A stretch of DNA of 64,000 nucleotides from NCBI RefSeq assembly GCF_000759715.1, contig NZ_BBLU01000001.1, forward strand, positions 310,001 to 374,000, written 5' to 3'. Shown here in pieces: positions 1 through 64,000 of this stretch. This DNA comes from Demequina mangrovi. GTDB lineage: Bacteria > Actinomycetota > Actinomycetes > Actinomycetales > Demequinaceae. The position numbers and the translations under genes are program-made. Under the pieces are notes generated by a model that saw only the letters and a list, made by a program, of their open reading frames with translations, had not been told where the DNA came from and did not search any database. The stretch's first letter is position 1, and each line of letters opens with the position of its first letter.

Positions 1-1
1 G

Positions 2-1198
2 GTCAAGCGCAAGACCACCACCTCCTCGACCATCACCCAGCGCTACCTGGTGGTGGCCTACCAGCAGAAGATGGACGCCCTCACGCGCCTCCTCGAGGTC
101 GAGAACTTCGAGGCGATGATCGTCTTCACCCGCACCAAGAACGACACGGAGACCGTGGCCGAGCGCCTCAGGGCGCGCGGCCTGGCAGCGGCGGCCATCA
201 GCGGCGACGTCGCGCAGGCCCAGCGCGAGCGGACCATCAAGCAGCTCAAGGACGGCAAGCTCGACATCCTGGTCGCCACCGACGTCGCGGCGCGCGGCCT
301 CGACGTCGAGCGGATCAGCCACGTGGTGAACTTCGACATCCCGATCGACACCGAGTCCTACGTCCACCGCGTGGGTCGCACCGGACGTGCGGGGCGCACC
401 GGCGACGCCATCAGCTTCATCACGCCTCGCGAGCGCCGCATGCTCACCGCGATCGAGAAGGCGACGCGACAGCCGCTCACGGAGATGCACTGGCCGTCCG
501 CCGACGAGGTCAACGCGACGCGCCTCGCGCGCTTCGACGACTCGATCACGGCCGCGCTCGAGCAGAGCGACCGGATCAGCCGCTTCCGCGACATCATCGG
601 CCACTACGTCGAGCACCACGACGTGCCCGAGGCCGACGTCGCCGCCGCGCTCGCGGTGGTCGCCCAGGGCGAGACCCCCCTGCTGCTCGACCCGGCCGAC
701 GAGCCCAAGCGCGCGACGTTCGCACCCGACCGGGGCGCGCGGGACCGCGGCAGGGACGATGCGCGGGGCGGGCGCGACGAGCGTCGCGGTCGCGCCCCCA
801 GCGAAGGCTTCACGACCTACCGCATCGAGGTGGGCAAGCGGCACAAGGTCGAGCCCCGGCAGATCGTGGGCGCGCTCGCGAACGAGGGCGGCCTCGCCCG
901 CGGCGACTTCGGCAAGATCACGATCATGCCCGAGTTCTCCCTGGTCGAGCTGCCGTCGACGCTCCCGCCCTCGGCGCTGAGCAGGCTCGGCGGGACGCGG
1001 ATCTCCGGGCGCCTCATCGACATCCGTCCGGACTCCGGCGGGCCGTCGCGCGGCGGTTCCCGGGGCGGATCCCGCGGCGGGCGCTACGACGGCGGTCGGG
1101 GCTCGCGCGACGATCGCGGTCCCCGAGATGACCGCGGCCCTCGTGACGACCGCCGCCAGCGGGACGACCGGGGTCCGCGCAAGCCTCGCTGGGACTGA
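2..1198 (+). CDS. DEAD-box ATP-dependent RNA helicase, C-terminal part (DeaD/CsdA-like), 5' truncated by window edge
   Basis: The reading frame is open from base 2, so the gene begins before the window; 398 residues are visible. The visible part starts in the linker before the second RecA-like domain and carries helicase motifs (VFTRTKNDTE, DVAARGLDV, YVHRVGRTGRAG). Residues around 260-330 match the DbpA/CsdA RNA-binding domain type (EVGKRHKVEPRQIVGAL). The tail is an Arg/Gly/Asp repeat (SRGG, DDRGPR units) of the kind found in RNA-annealing helicases. By family it unwinds RNA in ribosome assembly or cold adaptation. A GC-rich hairpin follows the stop. The exact paralogue cannot be named without the N-terminal DEAD domain. 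Confidence 0.93.
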   Translation, partial: VKRKTTTSSTITQRYLVVAYQQKMDALTRLLEVENFEAMIVFTRTKNDTETVAERLRARGLAAAAISGDVAQAQRERTIKQLKDGKLDILVATDVAARGLDVERISHVVNFDIPIDTESYVHRVGRTGRAGRTGDAISFITPRERRMLTAIEKATRQPLTEMHWPSADEVNATRLARFDDSITAALEQSDRISRFRDIIGHYVEHHDVPEADVAAALAVVAQGETPLLLDPADEPKRATFAPDRGARDRGRDDARGGRDERRGRAPSEGFTTYRIEVGKRHKVEPRQIVGALANEGGLARGDFGKITIMPEFSLVELPSTLPPSALSRLGGTRISGRLIDIRPDSGGPSRGGSRGGSRGGRYDGGRGSRDDRGPRDDRGPRDDRRQRDDRGPRKPRWD

Positions 1199-1207
1199 CC
1201 ACCGCTT

Positions 1208-1237
1208 CGGCGCCGCGGTCCTCGGGTCGCGGCGCCG
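1208..1237. terminator. Hairpin between convergent genes
   Basis: A 10-bp perfect stem (CGGCGCCGCG) with a 10-nt loop lies 10 bp after the helicase stop and just before the convergent hydrolase stop. There is no clear U tract. It could serve either strand. Confidence 0.5.
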
Positions 1238-1250
1238 TGCGCGTACGGCG

Positions 1251-2927
1251 TCAGTTCGCGACCGGCGAGAAGGTGTCGTAGGTCTCGATCACGGTGCGGA
1301 TGCGCGCGATCGCATCCTCGTCCAGGCCGGCGTCCCCCGTGACCTGGTGGAGCCCGTCGACCGCGAGGTTGCCGTACTTGTGGCCCGCGTCCTCCGGGAC
1401 CGCCGTCGAGAGGATGAGGTCGACGACGCCCTGGAAGGCCGTCACCGCGGGGATCCACACCATGTCCTTGCTCACGGACTCGGAGCGCTGATCCGGCTTG
1501 AGCCACTCGGGCTCGGACCAGATGACGCTGGGCCCGATGAAGACGATCGGGTCGTTGCCGTGCTGCAGGTACGCCACGCGCGTGTCCTGCCAGGTGGTGG
1601 TGAGCGCCTCGAGCCCGCCCCACTCGTCCGCCCAGCGCACGTGCAGACCCTGGTCGAAGACCGGCAGCGGGTAGGGACTGCCCTCGTCGCGCTCGTCCTG
1701 GAGCGTCGCCCAGATGGGCGTGAAGGAGGGCGTGCCGGCGAGCACCGCGCCCTGGGTCGAGTCGAGCAGGTCGAGCGCGTCGTCGTAGGCCGCCTGGATG
1801 CCGAAGCTGCCGAGGCTGAGGCCGTAGACCACCAGCTGGGGGCGGTCGTCGGCGGGGAGCGTCTCCCACCATGCGGTGACGGCGTCGACCAGCGCCGCCG
1901 TCCCGTCCTGCGACAGGTCGGGCGTGAGGATCGCCGATACCGGGCTGCCGGTCGCGCCGTACTGCATCGCGACGAGCGCGGTGTCGCCGGCGTGAAGGTA
2001 CTCGAAGCCGTCGATCGCTCCGGGGTCGAGCCAGCCCGAGCCGGTGGTCCCCGCGATCATCAGCACCGAGCGTTCTGCGGCTCCGGTGCGCTCGAGCTCC
2101 TGGACCGCGAGCTGCGCGCGCTCCTCGAAGCTTCCGGGCACATCGATCCCGAGGTAGACGCGGATGGGCTCCATCGCATCGGCACCTGTCACGGTCGCGA
2201 TCTGCGCGGCGTCGGGGCCTCCGCCGACGATCTTCGCGCCGGCCGCCCCTACCTGGTCCCACGCGATGAGGCTCTCGGCGCTGCCGGAGCGCAGCGGGCT
2301 GGTGGGCTGGGCGTAGTCGGGGTCGTACTGACGGTTCTTGCTGTTGGACGCGACGGTCAGCAGCAAGGAGAGGATCGACAGACCGATCGAGAAGACGGCG
2401 AGCATCGCGACGACGGTGCCCGCCACGGTCAGCGCGGACGAGGCGCGGGGCCGGGTCTCCTTCATCGGGATCCGCGGCGCGACGAGGCGGTGGAGGCTGC
2501 GGTAGCCGCGTGCGACGCCGTTGCCGATCGCGAAGGCCAGCCACGAGCCGAGCGCGAAGGCGACGGCGGCGACGAGCCAGTCGAAGCCGCTCGTGTCGGG
2601 CATGCCGACGGCGGCGCGCACGGAGTTCTGCCAGTCGAGCGCGAACGGCATGAGGGCCGCCGTCGCGGCGAAGCCGATGAGCACCACGATCCACGCAGGC
2701 GCCTCGGCCGCGTTGTGGGGAAGCCTTCCGCGCGACAGCCGCGCGACGGCGCGCCACACGAGCACGCCGACGCCGTAGCCGACCGCGAAGCCCAGACCCG
2801 AGACGAGGCCCTGCCCCCACGCGGGCCTCGGCAGCAGCGACGGCGTGAGCGACAGCGCCACGGCGATCAGGCCCACCGTGGCCCCGGCGATATCCAGCCG
2901 GGCCTTCATGCGTGACATCCCGATCAC
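1251..2927 (-). CDS. Membrane-anchored alpha/beta-hydrolase (Abhydrolase_9 family)
   Basis: 558 residues. About four transmembrane segments lie in residues 15-195, with the SLTPSLLPR motif typical of the Abhydrolase_9 N-terminal domain. The C-terminal half is an alpha/beta-hydrolase with nucleophile elbow YGLSLGS (Ser about 371). The substrate is unknown; the catalytic half is probably extracytoplasmic. The GTG start at 2927 is chosen because GGGAGG lies 7 nt upstream; ATG codons 3 and 6 residues further in are alternatives. A TAATGT -10-like hexamer at 2948-2953 (minus strand) forms a divergent promoter region with the SDR gene. The family assignment is firm, the function is not. Confidence 0.85.
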   Translation of the reverse strand: MIGMSRMKARLDIAGATVGLIAVALSLTPSLLPRPAWGQGLVSGLGFAVGYGVGVLVWRAVARLSRGRLPHNAAEAPAWIVVLIGFAATAALMPFALDWQNSVRAAVGMPDTSGFDWLVAAVAFALGSWLAFAIGNGVARGYRSLHRLVAPRIPMKETRPRASSALTVAGTVVAMLAVFSIGLSILSLLLTVASNSKNRQYDPDYAQPTSPLRSGSAESLIAWDQVGAAGAKIVGGGPDAAQIATVTGADAMEPIRVYLGIDVPGSFEERAQLAVQELERTGAAERSVLMIAGTTGSGWLDPGAIDGFEYLHAGDTALVAMQYGATGSPVSAILTPDLSQDGTAALVDAVTAWWETLPADDRPQLVVYGLSLGSFGIQAAYDDALDLLDSTQGAVLAGTPSFTPIWATLQDERDEGSPYPLPVFDQGLHVRWADEWGGLEALTTTWQDTRVAYLQHGNDPIVFIGPSVIWSEPEWLKPDQRSESVSKDMVWIPAVTAFQGVVDLILSTAVPEDAGHKYGNLAVDGLHQVTGDAGLDEDAIARIRTVIETYDTFSPVAN

Positions 2928-3013
2928 AGGCGTCCTCCCTCGTCACGGCCACATTAGCGGGCGAGGCGCTCCAGAGCAGCGCGTGCGCGGAGCGTCGTCG
3001 CGAGTGCGCTCCG

Positions 3014-3019
3014 TAGAAT
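3014..3019 (+). promoter_or_regulatory. Leaderless -10 element (TAGAAT)
   Basis: TAGAAT lies 7 nt before GTG 3027 and overlaps the upstream ATG at 3018, so the GTG is the likely true start. Confidence 0.6.
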
Positions 3020-3026
3020 GGAGCGA

Positions 3027-4547
3027 GTGTCCGCACCCGTCCCTCCCCTGGCCCGCCAGCACCGCATCGACCCCGACGAGCTCGAGATCACGCTCCGCGT
3101 GCTGGCCTCGCTCAGCGAGGTGGACGAGCAGGACCCGGACTTCCTTGCGGTGCGCAACGCGACCGCGAGCATGATCAAGTCCGTCAAGCGCAGCCGGCGC
3201 CGCGAGCGCCGCAACGCCATCAACGTCGCCGACTCCGCCATCGTGGCCGCGACGGCGACCGGCGCATCGGACCGGATCGACGATGAGACGCGCGGGCTGA
3301 CCCTGACGGCCCGCGCCGCCGCTCCCACCGTCGGCGACTACGTCAAGCCGCGCCCCTGCTACATCTGCAAGCAGAAGTACACGCAGGTCGACGCGTTCTA
3401 CCACCAGCTCTGCCCCGAGTGCGCGGAGACCGGGCACGCGAAGCGCCACGCCCGTACCGATCTGAGGGGCCGGCGCGCGCTGCTCACCGGCGGCCGCGCG
3501 AAGATCGGCATGCACATCGCGTTGCGGCTGCTGCGCGACGGCGCGGACCTCACCCTCACCACACGCTTCCCGCGCGACGCGGTGCGCCGCTTCGCCGGGA
3601 TGCACGATGCGGGCGACTGGCTCCACCGGCTCACCGTCGTCGGCATCGACTTGCGCGACCCGGCGCAGGTGGTCGCGCTCGCCGACTCCGTGGCGTCTCA
3701 CGGCCCGCTCGACATCCTCATCAACAACGCCGCGCAGACGGTGCGCCGCTCCCCTGGCGCATACGCGCCGCTGGTGGACGCCGAGGCGGTGCCGATCGAG
3801 CCGGGGCTGTGGCCGGAGGGTTCGGGTCCGAGCCTGCTCACGCTCGGCCGCACCCACGATGCGCACCCTGTGAGCATCGAGGCGTCCGCGACGGCTCACC
3901 CTCTGCTCGCCTCAGCCCACGCGGCCGAGACGGGCATGCGCGAGGCTCAGCGGCTCACCGAGCTGGCGCTCGCGCCGGGATCCTCGTCGCTCGAGCGGTT
4001 GGCCGACGGCTCGGCGATCGACGCCGGCGGGCTGGTCCCGGACCTGCACGACACCAACTCGTGGGTGCAGGCGGTGGGCGAGGTGAGCCCGTTGGAGCTG
4101 CTCGAGGTGCAGCTGTGCAACTCGACGGCGCCGTTCATCCTCATCAACCGCCTGCGCCCGTCGCTCGCGGCGGCGGCCGCCGCATCGTCCACCGGCCGTG
4201 CGTACGTGGTGAACGTCTCCGCGATGGAGGGCGTGTTCGAGCGCGGCTACAAGGGGCCCGGGCACCCGCACACGAACATGGCGAAGGCGGCGCTCAACAT
4301 GCTCACCCGCACGAGCGCACGCGAGATGTTCGAGTCCGACCAGATCCTCATGACCAGCGTCGACACCGGCTGGATCACCGACGAGCGCCCGCACCCCACC
4401 AAGGTCCGTCTCGCCGAGGAGGGATTCCACGCGCCGCTCGACCTGGTCGACGGCGCCGCGCGCGTCTACGACCCGGTGGTGCGCGGCGAGGCGGGCGAGG
4501 ACCTGTTCGGCGTGTTCCTCAAGGACTACGCGCCGTCGAAGTGGTGA
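3027..4547 (+). CDS. Zinc-ribbon-containing SDR family protein with no catalytic Tyr
   Basis: 506 residues from GTG 3027. Residues 1-100 are a charged helical region. A zinc-binding CYICK...CPEC module follows at about 110-130. A Rossmann SDR domain begins with TGGRAKIG and includes LINNAAQ, the SDR NNAG-like motif. The usual YxxxK active site reads HPHTNMAKAA, so Lys is present but the Tyr position is Thr. My recollection is that this substitution is shared by a distinct SDR subfamily with the same zinc module, so it is unlikely to be an error. Substrate and reaction are unknown. The gene ends 4 bp before the small SH3-like gene and probably forms an operon with it. Confidence 0.85.
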   Translation: MSAPVPPLARQHRIDPDELEITLRVLASLSEVDEQDPDFLAVRNATASMIKSVKRSRRRERRNAINVADSAIVAATATGASDRIDDETRGLTLTARAAAPTVGDYVKPRPCYICKQKYTQVDAFYHQLCPECAETGHAKRHARTDLRGRRALLTGGRAKIGMHIALRLLRDGADLTLTTRFPRDAVRRFAGMHDAGDWLHRLTVVGIDLRDPAQVVALADSVASHGPLDILINNAAQTVRRSPGAYAPLVDAEAVPIEPGLWPEGSGPSLLTLGRTHDAHPVSIEASATAHPLLASAHAAETGMREAQRLTELALAPGSSSLERLADGSAIDAGGLVPDLHDTNSWVQAVGEVSPLELLEVQLCNSTAPFILINRLRPSLAAAAAASSTGRAYVVNVSAMEGVFERGYKGPGHPHTNMAKAALNMLTRTSAREMFESDQILMTSVDTGWITDERPHPTKVRLAEEGFHAPLDLVDGAARVYDPVVRGEAGEDLFGVFLKDYAPSKW

Positions 4548-4551
4548 GGGC

Positions 4552-4767
4552 ATGATCAGGCTTCCTGCCCCCGGCCGCCGCGTCGTGGTGCGTTACCTGC
4601 TGCCCGACGGCCGTGCGACCGATGCGCTGGGCGAGCTCCTGAGCGTCTCGCCGGACGAGGTCGTGGTGGACGGCAAGCGCGGGGTCGAACGCATCGCCGT
4701 CGACGCCATCGTCGCCGCGAAGGAGGTGCCGCCGCCTGCCGCGCCTCGTCAGCCCCGGTCGCGCTGA
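4552..4767 (+). CDS. Small SH3-like domain protein (Rv0428c N-terminal domain type)
   Basis: 71 residues. The pattern GRRVVVRYLLPDGRATDALG followed by beta-rich sequence resembles the N-terminal SH3-like domain that precedes a GNAT acetyltransferase in actinobacterial Rv0428c-type proteins. Here the acetyltransferase domain is absent and the protein ends in a Pro/Arg-rich tail. It may be a free-standing adaptor or a remnant. ATG 4552 lies 4 bp after the SDR stop, with GTGAGGG before it, so it is probably translated by coupling. Confidence 0.7.
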   Translation: MIRLPAPGRRVVVRYLLPDGRATDALGELLSVSPDEVVVDGKRGVERIAVDAIVAAKEVPPPAAPRQPRSR

Positions 4768-4852
4768 CGGCGTGGGCGGCACGGCCGAAGACGCCGACGT
4801 TCTCGACACGGCCCCCGGCATCACGGAGCCGGTTGCTCCGGCACTGGTGTGG

Positions 4853-4858
4853 CACAGT
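4853..4858 (+). promoter_or_regulatory. Possible leaderless -10 element (CACAGT)
   Basis: CACAGT sits 6 nt before GTG 4865 where no Shine-Dalgarno is visible. It matches the xANNNT pattern seen before many genes in this window. Confidence 0.35.
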
Positions 4859-4864
4859 GACCAC

Positions 4865-5818
4865 GTGAATGAATCCTCCCTGGTTCCGCACGCAGAAGCC
4901 GTCCGCGCCGCTGCCGAGGACCGTACGCATCGGAGGCGCCTTGCCGTCCAGCTCGAGACCACCGCGGCGCTCGTGGCGACCCGGCGGGACGAGCTGGCCG
5001 AGCTGGAGCGGGTGCTGGCGGTGGAGCGGTCGGATGTCCGCCGGCTCGAGGAGCTCTCGCCTACGAGGATCTGGGCGACGCTGCGCGGAGACGCGGCCGA
5101 TCGCTTGGCCGTTGAACGCGCCGAGGCAGACGCTGCCGCGCTCGCGGTCGCCGGCGCGCAAGCGCGCCTCGGCCGCGCCGTCGCCGAGGACTCGCGGCTT
5201 CGCCGGGAGCACGACGCCCTCCGTGGGGCGGACCGCGCGTACACCGACGCGCTCGTCCGCTATGAGGAAGCCATCGTCGCGGCCGGTGGCCAGGACGCCG
5301 CAGCGCTGACAGCGCTGGCGGAGCGGCTGGGCGTGGCCGAGGCCCGGCAACGCGAGATCGCGGAGGCTGTCGACGCGCTGCATGCCACCAGAGCCGCGCT
5401 CGACGCGGCTCTCGCGGAGCTCGACAGCGCGGGCGGCTGGTCCACGTACGACACATTCTTCGGGGGCGGCTTCGTCACCGACATGATCAAGCACTCGAGG
5501 ATCGACGGGGCCACCGAGGCGTTCAGAGAGGTCAACCGGGCGCTCGAGCGGCTCTCCGTCGAGCTCGCCGACATCGGTGGCTCGACCATCGACGGTGTTG
5601 ACATCTCGCAGCTGCTCACGGTCTTCGACGTGGTGTTCGACAATATCGTCAGCGACTGGATGGTGAAGGAACGCATCTCCGAAGCCCAGACGCGCGCCAA
5701 GGGCCTCCGTCGGCGCCTCTCGCAGCTCGCCGATGAGCTTGGAGCCGACGCTGCGAAGATCGCGGCTCGCGTCACCGAGCTGCAGCGGCAGCGCGAGGCG
5801 ATCCTCACCACGATCTGA
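4865..5818 (+). CDS. Coiled-coil protein of unknown function
   Basis: 317 residues from GTG 4865; an upstream in-frame GTG at 4772 would add 31 residues that look non-coding. The protein is mostly long Ala/Arg/Glu helices with heptad-like spacing at residues 20-190 and 250-317. A distinctive central segment at about 197-225, WSTYDTFFGGGFVTDMIKHS, looks like a conserved motif of an unnamed bacterial family. There are no transmembrane segments and no signal peptide. I do not recognise a function. Its own possible leaderless promoter suggests separate transcription from the upstream genes. Confidence 0.75.
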   Translation: MNESSLVPHAEAVRAAAEDRTHRRRLAVQLETTAALVATRRDELAELERVLAVERSDVRRLEELSPTRIWATLRGDAADRLAVERAEADAAALAVAGAQARLGRAVAEDSRLRREHDALRGADRAYTDALVRYEEAIVAAGGQDAAALTALAERLGVAEARQREIAEAVDALHATRAALDAALAELDSAGGWSTYDTFFGGGFVTDMIKHSRIDGATEAFREVNRALERLSVELADIGGSTIDGVDISQLLTVFDVVFDNIVSDWMVKERISEAQTRAKGLRRRLSQLADELGADAAKIAARVTELQRQREAILTTI

Positions 5819-5877
5819 ACCACCGGCCGACTCGCTCGACCTCCCGTGCGCCTTCCCGGTATCCGACGGCGCGAAGG

Positions 5878-6924
5878 TCAGTATCTGCCGCTGTCCAGGA
5901 CCCTCTGCGCCTCGCGCCCGGCGGCATCGTTGCGAATGCCCGCGCGTGAACCGCGCAGCTTGGCAGCGATGTGCTCCGCGATCGTGACCGGCTCGAACAG
6001 AGCGGGGTGGTGCTCGTCGACGCACGAGGGAAGCGTGGTGATCACCGTGTCGACGTTGCCGTCGTGGAAGAACGCGACGCTGCGCCGACGCTCGATCGTT
6101 CCGTCGATGACGGGGGGCTTGACGCGGTGAAGCGTCGACATCCACCGCTCATTGGTGAGGTGCGCCGTGATGTCGCCGAGGTTGATGAGCAGCGCCCCGT
6201 CGGCGGGGTGGACATCGTTCCACGATCCGTCGGAGCCGAGCACCTGGAGCCCTCGCACCTGGTCCGCCCAGAGGACGGTGACGATGCCGAAGTCCGTGTG
6301 CTCGCTCATGCCGATGAGGTCGCCGTCGAGAGACACCTCGGTACCCGGCGGAAGCGCGTAGTTGTTCATGCGCATGACATCGAGAGAATGGTCGGTGCGG
6401 CTGGGGAAGAAGTCGTCGTCGAGCCCCAGCGCATCGGCGAAGATGCGCGTCATGGTGCGGGCCACCCGGGCGGCCTCGGCGAAGTAGCCCTGTACTTGAG
6501 GCTCGAACCCTTCGACGGCGGGCCAGACGTTCTCGGCGTAGTCGGGCTGAGGAAGGTCGGTCACGTGCGGATAGGCCGCCGACGAGGCGCCGACGTTGAA
6601 CGCCTCGAAGAAGTCGTTCATGCGCGTCGCCGACTCCACCCCGAGCGACAGCGACAGCGACTCCGATTTCGGTGGGCTGTAACCGCGGTTGACCTGTGGG
6701 GGCGTGCGGTACCCCTTCTTGGTGTCGAGGTCGAGAGCGAAGAACCGGTCGAGCGCATCGGTCAGCCCGTCGATCACCGTGTCCGGGATGCCGTGACCGA
6801 TGACCTGGATGAATCCGACCGCACGGCAGGCCTCGTCGATCTGCCGTGCGACCTCCTCTCGGTCCGCGGCGGCACCGTCGGCGACGTACGGCGCGATGTC
6901 GACCGTGGGGACATGGAACGTCAT
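5878..6924 (-). CDS. 2-oxoglutarate/Fe(II) oxygenase, isopenicillin N synthase-like
   Basis: 348 residues. It has the full IPNS-type layout: N-terminal DIOX_N segment (VDIAPYVADG, CRAVGFIQVIGHGIP), then the jelly roll with iron ligands in SEHTDFG (HxD) and TLHRV (distal His), and the RRRSVAFF segment carrying the Arg-x-Ser that binds 2-oxoglutarate. By family it oxidises a small molecule using O2 and 2-oxoglutarate; the substrate is unknown. ATG 6924 is chosen because a GAGAGG ribosome site lies about 8 nt upstream and homology begins there. It is convergent with the coiled-coil gene and divergent from the methyltransferase, with no biosynthetic cluster around it. Confidence 0.9.
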   Translation of the reverse strand: MTFHVPTVDIAPYVADGAAADREEVARQIDEACRAVGFIQVIGHGIPDTVIDGLTDALDRFFALDLDTKKGYRTPPQVNRGYSPPKSESLSLSLGVESATRMNDFFEAFNVGASSAAYPHVTDLPQPDYAENVWPAVEGFEPQVQGYFAEAARVARTMTRIFADALGLDDDFFPSRTDHSLDVMRMNNYALPPGTEVSLDGDLIGMSEHTDFGIVTVLWADQVRGLQVLGSDGSWNDVHPADGALLINLGDITAHLTNERWMSTLHRVKPPVIDGTIERRRSVAFFHDGNVDTVITTLPSCVDEHHPALFEPVTIAEHIAAKLRGSRAGIRNDAAGREAQRVLDSGRY

Positions 6925-7085
6925 GGCGAGCACCTCTCGGAAGGCGGACCGGGTCGACGCCAGGCTATGCCGACGGTGTTTCGCCGGCGTGTCCACGGCA
7001 CGTGGCAGTGGCGACGGTGGCCGGCAGGCCTGCACCGCGGGGCTTCCGCGCCGCATCGCCGAGAACTCCCCCGGCCACCCGCGGC

Positions 7086-7091
7086 TAGGCT
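7086..7091 (+). promoter_or_regulatory. -10 element (TAGGCT) upstream of the methyltransferase region
   Basis: TAGGCT is a good actinobacterial -10. It lies 6 nt before GTG 7098, the start of a short ORF that overlaps the methyltransferase start. Confidence 0.5.
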
Positions 7092-7097
7092 CTCATG

Positions 7098-7199
7098 GTG
7101 ATCGGTACCCACCCGCGCATCGTCGCCACCCGCGTCCGCGCCTACCCCCTCCCCTGCGCCGGCGCGGCTCGGGACGTCGACGGCGATGTGACGTGGTGA
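7098..7199 (+). CDS. Possible 33-residue leader peptide coupled to the methyltransferase
   Basis: From GTG 7098 (or ATG 7095) an ORF runs to TGA at 7197-7199, overlapping the GTG start of the methyltransferase in a GTGA arrangement. It directly follows a TAGGCT promoter hexamer at leaderless spacing. The peptide (VIGTHPRIVATRVRAYP...) is Arg-rich. It may serve only to bring ribosomes to the next start, or be chance. Confidence 0.3.
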   Translation: MIGTHPRIVATRVRAYPLPCAGAARDVDGDVTW

Positions 7200-8314
7200 G
7201 CGAGCTCTTCGACGCGCTGCGGCGCTGGCCCGACGTCGAGGCGCCCGGACTTGTCGCCGTCGACGCGGCGGATCGGTTGATCCTCGACGAATCCGCTGAG
7301 CTGCGCGCGGCTGCGGGGCCAGGCGACATCGTGGTGATCAACGACGCCTACGGCGCGCTCACCCTCGGGGCTGCGGACGACGGTGCGACCGGCATCCGTG
7401 CGCATCTCGACGCGATCACCGGTGAGCATGCGCTCGAGGCCAATGCTTCGCGCGCAGGGCTCACCGGCCGCTTTCGCTCACTTCCCTTCGACGCTGAACT
7501 GGTCAGCGGTGCGCGCGTGGTGTTGCTGCGCCTGCCCCGCACCCTCGACGCGCTGCGCGACATCGCCGGCCTCATCGCCGCGCACGCCGATCCCGGCGTG
7601 GTGGTGATCGCGGGCGGGAGGCTCAAGCACATGTCGGTGTCGATGAACGCCGTGCTGAGCGACAACTTCGGGCAGCTGGACGTCAGCCATGCCCGGCAGA
7701 AGTCGCGGGTTCTCATCGCACGCGGGCCGCGGGACGGCCGCGATCCCACCCCTGCCGCTGCGCGGGTCGCGGGCCTCGAGGTGCGGGCGTACGGCGGAGC
7801 CTTCGCGGGCGCGCGGCTCGACATCGGCACGCGCCTGCTCCTGGAGAACCTCCCTGATGCTCCGGTCGGCGGGACAGCGAGCGATCCCTTGATCGATCTG
7901 GCCTGCGGCACGGGGATCATCGGTGCCTGGATGGCGACGAAGTGCACCGGCGCGCATGTGTACGCGTGCGATCAGTCGGCCATCGCCGTCGCATCCGCAC
8001 AAGCGACGATGCTCGCCAACGGTATTGAGGACCGCGTTGAGGTGGCGCGCGACGACATGCTGAGCACGAGGGCTTCCGGCAGCGCCTCGCTCATCACGTT
8101 GAACCCGCCGTTCCACTCGGCCGCCGCCGTGACCGACCTCATCGCGCCCCGCATGTTCTCCGACGTGGCCAGGGTCCTGCGCCCCGGAGGCCAACTGTGG
8201 TGCGTGTGGAACTCCGGCCTCAAGTATCGGCCGCTGCTCGAGCGCACGATCGGCCCCACCCGGCAGGTCGCGCGCAACGCCAAGTTCACCGTCACGGTGT
8301 CGACGCGTCGTTGA
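7196..8314 (+). CDS. RlmG/RsmC-like class I methyltransferase
   Basis: 372 residues from GTG 7196 (GTG 7193 is also possible). The C-terminal half has the SAM-binding motif DLACGTGIIG (about 233) and the NPPFH motif (about 303) that marks RsmC/RlmG guanine-N2 methyltransferases. The N-terminal half is the inactive pseudo-methyltransferase domain of the two-domain enzymes (VVINDAYGALTLG), and the length matches E. coli RlmG (about 378). The likely role is 23S or 16S rRNA guanine methylation; the target base is not resolved here. Confidence 0.85.
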   Translation: MSELFDALRRWPDVEAPGLVAVDAADRLILDESAELRAAAGPGDIVVINDAYGALTLGAADDGATGIRAHLDAITGEHALEANASRAGLTGRFRSLPFDAELVSGARVVLLRLPRTLDALRDIAGLIAAHADPGVVVIAGGRLKHMSVSMNAVLSDNFGQLDVSHARQKSRVLIARGPRDGRDPTPAAARVAGLEVRAYGGAFAGARLDIGTRLLLENLPDAPVGGTASDPLIDLACGTGIIGAWMATKCTGAHVYACDQSAIAVASAQATMLANGIEDRVEVARDDMLSTRASGSASLITLNPPFHSAAAVTDLIAPRMFSDVARVLRPGGQLWCVWNSGLKYRPLLERTIGPTRQVARNAKFTVTVSTRR

Positions 8315-8408
8315 GAGATACCCGACCGAGCGCTCGTGGGTGGCGGCGGAAACCCGCGTGATAGCGCCGCGTCGGTTCGGTGACCCTCGCGGGGGCCACG
8401 GCTCGGGC

Positions 8409-8849
8409 TCAGGTCGGATCGGACAGCAGCAGCACCCACGCCCGGCCGGCGTCCAAGCGTGCGAACATGAACGCCGCCTCATCGCCGTCGGGTGTGTGGA
8501 TCGCCCAGCCGCCCAGGTGGAGCCACCGCCCGGCATTGGCGGGAGCGGACTCGAGGAGGTCCGCGAGGGCGTGGTCCCCGGAGTCCCGGAGGGTCTTGAG
8601 GGCGCTGAGCAGCGGGATCAGCCGGGCGCAAGCCTCGATGACATCCTCGATCGCGTCCTCGTCCGCATGCATGTCGAAGCCCGCCACCAGCGAGTCGACC
8701 ACGGCATCCGCCAGGGCCGGCCGGTCCGGATACGAGCGTGCCACGGCGCCGTGGACATCGTCCGCGACCGTGGGGTCCTTCGCGTAGAGCTCGCGGAACT
8801 CCTCGATCTCGATCCAAAGCGGGTTGTCGTCGGGCTGGTCGGTGCTCAC
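8409..8849 (-). CDS. Conserved hypothetical protein
   Basis: 146 residues from GTG 8849. Soluble and acidic (EIEEFRELYAKDP near the start; a WLHLGGWAIHTPDGDEAAF segment near the C-terminus). No transmembrane helix, signal or catalytic motif is seen. An upstream in-frame ATG at 9044 would add 65 Arg-rich residues that look non-coding; the GTG is preferred because TACCGT lies 6 nt before it. Function not recognised. Confidence 0.65.
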   Translation of the reverse strand: MSTDQPDDNPLWIEIEEFRELYAKDPTVADDVHGAVARSYPDRPALADAVVDSLVAGFDMHADEDAIEDVIEACARLIPLLSALKTLRDSGDHALADLLESAPANAGRWLHLGGWAIHTPDGDEAAFMFARLDAGRAWVLLLSDPT

Positions 8850-8855
8850 CCCACC

Positions 8856-8861
8856 ACGGTA
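8856..8861 (-). promoter_or_regulatory. Leaderless -10 element (TACCGT)
   Basis: TACCGT on the minus strand, 6 nt before GTG 8849. Confidence 0.5.
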
Positions 8862-9050
8862 GACGCAGCTGCTGCGGGCGCGTCGCCTCGAACGGCACCT
8901 GCCCCGGGCGCCGGGCGCTTGAGCAGGTCGCACGGCGGGAAGGGATCGCGGTGCGCCGTTGTCGGCTGTCAGCTCCGGAGTCGTGCTGCCATGCCAGCAG
9001 ACCGACCGCGATCCTGACAAAGATGAGGGCGTCATGTCGCACAAAGCAGA

Positions 9051-9084
9051 AAAGTCCCGGCAACCCGTGGGTTACCAGGACTTT
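9051..9084 (-). terminator. Terminator of the tRNA-Pro gene
   Basis: On the minus strand a stem AAAGTCC/GGACTTT with an inner AACCC/GGGTT pairing is followed by a T-rich run (TTTTCTGCTTTG). It starts about 15 nt after the tRNA 3' end. Confidence 0.7.
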
Positions 9085-9098
9085 CCGCCTGCTACACG

Positions 9099-9172
9099 TC
9101 GGGCTGACAGGATTTGAACCTGCGACCCCCTGACCCCCAGTCAGGTGCGCTACCAAGCTGCGCCACAGCCCG
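9099..9172 (-). tRNA. tRNA-Pro (anticodon GGG)
   Basis: 74 nt, read on the minus strand. The acceptor stem CGGGCTG pairs with CAGCCCG at the 3' end, followed by discriminator A. The anticodon stem CCTGA/TCAGG encloses the loop CTGGGGG, giving anticodon GGG. The T arm contains GGTTCAAATCC. CCA is not encoded. It reads proline CCC/CCU codons. Confidence 0.95.
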
Positions 9173-9185
9173 TGACAGCCCGATA

Positions 9186-9191
9186 ACTATA
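9186..9191 (-). promoter_or_regulatory. -10 element of tRNA-Pro (TATAGT)
   Basis: TATAGT, close to the TATAAT consensus, lies 14 bp before the tRNA 5' end in an AT-rich island. No good -35 is visible. Confidence 0.6.
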
Positions 9192-9313
9192 TCGGAATCC
9201 GGAGGCCTCGCTGACCACTTTCGGCCTCCGGCGCCAAGATTGCCCCGGATAACTTGGTGACGCCTGGCACTGCGCCCGCACCGCCGCCCTTCCGCATCGT
9301 CCCTCGTCTCCCC

Positions 9314-9319
9314 TAGTCT
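9314..9319 (+). promoter_or_regulatory. -10 element of the monooxygenase operon (TAGTCT)
   Basis: TAGTCT would place transcription start near 9326, giving a short leader that contains the GAGGAG ribosome site used by the gene at 9349. Confidence 0.45.
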
Positions 9320-9348
9320 CAAGGCACTGCTCGACGACGAGGAGACCC

Positions 9349-10629
9349 ATGCGCGACACCGCGATCATCGGCGCCGGTCCCGCCGGGCTCGCCGCCGCCC
9401 ACGCCCTCAAGCAGCGCGGCCTGCCCTACACCCACCTCGAGCGCAACGCCGGCGTCGGAGGGCTCTGGGACATCGACGCCCCCGGCAGCCCGATGTACGA
9501 GTCCGCGCACTTCATCTCGTCGAAGACCCTCTCGGCCTTCCCCGGCTTCCCCATGCCGGACGACTACCCCGACTACCCGAGCCACCGCCAGATCCTCGCC
9601 TACCTCCGCGGCTTCGCGGAGGCCAACCAGCTGATCGACGGGATCGAGCTCGGCACCGCGGTGGAGCGCGTCGAGCGCATACCGGACGGCTACCGCGTCA
9701 CCCGCGCGGACGGCCGCGCCACGGACCACGCCCAGGTCATCGTTGCCAGCGGAGTGCAGTGGATCCCCCAGATCATCGACATCCCGGGCGACTACTCCGG
9801 CGAGATCCGCCACACCGTCACCTACCGCAGCGCGGCCGAGCTCGAAGGCAGGCGCGTGCTCATCGTGGGCGGGGGCAACTCGGGCGCGGACATCGCCTGC
9901 GACGCCGCGCGCTCCGCGGACCGCGCGGCCATCAGCCTGCGCCGTGGCTACCACTTCATCCCCAAGCACGTCTTCGGGATGCCCTCGGACGTGTTCTCGA
10001 CCCGCGGGCCGACGATGCCGATCTGGCTGGAGCAGCGCGTCTTCGGCGCGCTCCTGCGCCTCATCAACGGCGACGTGACGCGGCTCGGCCTCCCGAGGCC
10101 CGACCACAAGGTCTTCGAGACCCACCCGCTCATGAACTCCCAACTGCTCCACCACCTCGGCCAAGGCGACATCACCGCCCGACCCGGCATCGCCGCCACC
10201 GAGGGCACCACGGTCACCTTCACCGACGGCAGCACCGAGGACGTCGACCTCATCCTGCTCGCGACCGGATACCGCCACGAGGTGCCGTACGCCCGGGAAC
10301 TCCTGGGCGAGGGCCCGCACCCGGACCTCTACCTCACCGCCTTCGCGCGGCATCCGGGGCTCTACGGGCTCGGCTTCGTCGAGACCAACGGCGCGGCGTA
10401 CGTGGTGATGGCCCAGCTCGCGGCGATGATCGCGCAGCACATCGAGGACCGGACCGCGCGGCCGGACAGTTGGGACGAGTTCGAGCGCATCATCGCGACG
10501 GACGAGCCCGACCTCTCCCGCGGCATCCGTTTCATCGACTCGCCCCGGCACACGGGGTACGTCGAGATGACCGCGATCACCCGGTACCTCCATCGCACGG
10601 CGCGGCGCATGAGCTGGAGCCTCCCGTGA
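9349..10629 (+). CDS. Flavin-dependent monooxygenase (FMO/BVMO-like)
   Basis: 426 residues. The N-terminal FAD-binding motif is GAGPAGLAAAH; a second nucleotide-binding motif IVGGGNSGADIA at about 170-180 binds NADPH. Between them YSGEIRHTVTY matches the FMO identifying sequence (FxGxxxHxxx(Y/F)). The family oxygenates N, S or ketone carbon using NADPH and O2; the substrate is unknown. The ATG has GAGGAG upstream. The stop overlaps the GTG of the following SDR gene, so the two are co-translated and may act on one substrate. Confidence 0.9.
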   Translation: MRDTAIIGAGPAGLAAAHALKQRGLPYTHLERNAGVGGLWDIDAPGSPMYESAHFISSKTLSAFPGFPMPDDYPDYPSHRQILAYLRGFAEANQLIDGIELGTAVERVERIPDGYRVTRADGRATDHAQVIVASGVQWIPQIIDIPGDYSGEIRHTVTYRSAAELEGRRVLIVGGGNSGADIACDAARSADRAAISLRRGYHFIPKHVFGMPSDVFSTRGPTMPIWLEQRVFGALLRLINGDVTRLGLPRPDHKVFETHPLMNSQLLHHLGQGDITARPGIAATEGTTVTFTDGSTEDVDLILLATGYRHEVPYARELLGEGPHPDLYLTAFARHPGLYGLGFVETNGAAYVVMAQLAAMIAQHIEDRTARPDSWDEFERIIATDEPDLSRGIRFIDSPRHTGYVEMTAITRYLHRTARRMSWSLP

Positions 10630-11513
10630 GGCGGGCGCGGCTGGACCTCACCGGACGCATCGTCGTCGTCACCGGCGGCGCCGGCGGGATCGGCCGCGCG
10701 TTCAGCGCGCTTGCCACCGAGCGCGGGGCCCGCATCGTCGTCGTCGATGCGAGGGACGAGGCGGCAGCGACGGCCGTCGCCGCCCTCCCGGACGGCGCCT
10801 CACGCCACCACGCCGAGGTGGCCGACCTCACGGACCGGAGCGAGGTCGAGGCGGTCCTTGACCGCATCGCTTACCGGTACGGGCGCATCGATGTCCTGGT
10901 CAACAACGCCGGCATGACGAGCGCCGCGCGCTTCGACGAGCGCAGCGTCGAGAGCATCGAGCAGGAGCTCGCGGTCAATCTCACCGCCCCCCTGGTCGTG
11001 ACCAGGCTCGCGATCCCGCTGCTGCGCGAGTCGCCGGATCCCCGTGTGATCACGACCGTCTCGCTCGGCGGCATCTTCCCCCTGGGGGAGACGCCGATCT
11101 ACACGGCGAGCAAGTTCGGCCTGCGGGGCGCGATGCTCTCGATCGCGCTGGACCTGCGCGACAAGGGCATCACGGTGAGCTCGGTGCTGCCCTCTGCCAC
11201 GGACACGCGGATGCTGCGGCAGGAGGCGCTCGACGGCGGCAACTCGCTGCAGTTCCAGGACCCGCCGCAGTCGCCGCAGCACGTGGCGGCGACGATGATG
11301 GGGCTGCTCGACCGGCCGCGTCTCGAGGCCTACCCGCGGCCGAGCGAGTCGTGGCTGGTGCGGGCCGCGCTTCTCATGCCCAACGCGCTCCCGCGCCTCA
11401 TGCCGCTGTTCCGAGGCAAGGGCAGGCGGGGGCAGGCGCGCTACATCCGCGAGCTGCGCGAGCGCGGACTGGTGTCGACCGTGGACGGCATCGACGTCGC
11501 GTTCGAGGACTGA
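10626..11513 (+). CDS. Short-chain dehydrogenase/reductase
   Basis: 295 residues from GTG 10626, overlapping the monooxygenase stop by 4 bp. Classical SDR: cofactor motif TGGAGGIG, VLVNNAGM, a Ser near VSLGG, and active-site YTASK (Tyr and Lys present). The acidic residue after the second strand (VVVDARD) suggests NAD(H) preference. The C-terminal extension (about 215-295) with LMPNALPRLMPLF may touch the membrane. It probably oxidises or reduces an alcohol/ketone linked to the monooxygenase substrate. The last 73 bp overlap, tail to tail, the 3' end of the diguanylate cyclase gene on the other strand. Confidence 0.9.
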   Translation: MRRARLDLTGRIVVVTGGAGGIGRAFSALATERGARIVVVDARDEAAATAVAALPDGASRHHAEVADLTDRSEVEAVLDRIAYRYGRIDVLVNNAGMTSAARFDERSVESIEQELAVNLTAPLVVTRLAIPLLRESPDPRVITTVSLGGIFPLGETPIYTASKFGLRGAMLSIALDLRDKGITVSSVLPSATDTRMLRQEALDGGNSLQFQDPPQSPQHVAATMMGLLDRPRLEAYPRPSESWLVRAALLMPNALPRLMPLFRGKGRRGQARYIRELRERGLVSTVDGIDVAFED

Positions 11514-12661
11514 TCGGCGGGTCCGTAGACGCGTGCGACGCCGCGGCCCGCCCGCTTCGCCTCGTAGAGCGCCTCGTCCGCCCGCGCCAGCGCGTTCGCG
11601 AAGCTCGAGCCGGGCGCGGCGATCGACACGCCGTGGCTGGCGGTCGGCGCCGCGTAGCCGTCGGAGACCGCCCGCTCCACGAAGCGCCGCGTGACCACGG
11701 TCGCGCGCTCGGCGGCGCGCTCCGCGGTGATACCCGGGATCACGACCACGAACTCGTCGCCGCCGATCCTCCCGACCACGTCGCCCTGACGAAGCGCGTC
11801 GGTCCAGGCCTGCGCGAAGGCGCGCAGCGCCCGATCGCCCTCGCCGTGCCCGTGGGTGTCGTTGACGTCCTTGAAGTGATCGAGATCGGAGATCACCACC
11901 GCCACGCCGTCGCGCGCGGCGCCGGAGGAGGACGCGAGCATGCGCTCCGCCTGCTCCAGCAGCTCGCCCCGGTTGAGGACTCCCGTGAGGTCGTCCGTGG
12001 TCGCCCGACGCGCGAGCTCCTCGCGCGTCCCCGACGCGTCGAGGTGCGCGACCGCGACGGTCACGATGGATATCGAGGCCACCTGCACCAGCGCGGTAAG
12101 CCCGCTCCCGGCGAACGTGGTGAACGCGGCGCTGTCCGGGCCGAACGTCACGAACAGGGCGCATCGGAGCGCGTAGAAGGCCGCCAGTCCGGACGCGGTG
12201 AGCGCCAGAGACCGCACCTCGCCGGCGCTGCGCGGGCTGCGATGGCGCCACAGCGAGGCAGCGGTGTAGGCCGAGCAGGCCCCGAGCCCGAACAGCATGT
12301 AGCCGCCACCCGCCCAGGAGTTGCGCACGGGGTCCTCCAGCAGCGTCGCGGCGCCCGCGCCGAGGGTGACCGTGGCGAACAGCCACCACGGGAGCGTGGC
12401 CCCGCGAAGCCGACGTGCCGTCGCGATCATCATGCATCCGCCCAGGACCGCCGCCATGTTCGCCGGCGCGGCCGTGTAGGGCTGCAGCGGGGTGCCGTCC
12501 CCGAGGAACAGGACGGTGCCGGTGGAGAAGGCGGCGAGCGAGCCGGCCCAGGCCGCCGCCACCGAACCCCTGCCCTCGCGGCGGGCAAGGTGAAGCGTGT
12601 ACGCGAGCGCGACGACCACGAGGACCGCGAGCACGATGCGCATGCTGATGGCGTCGATCAT
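11441..12661 (-). CDS. Membrane diguanylate cyclase with intact I-site
   Basis: 406 residues. About six transmembrane helices occupy residues 1-205 and probably form the sensor. The GGDEF domain spans about 218-385 with GGDEF at 300-304, the magnesium Asp in ISDLDHF and the nucleotide-contact segment VNDTHGHGEGD. The inhibitory I-site RQGD at 291-294 sits exactly five residues before GGDEF, so feedback inhibition by c-di-GMP is expected. The ATG overlaps the TGA of the upstream paralogue (ATGA), so the pair is one transcript. The Ser/Thr/Arg-rich C-terminal tail is encoded opposite the SDR gene. Confidence 0.92.
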   Translation of the reverse strand: MIDAISMRIVLAVLVVVALAYTLHLARREGRGSVAAAWAGSLAAFSTGTVLFLGDGTPLQPYTAAPANMAAVLGGCMMIATARRLRGATLPWWLFATVTLGAGAATLLEDPVRNSWAGGGYMLFGLGACSAYTAASLWRHRSPRSAGEVRSLALTASGLAAFYALRCALFVTFGPDSAAFTTFAGSGLTALVQVASISIVTVAVAHLDASGTREELARRATTDDLTGVLNRGELLEQAERMLASSSGAARDGVAVVISDLDHFKDVNDTHGHGEGDRALRAFAQAWTDALRQGDVVGRIGGDEFVVVIPGITAERAAERATVVTRRFVERAVSDGYAAPTASHGVSIAAPGSSFANALARADEALYEAKRAGRGVARVYGPADQSSNATSMPSTVDTSPRSRSSRM

Positions 12662-13848
12662 TGCTCCCTCGCCGGCTCGGACCGGTGCGCGACGTGGATC
12701 GCGCCTCCTCCGGCCGCCTTCGCCTCGTAGAGCGCCATGTCGGCGCGCCCGATCGCGACCGTGGGCACCGTGTCGCCCGCGAGCATCGCGATGCCGTGGC
12801 TCACCGACGGCGCGGGCCGACCGGACGCGCAGTCCTCGGAGGCGAGGCGACACGAGGCCTCGCGCACCCTCGCCACGGCTCCTGCCTCGTCGACATCGTG
12901 CAGCATCACCACGAACTCGTCCCCTCCGAGCCTTCCGATCACGTCCTGGGGCCCGAGCACCGACCTCCACGCGTCGGCGAAGGCCACCAGCGCTCGGTCG
13001 CCCGCGGCGTGGCCCCAGCCGTCGTTGATCTCCTTGAACCGGTCCACGTCGCAGAGCACGATGGCGTCGGTGCAGTCGGGGGTACCGTCGCGCGCGCGCT
13101 CGATGCGCGCCAGGACCTCGCCGCGCGCCAGCACGGCGGTGAGCTCGTCCGTGGTGGCACGGCGCTCGAGGTCCGCGCGCAGGCGTTCCTCGGCGGCCGC
13201 GCCGATCGCGAGCGTGGTGAGCGCGACCGCGGCAGTCTGGATCAGGGCGGTCAGCCCGGCGCCCTGATCCGTCGCGAACGCGGTGCTCTCGGGACCGTGC
13301 AGGACGAACGCCGCGGTCCTGATGAGGTACATCACCGCGAGGGCGAGCGCACCCACCGCGAAGGCGCCGAGAGCCTGGCGGCCCGTGCGCGACACCTCGG
13401 GCATATGCGCTCGCGCGTAGAGCAATGCGCTCGCCATGGTCACCCCGATCGCCGTGTACACGCCCGCCAGCACGACGAGCAGGTACAGGGCTCCCGCCCA
13501 GGGATCGCGCCCGGGCTCGCCGAGCGCGGCCGTGCCGAGAGCCCCGACCACGATCGCGCCCTGCGCCACCCACATCGGCCGCCTGTCGAGAAGGGACGCC
13601 CCGGCGTTGTACACGCAGAGCACGGCGACCACGCCGGCGGCGTTGCCCAGGGGCACGGTCAGCCACTGCACGGGGCTGCCGTTGCCCAGCCCGTCGAGCA
13701 TCAGGCTCACGACGGTGACGATGAGCCCGGCTCCCCACCACACCGGAGCGGAGTTCGGCCAGATGCGGCGCACCTTCCCGAGCGAGTGGAGCACCGCGAG
13801 CATCACGACCACGCCGAGCGCGACGCGCAGGCTGGTCGGATCGAACAT
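12658..13848 (-). CDS. Membrane diguanylate cyclase paralogue without I-site
   Basis: 396 residues from ATG 13848, which has TACCTT 7 nt upstream; an upstream ATG at 13905 is less likely. It has the same layout as its neighbour: about six transmembrane helices (1-215), then GGDEF at 308-312 with VLCDVDRF and INDGWGHAAGD. The I-site position reads GPQD, so the Arg needed for product inhibition is missing. It should therefore make c-di-GMP without that brake, if active. Its NR motif is also altered (ARGEVL against NRGELL). The pair looks like a tandem duplication that has diverged. Confidence 0.9.
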   Translation of the reverse strand: MFDPTSLRVALGVVVMLAVLHSLGKVRRIWPNSAPVWWGAGLIVTVVSLMLDGLGNGSPVQWLTVPLGNAAGVVAVLCVYNAGASLLDRRPMWVAQGAIVVGALGTAALGEPGRDPWAGALYLLVVLAGVYTAIGVTMASALLYARAHMPEVSRTGRQALGAFAVGALALAVMYLIRTAAFVLHGPESTAFATDQGAGLTALIQTAAVALTTLAIGAAAEERLRADLERRATTDELTAVLARGEVLARIERARDGTPDCTDAIVLCDVDRFKEINDGWGHAAGDRALVAFADAWRSVLGPQDVIGRLGGDEFVVMLHDVDEAGAVARVREASCRLASEDCASGRPAPSVSHGIAMLAGDTVPTVAIGRADMALYEAKAAGGGAIHVAHRSEPAREQ

Positions 13849-13855
13849 GACCCCA

Positions 13856-13861
13856 AAGGTA
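13856..13861 (-). promoter_or_regulatory. Leaderless -10 element of the cyclase pair (TACCTT)
   Basis: TACCTT lies 7 nt before ATG 13848 on the minus strand and supports that start over the longer ORF. Confidence 0.5.
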
Positions 13862-13969
13862 GAGATCCCTACGCGCGCGCGGCCACAGGGTGTGGAGAAG
13901 TCCACAGCGCCTCAACTTCGGATCGCCTCGACCGAGGTGTCACGAACCGGACCGAAGGCGCGGAACGCC

Positions 13970-13975
13970 TAGGCT
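13970..13975 (+). promoter_or_regulatory. Leaderless -10 element (TAGGCT)
   Basis: TAGGCT lies 6 nt before ATG 13982, with no Shine-Dalgarno. Confidence 0.6.
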
Positions 13976-13981
13976 GAGGGC

Positions 13982-14989
13982 ATGGCACGCGTTCTCCTCA
14001 CCGCACTCGAACCCCTGCCGGGCGCCGCGGGCGACGGCGCGGCGGATGCCGCTCGCATCCTCGCCGAGACGTGGCACGGATCGGCCGAGATCGTCGCGCG
14101 CGAGCTCACCCCCGCGTACACCGAGGCATCGCGCCGGCTGCGCGCCTCGGTGGCCAAGCACCTTCCCGACGCGGTCATCGTCGTCGCCACGCGGCCCGAC
14201 GCGACCGCCGTCACCATCGAGCGCCTGGCGGTCAACCTGGACGATGCCCCGGTCGCCGACGCGCACGGCGCCCAGCCGATGGACGCCCCCATCGTCGCCG
14301 GGGCTCCCGCCGGGCTGTGGACCACGTTGCCGTCACGGGAGCTCCTCGAGGCGCTGGACGCCCGCGGCCTCCCGGCGCAGCTCTCGGTCAACGCCGGCAG
14401 CGGCCTGGCGAACCATGTCTTCTACGTCCTGCAGCGCGAGCTCGCGGAGTGGGGCGTGCCCAGCGGGCTCATCCAGCTGCCGCCGACGGCCCCCTCAGCG
14501 CCCGGAGGCGTGGCGCTGCCCGCCGAGGTGCTCGCCGAGGCGCTGCGAACCATCGTCGAGACCGTGCTGGGCGAGGAGCACGCCGAGCCCGCGCCGCCCG
14601 AGCCCGCCGCGCCCGAGTACGACGCGGACGCCACCCAGCCCTTCCTCATGCCGATCTCCGACCCGATCGCCACGGAGTCGGCGGCGGAGTCCGCACCTGA
14701 GCTCGCCGCAGCACCGCTGAGCGTCGCGCCGACGCTCGCGCCGACCGCCGCATCTCCGTCCGAGCCCTCCGATCCGGGCCTGCCCCCGGCCGCCGGGCGA
14801 CCCGAGACCTCGCACCCCGTGGTGGTCCCGCCGTGGGGACCCACGTCCGGGGAGGTGCCGGCGCTCGAGGCGGCGGCTGAGGCGCCCGCGGCAGAGGCCG
14901 CAGAGCCGCAGCAGCCGGACGATGACGCGACCGGCGCTGTGCGCCACCCCACCTGGGATGAGATCATCTCGGGGCGCAGCGACCGCTGA
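13982..14989 (+). CDS. Pyroglutamyl-peptidase I-like pseudoenzyme with Ala/Pro-rich tail
   Basis: 335 residues. Residues 1-195 follow the peptidase C15 fold by sequence (VLLTALEP at the start, VTIERLAVNLDD, NAGSGLANHVFYVLQ). The catalytic triad is degraded: Glu is kept (E80), but the Cys position is Ala (A143 in SGLANHVFY, where active enzymes have LCNHV) and the His position is Gln (Q165 in GLIQLP against IHVP). It is therefore unlikely to be a peptidase. Residues 198-335 are a disordered Ala/Pro/Glu-rich tail ending in a short conserved-looking HPTWDEIISGRSDR. It may be a binding or scaffold protein. It is 24 bp ahead of a deaminase gene. Confidence 0.8.
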   Translation: MARVLLTALEPLPGAAGDGAADAARILAETWHGSAEIVARELTPAYTEASRRLRASVAKHLPDAVIVVATRPDATAVTIERLAVNLDDAPVADAHGAQPMDAPIVAGAPAGLWTTLPSRELLEALDARGLPAQLSVNAGSGLANHVFYVLQRELAEWGVPSGLIQLPPTAPSAPGGVALPAEVLAEALRTIVETVLGEEHAEPAPPEPAAPEYDADATQPFLMPISDPIATESAAESAPELAAAPLSVAPTLAPTAASPSEPSDPGLPPAAGRPETSHPVVVPPWGPTSGEVPALEAAAEAPAAEAAEPQQPDDDATGAVRHPTWDEIISGRSDR

Positions 14990-15013
14990 ACCGCCCCGAC
15001 ACCTGGAGGAACG

Positions 15014-15625
15014 ATGGCCGAGGGCCTCGCCACGAGCGTCACCCTGTCCCTGCCCCGCTGGCTGATCGACCAGATCCCCGACCTCCCCGGCACGCTCGCG
15101 ACGCCGGAGGACCAGATGGCGCTGGTGCACCGCCTCGCGGACCGCAACTGGCGTGAGGGCGGGGGCGGCCCGTTCGCCGCGATCGTGGTCGACGCCGGGA
15201 CCGGCGAGCTGGTCTCGGTGGGGGTCAACGTGGTGCTCGGCTCCGGGGTCAGCGCCGGTCACGCCGAGGTCATGGCGCTCGCGCTCGCGCAGCAGCGCCT
15301 CGGGACGTGGGACCTCGGCGCGGAGCGCGATCTCGCGCTCGTGGTGAACTGGCGTCCGTGCGTGCAGTGCTACGGCGCGACCCTGTGGTCCGGCGTGAAG
15401 CACCTCGTGGTGGCCGGAGAGGGGCCCGAGCTCGAGCGCCTCACGCGCTTCGACGAGGGGCCCGTGGTGCGCGACTGGGCGGAGCAGTTCGAGGCGCGCG
15501 GGATCACCGTCACCTCCGACGTGCTGCGCGACCAGGCACTCGCGGTCTACCGGGCCTACGGCGAGTCCTCCGCGACGGTCTACAACGCCCGCGGCTCTGG
15601 ACCCATCGACGCCGTCGACGCCTGA
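15014..15625 (+). CDS. Cytidine/deoxycytidylate deaminase family protein
   Basis: 203 residues with GGAGG 7 nt before the ATG. Zinc-site motifs are present: HAEVMAL (HAE, ligand His and catalytic Glu) and WRPCVQC (PCxxC). The GGGGPFAAIVVD segment matches nucleoside deaminases of the guanine/tRNA-adenosine type. The N-terminal 30 residues and the C-terminal 50 residues extend beyond the core. It hydrolytically deaminates a base or nucleoside; which one is not clear. It probably shares a transcript with the upstream pseudoenzyme. Confidence 0.85.
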   Translation: MAEGLATSVTLSLPRWLIDQIPDLPGTLATPEDQMALVHRLADRNWREGGGGPFAAIVVDAGTGELVSVGVNVVLGSGVSAGHAEVMALALAQQRLGTWDLGAERDLALVVNWRPCVQCYGATLWSGVKHLVVAGEGPELERLTRFDEGPVVRDWAEQFEARGITVTSDVLRDQALAVYRAYGESSATVYNARGSGPIDAVDA

Positions 15626-15641
15626 CCCGTGCCGTGCGCGC

Positions 15642-16994
15642 TCAGCGCACCTCGAGCTTGACGAACATCATCGCGACGAAGCCGAGCGCCACCACCGCGA
15701 TGATGCCGAGCACGCCCCAGATGGTCGCGCCCGTCACCGCGATCGCGACGGTCCACATGAGCGGGGCGAGGAACGACACCGCGCGGCCGGTCGTCGCGTA
15801 GAGGCCGAAGATCTCGCCCTGCTTGCCGGCGGGCGCGACTCGCGCGAGCAGCGAGCGCGAGGCGGACTGCACGGGACCGACGAACAGGCACAGGAACAGC
15901 CCGGCGGTCCAGAAGACGATGCTGCCGAGCGGCTCGAGGAACGCGACCACGAGGCCCGCGCCGATCATCCCGCCCAGCGACCACATGATGAGGGTGCGCG
16001 GGCCGAAGCGGTCGTCGAGGAGCCCGGAGAGCATCGTCGCGAGCCCCGCGACCAGGTTCGCCGCGACGCCGAACAGCAGCACCTCGGTCGTCGAGAAGCC
16101 GTACGCCACCGATGCGATGACGGCACCGAAGGTGAAGACGCCGGCGAGGCCATCGCGGTAGATCGCGCTCGCCACGAGGAACCACAGCATCGGCCGGTCG
16201 GTGCGCCACAGCCCGGCGAGGTCGCGCCACAGGCGCACGTAGCCGCCCACGAAGGAGACCCGCTCCCGCCCCGCCGCGGGAGCCTCCGGCACGTAGCGGA
16301 ACAGCGGCCACGCGAAGGCGACCGTCCACAGCGCGCAGCCGACCGCGATGAGGCGGTAGGCCATGCCGTTGGACGTGTCGAGGCCGAACCAGTCCGCGGA
16401 GTCCGCGATCACCACGAGCACCAGCGCGACGATGCCGCCCGTGTACCCGAAGCCCCAGCCGAGGCCTGAGACCCGGCCCAGGTTCGCGGGCGTGCTCACC
16501 TGGGTGATGAGGGCGTTGTAGTTGACGCCGCCGATCTCCGAGAAGATCGAGCCGATCGCGATGAGCGAGACGCCGAGCACGAAGTAGGGCGGCGCGGCCT
16601 GCACGAAGTACAGGCCGAGCATGCACAGCACCAGCAGCGTGGTCATCCAGCCGAGCCAGCGCTTGCGCTGACCGTCCGTGTCCGCCCGCTGGCCGAGCAC
16701 CGGGGCGAGGATGGCGACCAGCACTCCGGCGAGGGTCATCGCGAGGCCGAAGCCTCCCGACATGTCTGCGCGCGCGAGGTCGTACGCCGGGTCGCCCTCG
16801 CCCAGCCGCGCGACCTCCGGCTGCATGAAGGCCTCGGACTGCAAGTAGAGCGCCGTGAAGACGAACGTGATGATGACGGAGTTGAACGGCTGCGTCGCCC
16901 AGTCCCACAGCGCCCACGCGAGGATCCGGCCCCGATGCGCCGGCCGGCCCTCCGCATCGGCGTCGGCGGTCTGGGGGCTCGCGTCCGAGGTCAT
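15642..16994 (-). CDS. MFS transporter, UMF1/Atg22-like family
   Basis: 450 residues with about 12 predicted membrane helices. The N-terminal WALWDWATQPFNSVIITFVF is characteristic of the UMF1/Atg22-type MFS family. Start ATG 16994 is taken because homology begins shortly after it; the longer ORF to 17075 is Arg-rich and non-coding in look. A weak CACGCT lies 6 nt upstream. By family it is an efflux or amino acid-type carrier; the substrate is unknown. It converges on the deaminase with only 16 bp between stops. Confidence 0.87.
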   Translation of the reverse strand: MTSDASPQTADADAEGRPAHRGRILAWALWDWATQPFNSVIITFVFTALYLQSEAFMQPEVARLGEGDPAYDLARADMSGGFGLAMTLAGVLVAILAPVLGQRADTDGQRKRWLGWMTTLLVLCMLGLYFVQAAPPYFVLGVSLIAIGSIFSEIGGVNYNALITQVSTPANLGRVSGLGWGFGYTGGIVALVLVVIADSADWFGLDTSNGMAYRLIAVGCALWTVAFAWPLFRYVPEAPAAGRERVSFVGGYVRLWRDLAGLWRTDRPMLWFLVASAIYRDGLAGVFTFGAVIASVAYGFSTTEVLLFGVAANLVAGLATMLSGLLDDRFGPRTLIMWSLGGMIGAGLVVAFLEPLGSIVFWTAGLFLCLFVGPVQSASRSLLARVAPAGKQGEIFGLYATTGRAVSFLAPLMWTVAIAVTGATIWGVLGIIAVVALGFVAMMFVKLEVR

Positions 16995-17084
16995 GCGCCA
17001 AGCGTGCCGGTGTCGGGTGAACGATGCGCGACCAACACGCGAACGCACGCTGAACTCTCCGCCTCGAGGTGGCACGATCGTCGT

Positions 17085-18011
17085 ATGACGACGGCAGTGA
17101 CCTGGGATGACGATGTGCTCGCCGGGTACGCCGCGCGCCCGCTCGGCGACGCGACGCTGGTGCGTGCGCTCGACGCGCCCGCGTCACCGCGCGCGGCGGT
17201 GCTCCACGTCCACGGCTACAACGACTACTTCTTCCAGGACGAGCTCGCGCGCTTCCTCACCGGGCAGGGGCTGGCGTTCTACGCGGTCGACATGCGGCGC
17301 GCGGGGCGGTCGCTGCGCGACGGCGACGTCCCGCACCTCATCTCCGACATCGCGGAGCTGGGGGACGACATCGGCGCCGCCGCGGCCGCCGTGGAGGCTG
17401 AGCACCCGGGTCTCCCGCTCATCGTCCATGCCCACTCGAACGGCGGCCTCGCCGCGGCGATCTGGGCCTCGGACCGGCCGTCCCCCGCGCTCGCCGGCCT
17501 GGTGCTCGACAGCCCCTACTTCGACCGCGTCGGACGATGGTCGGAGCGGGTCGCGCTCCGCGCCGTCCCCGCGCTCGCCGGGGTGCGTCCGGCGATGGTC
17601 CTCCACAACGCGCCCTCGCACTACGCGGCGTACCTGCTCGCCGAGGACGGCGGCGGCTGGAGCTTCGACGCGGGCTGGAAGACGCCGGCTGGGGTCCCGG
17701 TCCGGGCCGCGTGGCTGGCCGCGGTCCGCGCCGCGCAGGCACGGGTCGCCGAGGGTCTCGACATCCGCGTCCCCGTGCTGGTGGGGCGCTCCCACAGCTC
17801 CGGCCCAGACTCCCCCGACAATCCGCTGCTCGGCGCCCAGGACACGGTGGTCGATGTCGGCGCGATCGCACGGCTCGCCCCCCGGCTCGGTCCGCGCGTC
17901 ACCGAGACCGTCATCACCGGAGGGGTGCACGAGCTGTCGCTCTCGTCCCCCGTCCCCCGCGCGGCGTACCTCGCCGCCGTCGCCGCCTGGCTCACGGAGG
18001 TGCTCGCATGA
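17085..18011 (+). CDS. Alpha/beta-hydrolase (serine aminopeptidase S33/lysophospholipase-like)
   Basis: 308 residues. HVHGYNDYFFQDELARF gives the oxyanion region, DMRRAGRS follows, the nucleophile is in HAHSNGG (Ser), and a late His lies in GGVHELSLSS. This is the pattern of monoglyceride lipase-like Hydrolase_4 proteins, with substrate unknown. CACGAT lies 6 nt before the ATG, so it may be leaderless. The stop overlaps the ATG of the GDPD gene (ATGA); together they might act on lipid head groups and acyl chains. Confidence 0.87.
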   Translation: MTTAVTWDDDVLAGYAARPLGDATLVRALDAPASPRAAVLHVHGYNDYFFQDELARFLTGQGLAFYAVDMRRAGRSLRDGDVPHLISDIAELGDDIGAAAAAVEAEHPGLPLIVHAHSNGGLAAAIWASDRPSPALAGLVLDSPYFDRVGRWSERVALRAVPALAGVRPAMVLHNAPSHYAAYLLAEDGGGWSFDAGWKTPAGVPVRAAWLAAVRAAQARVAEGLDIRVPVLVGRSHSSGPDSPDNPLLGAQDTVVDVGAIARLAPRLGPRVTETVITGGVHELSLSSPVPRAAYLAAVAAWLTEVLA

Positions 18012-18775
18012 CCCCACGTCCCGCCCACCCCTACTTCGACACGGGCTTCGCCCCGCTCGCCCACCGCGGCTTCTCGCGCGACGGGCTCGAGAACTCGATG
18101 GCGGCCTTCCAGGCGGCGGTGGACCTCGGCTTCCGGTACCTCGAGACCGACGCCCACGGCACCGCGGACGGCGTCGCCGTGGCGTTGCACGACGAGTCGC
18201 TCGACCGCACCACGGACGGCGAGGGCGTGGTGGCCGAGCTGGCGTGGTCCCGGGTCAAGGAGGCGCGCATCGGCGGCGTCGAGCCCGTGCCCCTCCTCGA
18301 GGACGTGCTCGGCACCTGGCCCGACGTCCGGGTCAACATCGACGTCAAGGCCGTGTCCGGCATCGTCCCCGTCGCCGAGGCGATCGAGCGCACCGGCGCC
18401 CATGACCGCGTGTGCGTCGCCTCGTTCTCGGCCGAGCGCCGCGAGGCCACCGTCGACAGGCTCAGCCGGCCGGTGGCCACGTCCGCGGGCACGTCGGAGG
18501 CCGCGCGGTTCTTCGTCGGCGGGCTGCTCGGGCTCGGGACGCTGCGCAGCCTGCGCGAGATCGACGTGCTGCAGATCCCGTGGCGGGTGGGGATGATGCC
18601 GGTGCTGACGCAGCGCCACATCCGCCTCGCGCACGAGGCGGGCAGGTCGGTCCACGTGTGGACCGTCAACAAGCGCGAGGAGATGGAGTCGCTCATCGAT
18701 GCGGGCGTGGACGGCATCGTCTCCGACCGTGCGGACATCCTCCGCGAGGTGCTCGAGTCCCGCGGCATGTGGTGA
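18008..18775 (+). CDS. Glycerophosphodiester phosphodiesterase
   Basis: 255 residues, translationally coupled to the hydrolase by a 4-bp overlap. GDPD signatures are complete: LAHRGFSRDGLENSMAAF (HR and E), FRYLETDAHGTADG (ED), ALHDESLDRTTDG (HD), NIDVKA and HVWTVNK. It hydrolyses glycerophosphodiesters to glycerol-3-phosphate and an alcohol. There is no signal peptide, so it acts in the cytoplasm. Confidence 0.93.
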   Translation: MTPRPAHPYFDTGFAPLAHRGFSRDGLENSMAAFQAAVDLGFRYLETDAHGTADGVAVALHDESLDRTTDGEGVVAELAWSRVKEARIGGVEPVPLLEDVLGTWPDVRVNIDVKAVSGIVPVAEAIERTGAHDRVCVASFSAERREATVDRLSRPVATSAGTSEAARFFVGGLLGLGTLRSLREIDVLQIPWRVGMMPVLTQRHIRLAHEAGRSVHVWTVNKREEMESLIDAGVDGIVSDRADILREVLESRGMW

Positions 18776-18779
18776 GGCC

Positions 18780-19172
18780 GTGAACAAGACCGTCCCCACG
18801 GATGTGCCGGTCGAGGCCTTCGTCGCCGGGGTCGAGCCCGCGCGTCGGCGCGCGGAGGCCGAGTCGGTGGTCGCGCTCTTCACCGAGGTGACCGGGGTCG
18901 AGCCGGTGATGTGGGGGCCGTCGATCATCGGCTGGGGCTCGGTGCACTACCGCTACGCGTCGGGACGCGAGGGCGACATGCCCGCGCTGGGCTTCTCGCC
19001 GCGCAAGGCGCAGCTCACCTTCTACGGCTTCACCGAGACCCCCGAAGGCGCCGGCCTGCTCGCGCAGCTCGGACCGCACACGCGCAGCGTCGCCTGCGTC
19101 TACGTCAAGCGGCTCGACGCGATCGACCTCACGGTCCTGACGGACCTCGCCGAGCTAGCGTTCGCACGTTGA
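18780..19172 (+). CDS. DUF1801 (YdhG-like) domain protein
   Basis: 130 residues from GTG 18780, 4 bp after the GDPD stop. The sequence ARRRAEAESVVALF...VMWGPSIIGWGSVHYRY...ALGFSPRKAQLTFY is typical of the DUF1801 family, whose biochemical role is unknown. It is the third gene of the hydrolase-GDPD operon. Confidence 0.85.
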   Translation: MNKTVPTDVPVEAFVAGVEPARRRAEAESVVALFTEVTGVEPVMWGPSIIGWGSVHYRYASGREGDMPALGFSPRKAQLTFYGFTETPEGAGLLAQLGPHTRSVACVYVKRLDAIDLTVLTDLAELAFAR

Positions 19173-19175
19173 CTC

Positions 19176-19194
19176 CCGTCGATTCCCAATGACA
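19176..19194 (+). repeat. Left arm of a long-range inverted repeat
   Basis: CCGTCGATTCCCAATGACA, starting 4 bp after the DUF1801 stop. An identical copy in reverse orientation lies at 19576-19594. The next 16 bases inward match the partner at 11 of 16 positions. Confidence 0.85.
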
Positions 19195-19247
19195 AAGGTG
19201 AACGGTGTGACAACCCGTGCGCGGCCCTGGTCGGGAGCGCGCGGGCG

Positions 19248-19436
19248 ATGAGCGATGACGACAGGAAGCCGACGATCCGGCCGCGTCCCTTCGCTGCGGG
19301 CATACTGCTCGGCTCCGTCACCGGCTTCCTCATATGGATCGCGACGGGCACGTTCGCCCTCTTCCCGGCCTTCGTGAGCATCGGGTTCGTGCTCGGGCTC
19401 GTGTTCTCCCGGGCGAGCGGCGGCGGCCCGCAGTAG
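19248..19436 (+). CDS. Small two-helix membrane protein
   Basis: 62 residues: a charged N-terminus (MSDDDRKPTIRPRP), then two hydrophobic helices (about 15-33 and 37-55) and a short Ser/Gly tail. This organisation looks coding rather than random, but I do not recognise a family. It lies alone between the arms of a 19-bp inverted repeat and is separated from the upstream operon by 75 bp. Confidence 0.6.
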   Translation: MSDDDRKPTIRPRPFAAGILLGSVTGFLIWIATGTFALFPAFVSIGFVLGLVFSRASGGGPQ

Positions 19437-19575
19437 CCGGCGGCTGCCACTCCGGGACGCCCCGAGCGCCACAGATGGGCCGCACGCTGCCCTTCACCCG
19501 CGGCGGGCGTCGGGTGGCCCCGCCCTACGCGACCCTTGCCCCGCATCGGTCACCCATGATCACACCTGTCACACG

Positions 19576-19594
19576 TGTCATTGGGAATCGACGG
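19576..19594 (-). repeat. Right arm of the long-range inverted repeat
   Basis: Exact reverse complement of 19176-19194, 5 bp from the der stop. The distance between outer ends is 419 bp. Confidence 0.85.
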
Positions 19595-19599
19595 CGGGG

Positions 19600-21075
19600 C
19601 TACTTCTTGCGGCCCCGCTTCTCGCGGACGCGGACCGAGATCTGGATCGGGGTGCCCTCGAAGCCGAAGTTCTCGCGCAGGCGACGCTCGATGAAGCGGC
19701 GGTACTGCGGGTCCAGGAAGCCCGAGGTGAAGATGACGAAGCGCGGCGGACGCGTGGCGGCCTGCGTCGCGAACAGGATCTTGGGCTGCTTGCCCGAGCG
19801 CACGGGGTGCGGGTGCTCCGCGACCAGCTCGCCCAGGAACGAGTTGAGACGGCCCGTGGAGATGCGCTGGTCCCAGCTCGACAGCGCGAGCTCGAGCGCG
19901 GGCAGCAGACGGTTGGTGTGCCAGCCCGTGGTCGCAGACAGGTTGACGCGCGGCACCCACGAGTGCTGCACCATGTCCTTCTCGATCGAGCGCTCGAGCA
20001 GGAAGCGCTCGTCCTCGCCCACGAGGTCCCACTTGTTGAACACGAAGATCATCGCGCGGCCCGCGTCGACCACCTGCTGCACCACGCGCAGGTCCTGGTC
20101 GGTGAGCGGCGTCGACGCGTCGAGCAGCACGAGCGCGACCTCGGCACGCTCGATCGCCGTCTGCGTGCGCAGCGACGCGTAGAAGTCCGCGCCCTTGGTC
20201 ATGTGGACGCGGCGGCGGATGCCCGCGGTGTCTACCAGCGTCCACGTGCGGCCGCCGTACTCGACCTGCTCGTCGACGGGGTCGCGGGTGGTGCCCGCGA
20301 GCTCGTTCACCACGACGCGCTCCGTGCCGGCGAGCTTGTTCAGCAGCGACGACTTGCCGACGTTCGGACGGCCGACCAGCGCGATGCGGCGCGGAGCGTC
20401 CTCGTCGACCTCGATCTCGTGCATCTCGGTCGGCAGCACCGCCATCGCGGCGTCGAGCAGATCGCCCGTGCCGCGGCCGTGCAGCGCCGAGACCGCGATG
20501 GGCTCCCCGAGGCCGAGGTTCCACAGCGCGGCGGCCTCGAGCTCGCCCTGCGGGCCGTCGACCTTGTTCGCGGCGAGCACCACCGGCTTGTCGGCCTTGC
20601 GCAGCAGGCGTACCACCTGCTCGTCGGTCGCGGTCGCGCCGACCATCGCGTCGACGACGAAGACGATCGCGTCCGCCATGTCGATCGCGGCCTCCGCCGC
20701 CTGCGCGACGGAGAGGTCGATGCCGGTGACGTTCTTCTCCCAGCCGCCCGTGTCGAGCAGCGTGAAGTCGCGACCGGCCCACTCGGCGCGGTACGCGACA
20801 CGGTCGCGGGTGACGCCGGGCGTGTCCTCGACGACGGCGAGGCGCTTGCCGATGATGCGGTTGACCAGGGTCGACTTGCCGACGTTCGGGCGACCCACGA
20901 TCGCGAGGACGGGCAGCGCCTCCTCGGTCAGGGGCTCGGGCTCGCCGACGAGGTCCGCGAGGTCCTCCGGGCTGAGGTCGTAGTCCTCGAGGCCGGCGCG
21001 CAGCGCGGCCTCACGGATCTCGTCGAGCGTCTCGGGCGCGTCCGACTCGTGCGGAGCGGGGAGCTCGTCAGTCAT
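19600..21075 (-). CDS. der: Ribosome-associated GTPase Der (EngA)
   Basis: 491 residues. Two tandem GTPase domains, each with G1 ([10 protein letters not shown] and [11 protein letters not shown]), DTGG/DTAG G3 motifs and NKVD/NKWD G4 motifs, then a C-terminal KH-like domain. The length and order match Der, needed for 50S subunit assembly. The acidic N-terminal extension of about 55 residues is common in actinobacteria. The ATG overlaps the plsC stop by 4 bp, making it the last gene of the tyrA-cmk-plsC-der string. Confidence 0.97.
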
Positions 21076-21770
21076 GCGGGGTCCTTCTCTTCGCGCGCTT
21101 CACGGCGCGGGTCGTCGAGCGGAAGCTCGAGGTCTGTCGTGTCAAGGGTACGGGTCACCTGGTCGCGAAGCGTCTCGGCGAGCCTCTCGGCCGCCCAGGC
21201 CTGCTTCGCACGGCCGCCCCGGACGTCCTCGGGAGGGGTGAGCGTGACGGGCTCGCCGAAGGCCACCAGCAGGCGCCGGCCCGGTCGGGGCCACACGTTG
21301 ACGGACTCGCCGGTGTGCCGGGAGCCCACGATGGCGGTGGGCACCACGGGAGCGCCCGACTGGATCGCGAGCCACGCAGCCCCGCCGTGGACCGCCTCGG
21401 CGGTGCCGCCGCCGCGGGTGCCCTCGGGGAACACGCCGATCACGTCGCCGCGCCGGAGCACCGCAAGGCCCTGCGCGAGCGCCTCGCGACCCGAGCCCTC
21501 GACCGTGATCTGCTGAGCGGCGTTGAGGATCGCGCCGAGCGGACCGGTCATCATGCCCTTGCGGATGAGGAAGTGCGAGCCGCGCGGGATCACGCCGTGC
21601 ACCACCGGCCCGTCGATGAGACCCACGTGGTTGCACACCACGATCGCCGCACCGTCGGAGGGGACGTTGTCGCGCCCGCGCACCTCGGTGCGCCACAGCA
21701 CGCGCGCGAGGAAGCGGCCCACCCAGCGGGACCAGCGAGGGCCCCACCGGCTGGGGACCCGTGCGCTCAC
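21072..21770 (-). CDS. 1-acyl-sn-glycerol-3-phosphate acyltransferase (PlsC-like)
   Basis: 232 residues from GTG 21770, which overlaps the cmk TGA (GTGA). Acyltransferase motifs are NHVGLID (HxxxxD) and FPEGTR, with VVPTAIVG downstream. It transfers an acyl chain to lysophosphatidate at the membrane. The association of cmk, an acyltransferase and der is common in actinobacteria. The longer ORF to 22367 is only read-through inside cmk. Confidence 0.92.
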
Positions 21771-22495
21771 TCCCCTGCCTCGGCTCCGGCTTCCTCGGCC
21801 TCGCCGTCCTGCGCGCCCTCGCCCCGGACCTCGGCCACCAGGTCGAGCACGGCCTGGACGGCCTCCTCGATGGTGAGCTCCGAGGTGTCGAGCGTGTGGA
21901 CGCCGTCGGCGGCCGTGTGGAACTGCACCACCGTCGAGTCCTTCTTGTCGCGTCCGAGCACCGCCTCGCGCACGGTGGCGAGGTCGGCGCCCTCGCCGGC
22001 GCGGCGCGCGACGCGGATCTCCTCGTCGGCGGTCATGAGGATGCGGACGTCGGCGTCGGGCGCGATCACGGTGGTGATGTCGCGGCCCTCGGAGACCACG
22101 CCGCGGCCATCGGAGTACCCGCCCTCGAGCTCCGCCGCGATGACGTCGCGCTGCCACTGCCCGAGCGCCGCACGGGCCTCGAGGTTGGTCGCGACCTTCG
22201 ACACCGTGAGCGCGACCGAGTCGGAGCGGATGAGCGAGCTCACGTCCTCGTCCTCGAGCAGCACGCGCGGGTTGCGCGGGTCGAGCACGAGCGAGACGTT
22301 CATGGTCTCCACCAGCGCCGCGACGTCGGACTCCTGTGCGAGGTCGACGCCCTCGCGCATGCACCACAGCGTCGCGACGCGATAGGTCGCGCCTGTGTCG
22401 AAGTAGGCGAGCTTGAGGCGGCGCGCGACCTCCTTGGACACCGTCGACTTGCCGGTCCCCGCGGGTCCGTCGATCGCGATCGAGATTCCAGTCAT
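21767..22495 (-). CDS. cmk: Cytidylate kinase
   Basis: 242 residues. P-loop GPAGTGKST at residues 9-17, followed by FDTGATYR and the SEGRDITTVIAPDADVR region typical of (d)CMP kinase. It phosphorylates CMP and dCMP. The Glu/Gly/Ala-rich C-terminal tail ([18 protein letters not shown]) is an extension beyond the family core. The ATG overlaps the tyrA stop (ATGA). Confidence 0.97.
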   Translation of the reverse strand: MTGISIAIDGPAGTGKSTVSKEVARRLKLAYFDTGATYRVATLWCMREGVDLAQESDVAALVETMNVSLVLDPRNPRVLLEDEDVSSLIRSDSVALTVSKVATNLEARAALGQWQRDVIAAELEGGYSDGRGVVSEGRDITTVIAPDADVRILMTADEEIRVARRAGEGADLATVREAVLGRDKKDSTVVQFHTAADGVHTLDTSELTIEEAVQAVLDLVAEVRGEGAQDGEAEEAGAEAGE

Positions 22496-23544
22496 GATGC
22501 AGCGATCTCCCAACCCTGCCGTTCGAGCGCCGCGATGAGGTCCGCGGCGCGCGCGGGCAGCACGTAGAGCGTCGTCAGTCCCACCGGCTGCCGCGGCGAG
22601 TGCTCGATGGAGATGTCCTCGACGTTGACGCCGACCTCGGCCGTGTGCGACAGGAGCCGCAGCAGCTGGCCGGGCGTGTCGGGCACGATGACGGTGACGG
22701 GCGTCCAGTCGCGGCTCGCGCCGCCGTGCTTGCCCGGGATGCGCGCGACCTCGAAGCGGCCGCGGTCGATGAGGTCGGTGAGCGCCTCGCCGATGTCGTC
22801 GGCCTCGCGCACGTCCTCGAGGTCGTCGATGATGTGGCCGAGCGTCTCGATGAGGTGCGTGCGGTTCATGCGGGCGATGTCGGCCCACATCCCCGGCAGC
22901 GAGCCCGCGATGCGCGTGACGTCGCGCAGGCCCTGGCCCGCGAGGGCGACGTCGTCCGCGTCGAGGATGCCGAGCGCGGCGGCCACCGCCGACGCCGCGA
23001 CCTGCGGCGCGTGGGACACGCGGGCGACCGCGGCATCGTGCGCCGAGGCCTCCATGGTGACGACGTCGCACTGGAGCACCTCGGGCACGCGCGAGACCAG
23101 CGCGACGGCCTCTGCGGTCGCGCCGTTGGGGCACAGCACCCACGGGCGCGCCTTGAACAGGTCGCCCTGGGCCCCGAGCCCGCCCGAGATCTCGCGGCCC
23201 GCCATGGGGTGCGAGCCGACGTAGCGGGACGAGGCGCCGGTGGCGGCGGCCGCGTCGGCGATCGGGGCCTTGACGCTCGCGACGTCCGTCACGACCGCTT
23301 CGGGGTACCGGCCGAGCGCGGCGGCCACCACGGCGGGCGCGGCGGACGGGGGCACGGCGACGATGACCAGCTCGGGGGCGTCGTCGCCCGGGGCTCCGCC
23401 CGCGCCGATCGAGCGCGCGAGCGCCTGCGCCTCAGGGTCGTTGTCCTCGATGGTGACGTCCCAGCCCTCGGCGGCGAGGCCGATGCCCAGGCTCGCGCCG
23501 ATGAGTCCGGCGCCGACGATGTGCGTCCGCGGTGGGTTCTGCAT
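22492..23544 (-). CDS. tyrA: Prephenate dehydrogenase with C-terminal ACT domain
   Basis: 350 residues. The NAD(P) motif is VGAGLIGASLGIGLA, the active-site segment is GSHPMAGREISG, and residues about 280-350 (VTVIVPDTPGQLLRLL, VNVEDISIEHS) form an ACT domain that usually binds tyrosine as feedback inhibitor. It converts prephenate to 4-hydroxyphenylpyruvate. It lies 7 bp after the aroH stop, so the chorismate-to-prephenate and next steps are encoded together. Confidence 0.96.
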   Translation of the reverse strand: MQNPPRTHIVGAGLIGASLGIGLAAEGWDVTIEDNDPEAQALARSIGAGGAPGDDAPELVIVAVPPSAAPAVVAAALGRYPEAVVTDVASVKAPIADAAAATGASSRYVGSHPMAGREISGGLGAQGDLFKARPWVLCPNGATAEAVALVSRVPEVLQCDVVTMEASAHDAAVARVSHAPQVAASAVAAALGILDADDVALAGQGLRDVTRIAGSLPGMWADIARMNRTHLIETLGHIIDDLEDVREADDIGEALTDLIDRGRFEVARIPGKHGGASRDWTPVTVIVPDTPGQLLRLLSHTAEVGVNVEDISIEHSPRQPVGLTTLYVLPARAADLIAALERQGWEIAAS

Positions 23545-23551
23545 GCCGCTC

Positions 23552-23914
23552 CTACTGGGCGAGGTCGCGGCGCAGGCTCACGGCGTCGCGCAGGTACACG
23601 TGGGCGATCTCGTCGCGCGGACGGTCGAGGTGCGCGTGCATCATGACGCGGACCACGCGCGGCAGCGCGCCGGGGACCGCCATCTCCTGCGCGCACATGA
23701 GCGGGACGGCCCCGAAGCCGAGGCCTCGGGCGGCGGCCGCCGGGAAGTCGCTGACGATGTCGGGCGTGCACGTGAAGATCACCGAGATGAGGTCGTCGGT
23801 GTGCAGCGCGTTCTCCTGCATCATCGCCTCGACCAGCTCGGTGGTCCGCTCGTGCAGATGGGACTTCTCGTCGCGGTCCAGGGTGATGGCGCCACGGATC
23901 GCACGGATGGTCAT
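23552..23914 (-). CDS. aroH: Chorismate mutase, AroH type
   Basis: 120 residues, the size of monofunctional AroH mutases. Landmark residues are present: RAIRGAIT near the N-terminus, CAQEM (Glu) and VVRVMMH (Arg), and HVYLRDAV (Tyr) near the C-terminus. It rearranges chorismate to prephenate. The start at 23914 rather than 23923 is favoured because TACGAT at 23922-23927 overlaps the upstream ATG and sits 7 nt from the chosen one. Confidence 0.95.
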   Translation of the reverse strand: MTIRAIRGAITLDRDEKSHLHERTTELVEAMMQENALHTDDLISVIFTCTPDIVSDFPAAAARGLGFGAVPLMCAQEMAVPGALPRVVRVMMHAHLDRPRDEIAHVYLRDAVSLRRDLAQ

Positions 23915-23921
23915 GGCGCCC

Positions 23922-23927
23922 ATCGTA
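23922..23927 (-). promoter_or_regulatory. Leaderless -10 element of aroH (TACGAT)
   Basis: TACGAT on the minus strand, 7 nt before ATG 23914. It may drive aroH-tyrA-cmk-plsC-der. Confidence 0.6.
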
Positions 23928-23955
23928 TCGGTCGCGGCGGCGCCCGACGGGCGCG

Positions 23956-24705
23956 TCACATCCCGGCGATGTCCATGAGCCGGCCGACCTCGCCAGGCGA
24001 CAGCTCCCGCACCTCGCCCGGCGCCATCGTGCCGAGCCTCAACGGGCCGAACTGGGTGCGGACCAGCTCGAGCACCGGGTGGCCCACCTTGTCGAGCATG
24101 CGGCGCACGATGCGGTTGCGGCCCTCGTGCAGCTCGACCTGGACGAGCGACGAGTCCTTCGCGACGTCGAGCACCGTGCACGCGGTGGCGCGCACGGGAC
24201 CGTCGTCGAGCTCGATGCCCTCCTTGAGCTGCGTGGTGACGTGCTTGGACACGCGACCCTTCACCTTCGCGACGTAGACCTTGGACACACCGTGCGTGGG
24301 GTGCGCGAGCCTGTTCGCGAGCTCGCCGTCGTTGGTGAGCAGCAGCAGCCCGGTGGTCTCGGCGTCGAGCCGGCCCACATGGAACAGCCGCTCCTGGTAC
24401 TGCGAGACGAACTGGTCGAGCGCGGGACGGCCCTGCGGATCGCTCATGGTCGACACCACGCCGAACGGCTTGTTGAGCACCACGGTGAGGTGGCCCGCGG
24501 CGACGGAGATGCGCTCGCCGTCGACCGCGATCACCACGGCCTCGGGGTCCACGCGCACGCCGAGCTGATCGACGACCTCGCCGTCGACGGTCACGCGGCC
24601 GCGCTCGATGAGCTCCTCGCACTTGCGGCGCGAGCCGACGCCCGCCGAGGCGAGCACCTTCTGGAGCCGGACGCCCTCGGGGCGGTGGATCTCGAGATCA
24701 GCCAT
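23956..24705 (-). CDS. rluB: 23S rRNA pseudouridine synthase, RluB/RsuA family
   Basis: 249 residues. An N-terminal S4 RNA-binding domain (RLQKVLASAGVGSRRKCEEL) is followed by the catalytic segment GRLDAETTGLLLLTNDG with the active-site Asp. It makes pseudouridine in 23S rRNA, probably the RluB site. The ATG shares one base with the scpB stop (TGATG), so it is coupled to scpAB, the usual actinobacterial neighbourhood. Confidence 0.94.
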   Translation of the reverse strand: MADLEIHRPEGVRLQKVLASAGVGSRRKCEELIERGRVTVDGEVVDQLGVRVDPEAVVIAVDGERISVAAGHLTVVLNKPFGVVSTMSDPQGRPALDQFVSQYQERLFHVGRLDAETTGLLLLTNDGELANRLAHPTHGVSKVYVAKVKGRVSKHVTTQLKEGIELDDGPVRATACTVLDVAKDSSLVQVELHEGRNRIVRRMLDKVGHPVLELVRTQFGPLRLGTMAPGEVRELSPGEVGRLMDIAGM

Positions 24706-25250
24706 CAGCGGGACTCCCCATCGATGTCGGCCAGGTCGGGCAGGTAGGGCGCGAGCGGCGGCAGGTCGTCGAGAGAGGACATGCCCATCCGCTCGAGGAA
24801 CTCGGTCGAGGTGCCGTACAGGACGGCGCCGCCGAGCTCGCCGACCTCGGTCACCAGCCCGCGCGCCGCCAGGGTCTTCATCACCGAGTCGACGTTGACG
24901 CCGCGGACCTGGGACACCTGACCGCGCGTCACCGGCTGCCGGTAGGCCACGACGGCGAGCGTCTCGAGAGCCGCCTGCGACAGACGCGCCGACTGGCCGT
25001 CGACGATGAACCGGCCGACCACGTCCGCGAACAGCCGCGACGAGTAGATGCGCCAGCCGCCGTCGACCTCCCGCAGCTCGAAGCCGCGGGGCGCCTCCGG
25101 GTCGGCGTACTCGTCGCGCAGCGACGTGAGCGCGCCGTCGACCTCGGCCACGGGCACCTCCAGGGCCGCCGCGAGCTCCGCCGCCGGCACCGGCTCGTCG
25201 ACCACCATGAGCACGGCCTCGAGCGCTCCTCGGAGCGATGCCTCGTTCAC
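24705..25250 (-). CDS. scpB: Segregation and condensation protein B
   Basis: 181 residues from a GTG start overlapping the scpA stop by 4 bp. Two winged-helix domains with the LETLAVVAYRQPVTRGQVSQVRGV signature in the second, split here as AVVAYRQPVTRG and QVRGVNVDSV. It is the kite subunit that joins ScpA on SMC for chromosome compaction and segregation. Confidence 0.96.
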   Translation of the reverse strand: MNEASLRGALEAVLMVVDEPVPAAELAAALEVPVAEVDGALTSLRDEYADPEAPRGFELREVDGGWRIYSSRLFADVVGRFIVDGQSARLSQAALETLAVVAYRQPVTRGQVSQVRGVNVDSVMKTLAARGLVTEVGELGGAVLYGTSTEFLERMGMSSLDDLPPLAPYLPDLADIDGESR

Positions 25251-26104
25251 GATGGCTCCCCGTCCTCCGCCGCGATCCCGGCGGCCTGCGAGGCGACGCC
25301 CATGGCATCGTCCTCATCGAACTCCGCGGACACCTCGACCGCGGAGTCGCCGCCGGTCCAGCGGACCGTCAGCTCGCCGAGGGAGCGTACCTGATCGAAG
25401 GCGACCACCGCCTCCCGGAACAGCTCGAGCAGCGCGAGGAACCGCGCGACCACCACGGGGGTGCCGTCCGCATCCCTGGTGAGGCTGCGGAAGGACACCG
25501 CGCCCTCGCGCTGGAGGCGCTGCGTGATGACCGCCGCCTGCTCGCGCACGCTGACGACCGGGTTGTGCAGGTGGGAGAGGCTCACGGTGGGCGCGGCCTT
25601 GGGCTGCAGCGCATGCGCCGCGAGCTGCGCAAACGTCTCCGGCGTGACGGTCCACACGAGCTCGGGGAGCAGCATCGCGAAGTGCGGCTCGAGCGGGACG
25701 TCGCGAGGGACCCGGCGGGGCGCGGCGAGCATCGTCGCGAACGCGCCCGCCGCCTGCTTGAAGGCCCGGTACTGCAGGAGCCGCGCGAACAGCAGGTCGC
25801 GCGCCTCGAGCAGCTCGAGGTCCTCGACGTCGTCCACCTCGCCCTGCGGCAGCAGCCGCGCCGCCTTGAGGTCGAGGAGGGTCGCCGCGACCACGAGGAA
25901 CTCGGAGGCCTGCGAGAGGTCCCAGTCGCCCTCGCGTGCGGCGATGGTGGCGAGGAACTCATCCGTCACGCGCGCGAGCGACACCTCGGTGATCTCGAGC
26001 TGGTGCTTCGAGATGAGGCTCAGCAGAAGGTCGAACGGTCCCTCGAAGTTGTCGAGATGGACCTCGAAACCCTTCGAGGACTCGGTCGCGACCTGGTCGG
26101 TCAC
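25247..26104 (-). CDS. scpA: Segregation and condensation protein A
   Basis: 285 residues from GTG 26104. The N-terminal FEVHLDNFEGPFDLLLSLI is the hallmark of ScpA kleisin, followed by the helical middle and a C-terminal winged helix that binds SMC. It starts 1 bp after the parA stop, so parA-scpA-scpB-rluB is a continuous operon. Confidence 0.96.
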   Translation of the reverse strand: MTDQVATESSKGFEVHLDNFEGPFDLLLSLISKHQLEITEVSLARVTDEFLATIAAREGDWDLSQASEFLVVAATLLDLKAARLLPQGEVDDVEDLELLEARDLLFARLLQYRAFKQAAGAFATMLAAPRRVPRDVPLEPHFAMLLPELVWTVTPETFAQLAAHALQPKAAPTVSLSHLHNPVVSVREQAAVITQRLQREGAVSFRSLTRDADGTPVVVARFLALLELFREAVVAFDQVRSLGELTVRWTGGDSAVEVSAEFDEDDAMGVASQAAGIAAEDGEPS

Positions 26105-26105
26105 G

Positions 26106-26921
26106 CTACGCGGCGACCCCGCGCGCCACGAGCTCGCACGCGAGCTGCCGGTAGGCCTCAGCGCCGGCGTGCGACGGGGCGAACGTGGTGATGGGCTCGG
26201 CCGCCACGGTCGCGTCGGGGAACTTCACCGTGCGGTGGATCATCGTGTCCGTGACACGGTCGCCGAAGGCCTCGCGCACCCGCTCCACGACCTCCTGGGC
26301 GTGCAGCGTGCGGCCGTCGTACAGCGTGGGGACGATCGCGTCGATGGTGAGGCGCGTGTTGAGGCGGTCCTGGACCTTGTTGATGGTGTCGACCAGCAGC
26401 TTGACGCCGCGCATCGCGAAGTACTCCGATGCGAGCGGGATCACCACGCCGTGCGCCGCGACGAGCGCGTTGACGGTGAGCAGGCCCAGCGACGGCTGGC
26501 AGTCGATGAGGATCGCGTCGTAGTCGTCGAGCACCGGGCGCAGCGCGCGGGCGAGCGCGCTCTCGCGGGCGACCTCGCCGACCAGCTGCACCTCGGCGGC
26601 GGAGAGGTCGATGTTCGCGGGCAGCAGGTCGAGCCCGGGCACCTTGGTCTCGAGGATGACGTCCTTGGTCGCGACCCCGGTCTCCATGAGGAGGTCGTAG
26701 ACGGTGCGGTCGAGCGCGTCGGCGTTGATCCCGAGGCCGGCGGAGGCCGCACCCTGCGGGTCGAAGTCGATGATGAGGACCTTGCGTCCGAACTCGGCGA
26801 GGGCGGCGGCGAGGTTCACCGACGTGGTGGTCTTGCCGACGCCGCCCTTCTGGTTGCACAGCGCGACGACGCGCGCGGGACCGTGGCTGGAAAGAGGCTC
26901 GGGTGCAGGGAAGTCGGACAC
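26106..26921 (-). CDS. ParA-family ATPase
   Basis: 271 residues. Deviant Walker A CNQKGGVGKTTT at about 21-32, then LIIDFDPQG and DCQPSLG. This is the ParA/Soj-like protein that sits next to scpAB in many actinobacteria and is distinct from the oriC-linked ParA. It is expected to act in chromosome partitioning, but no parB lies here. GTG 26921 is preceded by TAGGGT at 6 nt. Confidence 0.93.
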   Translation of the reverse strand: MSDFPAPEPLSSHGPARVVALCNQKGGVGKTTTSVNLAAALAEFGRKVLIIDFDPQGAASAGLGINADALDRTVYDLLMETGVATKDVILETKVPGLDLLPANIDLSAAEVQLVGEVARESALARALRPVLDDYDAILIDCQPSLGLLTVNALVAAHGVVIPLASEYFAMRGVKLLVDTINKVQDRLNTRLTIDAIVPTLYDGRTLHAQEVVERVREAFGDRVTDTMIHRTVKFPDATVAAEPITTFAPSHAGAEAYRQLACELVARGVAA

Positions 26922-26927
26922 GCGCCA

Positions 26928-26933
26928 ACCCTA
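26928..26933 (-). promoter_or_regulatory. Leaderless -10 element of parA (TAGGGT)
   Basis: TAGGGT on the minus strand, 6 nt before GTG 26921, in the 32-bp gap after xerD. Confidence 0.55.
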
Positions 26934-26953
26934 CCGCCTGGAAGGGACCCGAC

Positions 26954-27871
26954 TCAGCGGGCGCGCGGGTGCGTCGCCGCGTACACCTCGCGCAGCGTGT
27001 CGCGTGTGACGAGCGTGTAGATCTGCGTGGTGGTGACCGATGCGTGGCCCAGCAGCTCCTGCACCACGCGCACGTCCGCGCCGCCGGTGAGGAGATGCGT
27101 CGCGAACGAGTGGCGCAGCGTGTGCGGGGACACGTCCTCGACGCCTGCGCGCTCGGCCGCGGTGCGCAGGATCGCCCACGCGGACTGGCGCGACAGCCGT
27201 CCGCCGCGGGTGTTGAGGAACAGCGCGGGCGTGCCCGCACCCGACTGCGCGAACGCCGTGCGCGCGCGCACCAGGTACGCGTCGAGCGCCTCGACCGCGT
27301 AGCCGCCCACGGGCACGATGCGCTCCTTGCGCCCCTTGCCCCGCAGCAGCACGGTCTCCTCCCCCGGCGCCAGCTCGACATCGTCCACGTCGAGGCCCAC
27401 GGCCTCGGAGATGCGCGCGCCGGTCGCGTACACGAGCTCGAGGAGCGCCCGGTCGCGCAGCGGCGCGATGCCGTCGCCCACGCCCGCCTGGCCGAGGATC
27501 CGCGCGACGTCGTCGGTGCTGATCGCCTTGGGCAGGCGCTTGGGGATCGCGCGCGGCTTCACCTGCGCCGACGGGTCCGCCTGCGTCCAGCCCTCGAGGA
27601 CCGCGAAGCGATGCCAGCCGCGGACCGCGACCACGGTGCGGGAGGCCGATGCGGGGGCCAGCGCGCGACCGCCGTCGGCGCCCGTGCTGACGGCCTGGGC
27701 GAACTCGGCGACGTCCTCGCGCGCGACGTCCGCGAGGTCGTCGCACGCGCGCGAGGCCAGGAAGGCGCAGTACCGGTCGAGATCGCGCCGGTACGCGGCG
27801 ACGGTGTTGGGGCTCAGCCCGCGCTCGACGGCGACGTGCGCCAGGTAGGCGTCACGCTGCCGCGTCAGCAT
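26954..27871 (-). CDS. xerD: Tyrosine recombinase XerD
   Basis: 305 residues, normal for XerD. N-terminal SAM-like domain (YLAHVAVERGLSPNTVAAYR), then the catalytic domain with ATGARISE (Arg), RGKGRKER (Lys region), HTLRHSFATHLL (HxxR), LLGHASVTTTQIY (His and Tyr). It resolves chromosome dimers at dif with XerC. ATG 27871 lies 2 bp after the ctaB stop. The chromosomal context and partner genes argue against a phage integrase. Confidence 0.95.
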   Translation of the reverse strand: MLTRQRDAYLAHVAVERGLSPNTVAAYRRDLDRYCAFLASRACDDLADVAREDVAEFAQAVSTGADGGRALAPASASRTVVAVRGWHRFAVLEGWTQADPSAQVKPRAIPKRLPKAISTDDVARILGQAGVGDGIAPLRDRALLELVYATGARISEAVGLDVDDVELAPGEETVLLRGKGRKERIVPVGGYAVEALDAYLVRARTAFAQSGAGTPALFLNTRGGRLSRQSAWAILRTAAERAGVEDVSPHTLRHSFATHLLTGGADVRVVQELLGHASVTTTQIYTLVTRDTLREVYAATHPRAR

Positions 27872-27873
27872 CC

Positions 27874-28827
27874 TCAGCGGACCGAGAGGACGTCGGTGAT
27901 GAAGGGATCCACCATCACCGCGGCGAACACCACCGAGAGGTAGGTGATCGAGGCGTGGAACAGGCGCATCTCCTTGAGACGCTCCTCGCCCCTGCTCGAC
28001 CGGAGGTAGAGCCGGACGCAGCCCGTCATGAACCAGGCGCCGGCGGCCGTGGCCGCCACGACGTACACCCAGGTCATGTTCGCGACCCACGCGAGCACCA
28101 GCGACGTCGCGACCATGGCGGCCGCGTAGCCGAGCATCTCGACCGCGACCTTCCGCACGGGCGCGACCACGGGGAGCATCGGCACGCGGGCCTGCTCGTA
28201 GTCGCCCTTGAACTTCATCGACAGCGGCCAGTAGTGCGGCGGCGTCCAGAAGAAGATGATGAGGAACAGCAGGAACGGCGTCCAGGACAGCGACTGGGTC
28301 ACGGCGGCCCAGCCGATGAGCACGGGCATGCAGCCCGCGATGCCGCCCCACACGATGTTCTGCGCCGTGCGGCGCTTGAGGATCATCGTGTAGACCACCA
28401 CGTAGCCCACGATCGCGAGAACCGACAGGACGGCCGCGAGCGGCGATCCGACCACGAGCCAGAACCACAGCGTCGAGACCACCGACAGCACCCACGCGAA
28501 GATGAGCGCGCCGCGCTCCGACACGGCGCCGGTGACCAGCGGCCTCCGGCGCGTGCGCTTCATCACCGCGTCGATGTCGCGGTCGAGGTAGCTGTTGAAC
28601 ACCTGAGCGCCGCCCGCGGACAGCGCGCCACCCACGAGCGTGCCGACGAGAAGGCCCAGCGACGGCCAGCCGTCGGCCGCGAGCACCATCGTCGGGATGG
28701 TGGTGACGAGCAGCAGCTCGATGATGCGCGGCTTGGTCAGCGCGATGTACGCGCCCACGACAGTCGCCACCGAACGGGGCGCGCCGACGGGCGCGGAGGC
28801 ATGAGCCTCGGTGGTGGCGATCGGCAT
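27874..28827 (-). CDS. ctaB: Protoheme IX farnesyltransferase (heme O synthase)
   Basis: 317 residues with about nine membrane helices. Prenyltransferase motifs are NSYLDRDIDAVMKRT (DxxxD, binds farnesyl diphosphate with Mg) and the second Asp-rich loop near MKFKGDYEQARVPMLP. It farnesylates heme B to heme O for cytochrome oxidase. The start at 28827 is supported by TACACT at 7 nt. In many actinobacteria ctaB is divergent from and adjacent to tkt; here about 3 kb separates them. Confidence 0.95.
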   Translation of the reverse strand: MPIATTEAHASAPVGAPRSVATVVGAYIALTKPRIIELLLVTTIPTMVLAADGWPSLGLLVGTLVGGALSAGGAQVFNSYLDRDIDAVMKRTRRRPLVTGAVSERGALIFAWVLSVVSTLWFWLVVGSPLAAVLSVLAIVGYVVVYTMILKRRTAQNIVWGGIAGCMPVLIGWAAVTQSLSWTPFLLFLIIFFWTPPHYWPLSMKFKGDYEQARVPMLPVVAPVRKVAVEMLGYAAAMVATSLVLAWVANMTWVYVVAATAAGAWFMTGCVRLYLRSSRGEERLKEMRLFHASITYLSVVFAAVMVDPFITDVLSVR

Positions 28828-28834
28828 GCGGACA

Positions 28835-28840
28835 AGTGTA
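28835..28840 (-). promoter_or_regulatory. Leaderless -10 element of ctaB (TACACT)
   Basis: TACACT on the minus strand, 7 nt before ATG 28827. Confidence 0.6.
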
Positions 28841-28892
28841 GCCGCGCGATCCGGGACCAGGGTCCGTGGTCCGCGCGCCGTTCCGCGGCGCG

Positions 28893-29834
28893 TCAGAGGT
28901 CGAAGTGCACCATCGCGTGCTCGAGCCAGGTGTCGACCTTCGCGGACCGCATCGTGAGCTCGAACACCAGCTCGTAGGACTGCTCGTCCTCGGTCATGCC
29001 GTCCGTGTAGCCGGGCACCTGCGCGTCGTACAGCGCCGCCACGTCGCTGAACGGGATCCCGGCCCGCCTGATGCGCACGTCCGTGCTGGTGATCGTGGCC
29101 CCGTCGGGCGTCGGCGACGTCACCAGCGCGACCTGGCCGGGCGCGTACTCCGTGGGCGTGACGCCCTGAGGCGCGGTCGTGACGTACCAGACGCCCGGTC
29201 GCTCCGTCCTGACGAAGCGCATGATCCGGCTCGACGGCTCCCCCGCCTCGGTCGCGTTGGACACGATCACCGTGTTGGTCTGCCCGGCGACCTCCGCGAA
29301 GAGCGCGTGCGCGCGCTCGGCGAAGAGGGATCCCTTCTCGCGGGCGGACTCCTGCGCCAGCGCGAGAGCGTCGCCGACCGAGCCGCATCGTCCCGTCTCG
29401 AGGAAGGTGAGGATCTGAGGGATGTAGGCGGAGATGTCCTCGTCGCGGTAGTAGAAGTGGAGCCACCGGCGTCCCGAGTGCAGGTCGCCGGCGTACTTGC
29501 GCAGCAGCGCACGCTCCTTTCCCGCCACCAGGCGTCGACCCCAGGCGCGCCCGAGCAGGTCGTGACCCACCATGGATCCGAGGGCCGCGGCGATGAGGAT
29601 GCTCGCCACGAACACCACCCACGCCACGTCCCGCTGCGGCAGCCCTCCCAGGATCGTGACGATCACGACGACGTCGAGCAGCGCCACGGCCGCCGCAACC
29701 ACGGCGACCACCACCCCCTGATAGCGCCGGAGCTCGTAGCGGACGCGGTCGGTCGCCCGCTGGCGGCGCTTGAGATGCAGCTCGCGCTGCTGCATCTGGT
29801 CGACGAGCTCGAGGTCCTCCGCCGAGAGCGCCAT
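28893..29834 (-). CDS. Membrane protein with possible split-barrel (PPOX-like) C-terminal domain
   Basis: 313 residues. A basic helical N-terminus (1-38) leads to two transmembrane helices (about 40-62 and 68-88), then a cytoplasmic region to 313. The part from about 185 on (SNATEAGEPSSRIMRFV, GVWYVTTA) resembles FMN-binding split-barrel proteins of the pyridoxamine-phosphate-oxidase-like clan, but flavin binding cannot be judged by eye. Its ATG shares a base with the stop of the preceding small membrane gene (TGATG), so it is the third gene of the glycosyltransferase operon. It could be a regulatory or structural subunit of the polymer synthase; no recognised counterpart in known pga operons. 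Confidence 0.75.
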   Translation of the reverse strand: MALSAEDLELVDQMQQRELHLKRRQRATDRVRYELRRYQGVVVAVVAAAVALLDVVVIVTILGGLPQRDVAWVVFVASILIAAALGSMVGHDLLGRAWGRRLVAGKERALLRKYAGDLHSGRRWLHFYYRDEDISAYIPQILTFLETGRCGSVGDALALAQESAREKGSLFAERAHALFAEVAGQTNTVIVSNATEAGEPSSRIMRFVRTERPGVWYVTTAPQGVTPTEYAPGQVALVTSPTPDGATITSTDVRIRRAGIPFSDVAALYDAQVPGYTDGMTEDEQSYELVFELTMRSAKVDTWLEHAMVHFDL

Positions 29835-30343
29835 CAGTCGACCCCGTGGTCGCGGTAGCGGCTGCGCAGCTCGTAGGTCTCGATGTCGCCGTGCCCCTCG
29901 ATGCGGATCGCCCGGCGCTCATGCCGGAGCGCCTCGGGGCCGAACTTCTCCTCGTACCAGTCCTCGGCGATCTCGAGCCGCTTCGCGAGCCGCTCCTCGT
30001 CGTACGTGGTGATCCGGGCCCGCTTCTTCGCCTGGGCGCGGTCGACGAGGTGGAGCACCAGGAAGAAGACGAGGTAGAAGACCAGAATCAGCGCGAGGAA
30101 CGCGACCGTGATCTTCCAGATCACGAAGCCCTCGTGGTAGCCCCACCAGCCGCGGTCGGGGTCGCCCTCGTAGTAGAGGGACGAGGCTGTGATGACGATG
30201 GGCGCGAGCGCGAAGAACCAGCTGATGAGGACCACGATCAGCTGGCCCACGGGCCGCAGGCTGCGCCACCGGGTGAAGAACCAGTCGACGGTGACGTCCT
30301 TCTCGTTCACCTCGTGCACGATGTACGCGGGCTTGTCGGTCAT
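29834..30343 (-). CDS. PgaD-like two-helix membrane protein
   Basis: 169 residues. Two transmembrane helices (about 34-56 and 78-102) are followed by a charged cytoplasmic tail containing YDEERLAKRLEIAEDWYEEKF. Size, topology and the tail recall PgaD/IcaD-type partners (E. coli PgaD has YTPQEYAESLAIPDELY in the same place), though overall identity looks low. In E. coli, PgaD with PgaC binds c-di-GMP. It overlaps the glycosyltransferase stop by 4 bp (ATGA). The assignment is by topology and context. Confidence 0.7.
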   Translation of the reverse strand: MTDKPAYIVHEVNEKDVTVDWFFTRWRSLRPVGQLIVVLISWFFALAPIVITASSLYYEGDPDRGWWGYHEGFVIWKITVAFLALILVFYLVFFLVLHLVDRAQAKKRARITTYDEERLAKRLEIAEDWYEEKFGPEALRHERRAIRIEGHGDIETYELRSRYRDHGVD

Positions 30344-31662
30344 GCGGCGCCTCCCGTCTCCTCGCCGGCGTCCTGCAGGCTGGACGAGCGCTCCGGCGAC
30401 TTCCACACTCCGCCGTCGCGGCGGGACCAGACCTTGGCGAACGCGGGGATGAGCTCGAGCGCGACCGTCCAGGTGTTGACCATCCAGTAACCCAGCAGGT
30501 AGATCGGGCCGAACAGGACGTATCTCAGGGTCCGTCCGCGGTCGTTGTAGAACGATGCGAGCGTGAGCTGGGCCAGCCCGATGATCATCTGGAGCGCCAC
30601 GAAGATGCCCGCCATGTACCAGGTGTGCCAGAACCTCTCCCAGTCGCCCGACACCGCGAACACCGCCTGGGTGAGCAGGAAGATCACCAGGGTGATCCAG
30701 TAGATGAGGCTCCACAGCACCGAGATCGCGTAGTCGGTGATCACGGGCATCATCCGGAACCGCTTGATCGGATGCTTGAGCAGCTTGGGGCCCTTGCTCG
30801 CGAGCACGTAGACGCCGCCCGAGGACCAGCGGTGCCGCTGCTTGATCAGCGCCCTCAGCTTCTCGGGCACGTCGAGGAAGAAGCGGATGTGCGGCGCGAA
30901 CGTCGCCCGCCACCCGGCGGTCTGCATGTCCCACGCGATCGCGATGTCCTCGGTGGGCTGCTCGGCGTGCCAGCCGCCGATGTCGAGGACCGCCTGGCGG
31001 CGGTACATCGTGTTCGCGCCGGAGAAGGCGAACAGCGCGCCGTACGCCAGCTGGCCCCGCTTGATGAGGCCGATGATCGAGTTGAGCTCGTTCTGCTGGG
31101 CCTCGGCCGTGAGCGTGGTGCGGTTGGCCGCGAGCATGTTGCCGGTCACCGCGCCGAGGTTCTGCCCGCCCTCACGCTCGAAGTAGCTGAGGTACTGCCA
31201 GATCGCGTCGGGGTTGGGCTTGGTGTCGGCGTCGTTGCACAGCAGGAAGTCGCCCTTGGCGAAGGCGAGGGCGCAGTTCAGCCCGTGCGCCTTGCCCCGG
31301 TTGTTGACGATGGTGACCACGCGGAGCTGGTCGAACTCCTCCATGAGCGCGGTGAGGATCTCGGGCGTACGGTCGTTCGACGCATCGTCGACCACCATGA
31401 TCTCGTACCTGTCCGCGGGGTAGTTGAGCGTGCCGGCGAGGTAGCGGACCGTGCTCTCGATCGACGCCTCCTCGTTGTGCGCGGGGATGAAGATCGTGAC
31501 GAACGGCTCACCCTGCTCGAGGTAGCGCGGACGATCCCTGCGCTCCGAGAGCACGTGGTAGTAGAAGCTCGACACGAGGAACCCCATGCCGCCCACGATC
31601 GGGTACGACACCAGGATGAAGATGAGCAGCAGCTCGAACCATCCGCCGGGAGTCTCCGGCAT
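30340..31662 (-). CDS. Processive family 2 glycosyltransferase, PgaC/IcaA-like
   Basis: 440 residues; E. coli PgaC is 441. One N-terminal membrane helix (about 11-33), a cytoplasmic GT-A domain with VDDAS (91-95), DAD (144-146), TED (237-239) and QRHRW (275-279), then about four C-terminal helices (300-425). These are the motifs of processive synthases such as poly-N-acetylglucosamine, hyaluronan and cellulose synthases. The product cannot be told from sequence alone; PNAG-like polymer is favoured by size and by the PgaD-like neighbour. GGGAGG lies 7 nt before the ATG. No deacetylase or export gene (pgaA/pgaB, icaB) lies beside it. Confidence 0.88.
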   Translation of the reverse strand: MPETPGGWFELLLIFILVSYPIVGGMGFLVSSFYYHVLSERRDRPRYLEQGEPFVTIFIPAHNEEASIESTVRYLAGTLNYPADRYEIMVVDDASNDRTPEILTALMEEFDQLRVVTIVNNRGKAHGLNCALAFAKGDFLLCNDADTKPNPDAIWQYLSYFEREGGQNLGAVTGNMLAANRTTLTAEAQQNELNSIIGLIKRGQLAYGALFAFSGANTMYRRQAVLDIGGWHAEQPTEDIAIAWDMQTAGWRATFAPHIRFFLDVPEKLRALIKQRHRWSSGGVYVLASKGPKLLKHPIKRFRMMPVITDYAISVLWSLIYWITLVIFLLTQAVFAVSGDWERFWHTWYMAGIFVALQMIIGLAQLTLASFYNDRGRTLRYVLFGPIYLLGYWMVNTWTVALELIPAFAKVWSRRDGGVWKSPERSSSLQDAGEETGGAA

Positions 31663-31863
31663 GCGCGCCTCCCTTGTCGGTGCGTGCGTCCCCTCGCTCT
31701 TCGACGGTAACCCCGCGTCGGCGCCGCGGCATCGCGACCTCCGTCCCGGTGGGCCAGCCGTGGCCGCGCCACCACGTCGACAGACCTTGGACGATGCCCG
31801 CCACGCGGGATTCCGCGGTTCGTCACGCCAATGTGAACGTCCTACAAACGCGTGGACCACAGG

Positions 31864-31869
31864 TAGGCT
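31864..31869 (+). promoter_or_regulatory. -10 element of tkt (TAGGCT)
   Basis: TAGGCT would start transcription near 31876, giving a leader of about 30 nt with a GAGGGAG ribosome site before GTG 31906. No clear -35 is visible. Confidence 0.5.
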
Positions 31870-31905
31870 GGCCCCCGTACCCGCAACCTGTCGAGGGAGA
31901 CACCT

Positions 31906-33969
31906 GTGACCATCAACTGGACCGACACGGACCGTCGCGCAGTCGACACGCTCCGCGTCCTGGCCGCCGACGCCGTCGAGAAGGTCGGCAACGGCCACCC
32001 CGGCACCGCGATCTCGCTGGCGCCCGCCGCGTACCTGCTCTTCCAGAACGTCATGCGCCACGACCCGTCGGACTCGCACTGGCTCGGCCGCGACCGCTTC
32101 GTGCTCTCCGCCGGCCACTCGTCGCTGACGCTGTACCTCCAGCTCTTCGCCTCGGGCTACAACCTGGGCCTCGACGACCTCAAGGCGCTCCGCACCGAGG
32201 GCTCGCTCACCCCGGGCCACCCGGAGTACGGCCACACCGACGGCGTCGAGATCACCACCGGCCCCCTCGGCACCGGCATCGCGTCCTCCGTGGGCATGGC
32301 GATGGCGGCTCGCCGTGAGCGCGGCCTGCTCGACCCCGACGCGGCCCCCGGCACGTCGCCGTTCGACCACCACGTGTACGTGATCGCCGGCGACGGCTGC
32401 CTCCAGGAGGGCGTGGCGCACGAGGCCTCGGCGCTCGCGGGCACCCAGGAGCTCGGCAACCTCATCGTCATCTGGGACGACAACAAGATCTCGATCGAGC
32501 ACGAGACCGACATCTCCTTCACCGAGGATGTCCTCGGCCGCTACGAGGCCTACGGCTGGCACACGCAGTCGGTCTCGTGGGTCAAGGAGGACGGCTACGA
32601 GGAGGACCCGCAGGCCCTTTTCGACGCCATCGAGGCCGCCAAGGCCGAGACCGGCAAGCCCTCGATCATCGCGCTGTCGACCATCATCGGCTGGCCTTCG
32701 CCCACCAAGCAGAACTCGGGCGGCGTGCACGGCTCCGCGCTCGGCGCCGCCGAGGTCGCGGGCCTCAAGGAGGTGCTCGGCTTCGACCCCGAGCAGTCCT
32801 TCGCCGTGGAGCCCGAGGTCCTCGCCCACATGCACCAGGTCAAGGAGCGCGGCCAGGCCGCCCACTCCGAGTGGAACGCCCAGTTCTCGCGCTGGGAGGC
32901 CGAGAACCCCGAGCGCGCCGCGCTGCTGTCGCGCCTCGTCAACCGCGAGCTGCCCGACGGCTGGGAGGACGCGCTCCCCTCGTTCGAGGTCGGCTCCAAG
33001 GTCGCGACCCGCGCCGCCTCCGGCAAGGTGCTCGGCGCCCTCGCGCCCGTGCTGCCCGAGCTCTGGGGCGGTTCCGCCGACCTCGCCGGCTCGAACAACA
33101 CGACCATGGCCGGCGAGCCCTCGTTCCTGCCCCCGCGCCGCTCGACCCACTCGTACCCCGACGGCCAGTGGTACGGCCGCACGCTGCACTTCGGCATCCG
33201 CGAGTTCGGCATGGGCGCGATCATGAACGGCATCACGCTGCACGGCCTCACCCGCGTGTACGGCGGCACCTTCCTGGTGTTCTCCGACTACATGCGCGCG
33301 TCGGTCCGTCTCGCCGCCCTGATGCAGATCCCCACCACCTTCGTGTGGACGCACGACTCGGTGGGCCTCGGTGAGGACGGTCCGACGCACCAGCCGATCG
33401 AGCACATCGCGACGCTGCGCGCGATCCCCGGCCTCGACGTGATCCGCCCCGCGGACGCCAACGAGACCGCGGCGGCGTGGAAGGCGATCCTCGAGACCAC
33501 CGACCGTCCCTCCGCGATCATCCTGTCGCGTCAGAACCTCCCGGTCCTCGAGGGCACCTCGACCGACGGCGTCCTCAAGGGCGCGTACGTGCTCGCGGGC
33601 GCCGACGAGGACGCCGAGGTGGTCATCATCGCCACCGGCTCCGAGGTCTCCGTCGCGATCGAGGCGCGCGAGCTCCTCGCGGCCGACGGCGTCAAGGCCC
33701 GCGTCGTGTCGATGCCCTCGCGTGAGCGCTTCGCCCGCCAGGACGCCGAGTACCGCGAGTCGGTCATCCCGGCCGCTCTCAAGGCGCGCGTGTCCGTCGA
33801 GGCCGGCTCGGCCCTCGGCTGGCGCGACATGGTCGGCGACGCCGGCCGCACCGTGGCCGTCGACCACTTCGGCGAGTCCGCGGACGGCGCGCTGCTGCTG
33901 AAGAAGTACGGCTTCAACGCGGAGAACGTCGCCGCGCAGGCCCGCGAGTCGATCGCGGCCGCCGGCTGA
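31906..33969 (+). CDS. tkt: Transketolase
   Basis: 687 residues, full length. GNGHPGTAISLAP near the start, the thiamine diphosphate motif GDGCLQEGVAHEA...WDDNKIS, and the pyrimidine-domain Glu in HFGIREFGMG are all seen, with THDSVGLGEDGPTHQP. It moves two-carbon units in the non-oxidative pentose phosphate pathway. GTG 31906 follows GAGGGAG. The next gene is zwf; tal and pgi, which often intervene in relatives, are absent from this window. Confidence 0.98.
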   Translation: MTINWTDTDRRAVDTLRVLAADAVEKVGNGHPGTAISLAPAAYLLFQNVMRHDPSDSHWLGRDRFVLSAGHSSLTLYLQLFASGYNLGLDDLKALRTEGSLTPGHPEYGHTDGVEITTGPLGTGIASSVGMAMAARRERGLLDPDAAPGTSPFDHHVYVIAGDGCLQEGVAHEASALAGTQELGNLIVIWDDNKISIEHETDISFTEDVLGRYEAYGWHTQSVSWVKEDGYEEDPQALFDAIEAAKAETGKPSIIALSTIIGWPSPTKQNSGGVHGSALGAAEVAGLKEVLGFDPEQSFAVEPEVLAHMHQVKERGQAAHSEWNAQFSRWEAENPERAALLSRLVNRELPDGWEDALPSFEVGSKVATRAASGKVLGALAPVLPELWGGSADLAGSNNTTMAGEPSFLPPRRSTHSYPDGQWYGRTLHFGIREFGMGAIMNGITLHGLTRVYGGTFLVFSDYMRASVRLAALMQIPTTFVWTHDSVGLGEDGPTHQPIEHIATLRAIPGLDVIRPADANETAAAWKAILETTDRPSAIILSRQNLPVLEGTSTDGVLKGAYVLAGADEDAEVVIIATGSEVSVAIEARELLAADGVKARVVSMPSRERFARQDAEYRESVIPAALKARVSVEAGSALGWRDMVGDAGRTVAVDHFGESADGALLLKKYGFNAENVAAQARESIAAAG

Positions 33970-33988
33970 CGCATCGTCCTTCCCGGAG

Positions 33989-34018
33989 GGGGCCTCGCAT
34001 CGCACGATGCGGGGCCCC
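33989..34018 (+). terminator. Terminator after tkt
   Basis: A 14-bp stem (GGGGCCTCGCATCG pairing with CGATGCGGGGCCCC, one T-G pair) with a 2-nt loop, then CCTT(T)-poor sequence, 20 bp after the tkt stop. Confidence 0.75.
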
Positions 34019-34077
34019 TTCCGCGTCTCCACCCCTCCCGATGCTCCGCCCGCCCTCCCCATGCCCCGCATCCGCAA

Positions 34078-34129
34078 CTGGGCGGTTCAGCAGGGCGATC
34101 CGGCAGGATCCCCCTGCTGAACCGCCCAG
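34078..34129. repeat. Long intergenic hairpin between tkt and zwf
   Basis: An 18-bp perfect stem (CTGGGCGGTTCAGCAGGG with its complement at 34112-34129) encloses a second stem GATCC/GGATC. It is too long and lacks the T run of an ordinary terminator. Its ends (CTGG..CGG, CCG..CCAG) and the core GGATCCTGC recur in the hairpins at 63.5 and 63.7 kb. Confidence 0.85.
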
Positions 34130-34186
34130 GTCGCGCTGAGGCTCCTCCGTCTCACCAGGTGGCGCCCGCGCATCGTCGCGTCGCAA

Positions 34187-34192
34187 TAGGAT
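34187..34192 (+). promoter_or_regulatory. -10 element of zwf (TAGGAT)
   Basis: TAGGAT places transcription start near 34199. This is downstream of the ATG at 34191, which supports the GTG start at 34242. Confidence 0.45.
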
Positions 34193-34241
34193 GGCCCAAG
34201 CGTCAGCGCCTCCCACGATGTCCCCCCTGGAAGGTCACAGA

Positions 34242-35755
<1,514 letters not shown>

Positions 35756-35759
<4 letters not shown>

Positions 35760-36676
35760 TCATCGAGCTCCCCGCCACCACCACCGGCGCGATCGCGAAG
35801 CGCCTGGTCGAGTCCCGCAAGGACGGCGGCGTCGTCACGCTCGCCCGCGTGATGACCCTCGTCATCGACGCCACGGACGCGGATGCCGAGCAGGCCATCG
35901 CCACCGCGAACGTCGCGTCGCGCGAGCACCCGTGCCGCATCATCGTCATCGCCCCCGGCACCTCGGAGGAGGCACGCCTCGACGCGGAGATCCGTGTGGG
36001 CGGCGACGCCGGCGCCTCCGAGGTCGTGGTGCTCCGCCCGTCCGGCGCGCAGATCGGCCACGACGACACGCTCGTCACTCCCCTGCTGCTCCCCGATGCG
36101 CCCATCGTCGTGTGGTGGCCGGCGGCCGTCCCCGCGGACATCGGCTCGTGCTCGCTGGGCCGCATGGCGCAGCGCCGCATCACCGACACCAAGGGCGAGG
36201 CGGACCCCGTGGGCACGCTCCTCTCCCTCGGGACCACCTACCGGCCCGGCGACACCGACCTCGCGTGGACGCGCCTCACCCGCTGGCGCGCGCTCCTCGC
36301 GGTCGCGCTCGAGCAGGTCGCGGACCCCGTGGTGACGCGCGCACGCATCCACGGCGACACCAACAGCCCGTCGATCCTGCTGCTGGGCGCGTGGCTCAAG
36401 CGCGCGCTCGGCTGCGAGGTCGAGGCCGCCTACGACGACTCCGTGGCGGCGCTCCAGTCGATCGTGCTTGAGACCCCGTCCGGCGCCATCGAGATCGCGC
36501 GTCCCGACGGCCACAACGCCACCATCCGTCAGCCCGGCCAGCCCGACCACGTCATCGCGCTTCCGGCCCGCTCGCTCGAGGAGGCGCTCGCGGAGGAGCT
36601 GCGCCGCCTCGACTCCGACGAGGTCTACGGCGAGGCGCTCGCGTCCTTCACCGCCGACACCGTGGTGCCGCTGTGA
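35756..36676 (+). CDS. opcA: Glucose-6-phosphate dehydrogenase assembly protein OpcA
   Basis: 306 residues. Position between zwf and pgl plus the segments CRIIVIAP, VWWPAAVPAD and NSPSILLLGAWLKRALG identify OpcA, the actinobacterial/cyanobacterial factor needed for full G6PDH activity. GGAGG precedes the ATG. It overlaps zwf and pgl by 4 bp each. Confidence 0.95.
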
Positions 36677-37395
36677 CCGGCAACGCGCGCGTGGTGGTCC
36701 ACACCGACGCCGAGGCGCTCGCCGAGGCCACGGCCGCACGTCTGCTGCTCACGGTGATCGACACGCTGTCGGTCCAGGACCGCGCGGACGTGGTGCTCAC
36801 GGGCGGCACCGTCGGCATCGCGACGCTCGCGGCGGTGTCCCGCTCGCCGCTCGCGGCCGCGATCGACTGGACCAGCGTCCACGTGTGGTGGGGCGACGAG
36901 CGCTTCGTCCCCGCCGGGGACGCCGACCGCAACGAGGGCCAGGCGCAGGCCGCGCTGCTCGCCGGACTGCCCCTGCCCGAGGAGAACATCCACCGGATGG
37001 GCGCCTCGTCCGACTTCGCCTCCGCCGAGGAGGCTGCCTTCGCGTACGCCGAGGACATCGCCGTCGAGGGCGCGCCCGCATGGGACGTGCTGATGCTCGG
37101 CATGGGTCCCGACGGGCACGTCGCGTCGCTCTTCCCCGGCCACGAGGGCTACGCCGCGACCGGCGCCGAGGTCGTCGCGGTGCACGACTCCCCCAAGCCC
37201 CCGCCCACGCGCGTCTCGCTCACGCTCGAGTCGATCCGCCGCGCGAAGCGCGTCTGGGTGGTCGCCGCGGGTGCCGCCAAGGCCGAGGTCGTGGGCCGCT
37301 CGCTGCACGGCGACCTCGAGCTCCCCGCAGCCGCGGTGCGCGGCGTGCAGGAGACCCTGTGGCTGGTCGACGCGGAGGCCGTCGCGCAGGTCTGA
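36673..37395 (+). CDS. pgl: 6-phosphogluconolactonase
   Basis: 240 residues from GTG 36673, overlapping opcA. VHVWWGDERFVPAGDADRN and the MLGMGPDGHVASLFPGH motif are characteristic of the DevB/SOL type Pgl. It hydrolyses 6-phosphogluconolactone, completing the oxidative branch encoded here except for gnd, which is not in the window. Confidence 0.97.
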   Translation: MTGNARVVVHTDAEALAEATAARLLLTVIDTLSVQDRADVVLTGGTVGIATLAAVSRSPLAAAIDWTSVHVWWGDERFVPAGDADRNEGQAQAALLAGLPLPEENIHRMGASSDFASAEEAAFAYAEDIAVEGAPAWDVLMLGMGPDGHVASLFPGHEGYAATGAEVVAVHDSPKPPPTRVSLTLESIRRAKRVWVVAAGAAKAEVVGRSLHGDLELPAAAVRGVQETLWLVDAEAVAQV

Positions 37396-37429
37396 CCCTC
37401 GGCGCGGGATGCGCCTCTCCACACACGGA

Positions 37430-37476
37430 ATGCAACTGTGCCCACATCAACAGGGGTGATGTGGGCACAGTTGCAT
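37430..37476. repeat. 20-bp perfect palindromic hairpin after pgl
   Basis: ATGCAACTGTGCCCACATCA pairs perfectly with 37457-37476 across a 7-nt loop (acagggg). The stem is markedly less GC-rich than its surroundings and has no T tract. It lies between the convergent pgl and SelT-like genes and may act as a bidirectional terminator or a protein-binding site. Confidence 0.8.
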
Positions 37477-37534
37477 CAGGATCGCCGCGCCGCCGCCGAT
37501 CCGTGTGGAGGCCGGCTGCGCTCGGGTGCTGCTC

Positions 37535-37816
37535 TCAGTGCCGCTTGCCCATGAGCAGGTCGCGGCCCTCGGGCTGGATCCCCTCACGCTCCGGCAGACG
37601 GTTGCGCACGGAGGCGACGATTGCGTCGATGTCGAACTGCGCGGGCTTGGCGTAGATCTCCTCGCCGTCCGCGCGGAAGGTGAAGATCCCCTTGCGCCCG
37701 GTCTTGAGCGTCACGCCGTCGATGGCGTTGCCGAACTCCTCCAGGAGCCGGGTCTGCGCCTCCGTCGCACGCGGGAGGTAGCCGCAGGGCACGCAGTACT
37801 CGATCTCGATCAGCAT
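37535..37816 (-). CDS. SelT/SelW/SelH (Rdx) family thioredoxin-fold protein
   Basis: 93 residues from ATG 37816 with AAGGAGA upstream. The sequence IEIEYCVPCGYLPRATE shows the CxxC redox motif of the Rdx/SelW family, with Cys rather than selenocysteine, and the FRADGEEIYAKP hairpin. It is probably a small cytoplasmic redox protein; no specific partner is known. Confidence 0.9.
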   Translation of the reverse strand: MLIEIEYCVPCGYLPRATEAQTRLLEEFGNAIDGVTLKTGRKGIFTFRADGEEIYAKPAQFDIDAIVASVRNRLPEREGIQPEGRDLLMGKRH

Positions 37817-37891
37817 CCTGTCTCCTTCTGTCGGGGGAACTGGTCCCACTCTCCCCTACGTCGGGGCCGGCGCGTGCATTCCCGCGCCGCC

Positions 37892-37959
37892 GCATCGTCC
37901 TGCGTCGCGCCCCGCTGCTGCATGAGTGCCGGCAGCGGCCTGAATCGGTCGCTCATGCA
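37892..37959. repeat. Intergenic hairpin element upstream of the SelT-like gene
   Basis: GCATCGTCC at 37892-37900 is followed by TGCATGAG (37919-37926) and CTCATGCA (37952-37959). The CATGAG/CTCATG arms are separated by exactly 25 nt, as in the element at 63480-63534, and the reverse-complemented loop shares CAGGCCG and about 14 of 25 positions with it. Confidence 0.6.
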
Positions 37960-37994
37960 CCATCGCGGTGCACTGTGACAGCGCCCGGAGACGC

Positions 37995-38028
37995 CGAAGG
38001 GCCGGCTCCCTGAGGAACCGGCCCTTCG
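37995..38028 (-). terminator. Terminator after rbpA
   Basis: CGAAGGGCCGG pairs with CCGGCCCTTCG around a short loop, 8 bp past the rbpA stop on the minus strand. Confidence 0.8.
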
Positions 38029-38035
38029 TGACGTC

Positions 38036-38398
38036 TTACTCCGCAGCCGCGAGGTCTCCGCGCCGCACACGCAGCGTGGTGAGAGCCTCGTCGAGGAGAG
38101 CGGCGCCCTCCTCCTCGCTACGACGCTCCTTCACATACGCGAGGTGCGTCTTGTAGGGCTCGTTGCGCATCGGCTCCGGCGGATTCTCCGGGTCGAGACC
38201 AGCGGGAAGACCGCAGCGCGGGCAGTCCCACTCGACCGGGATCTCCTGGTCGTCACCGACCGCGAAGCTGGGCGAGTTCACGTGACCTCGCGCGCAGTAG
38301 TACGAGACGACCTGACGCGGCGCCGATTCGCCGCGCTCGTCCTCTCCCATGGGCCCTGCGCCGACGCGCGAGCCTCGGATGGCGTTGCCCCCTGCCAT
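38036..38398 (-). CDS. rbpA: RNA polymerase-binding protein RbpA
   Basis: 120 residues. The N-terminal basic segment (GNAIRGSRVGAGPMGEDERG), zinc-binding core YYCARGHVNSPSF...WDCPRCG and C-terminal sigma-interaction helix match RbpA. It binds RNA polymerase and group 1 sigma factor and stabilises open complexes; it is restricted to actinobacteria and so supports the host assignment. GGAGGT lies 8 nt before the ATG. Confidence 0.97.
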   Translation of the reverse strand: MAGGNAIRGSRVGAGPMGEDERGESAPRQVVSYYCARGHVNSPSFAVGDDQEIPVEWDCPRCGLPAGLDPENPPEPMRNEPYKTHLAYVKERRSEEEGAALLDEALTTLRVRRGDLAAAE

Positions 38399-38416
38399 GG
38401 GTGCGACCTCCGTTGC

Positions 38417-38662
38417 CTAGATGGAGAACCGGGACACGAGCCCCAGCAGAACGACCACTGCGCCCCAGACGATCGCGACGCCCCACGTGATGCGCGTGAG
38501 GTTGCGCTCGCCGACGGCGGACGACTGGACGCCGGACGCGAGCCCGCCGCCGAACATGTCGGTGATACCGCCGCCACGGCCGCGGTGGATCAGCACCAGC
38601 GCGATGATCAGCAGCGACGTCACGACGAGCATGACCCAGAGGATGGTCTCGAGGATGTCCAC
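38417..38662 (-). CDS. secG: Preprotein translocase subunit SecG
   Basis: 81 residues from GTG 38662 with GGGAGAA upstream. Two membrane helices (about 4-22 and 58-77) flank a Gly-rich cytoplasmic loop (HRGRGGGITDMFGGG), the classic SecG layout. It associates with SecYE. It lies downstream of the gap/pgk/tpiA genes, as in many actinobacteria. Confidence 0.95.
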   Translation of the reverse strand: MDILETILWVMLVVTSLLIIALVLIHRGRGGGITDMFGGGLASGVQSSAVGERNLTRITWGVAIVWGAVVVLLGLVSRFSI

Positions 38663-38711
38663 GGTTCTCCCAGATGATGGATTGCGCTCACAAGGATACG
38701 CGACGAAAACG

Positions 38712-38742
38712 GCGGGGCCGGCCCGTTTCCGGACCGGCCCCG
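38712..38742 (-). terminator. Terminator after tpiA
   Basis: GCGGGGCCGG pairs with CCGGCCCCGC, followed on the minus strand by GTTTTCG. It separates tpiA from secG. Confidence 0.8.
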
Positions 38743-38761
38743 CTGTTGTCGTGAATGTCCC

Positions 38762-39550
38762 TTACGCGACGGTGTGCGCCTTGAAACGGGCGATCTTGGA
38801 GAACTCCTCCGGGTCGAGCGAGGCGCCGCCGACGAGGCCGCCGTCGACGTCCTCCTCGGCCATGAGCTGCGCGATCGACGAGGACTTCACCGAGCCGCCG
38901 TAGAGGACGCGGACGCCGTCCGCGAGCTCCTGGTCGTACAGCTCCGCGAGACGGCCGCGGATGGCCGCGCAGACCTCCTGCGCGTCCGCCGGGGTCGCGA
39001 CCTCGCCGGTGCCGATGGCCCACACGGGCTCGTACGCGATGACGACGTCCTTGGCCTTGTCGGCCGGGAGGTCCTTGAGCGCGCCGTCGACCTGCGCGAG
39101 CGTGTAGGACACGTGCTCGCCGGCCTTGCGGATGTCGAGGCCCTCGCCCACGCAGACGATCGGCACGATGCCGTGCTCGAAGGCCGCCTGGGTCTTGGTC
39201 GCCACGACCTCGTCGGTCTCGCCGTGGTACTGGCGACGCTCCGAGTGGCCCACGGCCACGTAGGAGACGCCCAGCTTCGACAGCTGGGTACCGGAGACCT
39301 CACCGGTGTACGCGCCCGAGACGTGCGCGGAGATGTCCTGCGCGCCGTACTTGAGCTCGAGCTGGTCGGCGTCGACGAGCGTCTGCACCGAGCGCAGCGA
39401 GGTGAAGGACGGGAGCACCGCGACCTCGACCTCGGAGAAGTCGTGCTTGGCGTCGCGGAGCAGCCAGGCCAGCTTCTGGACGGTGTGCGTCGCCTCGAGG
39501 TGGTCGAGGTTGAGCTTCCAGTTGCCGGCGATCAGCGGGGTACGTGCCAT
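38762..39550 (-). CDS. tpiA: Triosephosphate isomerase
   Basis: 262 residues. AGNWKLN (Lys), [15 protein letters not shown] (catalytic His), the active-site segment [11 protein letters not shown] (Glu) and YGGSVKSSS phosphate loop are all present. It interconverts DHAP and glyceraldehyde-3-phosphate. The ATG is 5 bp after the pgk stop. Confidence 0.98.
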
Positions 39551-39555
39551 GGGTA

Positions 39556-40746
39556 TCAGTCCTCCAGAACGGCGAGGCCCGGCAGGACCTTGCCCTCGAG
39601 CAGCTCGAGCGACGCGCCGCCGCCCGTCGAGATGTGGCCGAAGCCGGCCTCGTCGAAGCCGAGCAGGCGCACGGCCGCGGCCGAGTCGCCGCCGCCGACG
39701 ACCGAGAAGCCGTCGGAGTCGATCATCGCCTGCGCGACGGCCTTGGTGCCGTTCGCGAAGGCCTCCATCTCGAACACGCCCATGGGGCCGTTCCAGACGA
39801 TGGTCTTGGCGTCCGCGAGCTTCGACGCGAACAGGGTGGCCGAGTCGGGGCCGATGTCGAGGCCCATGCGGTCCGCGGGGATCGCGTCGGCCGCGACGAT
39901 GACGGCGTCGGCGTCCGCGGCGAACTTGTCCGCGGCGACGATGTCGGTCGGGAGGACGATCTCGACGCCGTTCTCCTCGGCGGTCTTGAGGTAGCCCTTG
40001 ACCGTGTCGATCTGGTCCTGCTCGAGCAGCGAGCTGCCGACCTCGTAGCCCTTGGCCGCGAGGAAGGTGAAGACCATGCCGCCGCCGATGAGGAGGCGGT
40101 CGGCCTTGGTGAGCAGGTTCGCGATGACGCCGAGCTTGTCGGAGACCTTCGAGCCGCCGAGGACCACCGCGTACGGGCGGGCCGGGTCGGTCACGGCCTT
40201 GCCCAGCGACACGACCTCCTTCTCGACCAGCGTGCCGGCCGCGGCGGGAAGCACCTGCGCGATGTCGTAGACCGAGGCCTGCTTGCGGTGCACGACGCCG
40301 AAGCCGTCCGAGACGAAGACGTCGGCGAACGCGGCGAGCTCGGCGGCGAGCGCCTGGCGCTCCTCGTCGACCTTGGAGGTCTCGCGCGCGTCGAAGCGCA
40401 CGTTCTCGAGCATCGCGACCTGGCCGGCCTCGAGCGCGTCGGTGACGGCCTTGGCGGACGGGCCGACGAGGTCGTCGGCGAGCGTGACAGGGCTCCCGAG
40501 CAGCTCCGCGAGGCGCGCGGCGGCGGGCGCGAGCGAGTACTTGGCGTCGGGCTCGCCCTTGGGGCGGCCCAGGTGCGCGGTGACGATGACGGCGGCGCCG
40601 GCGTCGAGGAGCTTCTGGATCGTGGGGACCGAGGCGCGCACGCGGCCGTCGTCCGTGATCGTGGTGCCGTCGAGCGGGACGTTGAGGTCCGAGCGGACGA
40701 GCACCTTCTTGCCGCTGAGGTCGCCCAGCGAGTCGATGGTCTTCAT
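39556..40746 (-). CDS. pgk: Phosphoglycerate kinase
   Basis: 396 residues from ATG 40746. [22 protein letters not shown] and the C-terminal nucleotide site [11 protein letters not shown] identify the enzyme. It makes ATP from 1,3-bisphosphoglycerate. It follows gap after 106 bp that contain a hairpin. Confidence 0.98.
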
Positions 40747-40795
40747 GGGTGTTCCTGTTCCTGTGAGAGCGGAAGGGAGATTCAGGGTGACGCGA

Positions 40796-40831
40796 CGACG
40801 GCCGCACACGCCAGAGCGTGCACGGCCGTCG
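40796..40831 (-). terminator. Hairpin between gap and pgk
   Basis: A 9-bp stem (CGACGGCCG/CGGCCGTCG), a 2x2 internal loop and a 5-bp stem (CACGC/GCGTG) capped by CAGA. It may terminate part of the gap transcripts so that gap is expressed above pgk-tpiA. Confidence 0.65.
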
Positions 40832-40852
40832 GAGCGATCACTTCGAGAGTGC

Positions 40853-41991
<1,139 letters not shown>

Positions 41992-42028
41992 GCGGACAGA
42001 AGTCCCAGGTGAGAACGTTCACAGGCCG

Positions 42029-43012
42029 CTATTCGTCGTCCAGGAGCTCCTGGCTGATGCCCGCCTCGGTATCGGGGATCCCCAGCTCCTCGGCCCGCTT
42101 GTCGGCGGTCGCCAGGAGGCGGCGGATGCGGCCCGCGACGGCGTCCTTGGTGAGCGGCGGATCAGCGAGCTTGCCCAGCTCCTCGAGGGACGCCTCGCGG
42201 TTCGCGAGGCGCAGCTCGCCGGCCTCGCGCAGGTGCTCGGGGAGGTCCTCGCCGAGGATCTCGAAGGCGCGCGCGACGCGGGCCCCCGCGGCGACCGCGG
42301 CGCGTGCGCTGCGGCGCAGGTTGGCGTCGTCGAAATTCGCGAGCCGGTTCGCGGTGCCGCGCACCTCGCGGCGCGTGCGCTTCTCCTCCCACGCCAGCAC
42401 GGACTCGTGAGCGCCGAGCCGCGTGAGCAGGTTCGCGATCGCGTCCCCGTCGCGGATCACCACGCGGTCGACGCCACGCACCTCGCGGGACTTCGCGCCG
42501 ATGCCGAGCCTGCGCGCCGCACCCACGAGCGCGAGGGCCGCCTCGGGTCCGGGCGACGTCACCTCGAGCGCGGACGAGCGTCCGGGCTCGGTGAGCGAGC
42601 CGTGCGCGAGGAACGCGCCGCGCCATGCCGCTACGGTGTCCTCGATCGCGCCGCCGACCACCTGCGGCGGAAGACCGCGCACGGGCCGGCCGCGGTGGTC
42701 GAGGAGCCCGGTCTGGCGCGCGAGCGCCTCGCCCTCCTTGACCACGCGCACCACGTAGCGGTTGCCCTTCTTGAGGCCGCCGCCGGAGACGACGATGATC
42801 TCCGAGCCGAGCCCGTAGGTCTCGGCGATGAATCCGCGCAGCCGGCGCGCGGCCGCTGCTGTGTCGAGCTCCGCCTCGATGACGATGCGGCCGGACACGA
42901 TGTGCAGACCGCCTGCGAATCGGAGGGTCGCCGCGATCTCCGCCTTACGGGCGGACACCTTCTCCAGCGGGACCCGAGCGAGCTCGTCCTTCACCTGTGC
43001 CGTCAAAGCCAT
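42029..43012 (-). CDS. whiA: Sporulation-type transcription regulator WhiA
   Basis: 327 residues from ATG 43012. LAGLIDADG-like N-terminal fold lacking nuclease residues ([21 protein letters not shown]) and a C-terminal helix-turn-helix ([25 protein letters not shown]). It regulates cell division genes in actinobacteria and firmicutes. It is last in the uvrC-rapZ-yvcK-whiA string, 20 bp after yvcK. Confidence 0.96.
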
Positions 43013-43032
43013 GGCGACAATCATGGCATCAC

Positions 43033-43980
43033 TCAGGTGACGCGCGCGCCGCCTTCTCTCACCCATCCCACCAGGGAGGTGTACTGGTCGCGCAGCATAC
43101 GGACGTCATGCCTGTCGAGCGTGCCCTCCGCGCGCATCGGCGCGCTCACGTACCGCGCGCCCCAGTCCTCGATCCGCCGCCGCAGCGCCGCATCGTCCTC
43201 GGAGGCGTCGACCAGGACCACGGCCGGGCAGAAGCCGGGCGCGGCGGCCCGCAGCGCCGCGATGTCGTCCGCGCGGCAGGTGCCGGCGGTCTCCTCGTCC
43301 TCGTCGGCAATGTTGAGCGTGAGGATGGTGCGCGGCCCCGCCTCGACCAGCGCGCTCGCCACGCGAGGCACCAGGAAGTGGGTGAGGACCGACGTGTACC
43401 AGGACCCGGGCCCGAGCACGACCGCGTCGGCCTCGGCGAGGGCCTCGAGCGTCGCGGCGGGCACCGCCGGATCGGCGGGCTCGATCGCGAGCGAGCGCAC
43501 CCGGCCGGGGGCCGTGGCGACGGCGACCTGGCCGACCACGCGCGTGGTCGCGCCGTCGGCGCCCATCTCGGCGCTCACGGTGATCGGCTCGGTCGACACG
43601 GGGAGCACGCGGCCCTCGGCACGCAGCAGCCGAGCGACCCAGTCGAGCCCCTCGACGATGCCTCCCGTGCGGTCCCACAGGCCCGCGATGAGCAGGTTCC
43701 CGACCGTGTGCCCGTCGAGCGGCCCGCCGGTCGCGAAGCGCCACTGCAGCACGTCGCGCCAGGTGCGGCCCCACTCGGTGTCCTCGCACAGCGCAGAGAG
43801 GGCCATGCGGAGGTCTCCGGGCGGCGGCACCGGCATCTCCTCGCGGATGCGGCCTGAGGAGCCTCCGTCGTCCGCGACGGTCACCACCGCGGTGAGCACG
43901 TCGCACGTCCCTCGCAGCGCCGACAGCGAGGCGTAGAGCCCGTGGCCGCCGCCTAGGGCGACCACCCGCGGTCCGGTCAT
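43033..43980 (-). CDS. yvcK: YvcK/CofD-like protein (gluconeogenesis factor)
   Basis: 315 residues. [18 protein letters not shown] at the N-terminus and [14 protein letters not shown] are YvcK signatures. The family binds UDP-sugars and affects cell wall synthesis and carbon use. The ATG overlaps the rapZ stop by 4 bp. Confidence 0.95.
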
Positions 43981-44897
43981 CGGCGCTCCCGGTCACGATG
44001 CGTGACGCGCACCTGGTAGCCGCGCTCGCCGAGCACGCGTCCGAGCTCCTCGGCGATCGCCACCGAGCGATGCTTGCCGCCCGTGCAGCCGACGCCGATG
44101 GTGACCGAGTGCTTGTCGTGCGCGCGGTAGCGGTCGAGCACGCCCGCGATGACGCCCGCGTAACCGTCGACGAAGTCGCGCGCGCCGTCCGAGGCGAGCA
44201 CGTAGTCGCGCACCGGCGCGTCGAGGCCCGTGAGGGGACGCAGCTCGGGCTCCCAATGCGGGTTCTGGAGGAAGCGCACATCCGCGACGAAGTCGGCGTC
44301 GTGGGGCGCGCCGTTCTTGAAGCCGAAGGACTGGACGTTGACCTGGAGGGGGCGCTCGGTCTCCCCCGCCACCTCGGTCATGACGTCGCGCAGCTGGTGC
44401 ACGTTGAGACGGCTCGTGTCGACCACCTCGGTCGCTCGCTCGCGCACCGCGGAGAGCGCGGCCCGCTCACGACCGATGCCCTCGAGGATGGTGCCGTCGC
44501 CCTGCAGCGGGTGCGGCCGCCGGGCCTCCTCGAAGCGGCGCACCAGCGTCGCGTCCGAGGCGTCGAGGAACACCAGCCGCACGGTGATGCCCTTGGTCTC
44601 GAGATCGTCGAGCACCGCCTCGACGTCCTGGAAGAACGAGCCTCCGCGGACGTCGACGACGGCCGCGAGCCGGTCGTGCCGCCCGCGCCCGACCATCTCC
44701 ACCAGGCCCGCGAGCAGCTGCGGAGGCAGGTTGTCGACCACGTACCAGCCGAGATCCGCCAGCGCGGCGGCGGCGCGGGTGCGCCCGGCGCCCGACATGC
44801 CGGTGAGGACCATCACCTCGGCGTCGATCCCCGTCGCGTCGAACAACGGCCGCGGGATGCCGGAGGGGTAGGTGACCGGGGGGACCTCTTCCATCAT
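43977..44897 (-). CDS. rapZ: RNase adapter RapZ (P-loop, UPF0042)
   Basis: 306 residues from ATG 44897 (ATG 44894 adjacent), overlapping the uvrC stop. P-loop GMSGAGRT at about 33-40 and the [18 protein letters not shown] motif near the C-terminus identify it. In E. coli it senses glucosamine-6-phosphate; in actinobacteria the role is less clear. Confidence 0.95.
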
Positions 44898-46777
44898 GGG
44901 TCCAGCATGCCAGCCTGACCCCGCACGGCCTGGTAGACCGTCCGCGCGGTTCCCTCTCCCACGCCGGGCACCAGCGCGATCTGCTCGACGGACGCCTCCT
45001 TGAGCCGCGCGAGCGACCCGAAGTGGGTGAGCAGAGCCTTCGCGCGGCCCGGGCCCACGCCCGGGACCTGGTCGAGCTCGGAGACCTTCATCGCCTTGGT
45101 GCGCTTCGCTCGGTGGTGCTTGATCGCGAAGCGGTGCGCCTCGTCGCGGACGCGCTGGAGCAGGTACAGCGCCTCGGACCCGCGGGGCAGGATGACCGGG
45201 AAGTCGTCGCCGGGGACCCACACCTCCTCGAGCCGCTTCGCGAGGCCCACGACCGCGATCTCGGGCACGCCGACCTCGTCCAAGGTGCGGCGCGCGGCGT
45301 TCACCTGGGGCAGGCCGCCGTCGACCACCACGAGCTGCGGCGGGTACGCGAAGCGCGCCGTCTCGCGCTCCTCGGGCGGGAGCTGCGACTCCTCGAGGTA
45401 GCGCCGGAAGCGCCGCGAGAGGACCTCGTGCATCGCCGCCGTGTCGTCGACCGCGTCGGCGATGGAGAACTGCCGGTACTCGGGCTTGCGCGCGATGGCG
45501 TCCTCGAACACCACCATCGAGCCGACCTGGTTGGTTCCCTGGGTGTGCGAGATGTCGTAGCACTCGATGCGCAGGGGCGCCTCGGACAGGCTCAGCGCCT
45601 CCTGGAGCTCCTGGAGCGCGGCCGATCGCGTCGTGAGGTCGGAGGCGCGCTTGAGACGGTGCTGCTCGAGCACCTGCACCGCGTTGCCGTGCCCGGTGGA
45701 CGCGAGCTCGGCCTTCTTGCCGCGGGCCGGGACGCGCATCGTGACCTTGGCGCCCCGGAGGCCGGAGAGCCACTCGGTGAGGACGGCGTGGTCGTCGGGC
45801 AGGTGCGGGACCAGCACCTCGGGCGGGATCTCCTCGGCGTCCGCGGCGCCGTAGGCCTCCTCGAGCAGGCGGACGACCATGCCGGCGGGCCCGAGCGGCT
45901 CGGGCTTGTCGACGACCCACCCGCGCTCGCCGGCGATGCGGCCGTCCCGCACGTGGAAGACGTGCGCGGCTGCCTCGAGCTCGTCGTCCTCGAGCGAGAA
46001 GACGTCCGTGTCCACCCCGGCGTCGAGCACGATCGCGTTGCGGGCCATGACGTTGTCGAGCGCCCTGAGCCGGTCGCGTGCGCGCGCCGCCGCCTCGAAG
46101 TCCTCGCGCTCGGCCGCGGCGTGCATCGTCTCGGTCAGGTCGCGCACGAGCGGCTTGGCGTCGCCCGCGAGGACCTGGCACACGCGGTCGGCGAGGTCGC
46201 GATGGTCCTCGGGGTTGATGCGCCCCACGCACGGAGCGGCGCACTTGTCGATGTAGCCGAGCAGGCACGGCCTGCCCTGGCGCTCCGCCTTGCGGAAAAC
46301 CCCGGGCGCGCAGGTGCGCATCGGCAGCGCGGTGAGCAGCGTGTCGACCGTCGCGCGGATCGCCCACGCCTTCGCGTACGGCCCGAAGTACCGCACGCCC
46401 TTCTTGCGCTCGCCGCGCATCACCTGCATGCGGGGGAACTTCTCGTTGAGGGTGACCGCGAGGTACGGATACGACTTGTCATCCCGGAACACCACGTTGA
46501 AGCGCGGGTCGTACTGCTTGATCCAGGTGTGCTCGAGGATGAGCGCCTCGACCTCGTTGCGCACCACGGTCCACTCGACCGAGGCCGCGGTGGTGACCAT
46601 CGCCCGGGTCCGCGGATGCAGCTGCGCGGGGTCCTGGAAGTAGTTCGCGAGCCGCGCGCGCAGGCTCTTCGCCTTGCCCACGTAGACCACGCGCCCGTGC
46701 GGGTCCCGGAAGCGGTAGACGCCGGGCTGCGTGGGGATGGTCCCCGGTGCGGGACGGTACGACGCCGGATCGGTCAC
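44894..46777 (-). CDS. uvrC: Excinuclease ABC subunit C
   Basis: 627 residues. GIY-YIG nuclease at the N-terminus ([20 protein letters not shown]), a central Cys cluster, a UVR segment ([18 protein letters not shown]), RNase H-like C-terminal nuclease ([20 protein letters not shown]) and two helix-hairpin-helix motifs ([22 protein letters not shown]). It makes both incisions in nucleotide excision repair. GTG 46777 is preceded by TAGGCT at 6 nt in the 16-bp gap after uvrA. Confidence 0.98.
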
Positions 46778-46783
46778 GTCGCC

Positions 46784-46789
46784 AGCCTA
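46784..46789 (-). promoter_or_regulatory. Leaderless -10 element of uvrC (TAGGCT)
   Basis: TAGGCT on the minus strand, 6 nt before GTG 46777, 16 bp or less from the uvrA stop. It suggests that the uvrC operon has its own promoter despite the tight spacing. Confidence 0.6.
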
Positions 46790-46793
46790 CGGA

Positions 46794-49634
<2,841 letters not shown>

Positions 49635-49640
49635 CCGGCC

Positions 49641-49646
49641 ATGCTA
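49641..49646 (-). promoter_or_regulatory. Leaderless -10 element of uvrA (TAGCAT)
   Basis: TAGCAT on the minus strand, 6 nt before GTG 49634. No obvious LexA box (GAACnnnnGTTC type) was convincing; CGAACACACGTTCG at 49661-49674 is a near match worth checking. Confidence 0.55.
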
Positions 49647-49660
49647 CGCGGAAACCGCTT

Positions 49661-49674
49661 CGAACACACGTTCG
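49661..49674. promoter_or_regulatory. Candidate SOS box between uvrA and the YciI-like gene
   Basis: CGAACACACGTTCG fits the actinobacterial LexA consensus CGAACnnnnGTTCG exactly at all fixed positions. It lies 15 bp upstream of the uvrA -10, which is where a repressor would act on uvrA. Confidence 0.7.
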
Positions 49675-49742
49675 ATCCGGCGTGTCGCGTCGCGGGACAC
49701 GCCCCGCCGCCCCCACCCTCACGTTCGCCGGGGCCTTTCCGG

Positions 49743-49748
49743 CAGGAT
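49743..49748 (+). promoter_or_regulatory. Leaderless -10 element (CAGGAT)
   Basis: CAGGAT lies 6 nt before ATG 49755. Confidence 0.4.
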
Positions 49749-49754
49749 GGCCCC

Positions 49755-50054
49755 ATGAGCCTCTACGCGATCCACTACACGTACGACGAGCGCGCCGACG
49801 AGCGCGCCGCGCTGCGCCCCGAGCACCTCGCGCACTTCCGCGCCCTCGCGGACGCCGGCAAGGTGCCCGCGATCGGGCGCTACGGCGACGATCTCCACCC
49901 CGGCGCGCTCATCATCGTCGACGTCGACTCCCTCGACGAGGCGACCGCCATCGTCACGGAGGACCCGTACGTCCGCGCGGGCCTCGTGCCGGAGCACGGC
50001 ATCCGCGAGTGGCCCGCCTTCGGCGCATGGCCGGGTCGCGACTTCCCCGCCTGA
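49755..50054 (+). CDS. YciI-like protein
   Basis: 99 residues. The sequence MSLYAIHYTYD...RPEHLAHFRALADAGKV...EDPYVRAGLVPEHGIREW has the His/Asp arrangement of the YciI dimeric alpha+beta barrel family. The function is unknown; members are small and often found alone. It is divergent from uvrA and convergent with the TerC-family gene. Confidence 0.9.
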   Translation: MSLYAIHYTYDERADERAALRPEHLAHFRALADAGKVPAIGRYGDDLHPGALIIVDVDSLDEATAIVTEDPYVRAGLVPEHGIREWPAFGAWPGRDFPA

Positions 50055-50072
50055 GAGGCGGTGAGGGGCGCG

Positions 50073-51104
50073 TCAGCCTTCGTCGGCCGGCGCGTCCTCG
50101 TGGCGGTGGTGGTGCTCGCGCGGCAGCGTCTCGCCGGTGCGCGCAGAGACGATGACGGACACCAGCGCGGCACCGCCGATCGCGACCACGATCACCGCCA
50201 GCGACATCCACGTCGGGATCTCGGGAGCCCAGGCGACGGGCCGGCCGTCGTTGATGAACGGCAGCGAGTTCTCGTGGAGCGCGCTCAGCACCAACTTGAC
50301 GCCGATGAACCCGAGCACGATCGACAGGCCGTACGAGAGGTACACCAGGCGGCGCAGCAGCCCCTCGACCACGAAGAACAGCTGCCGCAGGCCCATGAGC
50401 GCGAACGCGTTGGCCGTGAAGACGATGTAGGGGTCGTCCGTGAGTCCGAAGATCGCGGGGATCGAGTCGAGCGCGAAGAGCACGTCCGTGGTGCCGATCG
50501 CGATCATCACCATGAGCAGCGGGGTGACGAGCCGCTTGCCGTGCTCCTTCACCACCACCGCGGCGCCGCGGTAGCCGTCCGTCGCGGGAAGGAAGCGGCG
50601 CGCGAGCGCGACGATCGCGGTCTCCTTGTACTCGACCTCGCCCTCCTCCGCGCCGCCCTCGCGCGCGACGCTGACGGCCGTCCACAGCAGGAAGAACCCG
50701 AAGAGGTAGAAGACCCAGGAGAAGGCGTGGAGCGCGGCGGCACCGGCCGCGATGAAGAGTCCGCGCAGCACGAGCGCGAGCACCACGCCGAACAGGAGGA
50801 CCCGCTGCCGGTACTTGGGCGGCACCTGGAAGCGCGCGAGGATGACGAGGAAGACGAAGAGGTTGTCGACCGACAGCGACCACTCCGTCACGTAGCCGGC
50901 GAAGAACTCGATGCCCTTCTGGGGACCCGCCCACGCGAGCATGCCGAGCCCGAACACGACGGCGAGGCCGACGTAGAAGAGCGTCCAGCGCACCGACTCC
51001 TTGAAGGGAGGCTCGTGCGGACGGCGGACCACCACGAGGAAGTCGAAGACGACCACCGCGAGGACGCCGAGGATGGTCACCAGCCAGACGGTCGTCGATT
51101 CCAC
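50073..51104 (-). CDS. TerC/Alx family integral membrane protein
   Basis: 343 residues with about eight membrane helices. Family motifs: TEWSLSVDNLFVFLVI, GTTDVLFALDSIPAIFG and FTANAFALMGLRQLFF. Members are linked to tellurite resistance and, for Alx/MntX-like proteins, manganese export. A His-rich C-terminal tail (REHHHRHEDAPADEG) fits metal handling. GTG 51104 follows TACGAT at 6 nt. Confidence 0.93.
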   Translation of the reverse strand: MESTTVWLVTILGVLAVVVFDFLVVVRRPHEPPFKESVRWTLFYVGLAVVFGLGMLAWAGPQKGIEFFAGYVTEWSLSVDNLFVFLVILARFQVPPKYRQRVLLFGVVLALVLRGLFIAAGAAALHAFSWVFYLFGFFLLWTAVSVAREGGAEEGEVEYKETAIVALARRFLPATDGYRGAAVVVKEHGKRLVTPLLMVMIAIGTTDVLFALDSIPAIFGLTDDPYIVFTANAFALMGLRQLFFVVEGLLRRLVYLSYGLSIVLGFIGVKLVLSALHENSLPFINDGRPVAWAPEIPTWMSLAVIVVAIGGAALVSVIVSARTGETLPREHHHRHEDAPADEG

Positions 51105-51110
51105 CCGATC

Positions 51111-51116
51111 ATCGTA
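51111..51116 (-). promoter_or_regulatory. Leaderless -10 element of the TerC-family gene (TACGAT)
   Basis: TACGAT on the minus strand, 6 nt before GTG 51104. It supports this start over the upstream ATG at 51152. Confidence 0.6.
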
Positions 51117-51192
51117 GTGGCGCGGCGCCGCCCGCCCGCGCCGGCCCGCCACGAGTCGCCGGGCACCGCGGCGCCGCGGCTCCGCCTGCTGC

Positions 51193-53265
<2,073 letters not shown>

Positions 53266-53271
53266 GCGACT

Positions 53272-53277
53272 ACGGTA
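53272..53277 (-). promoter_or_regulatory. Leaderless -10 element of uvrB (TACCGT)
   Basis: TACCGT on the minus strand, 6 nt before ATG 53265, within the 39-bp gap after coaE. Confidence 0.55.
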
Positions 53278-53304
53278 CGCCGCGCCTCCGACAGCGAACG
53301 CCGC

Positions 53305-53898
53305 TCAGCGCGGGACGTGGAGCGCCCAGAACGCGTCGACCTGGGAGTCGAGGTCCGCGACCCTTCCCGACCCGTCGAGCACCGCATCGGCCGCCGCCTC
53401 GCGCTCGGGATCCGAGGCCTGCGCCCTGATCCTCGCGACCGCGTCCGCCTCGGTCATGCCGCGCAGCTCGACCATGCGGCGGATCCGGACGTCGTCGGGC
53501 GCGGCCACCGTGACCACGAGGTCGAAGTCGTGCCCCTGGCCGCTCTCGACGAGCAGCGGGATGTCGTGGACCACCACGTCGACGCCCTCGCGGCGGGCCT
53601 GCCGGTCGGCGGCCGCGCCCATCGCGATGACGTACGGATGGACGATGGCGTTGAGGCGCTGGCGCGCGTGGTCGTCCGAGAAGACGACGGAGGCGAGCGC
53701 CTGGCGGTCGAGCGCGTGGTCGCGGATGACCCGGTCCCCGAACTCGGAGACGATGTCGACGAGCGCGGCGGACCCCGGCTCGACGGCGCGACGGGCGAGC
53801 ACATCGTGGTCGACCACACGCGCGCCGAGCGCGCCGAAGCGCGCCGCCGCGGTGGACTTGCCCGAGGCGATCCCGCCGGTGAGACCGATGCGTAGCAC
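53305..53898 (-). CDS. coaE: Dephospho-CoA kinase
   Basis: 197 residues from GTG 53898; a longer ORF to 53934 is not needed. LRIGLTGGIASGKSTAAARF carries the P-loop and DHDVLAR, VVHDIPLLVE are CoaE landmarks. It performs the last step of coenzyme A synthesis. GACACT lies 7 nt upstream of the GTG. coaE next to uvrB and rpsA is typical of actinobacteria. Confidence 0.96.
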   Translation of the reverse strand: MLRIGLTGGIASGKSTAAARFGALGARVVDHDVLARRAVEPGSAALVDIVSEFGDRVIRDHALDRQALASVVFSDDHARQRLNAIVHPYVIAMGAAADRQARREGVDVVVHDIPLLVESGQGHDFDLVVTVAAPDDVRIRRMVELRGMTEADAVARIRAQASDPEREAAADAVLDGSGRVADLDSQVDAFWALHVPR

Positions 53899-53949
53899 GG
53901 GCAGAAGTGTCACACGCTGGGCTGACGCGCGCAAAACCGCCCGGACGCG

Positions 53950-53987
53950 ACGAAGGCCGCCACCCCCGGAGGGATGACGGCCTTCGT
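53950..53987 (-). terminator. Terminator after rpsA
   Basis: ACGAAGGCCG pairs with CGGCCTTCGT around an 18-nt loop, just past the rpsA stop. Confidence 0.8.
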
Positions 53988-53998
53988 ACGGGAACCGG

Positions 53999-55489
53999 TT
54001 AGTTGCCGGTCAGCTTCTCGCGAAGCGCCGCGAGGCGCTCGTCCGAGGCGAGCGTGCCCATGTCGGTCGACTCGTCGTGCGACGAGTACGACGCGGGGGC
54101 GTCGCCCTTGCGGCCACCCTTGCGGGGGGCGGCGGCAGCGGCCGGCGCAGCGGTCTCGGCCTCGGCGGCCTGAGCGTCCTGCTTCGCGACGAACGCCTTG
54201 TGCGCCTCCCAGCGCTCGTGCGCCTTGGCGTACTCGGCCTCCCAGGCCTCGCGCTTCTCCTCGAAGCCCTCGCGCCACTCCTGGGTCTCCGGGTCGAAGC
54301 CCTCGGGGTACACGTAGTTGCCCTGAGCGTCGTACTCGGCGGTCATGCCGTAGAGCGCGGGGTCGAAGTCCTCGCCCTGCGGGTCGACACCCTCGTTGGC
54401 CTGCTTGATGGACAGCGAGATGCGGCGACGCTCGAGGTCGATGTCGATGATCTTGACGAAGACGTCCTCGTCGGCCGACACGACCTGCTCGGGCAGCTCG
54501 ACGTGGCGGGTCGCCAGCTCCGAGATGTGCACGAGGCCCTCGATGCCCTCGAAGACGCGCACGAACGCGCCGAACGGGACGAGCTTGGTGACCTTGCCCG
54601 GGACGATCTGGCCGATCGCGTGGGTGCGGGCGTAGACCGCCCACGGGTCCTCCTGGGTCGCCTTGAGCGACAGCGAGACGCGCTCACGGTCCATCTCGAC
54701 GGTGAGGACCTCGACCTCGACCTCCTGGCCGACCGAGACGACCTCGGACGGGTGGTCGATGTGCTTCCACGACAGCTCGGAGACGTGCACGAGGCCGTCC
54801 ACGCCGCCGAGGTCGACGAACGCACCGAAGTTGACGATCGACGAGACGACACCCTTGCGGACCTGGCCCGGCGCGAGCGCGGTGAGGAACGACGAACGGA
54901 CCTCGGACTGGGTCTGCTCGAGGAAGGCACGGCGCGACAGGACCACGTTGTTGCGGTTCTTGTCGAGCTCGATGATCTTCGCCTCGATGGACTGGCCGAT
55001 GTAGGGCGCGAGGTCGCGCACGCGGCGCATCTCGACGAGCGAGGCCGGGAGGAAGCCGCGGAGACCGATGTCCACGATGAGGCCGCCCTTGACGACCTCG
55101 ATGACGGTGCCGGAGACGACGCCGTCCTCTTCCTTGATCTTCTCGATCGAGCCCCACGCGCGCTCGTACTGCGCACGCTTCTTCGAGAGGATCAGGCGAC
55201 CCTCCTTGTCCTCCTTGGTGAGGACGAGCGCCTCGATGGTGTCGCCGACGTTGACGACCTCATCCGGGTTGGCGTCGTGGCGGATGGAGAGCTCGCGCGA
55301 GGGGATGACACCCTCGGTCTTGTAACCGATGTCGAGGAGGACCTCGTCACGGTCGACCTTGACGATGGTGCCCTCGACAAGGTCACCGTCGTCGAAGTTC
55401 TTGATGGTCGCGTCGACGGCCGCGAGGAAGTCCTCTGCGGTACCGATGTCGTTGATCGCGATGCTGGACTCGGGGGTGGAAACGGACAT
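53999..55489 (-). CDS. rpsA: 30S ribosomal protein S1
   Basis: 496 residues with four S1 OB-fold domains (start points about 38, 122, 208 and 294; for example GDLVEGTIVKVDRDEVLLDI, KGVVSSIVNFGAFVDLGGVD). The Ala/Gly-rich C-terminal tail (about 440-496) replaces the extra S1 repeats of E. coli, as in other actinobacteria. It helps mRNA binding on the 30S subunit. GGAG lies 12 nt before the ATG. Confidence 0.97.
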   Translation of the reverse strand: MSVSTPESSIAINDIGTAEDFLAAVDATIKNFDDGDLVEGTIVKVDRDEVLLDIGYKTEGVIPSRELSIRHDANPDEVVNVGDTIEALVLTKEDKEGRLILSKKRAQYERAWGSIEKIKEEDGVVSGTVIEVVKGGLIVDIGLRGFLPASLVEMRRVRDLAPYIGQSIEAKIIELDKNRNNVVLSRRAFLEQTQSEVRSSFLTALAPGQVRKGVVSSIVNFGAFVDLGGVDGLVHVSELSWKHIDHPSEVVSVGQEVEVEVLTVEMDRERVSLSLKATQEDPWAVYARTHAIGQIVPGKVTKLVPFGAFVRVFEGIEGLVHISELATRHVELPEQVVSADEDVFVKIIDIDLERRRISLSIKQANEGVDPQGEDFDPALYGMTAEYDAQGNYVYPEGFDPETQEWREGFEEKREAWEAEYAKAHERWEAHKAFVAKQDAQAAEAETAAPAAAAAPRKGGRKGDAPASYSSHDESTDMGTLASDERLAALREKLTGN

Positions 55490-55582
55490 TAAGGAATTGC
55501 TCCGGTGGACAGGGAATCGTATGGATAGTGGTGGCCGGGCACGCGGGCGCGCCAGACCAACGGATATCCTACCTCGTCCGGC

Positions 55583-55609
55583 AGGTGCGGGGCAATGCGG
55601 CTCGCACCT
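55583..55609 (-). terminator. Possible terminator after pfkA
   Basis: AGGTGCG/CGCACCT 7-bp stem 13 bp past the pfkA stop; weak and without a T run. Confidence 0.35.
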
Positions 55610-55621
55610 CTCGGCGCGTCG

Positions 55622-56644
55622 CTACAGCCCGCGTGCGGCGGACAGCAGCTCCTCGGGCACCCACTTGGTCTTGCCCATCATCGTGTCGAAGGGCTCGAGC
55701 ACGATGTGGTTGCCCTGCAGCGCGGTGAACTTGTGCGACTCCCCCGCGACGATCCCGTCGATGGCGGCGACTCCCATCCGGGTGCCGAGCAGACGGTCGG
55801 CCGCGGTCGGGACGCCGCCGCGCTGCACGTAGCCGAGCGTGGTGAGACGCGAGGTGAAGCCGGTCGCCGCCTCGATCGCCTTGGTGACCTCGTGCCCGAT
55901 CGAGCCCGCGATCGGGTTGCCCTTCGCGTCCAGCGTGGGCTTGCCGCTCCAGTTCGAGCCCTCGGCCGGGATGGCCCCCTCGGCGACGGCGACGATCGAG
56001 AAGTTCTTGTAACGGTGACGGTGCTTGATCCGCTTGGCGATGACGTCGATGTCGAAGGGCTCCTCGGGCGCGAGGATGATGTCCGCTCCGCCGGCGATGC
56101 CCGCGGTCACCGCGATCCATCCCGAGTGACGGCCCATGAGCTCGACCACCATGACGCGGTTGTGCGACTCCGCCGTGGAGTGGAGCCGGTCGATCGCCTC
56201 CGTCGCGATCGACACCGCGGTGTCGAAGCCGATCGCCGCATCGGTGCCGACCACGTCGTTGTCGATGGTCTTGGGGATGCCGATCACCGGGACGCCGAGC
56301 GCCTTCGAGACCTTGCCCGCGGCCTTGAGCGTGCCGTCGCCGCCGATGCAGATGAAGCCGTCGAGCTTCTCGTTCTCGAACGTCTCCTGGACGGCCTCCA
56401 TGCCGCCCTCGACCTTGTGCGGGTGGCAGCGGGCCGTGCCGAGCATCGTGCCGCCGTGGACGAGGATGCCCGAGACGTCGTCGCGCGTCATCGGACGCGC
56501 GTCTCCGTCGATGACGCCCTGCCACCCGTTGTTGAATCCGACGATCGAGCAGCCGAGCTCGGAGGTCCCCCTCTTCACCACCGCCCTGATCGCAGCGTTC
56601 AGGCCGGGGCAGTCTCCGCCGCCCGTGAGAAGTCCGATTCGCAT
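55622..56644 (-). CDS. pfkA: 6-phosphofructokinase
   Basis: 340 residues. LLTGGGDCPGLNAAIRAV, the nucleotide loop CIGGDGTLKAAG and substrate segment IPKTIDNDVVGTD identify it. The residue after GGD is Gly (ATP type), while the Lys in PKTIDND is the residue found in PPi-dependent and mixed group III enzymes, as in Streptomyces ATP-PFK. ATP use is thus more likely but not certain. It is downstream of polA, with an 9-bp gap to it. Confidence 0.95.
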   Translation of the reverse strand: MRIGLLTGGGDCPGLNAAIRAVVKRGTSELGCSIVGFNNGWQGVIDGDARPMTRDDVSGILVHGGTMLGTARCHPHKVEGGMEAVQETFENEKLDGFICIGGDGTLKAAGKVSKALGVPVIGIPKTIDNDVVGTDAAIGFDTAVSIATEAIDRLHSTAESHNRVMVVELMGRHSGWIAVTAGIAGGADIILAPEEPFDIDVIAKRIKHRHRYKNFSIVAVAEGAIPAEGSNWSGKPTLDAKGNPIAGSIGHEVTKAIEAATGFTSRLTTLGYVQRGGVPTAADRLLGTRMGVAAIDGIVAGESHKFTALQGNHIVLEPFDTMMGKTKWVPEELLSAARGL

Positions 56645-56653
56645 GGCACCACC

Positions 56654-59311
56654 CTAGTGTCCGGCGGTGCGCCAGTCACCGCCCTTTCCGACGTTGACGT
56701 CGAGAGGGACGCTGAGGTCGCCTGCGGCGTGCATCTCCTCCCTGAGGATGGTCTCGACCGCCGCGCTCTCTCCGGGGGCTGTCTCGACCACGAGCTCATC
56801 ATGCACCTGAAGTACCTGGCGCGATGCCAGACCTTCGTCCTTGAGCCGGCGCTCCACGCCCAGCATCGCGCGCTTGATGAGGTCCGCCGCGGAGCCCTGG
56901 ATGGGGGCGTTGAGCGCGACCCGCTCCGCGATGTCGCGGCGCTGGCGGTTCGAGGAGGTGAGGTCGGGGATGTAGCGCCGGCGCCCGAAGATGGTCTCGG
57001 TGTAGCCGTCGCCCCTGGCCTTGTCGACCACCTCGCGGAGGTAGTCGCGCACGCCGCCGAAACGCGAGAAGTAGTCGTCCATGAGCGCCTGCGCGGCGCC
57101 GACGGGCAGACCCAGCTGGCGCGCGAGGCCGAACGAGGAGAGACCGTACGCGAGCCCGTAGGACATCGCCTTGACCTGCGAACGCATCTCCGACGTGACG
57201 TCCTCCGGGGCGACGCCGAACACGCGGCTGCCCACGAAGCGGTGCAGGTCCTCGCCGCGCTGGAAGGCCTCGATGAGCCCCGCGTCGCCCGAGAGGTGCG
57301 CCATGATCCGCATCTCGATCTGCGAGTAGTCGGCGGTGAGAAGCGTCTCGTAGCCGTCCCCCACCACGAAGGCCTCGCGGATGCGGTGACCCTCCGGCGT
57401 GCGGATCGGGATGTTCTGGAGGTTGGGGTCCTTCGAGCTGAGGCGTCCGGTGGCCGCGACCACCTGCGAGAACGTGGTGTGGATGCGCCCGTCGGGCTGC
57501 ACCGACTGCGCGAGCGTCTCGATGATCTGCGACAGCTTGGTGGCGTCGCGATGCGCGAGCAGCGCCGTGAGGAACGGGTGCGGCGACTTCTCGCTGAGGT
57601 CGTGCAACGACGAGGCGTCCGTGGAGTAGCCCGTCTTGATCTTCTTGGTCTTGGGCATGCCCAGGCGGTCGAAGAGCACCTCCTGGAGCTGCTTCGGGGA
57701 GCCCAGGTTGACGCGGTCGCCGCCGATCGAGGAGTAGGCCTCCTCGGCGGCGCGCTCCGCCCGCCCGCGCGCCTCGTCCGCGAGCGACCCGAGCTGCGCG
57801 GTGTCGACGGCCATGCCCGCGTGCTCCATGCGCGCGAGGACGCTCACGAGCGGGATCTCGAGCTCCGCGTAGAGGGAGGCCATGCCGCGCTCGTCGACCA
57901 TGGGGTCGAGCACCGCGGCGAGAGCGCGCACGTGCGCGGCGCGCTCCCCCGCCGACTCCGCGGGCGAGCCGCCGAGCCCCAGGTCCAGCTCGCCCGCCGC
58001 GGCGCCCGCGTCGAGCGAGAGGCCCAGGTGCCGCTGGAGGATCTGGTCGAGCTCGAAGCCCCGCTGATCCGGGTTCACCAGGAACGCGGCGATCTGCGTG
58101 TCCCCGACGATGCCGGAGAGGTCCCAGCCGCGCGCCTGGAGCGCATGCCAGGCGTCCTTCGCGCCGTGCAGCACCTTGCCCACCTCCGGATCCGCGAGCC
58201 AGGCGGCGAGCGCCTTCTCCTGATCCGGGCTCAGCGCGGTGAGGTCCACGGCCCACGCGGCGTCCGCGGCGTCCGTGACTCCGAGCGCCCAGGCATCCGC
58301 GTCGACGCCCGCGCGACCGTCGACGTGGACGGCGACCGGTCCGGCCATCGCGGTGATCGCCTCGACGGCGCCCTCGGTGCGCACCACGACGGCCGTGGCC
58401 TCCGCGGGCTGCTCCGCGGCCGCATCGTCCGCGAACGGCAGCAGCCGGTCGCGCAGCGTGCGGAACTCGAGCGCATCGCACACCTGGTGGATCGCGGCGG
58501 CGTCGGCCCCCGCGTACTCGAGGTCGGCCAGGGGCACCGCCACCTCGAGGTCGGTGAGCAGGTGGTTGAGCTCGCGGTTGAGGCGCACCTGGTCGAGGTG
58601 GTCGCGCAGGCTCTGGCCGGCCTTGCCCGGGACATCGTCCGCGCTCTCGAGGATGCCCGGCAGCCCGCCGTAGACGCCGATCCACTTCGCGGCCGTCTTG
58701 GGCCCGACCCCGGGCACGCCCGGCAGGTTGTCGCTGGTCTCGCCGACGAGCGCGGCCATGTCCGGGTACTGGTCGGGGCGCACCCCGTACTTCTCCTCGA
58801 CAGACGTCGGCGTGAAGTGCACGAGGTCGGAGACGCCCTTGCGCGGATAGAGCAGCGTGACGTCGTCGTTGACCAGCTGGATGGTGTCCCGGTCGCCAGA
58901 CACGACGAGCACGCGCAGACCCGCCTCGCGACCGAGCCTCGCATACGTGGCGAGCAGGTCGTCGGCCTCGTACCGCTCCTTGTCGACCGCCGTCACCCGC
59001 AGCGCGCCGAGCATCTCGCGGATGAGAGGCACCTGCGGCTCGAACTCCGGCGGCGTCGCGTCGCGCGTGCCCTTGTAGGACGGCAGACGCTCGGTGCGGA
59101 ACGTGCCGCCGGGAAGGTCGAAGGCGACCGCCACGTGCGTGGGCTGGTGGTCCTTCATCAGCGTCGCCAGCATGGTGCTGAAGCCGTACACGGCGTTGGT
59201 CGGCACACCGGTGGCGGTCGCGAAGTTCTCGACCGGAAGACCGAAGAACGCCCGGAAGGCCATCGAGAGGCCGTCGACGAGCAGAAGAGTTCCCTTGGTG
59301 GATTCGCTCAC
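56654..59311 (-). CDS. polA: DNA polymerase I
   Basis: 885 residues from GTG 59311. N-terminal 5' nuclease domain (LLLVDGLSMAFRAFFGL, VSGDRDTIQL), a middle 3'-5' exonuclease-like domain whose catalytic Asp/Glu motif is not recognisable (VAVHVDGRAGVDADAWAL), and the polymerase domain with TADYSQIEMRIMAHLS (motif A), RSQVKAMSYGLAYG (O helix) and QVHDELVVE (motif C). Proofreading is probably absent, as in other actinobacterial Pol I. It fills repair gaps and removes RNA primers. TAGGTT lies 7 nt upstream. Confidence 0.97.
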   Translation of the reverse strand: MSESTKGTLLLVDGLSMAFRAFFGLPVENFATATGVPTNAVYGFSTMLATLMKDHQPTHVAVAFDLPGGTFRTERLPSYKGTRDATPPEFEPQVPLIREMLGALRVTAVDKERYEADDLLATYARLGREAGLRVLVVSGDRDTIQLVNDDVTLLYPRKGVSDLVHFTPTSVEEKYGVRPDQYPDMAALVGETSDNLPGVPGVGPKTAAKWIGVYGGLPGILESADDVPGKAGQSLRDHLDQVRLNRELNHLLTDLEVAVPLADLEYAGADAAAIHQVCDALEFRTLRDRLLPFADDAAAEQPAEATAVVVRTEGAVEAITAMAGPVAVHVDGRAGVDADAWALGVTDAADAAWAVDLTALSPDQEKALAAWLADPEVGKVLHGAKDAWHALQARGWDLSGIVGDTQIAAFLVNPDQRGFELDQILQRHLGLSLDAGAAAGELDLGLGGSPAESAGERAAHVRALAAVLDPMVDERGMASLYAELEIPLVSVLARMEHAGMAVDTAQLGSLADEARGRAERAAEEAYSSIGGDRVNLGSPKQLQEVLFDRLGMPKTKKIKTGYSTDASSLHDLSEKSPHPFLTALLAHRDATKLSQIIETLAQSVQPDGRIHTTFSQVVAATGRLSSKDPNLQNIPIRTPEGHRIREAFVVGDGYETLLTADYSQIEMRIMAHLSGDAGLIEAFQRGEDLHRFVGSRVFGVAPEDVTSEMRSQVKAMSYGLAYGLSSFGLARQLGLPVGAAQALMDDYFSRFGGVRDYLREVVDKARGDGYTETIFGRRRYIPDLTSSNRQRRDIAERVALNAPIQGSAADLIKRAMLGVERRLKDEGLASRQVLQVHDELVVETAPGESAAVETILREEMHAAGDLSVPLDVNVGKGGDWRTAGH

Positions 59312-59318
59312 AGGTGCC

Positions 59319-59324
59319 AACCTA
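59319..59324 (-). promoter_or_regulatory. Leaderless -10 element of polA (TAGGTT)
   Basis: TAGGTT on the minus strand, 7 nt before GTG 59311, in the 19-bp divergent gap to the thioesterase gene. Confidence 0.55.
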
Positions 59325-59330
59325 TCTTCC

Positions 59331-59744
59331 ATGTCCGACGCCGAGACCTTCCCGCCGCCGCTGCCCGAGGACGGGCTGATCTCCCGGATGGGCATCTCCA
59401 TCCTGAGCATCACCCCCGACATCGCCGTCGGGACGATGCCGGTGCACGGGAACACGCAACCCTACGGCCTCCTCCATGGCGGAGCGTCCGCGGTGCTCGC
59501 CGAGTCGCTCGGGTCGCTCGCGGCGATGGCGCATGTGCTGACGATCGACCCCGAGGGCGTCGCGGTCGGGGTCGATCTCAGCATCACCCACGTGCGCAGC
59601 GCGCGCGAGGGGCTCGTGACGGGAACCGCCACGGCGCTCCACCTCGGCCGCTCCATGGCGTGCTACGAGATCGAGATCACGGACGAATCGGGCGCCAAGG
59701 TTGCAGTTTCGCGTCTTACCTGTGCGTTGAAAACACGCCGGTAA
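59331..59744 (+). CDS. Hotdog-fold thioesterase (PaaI/MenI-like)
   Basis: 137 residues. MPVHGNTQPYGLLHGGASAVLAE contains the HGG motif with the downstream Glu that PaaI/MenI-type acyl-CoA thioesterases use. Strands VAVGVDLSITHVRSAREG and VAVSRLTCAL complete the hotdog. DHNA-CoA or a general acyl-CoA is a possible substrate. The start is 19 bp from the divergent polA start, so the two promoters must overlap. Confidence 0.9.
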   Translation: MSDAETFPPPLPEDGLISRMGISILSITPDIAVGTMPVHGNTQPYGLLHGGASAVLAESLGSLAAMAHVLTIDPEGVAVGVDLSITHVRSAREGLVTGTATALHLGRSMACYEIEITDESGAKVAVSRLTCALKTRR

Positions 59745-59786
59745 CACGGCCGGTCTAAGGTGTGGGCCAACTCGGAGGGGAGAACG

Positions 59787-60851
59787 GTGTTCACCAGACC
59801 TGACAAGCGGCTGTACCGGGCCGCCGGCTTGCTGCTCATCGCAGCGGCCGCATTCATCATCGCGACGCTCTTGCTCGGCGGAGGTCCCGCCGATGCCGAG
59901 ACCGTCGAGCCCGTGGCAGCGGGCACGCCTACGGGCACCCTGATCATCCAGAACGTCATCAACGGCCTCGCCTTCGGCGTGCTCCTCGCGCTGGCGGCGG
60001 TGGGCCTGTCGCTGATCTTCGGCACCACGGGCCTCAGCAACTTCGCGCACGGAGAGCAGGTGACCTTCGGCGCGCTGCTGACCTTCTTCCTCAGCACCAA
60101 CGAGCAGGTCACCATCCCGCTCATCCCGGGCTCGTTCAGCATCGGGCTGCCGCTGTGGCTCGCCGCGATCATCGCGGTCATCGTCTCCGCCGGCACGGGC
60201 TGGCTCCAGGACAAGCTCCTGTGGAGCCCGCTGCGCAGGCGCCGGGTCGCCGTCCTCCAGCAGATGGTGGTCAGCATCGGTCTGTCGCTCGCGCTGCTCA
60301 ACCTGCTGCAGTGGTGGATGGGCGCGAGCCGCCACCGCCTCACCAACGCCTCCGGCGGCCGCATCACCTTCGGCGACTTCTACATCGGCACGCAGACGCT
60401 GATGTCCGTGATCATCGCGTCCATCGCGCTCGTCGCGGTCGCGCTGTTCCTGCTGAAGACCCGCCTGGGCCGCGCGACCCGCGCGATCTCGGACAACCCG
60501 GCCCTCGCCGCCGCCTCCGGCATCCGCGTGGACTCGATCATCCGCCTCGTGTGGGTGATGTCCGCGGCCCTCGCCGGCCTGGGCGGCATCCTGCTCGCGC
60601 TGTTCGACAACGGCGCGGGCTTCGACTCCGGCGCCCGCATCCTGCTGCTCATGTTCGCCGCCGTCACGCTCGGCGGCCTGGGCCAGGCCTTCGGCGCGCT
60701 CGTCGGCGCCATCGTCGTCGGTGTGGTCTCCGAGGTCTCGACCGTGGTCATCGCCCCCGACATGCGCTACGCGTCCGCGCTGGCGATCCTCATCATCGTC
60801 CTGCTCGTGAGACCGCAGGGCATCCTGGGTACGAAGGAGCGGGTGGGCTGA
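59787..60851 (+). CDS. livH: Branched-chain amino acid ABC transporter permease LivH
   Basis: 354 residues from GTG 59787 with a strong GGAGGGGAG upstream. One N-terminal helix and a short periplasmic-type stretch precede the standard LivH core (TLIIQNVINGLAFGVLLAL, GTTGLSNFAHGEQVT, ISDNPALAAASGI, LVRPQGILG). It is a channel subunit with LivM for import of Leu/Ile/Val or a related substrate such as urea. The N-terminal extension of about 45 residues is longer than usual. Confidence 0.94.
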   Translation: MFTRPDKRLYRAAGLLLIAAAAFIIATLLLGGGPADAETVEPVAAGTPTGTLIIQNVINGLAFGVLLALAAVGLSLIFGTTGLSNFAHGEQVTFGALLTFFLSTNEQVTIPLIPGSFSIGLPLWLAAIIAVIVSAGTGWLQDKLLWSPLRRRRVAVLQQMVVSIGLSLALLNLLQWWMGASRHRLTNASGGRITFGDFYIGTQTLMSVIIASIALVAVALFLLKTRLGRATRAISDNPALAAASGIRVDSIIRLVWVMSAALAGLGGILLALFDNGAGFDSGARILLLMFAAVTLGGLGQAFGALVGAIVVGVVSEVSTVVIAPDMRYASALAILIIVLLVRPQGILGTKERVG

Positions 60852-60852
60852 C

Positions 60853-61827
60853 ATGGACATCCTCATCAATGCGCTCGAGCAGATGTTCACGCCTGCGACC
60901 GCGGCGTTCGCGATCGCGGCCATCGGCCTGAACTTCCACTTCGGCCTCACCGGCCTGCTCAACATGGGCCAGGCGGGCTTCATGCTGCTCGGTATGTACG
61001 GCTACGCGATCTCCGTCCGCGAGGGGCTGCCCATGTGGGCCGCGCTGCTCGTCGCGATGGGCGCCGCGATCCTCTTCGGGCTCCTGCTCGGCTGGCCGAC
61101 CCTGAAGCTCCGCGGCGACTATCTCGCCATCGTCACCATCGCGGCCTCCGAGATCGTGAGGTACGTCGGCCGCTCGAACACGCTGGTCGACGTCACCGGC
61201 GGCTCGCTCGGCATCAAGGGCAAGGACTACAAGGGGCCGCTCGAGGGCCTCTCCCCGTTCGCCGACGAGCGCATCACCGTCGGCCCGTTCACCTATCACG
61301 GCTCGGCCTCCGACTCGTGGTGGCTGCGCGTGGTCGCGTGGACGCTCGTCGCGCTCCTGCTGCTCGCGTTCTGGCGCCTGTCGAACTCGCCCTGGGGCCG
61401 CGTGCTCAAGGGCATCCGCGAGGACGAGGACGCCGTGCGCTCGCTCGGCAAGAACGTCTACTGGTACAAGATGCAGGCGCTCATCATCGGTGGTGTCATC
61501 GGTGCCCTCGGAGGCGTCATCTGGGCGCATGGATCCGCGGTGGTCGCCGATGCGATGGGACGTCCCACGACGTTCTGGGTGTGGACCATCCTGCTGCTCG
61601 GCGGCGCCGCCACGGTCCTCGGACCCGTGGTCGGATCCGTGGTCTTCTGGGCCGCGCTGTCGCTCGTCAGGGCCGTCGCGAAGGCGTTCATCCCCGAGTC
61701 CATCCTGCCCTCCACCGCCATCGAGCCCTTCGGACTCATGCTGGTCGGCGTCGCGCTCATCGTGATCGTGGTGTTCAGACCGCAAGGAATCCTCGGCAAC
61801 AAGAAGGAGCTTGCGTTCCATGCCTGA
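60853..61827 (+). CDS. livM: Branched-chain amino acid ABC transporter permease LivM
   Basis: 324 residues, starting 1 bp after the livH stop. LNFHFGLTGLLNMGQAGFML, LRGDYLAIVTIAASEIVRY, GIREDEDAVRSLGKN and FRPQGILGNKK are LivM features. About nine membrane helices. Confidence 0.95.
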   Translation: MDILINALEQMFTPATAAFAIAAIGLNFHFGLTGLLNMGQAGFMLLGMYGYAISVREGLPMWAALLVAMGAAILFGLLLGWPTLKLRGDYLAIVTIAASEIVRYVGRSNTLVDVTGGSLGIKGKDYKGPLEGLSPFADERITVGPFTYHGSASDSWWLRVVAWTLVALLLLAFWRLSNSPWGRVLKGIREDEDAVRSLGKNVYWYKMQALIIGGVIGALGGVIWAHGSAVVADAMGRPTTFWVWTILLLGGAATVLGPVVGSVVFWAALSLVRAVAKAFIPESILPSTAIEPFGLMLVGVALIVIVVFRPQGILGNKKELAFHA

Positions 61828-62658
61828 CACCACTGTCCTGGACGGAGTCGCCCACGAGCCCGGCGTCGCCAAGCCGGACCCGATCCTCGTGGCCGACGGC
61901 ATCGTGCGCCGCTTCGGCGGCCTCACCGCGGTGAACGTCGACCACTTCGAGGTTCAGCGCAACACCATCACCGCGCTCATCGGCCCCAACGGCGCCGGAA
62001 AGTCGACGTTCTTCAACCTGCTGACGAGCTTCGACACGGCACAGGAGGGCGCCGGCACGTTCGACGGCATGCCGCTGCGCAAGGTCGCCCCTCACAAGGT
62101 GGCGCGCAAGGGCATGGTCCGCACGTTCCAGCTCACCAAGGCGCTCGAGGGCATGTCCGTCATGGAGAACATGCGTCTCGGCGCGCAGGAGCAGCCCGGG
62201 GAGTCCCTCCTCAAGGCGTTCGTGCCGCCGCTGTGGTCCAAGCGTGAGCAGGAGGTGACGGAGCAGGCGCACGAGCTCCTGCACCGCTTCAAGCTCTACG
62301 AGAAGCGCGACGACTCCGCCGGCTCGCTCTCCGGCGGCCAGCGCAAGCTCCTCGAGATGGCGCGCGCGCTCATGTCGAACCCCACGATGGTGATGCTCGA
62401 CGAGCCGATGGCGGGCGTCAACCCGGCGCTCACCGAGTCGCTGCTCGAGCACATCGTCGAGCTCAAGAACGAGGGCATGACCGTGCTCTTCGTCGAGCAC
62501 GACATGCACATGGTGCGCCGCATCTCCGACTGGGTCGCGGTGATGGCGCAGGGCCAGCTCATCGCGGAGGGCCCGGCGGGCACGGTCATGCAGAACAAGG
62601 CCGTGCAGGACGCCTACCTGGGCGAGCACCACGACACCGACCTCTCGGAGGACAACTG

Positions 62659-62659
<1 letters not shown>
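61820..62659 (+). CDS. livG: Branched-chain amino acid ABC transporter ATPase LivG
   Basis: 279 residues from ATG 61820, overlapping livM by 8 bp with AAGGAG upstream. Walker A GPNGAGKST, signature LSGGQRKLLEMARAL and Walker B MVMLDEPMAGV. The insert after Walker A (VRTFQLTKALEGMSVMENM) is typical of LivG. Confidence 0.96.
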
Positions 62660-63393
<734 letters not shown>

Positions 63394-63408
63394 CGCCCCG
63401 CAGCCTCG

Positions 63409-63441
63409 AAGGCCCGGCTCCCCTCGCGGGGGCCGGGCCTT
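63409..63441 (+). terminator. Terminator after livF
   Basis: AAGGCCCGGC pairs with GCCGGGCCTT, followed by TCGCTTG, 15 bp past the livF stop. Confidence 0.85.
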
Positions 63442-63471
63442 TCGCTTGCCCCCAGACCGCCCGTACGCGGT

Positions 63472-63542
63472 GCATCGTCCTGGCGGGACATGAGGGTCGT
63501 TTCCAGGCCGGATCCTGCTCTCATGTCCCGCCAGCGCGCACG
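63472..63542. repeat. Intergenic hairpin repeat, copy 1
   Basis: Begins GCATCGTCC and contains 15-bp arms CTGGCGGGACATGAG (63480-63494) and their complement at 63520-63534 around a 25-nt loop with GGCCGGATCCTGC. About 67 of 71 positions are identical to copy 2 at 63661-63731. It occupies part of the 418-bp gap between livF and livK. Confidence 0.9.
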
Positions 63543-63660
63543 GACGATACGGGGCGGTGCGTCGCGATGCGCGGAGGGGGCGGCGGTTCGCGCGTGAGCC
63601 GGACTCGGGCCAGGGGCGGGCTCAGACGGGGACCCGGTCTCGAGCGTGGGCTCGCGTGGC

Positions 63661-63731
63661 GCATCGTCCTGGCGGGACATGAGGGTCGTCTCCGGGCCGG
63701 ATCCTGCACCCATGTCCCGCCAGCGCGCACG
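63661..63731. repeat. Intergenic hairpin repeat, copy 2
   Basis: Direct repeat of 63472-63542 with about four changes, two in the right arm (CCCATG for CTCATG), so the perfect stem is 13 bp. It ends at CACGATGC, the near complement of its GCATCGTC start. The 119 bp between the copies hold no supported gene. Confidence 0.9.
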
Positions 63732-63753
63732 ATGCCCGTCGCCCGGGCACGCA

Positions 63754-63785
63754 GAAGGCCCCCGGGGCGAACCCCGGGGGCCTTC
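63754..63785. terminator. Terminator after livK
   Basis: A 14-bp perfect stem (GAAGGCCCCCGGGG) with a CGAA tetraloop, 26 bp past the livK stop on the minus strand. It can work in both directions. Confidence 0.85.
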
Positions 63786-63811
63786 CAGACCTAGGTCAGG
63801 TGGTCAGGCGA

Positions 63812-64000
63812 TCACTCGCCGGCCGACCACTCCACCTCGTCCACGCGCGAGATGTTGTTCTCGTCGTCGTACTCCCACACGCCGATGACCGCGGCGGTCG
63901 GGTCGTTCTCCTCGTTGAAGGGACCCGAGAGCGACAGCGCCTGGTAGTTGATGGTCTCACCCGCGAGGATGAGCTCCGAGCACTCGACCCAGCCGGAGCA
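63812..64000 (-). CDS. livK: Branched-chain amino acid ABC transporter substrate-binding protein, C-terminal end (5' end outside window)
   Basis: My translation of the minus strand gives 62 codons plus TGA: ...CSGWVECSELILAGETINYQ, ALSLSGPFNEENDPTAAVIG, VWEYDDENNISRVDEVEWSAGE. The pattern INYQALSLSGPFNEENDPT..IGVWEYD matches the C-terminal end of LivK-type binding proteins. The gene converges on livHMGF rather than heading the operon. Confidence is limited because only the tail is visible. Confidence 0.8.
   Translation of the reverse strand, partial: CSGWVECSELILAGETINYQALSLSGPFNEENDPTAAVIGVWEYDDENNISRVDEVEWSAGE

Follow-up and report, generated by a model that had tools for sequence, protein, structure and literature searches.

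The inverted repeat and its surroundings

The window analysed here is a stretch of 64,000 nucleotides of a Demequina genome, a 2.97-Mb draft that we call G000. At the locus of interest, two inverted arms enclose a small open reading frame between a DUF1801-family gene and der:

18780..19172, + strand: DUF1801-family gene (PF08818; Pfam)
19176..19210, + strand: left arm, with the outer tip and the 15-mer CGATTCCCAATGACA at 19180-19194; arm score 41.1
19189, 19198 and 19207, + strand: the left-arm words ATGAC, GTGAA and GTGAC, spaced 9 bp apart
19248..19436, + strand: small open reading frame (ORF) of 62 aa, above no Pfam family cut-off
19560..19594, - strand: right arm, with tip and words as in the left arm; arm score 41.1
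19600..21075, - strand: der (EngA-type GTPase), whose stop adjoins the right arm

An inverted-repeat search gave arms of 35 nt each, complementary at 30/35 positions (86%) and separated by 349 nt, whose outer 19 bp are identical throughout (19/19). The 19-mer is present twice in the window, once per strand, where shuffled sequences lead one to expect 0.02 occurrences (≤3 mismatches). The first-pass annotation of this DNA had described a perfect 19-bp repeat, extending to about 30 of 35 positions, with arms less GC-rich than their setting and within 5 bp of neighbouring stop codons. Our measurements agree with this description: the left arm begins 3 bp beyond the DUF1801 stop at 19172, 5 bp lie between the right arm and the der stop at 19600 (minus strand), and 10/19 bases of the 19-mer are G or C in GC-rich surroundings. 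No Rfam match was obtained in 18700-20100 up to E 1. Three explanations had been offered for the repeat: a MITE-like element carrying the small ORF, a pair of operators, and a long-range RNA structure.

A dispersed family of paired half-elements

The search for more copies of the 19-mer, proposed in the annotation, was productive: G000 contains 39 matches (≤3 mismatches), and the reversed control gave 0. Its 15-mer core CGATTCCCAATGACA gave 49 matches at ≤2 mismatches (reversed control 0) and 77 at 3 mismatches (control 5). By our own count, 42/49 cores fall in inverted pairs 84-114 bp long, and of the seven other cores two lie in the arms of the window, two at L101 and one each at L081, L103 and L105. 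G000 has 28 of these short pairs, all gene-free. Nine long or multi-arm spans hold, by reading, unrelated genes (one span was checked in Pfam); pairs were searched as inward-facing arms only, so the orientation of these spans carries no evidential weight.

A pattern for tight pairs, run over 84,980 species, found 27 stretches, every one of them from four named Demequina genomes. Among the matches listed, the four richest genomes hold approximately 24-38 copies each; the element sets of relatives consist of best-scoring listed matches, so these are lower bounds. Copies within one genome mostly have diverged centres, unlike the products of a recent transposition burst. A viral source was rejected, one exact pattern being present in 0 contigs of a viral collection (viral_contigs), the search of plasmid relatives gave no match, and searches of the open-access literature, screened by title or abstract start, listed no paper about such elements in Demequina.

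A full element in G000 consists of two inverted half-elements, measuring 84-114 bp end to end. Each half-element is composed of a tip of about 8 bp (CGATTCCC) followed by GTGAC-like words 9 bp apart, and the centre between the halves is variable. In G000 these words lie at position 10 in 45/56 and at position 19 in 52/56 half-elements; further words are fewer (position 28 in 25/56, position 37 in 18/56). The positions in G006 and G017 agree with those in G000. G023 has words at 10, 19 and 38, and positions 28 and 37 are not enriched there. In a set of 164 half-elements drawn from seven genomes, two GTGAC-like words stand at distance 9 in 246 cases, against 2.3 expected from shuffles, and at distance 18 in 111, against 1.7. 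Tips and first 9-bp words are conserved, while centres drift. Element lengths fall very roughly into 9-bp steps (59-60, 68-70, 84-86, 93-94, a broad 97-106, 108-110 and 114), and among the matches listed for G023, G039, G040 and G043 all 27/27 elements measure 101-104 bp.

Two minor features of individual elements were noted. At L086 in G000 (2514-2623) the element centre contains a long hairpin (GAAGGGGCTGGTGGGAATCAACGG...), and the same site in G006 and G023 holds a simple GC-rich hairpin. Outside elements, over a distance of 40 bp, tip copies in the same direction are enriched (13, of which 7 in G023) relative to oppositely directed ones (2). The same-direction copies lie 10-29 bp away, and several are tandem duplications (L199, L205 and L207 in G023, L251 in G043, L089 in G000).

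The small ORF is a resident of the locus

The product of the small ORF, which reading of its sequence suggests to be of membrane type, was found in 6/44 Demequina genomes, one copy in each, and in 6/6 of these its ORF lies between DUF1801 and der. Arms surround it in 2/6 alone, G000 and G006. Because the ORF occupies the same place without arms in 4/6 genomes, it is an ordinary resident gene of the DUF1801-der locus and not cargo, and the window therefore presents two half-elements flanking a resident gene. The annotation had suggested looking for an empty site between the two genes; four arm-less relatives contain the ORF itself at that place.

This bears directly on the idea of a 411-bp MITE-like unit bearing the 62-aa ORF. 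The inward-facing arms around the ORF in G000 and G006 fit such a unit, and there is a similar-looking span of 1204 bp that contains an AbiEi/DUF559-type gene. The arm-less residence of the ORF rules it out, unless the ORF arrived at this position independently in several lineages; in addition, the other long spans hold unrelated genes and the 28 pairs of G000 are short and gene-free. We consider a cargo-bearing unit very improbable. The part of the original MITE-like proposal that survives is the dispersed, insertion-like repeat family, which is real. What we have here are, with high confidence, dispersed paired-arm elements, and in the window a resident gene that lies between two half-elements.

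A gap of 75 bp separates the DUF1801 stop from the small ORF, and the left half-element lies within it; no partner for the right arm was found about 100 bp to its left. A model, R1, was built from 27 elements of G000. At this locus it matches 19547-19590 alone (E 0.17); that it misses the two arms as a single element is expected, the span being 411 bp. A candidate second element in the window, the best R1 match there (E 0.0036), has arm gaps of 7 and 4 bases and was taken as a chance match. In G006 the DUF1801-side arm has the same position and a near-identical sequence, and the der-side arm is present in two copies, separated by 175 bp and accompanied by another repeat.

Between the small ORF and der, relatives with or without arms carry a second repeat, approximately CTGTTTCAGCAATTCCTAAAACAG and variants (L141 ~2980-3350 in G006, L143 ~1180-1430 in G023, L354 ~1740-1900 in G049), which may represent another palindromic repeat family.

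Occupied and unoccupied sites

Ten gene ends, taken from ten sites occupied in G000, were fused into one query, which located the orthologous sites in six relatives. We read 57/60 sites; two unmatched sites in G022 and L099 of G020, which lies at a contig edge, were left out. The scan at each site used the arm type of G000 and started after the stop, and so misses arms that contain the stop. A full element beside the stop was present in 15/57 orthologous gaps, so that occupied and unoccupied orthologous sites both exist. This count excludes L094 of G017, where the element is 187 bp away. At L099 of G006, the DSQ-stop tail and a core match revealed a left arm only, and no right arm was recognised. 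The arm type of G000 was found at 0/27 sites of G011, G020 and G022 and, for L091, in 0/5 relatives; the L093 gap is short and arm-less in 6/6 relatives. By reading, a different palindrome occupies some element-free gaps, namely those of L087 and L091 in G011 and G020 and of L083 in G022; at L087 and L091 of G011 and G020 it is the palindrome CCAACGGA...TCCGTTGG, for which L087 of G020 and L091 of G011 also came up in the search for its copies.

The tip encodes a DSQ-stop tail in 3/10 gene sets (twice in G006, once in G017), and a fourth set has a DCQ-stop tail in G017. In addition, the DUF1801 protein of G006 ends in GDSQ-stop; a GDxDA tail is present in 12/20 listed relatives' copies, and the rest vary. 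The GDxDA-type tail is also absent from the DUF1801 protein beside the arm in the window, as it is from some arm-less copies, e.g. in G010. Tails rewritten by an arm, where relatives have other tails, are most simply explained as insertions into gene ends. Together, the occupied and unoccupied sites and the apparently arm-encoded DSQ-stop tails point to insertion.

The annotation had also suggested a check for target-site duplication. The check, which covered 30 elements with lengths of 2-10 and offsets from -2 to +2, was negative: no duplication of ≥3 bases recurs. The only 2-base excess is CG (both ends in 26/30; at offset -1 in 9/30, the latter by our reading from CCGT...ACGG flanks), as fits the self-complementarity of CG. 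A GT flank before the CG end is common, not constant.

Inheritance at the same site is clear for L087 between G000 and G006 (identity 0.86) and for L085 between G000 and G023 (0.83). For elements ≥80 bp in general, identity at shared sites (0.704, n=18 pairs) is hardly higher than elsewhere (0.667, n=149).

Placement at gene ends

None of the 86 elements (0/86) has its centre inside a called ORF. Of these, 84 were scored for their neighbours, one being dropped for a gap >700 bp and one for the lack of a called neighbour; gene calling relied on a simple script that scores codon usage and was trained on the window, in place of a standard gene finder. Convergent genes flank 38/84 elements, against 32/277 other neighbouring gene pairs in the same stretches (Fisher p 1.7e-10), or 12/124 when this background is restricted to gaps ≥60 bp; a cruder first tally of 13/31 is superseded by these figures. 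The median distance from arm to stop is 8 bp (n=108) and that from arm to start is 73.5 bp (n=60, minimum 13). Exactly -13 from the stop is the distance for 12/108 arms, which means that the stop codon is the TGA inside the CAATGA of the arm.

Such a strong bias towards convergent 3' ends is also what might be seen if the elements were functional, non-mobile sites of the host, i.e. paired sites for a chromosome-organising or termination protein that are selected at convergent ends, their sequences tracking the evolution of this protein in each species. The conservation of tips and first words over drifting centres suits this explanation, as do outer sequences that are largely common within a genome and differ between species, and the presence of another hairpin at some sites of element-free relatives (L086 in G006 and G023, L083 in G020). 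It has more difficulty with the patchy presence of the elements (the 0/27 sites of G011, G020 and G022), with arm-encoded tails resembling insertions into gene ends, and with the different palindrome carried by G020 and G011 (9 and 8 copies), which fall among the species with the arm type of G000. We regard host sites as less probable than insertion.

Arms are largely independent of their partners

The pairing of arms was examined in 84 elements by shuffling partners within each genome. Identity within elements was.881 at positions 1-15, against.870 with shuffled partners (p.03),.765 against.740 at positions 16-23 (p.015), and.461 against.474 at positions 24-33 (p.84). In a 27-sequence alignment, the pair measures observed are attained by 51 to 318 of 500 shuffles. 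A single 33-nt arm folds no better than expected by chance (mean z +0.47). For whole elements folding is good (mean z of -6.9 relative to mononucleotide shuffles), and the RNA of the window repeat is predicted to fold (z -5.1); such folding results from both arms following one consensus. An arm follows the consensus of its genome far more than it follows its partner, which fits arm-wise recognition by a protein acting in trans. Therefore, hairpin pairing does not look like the main constraint on the arms.

According to another explanation, the elements are RNA hairpins, either bidirectional terminators or stabilisers of mRNA 3' ends, whose function is the pairing of the arms. The good folding, the placement at convergent ends, the near-perfect palindromes seen in several G017 copies and the slight excess of identity within elements at positions 1-15 and 16-23 are in its favour. 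This excess is only.011 and.025, however, and disappears at positions 24-33, shuffled partners often equal the observed pair measures, and the folding is already accounted for by the shared consensus, which makes RNA hairpins a rather improbable explanation. A terminator scan of 18700-20000, limited to loops of 3-8 bases, found 0 where shuffles expect just 0.2, and so says little. Of the long-range RNA structure put forward for the window, the predicted folding holds, but arm partners are hardly better matched than arms taken from different elements. The proposed operator pair is partly apt: each arm behaves like a separate protein site, but the arms are dispersed repeats, mostly beside gene ends.

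The ends differ between species

Matches to R1 were found in 26/44 Demequina genomes. The model was built on elements of its own genome, and matches elsewhere are accordingly biased toward similar inner words; R1 already contains the columns concerned, which partly preselects the 9-bp signal seen with other types of arm, and its match listing counts many palindromes twice, once per strand. In the copies read in other species the inner words are alike, and the outer sequence is different and largely common within a genome:

G024 (4 copies) and G054 (6 copies): outer end CGGTTTGGCCCAC or close
G044: outer end CGGTTCTGCACAC or close in 3/4 copies, CGCTCACCACAC in the other copy
G009: at least two kinds of outer end, TTCCCAAGGGTC and CTCCGCACGGA

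At E 1e-5, R1 matches 10 of 149 genomes of the order, seven from Demequina (including G000) and three from another family; these three show a similar build, yet have other ends. At E 1e-6 over 296 genomes of the phylum, G000 alone matches.

R1 has no match in G020 or G011. These genomes carry the palindrome CCAACGGA...TCCGTTGG (L341-L350), in 9 and 8 copies respectively, with an inner CGACACGCC motif and no visible GTGAC words; it was not found in G000, G006 or G022. One of the G020 copies has a duplicate 1.7 kb away. In a tree of der proteins, several forks of which are weakly supported, G020 and G011 lie inside the group with CGATTCCC-type ends, and this nesting suggests that one element family was replaced by another in their lineage.

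Comparison with known systems

MITEs are short, non-coding, have terminal inverted repeats and reach many copies, and the Demequina elements share all of this, together with occupied and unoccupied sites. They differ in that no target-site duplication was found and in their poorly conserved interior; no parent insertion sequence was seen among the nine arm-bounded long spans, which hold other genes.

REPINs, as described by Bertels and Rainey (2011; PMC3116915), are non-autonomous, extragenic elements of about 100 bp that fall into several groups and have two conserved inverted ends with a variable spacer; compensatory changes are there called common. The Demequina elements are likewise extragenic, with conserved inverted ends and a less conserved spacer. 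In contrast to REPINs, their single arm is not a palindromic hairpin (by the z value given above), covariation within elements is hardly present, amounting to a slight excess at most, and the ends bear words 9 bp apart. The RAYT family (Y1 transposase, PF01797) gave matches in 0/44 Demequina genomes and in 5/14 control genomes, and was rejected as the mobiliser. The elements work like REPIN-type insertions and, with Y1, palindromic ends and compensation all failing as marks of membership, are not shown to be REPINs.

CGTC REP dimers are a further parallel and, with REPINs, come closest to the Demequina elements in build and placement. PMC3733652 describes inverted dimers whose convergent copies lie mostly ≤20 bp from both 3' ends in two species, with no dedicated transposase known; the units have 8-9-bp stems, 4-5-bp loops and a CGTC end, and the word "actinobacteri" is absent from its main text. 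Inverted dimers, convergent 3' ends and the lack of a known dedicated transposase are common to both systems. The Demequina arms differ by having no hairpin and by their words 9 bp apart.

The 9-bp period of the arms recalls BldC, which according to PMC5859096 binds 9-bp direct repeats head-to-tail, one protomer on each, with extended arrays possible and the consensus AATTxxxx(C). The Demequina unit is GTGACnnnn, in two inverted arrays. A BldC-related excision factor is discussed in PMC11963761. A BldC-like or excisionase-like protein acting on the arms is, by this analogy, a lead only.

A possible mechanism and its consequences

We favour, with a probability of about 0.55, REPIN-like insertions that are recognised arm by arm and placed by a system acting in trans. 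Each arm would be bound by a putative protein, perhaps a small one that lines up head-to-tail on the 9-bp repeats, and this protein together with a putative recombinase would insert the elements. Copies would be retained at sites where the damage is small, often between the ends of convergent genes, and may there terminate transcription in both directions. No autonomous copy, transposase or binding protein was identified by the Pfam search for PF01797 or in the nine long spans that were read.

More tentatively, the elements might constitute a new class, in which 9-bp units form paired inverted arrays that carry a genome-specific tip, and which would be copied by machinery that resembles neither RAYTs nor known insertion sequences, through a protein that lines up on each arm and joins the ends. 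If so, tip specificity would switch between species and whole element populations would be replaced, perhaps as in the G020/G011 lineage, and the class may reach beyond Demequina, to judge from the three genomes of another family. The best-understood short palindromic repeats of bacteria rely on RAYT; the Demequina set is RAYT-free and has an internal 9-bp spacing. A similar build extends across much of the genus, and perhaps beyond, with end sequences that change between species. The copy number and the many sequenced species offer a route to the partner protein, to the mode of spread and to the role of the elements at gene ends.

The half-elements of the window are possibly remnants of two full elements. 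A possible parallel is L101 of G000, the 1204-bp span in which single arms lie on either side of the AbiEi/DUF559-type gene; in what appears from the sequence to be a similar neighbourhood, G039 (L214) has two complete pairs. At the der locus of G017 (L144 ~1290-1500) DUF1801 and the small ORF are absent; by eye, a GDPD-like gene enters a 192-bp pair at its left arm and stops at the TGA of this arm, and der comes next.
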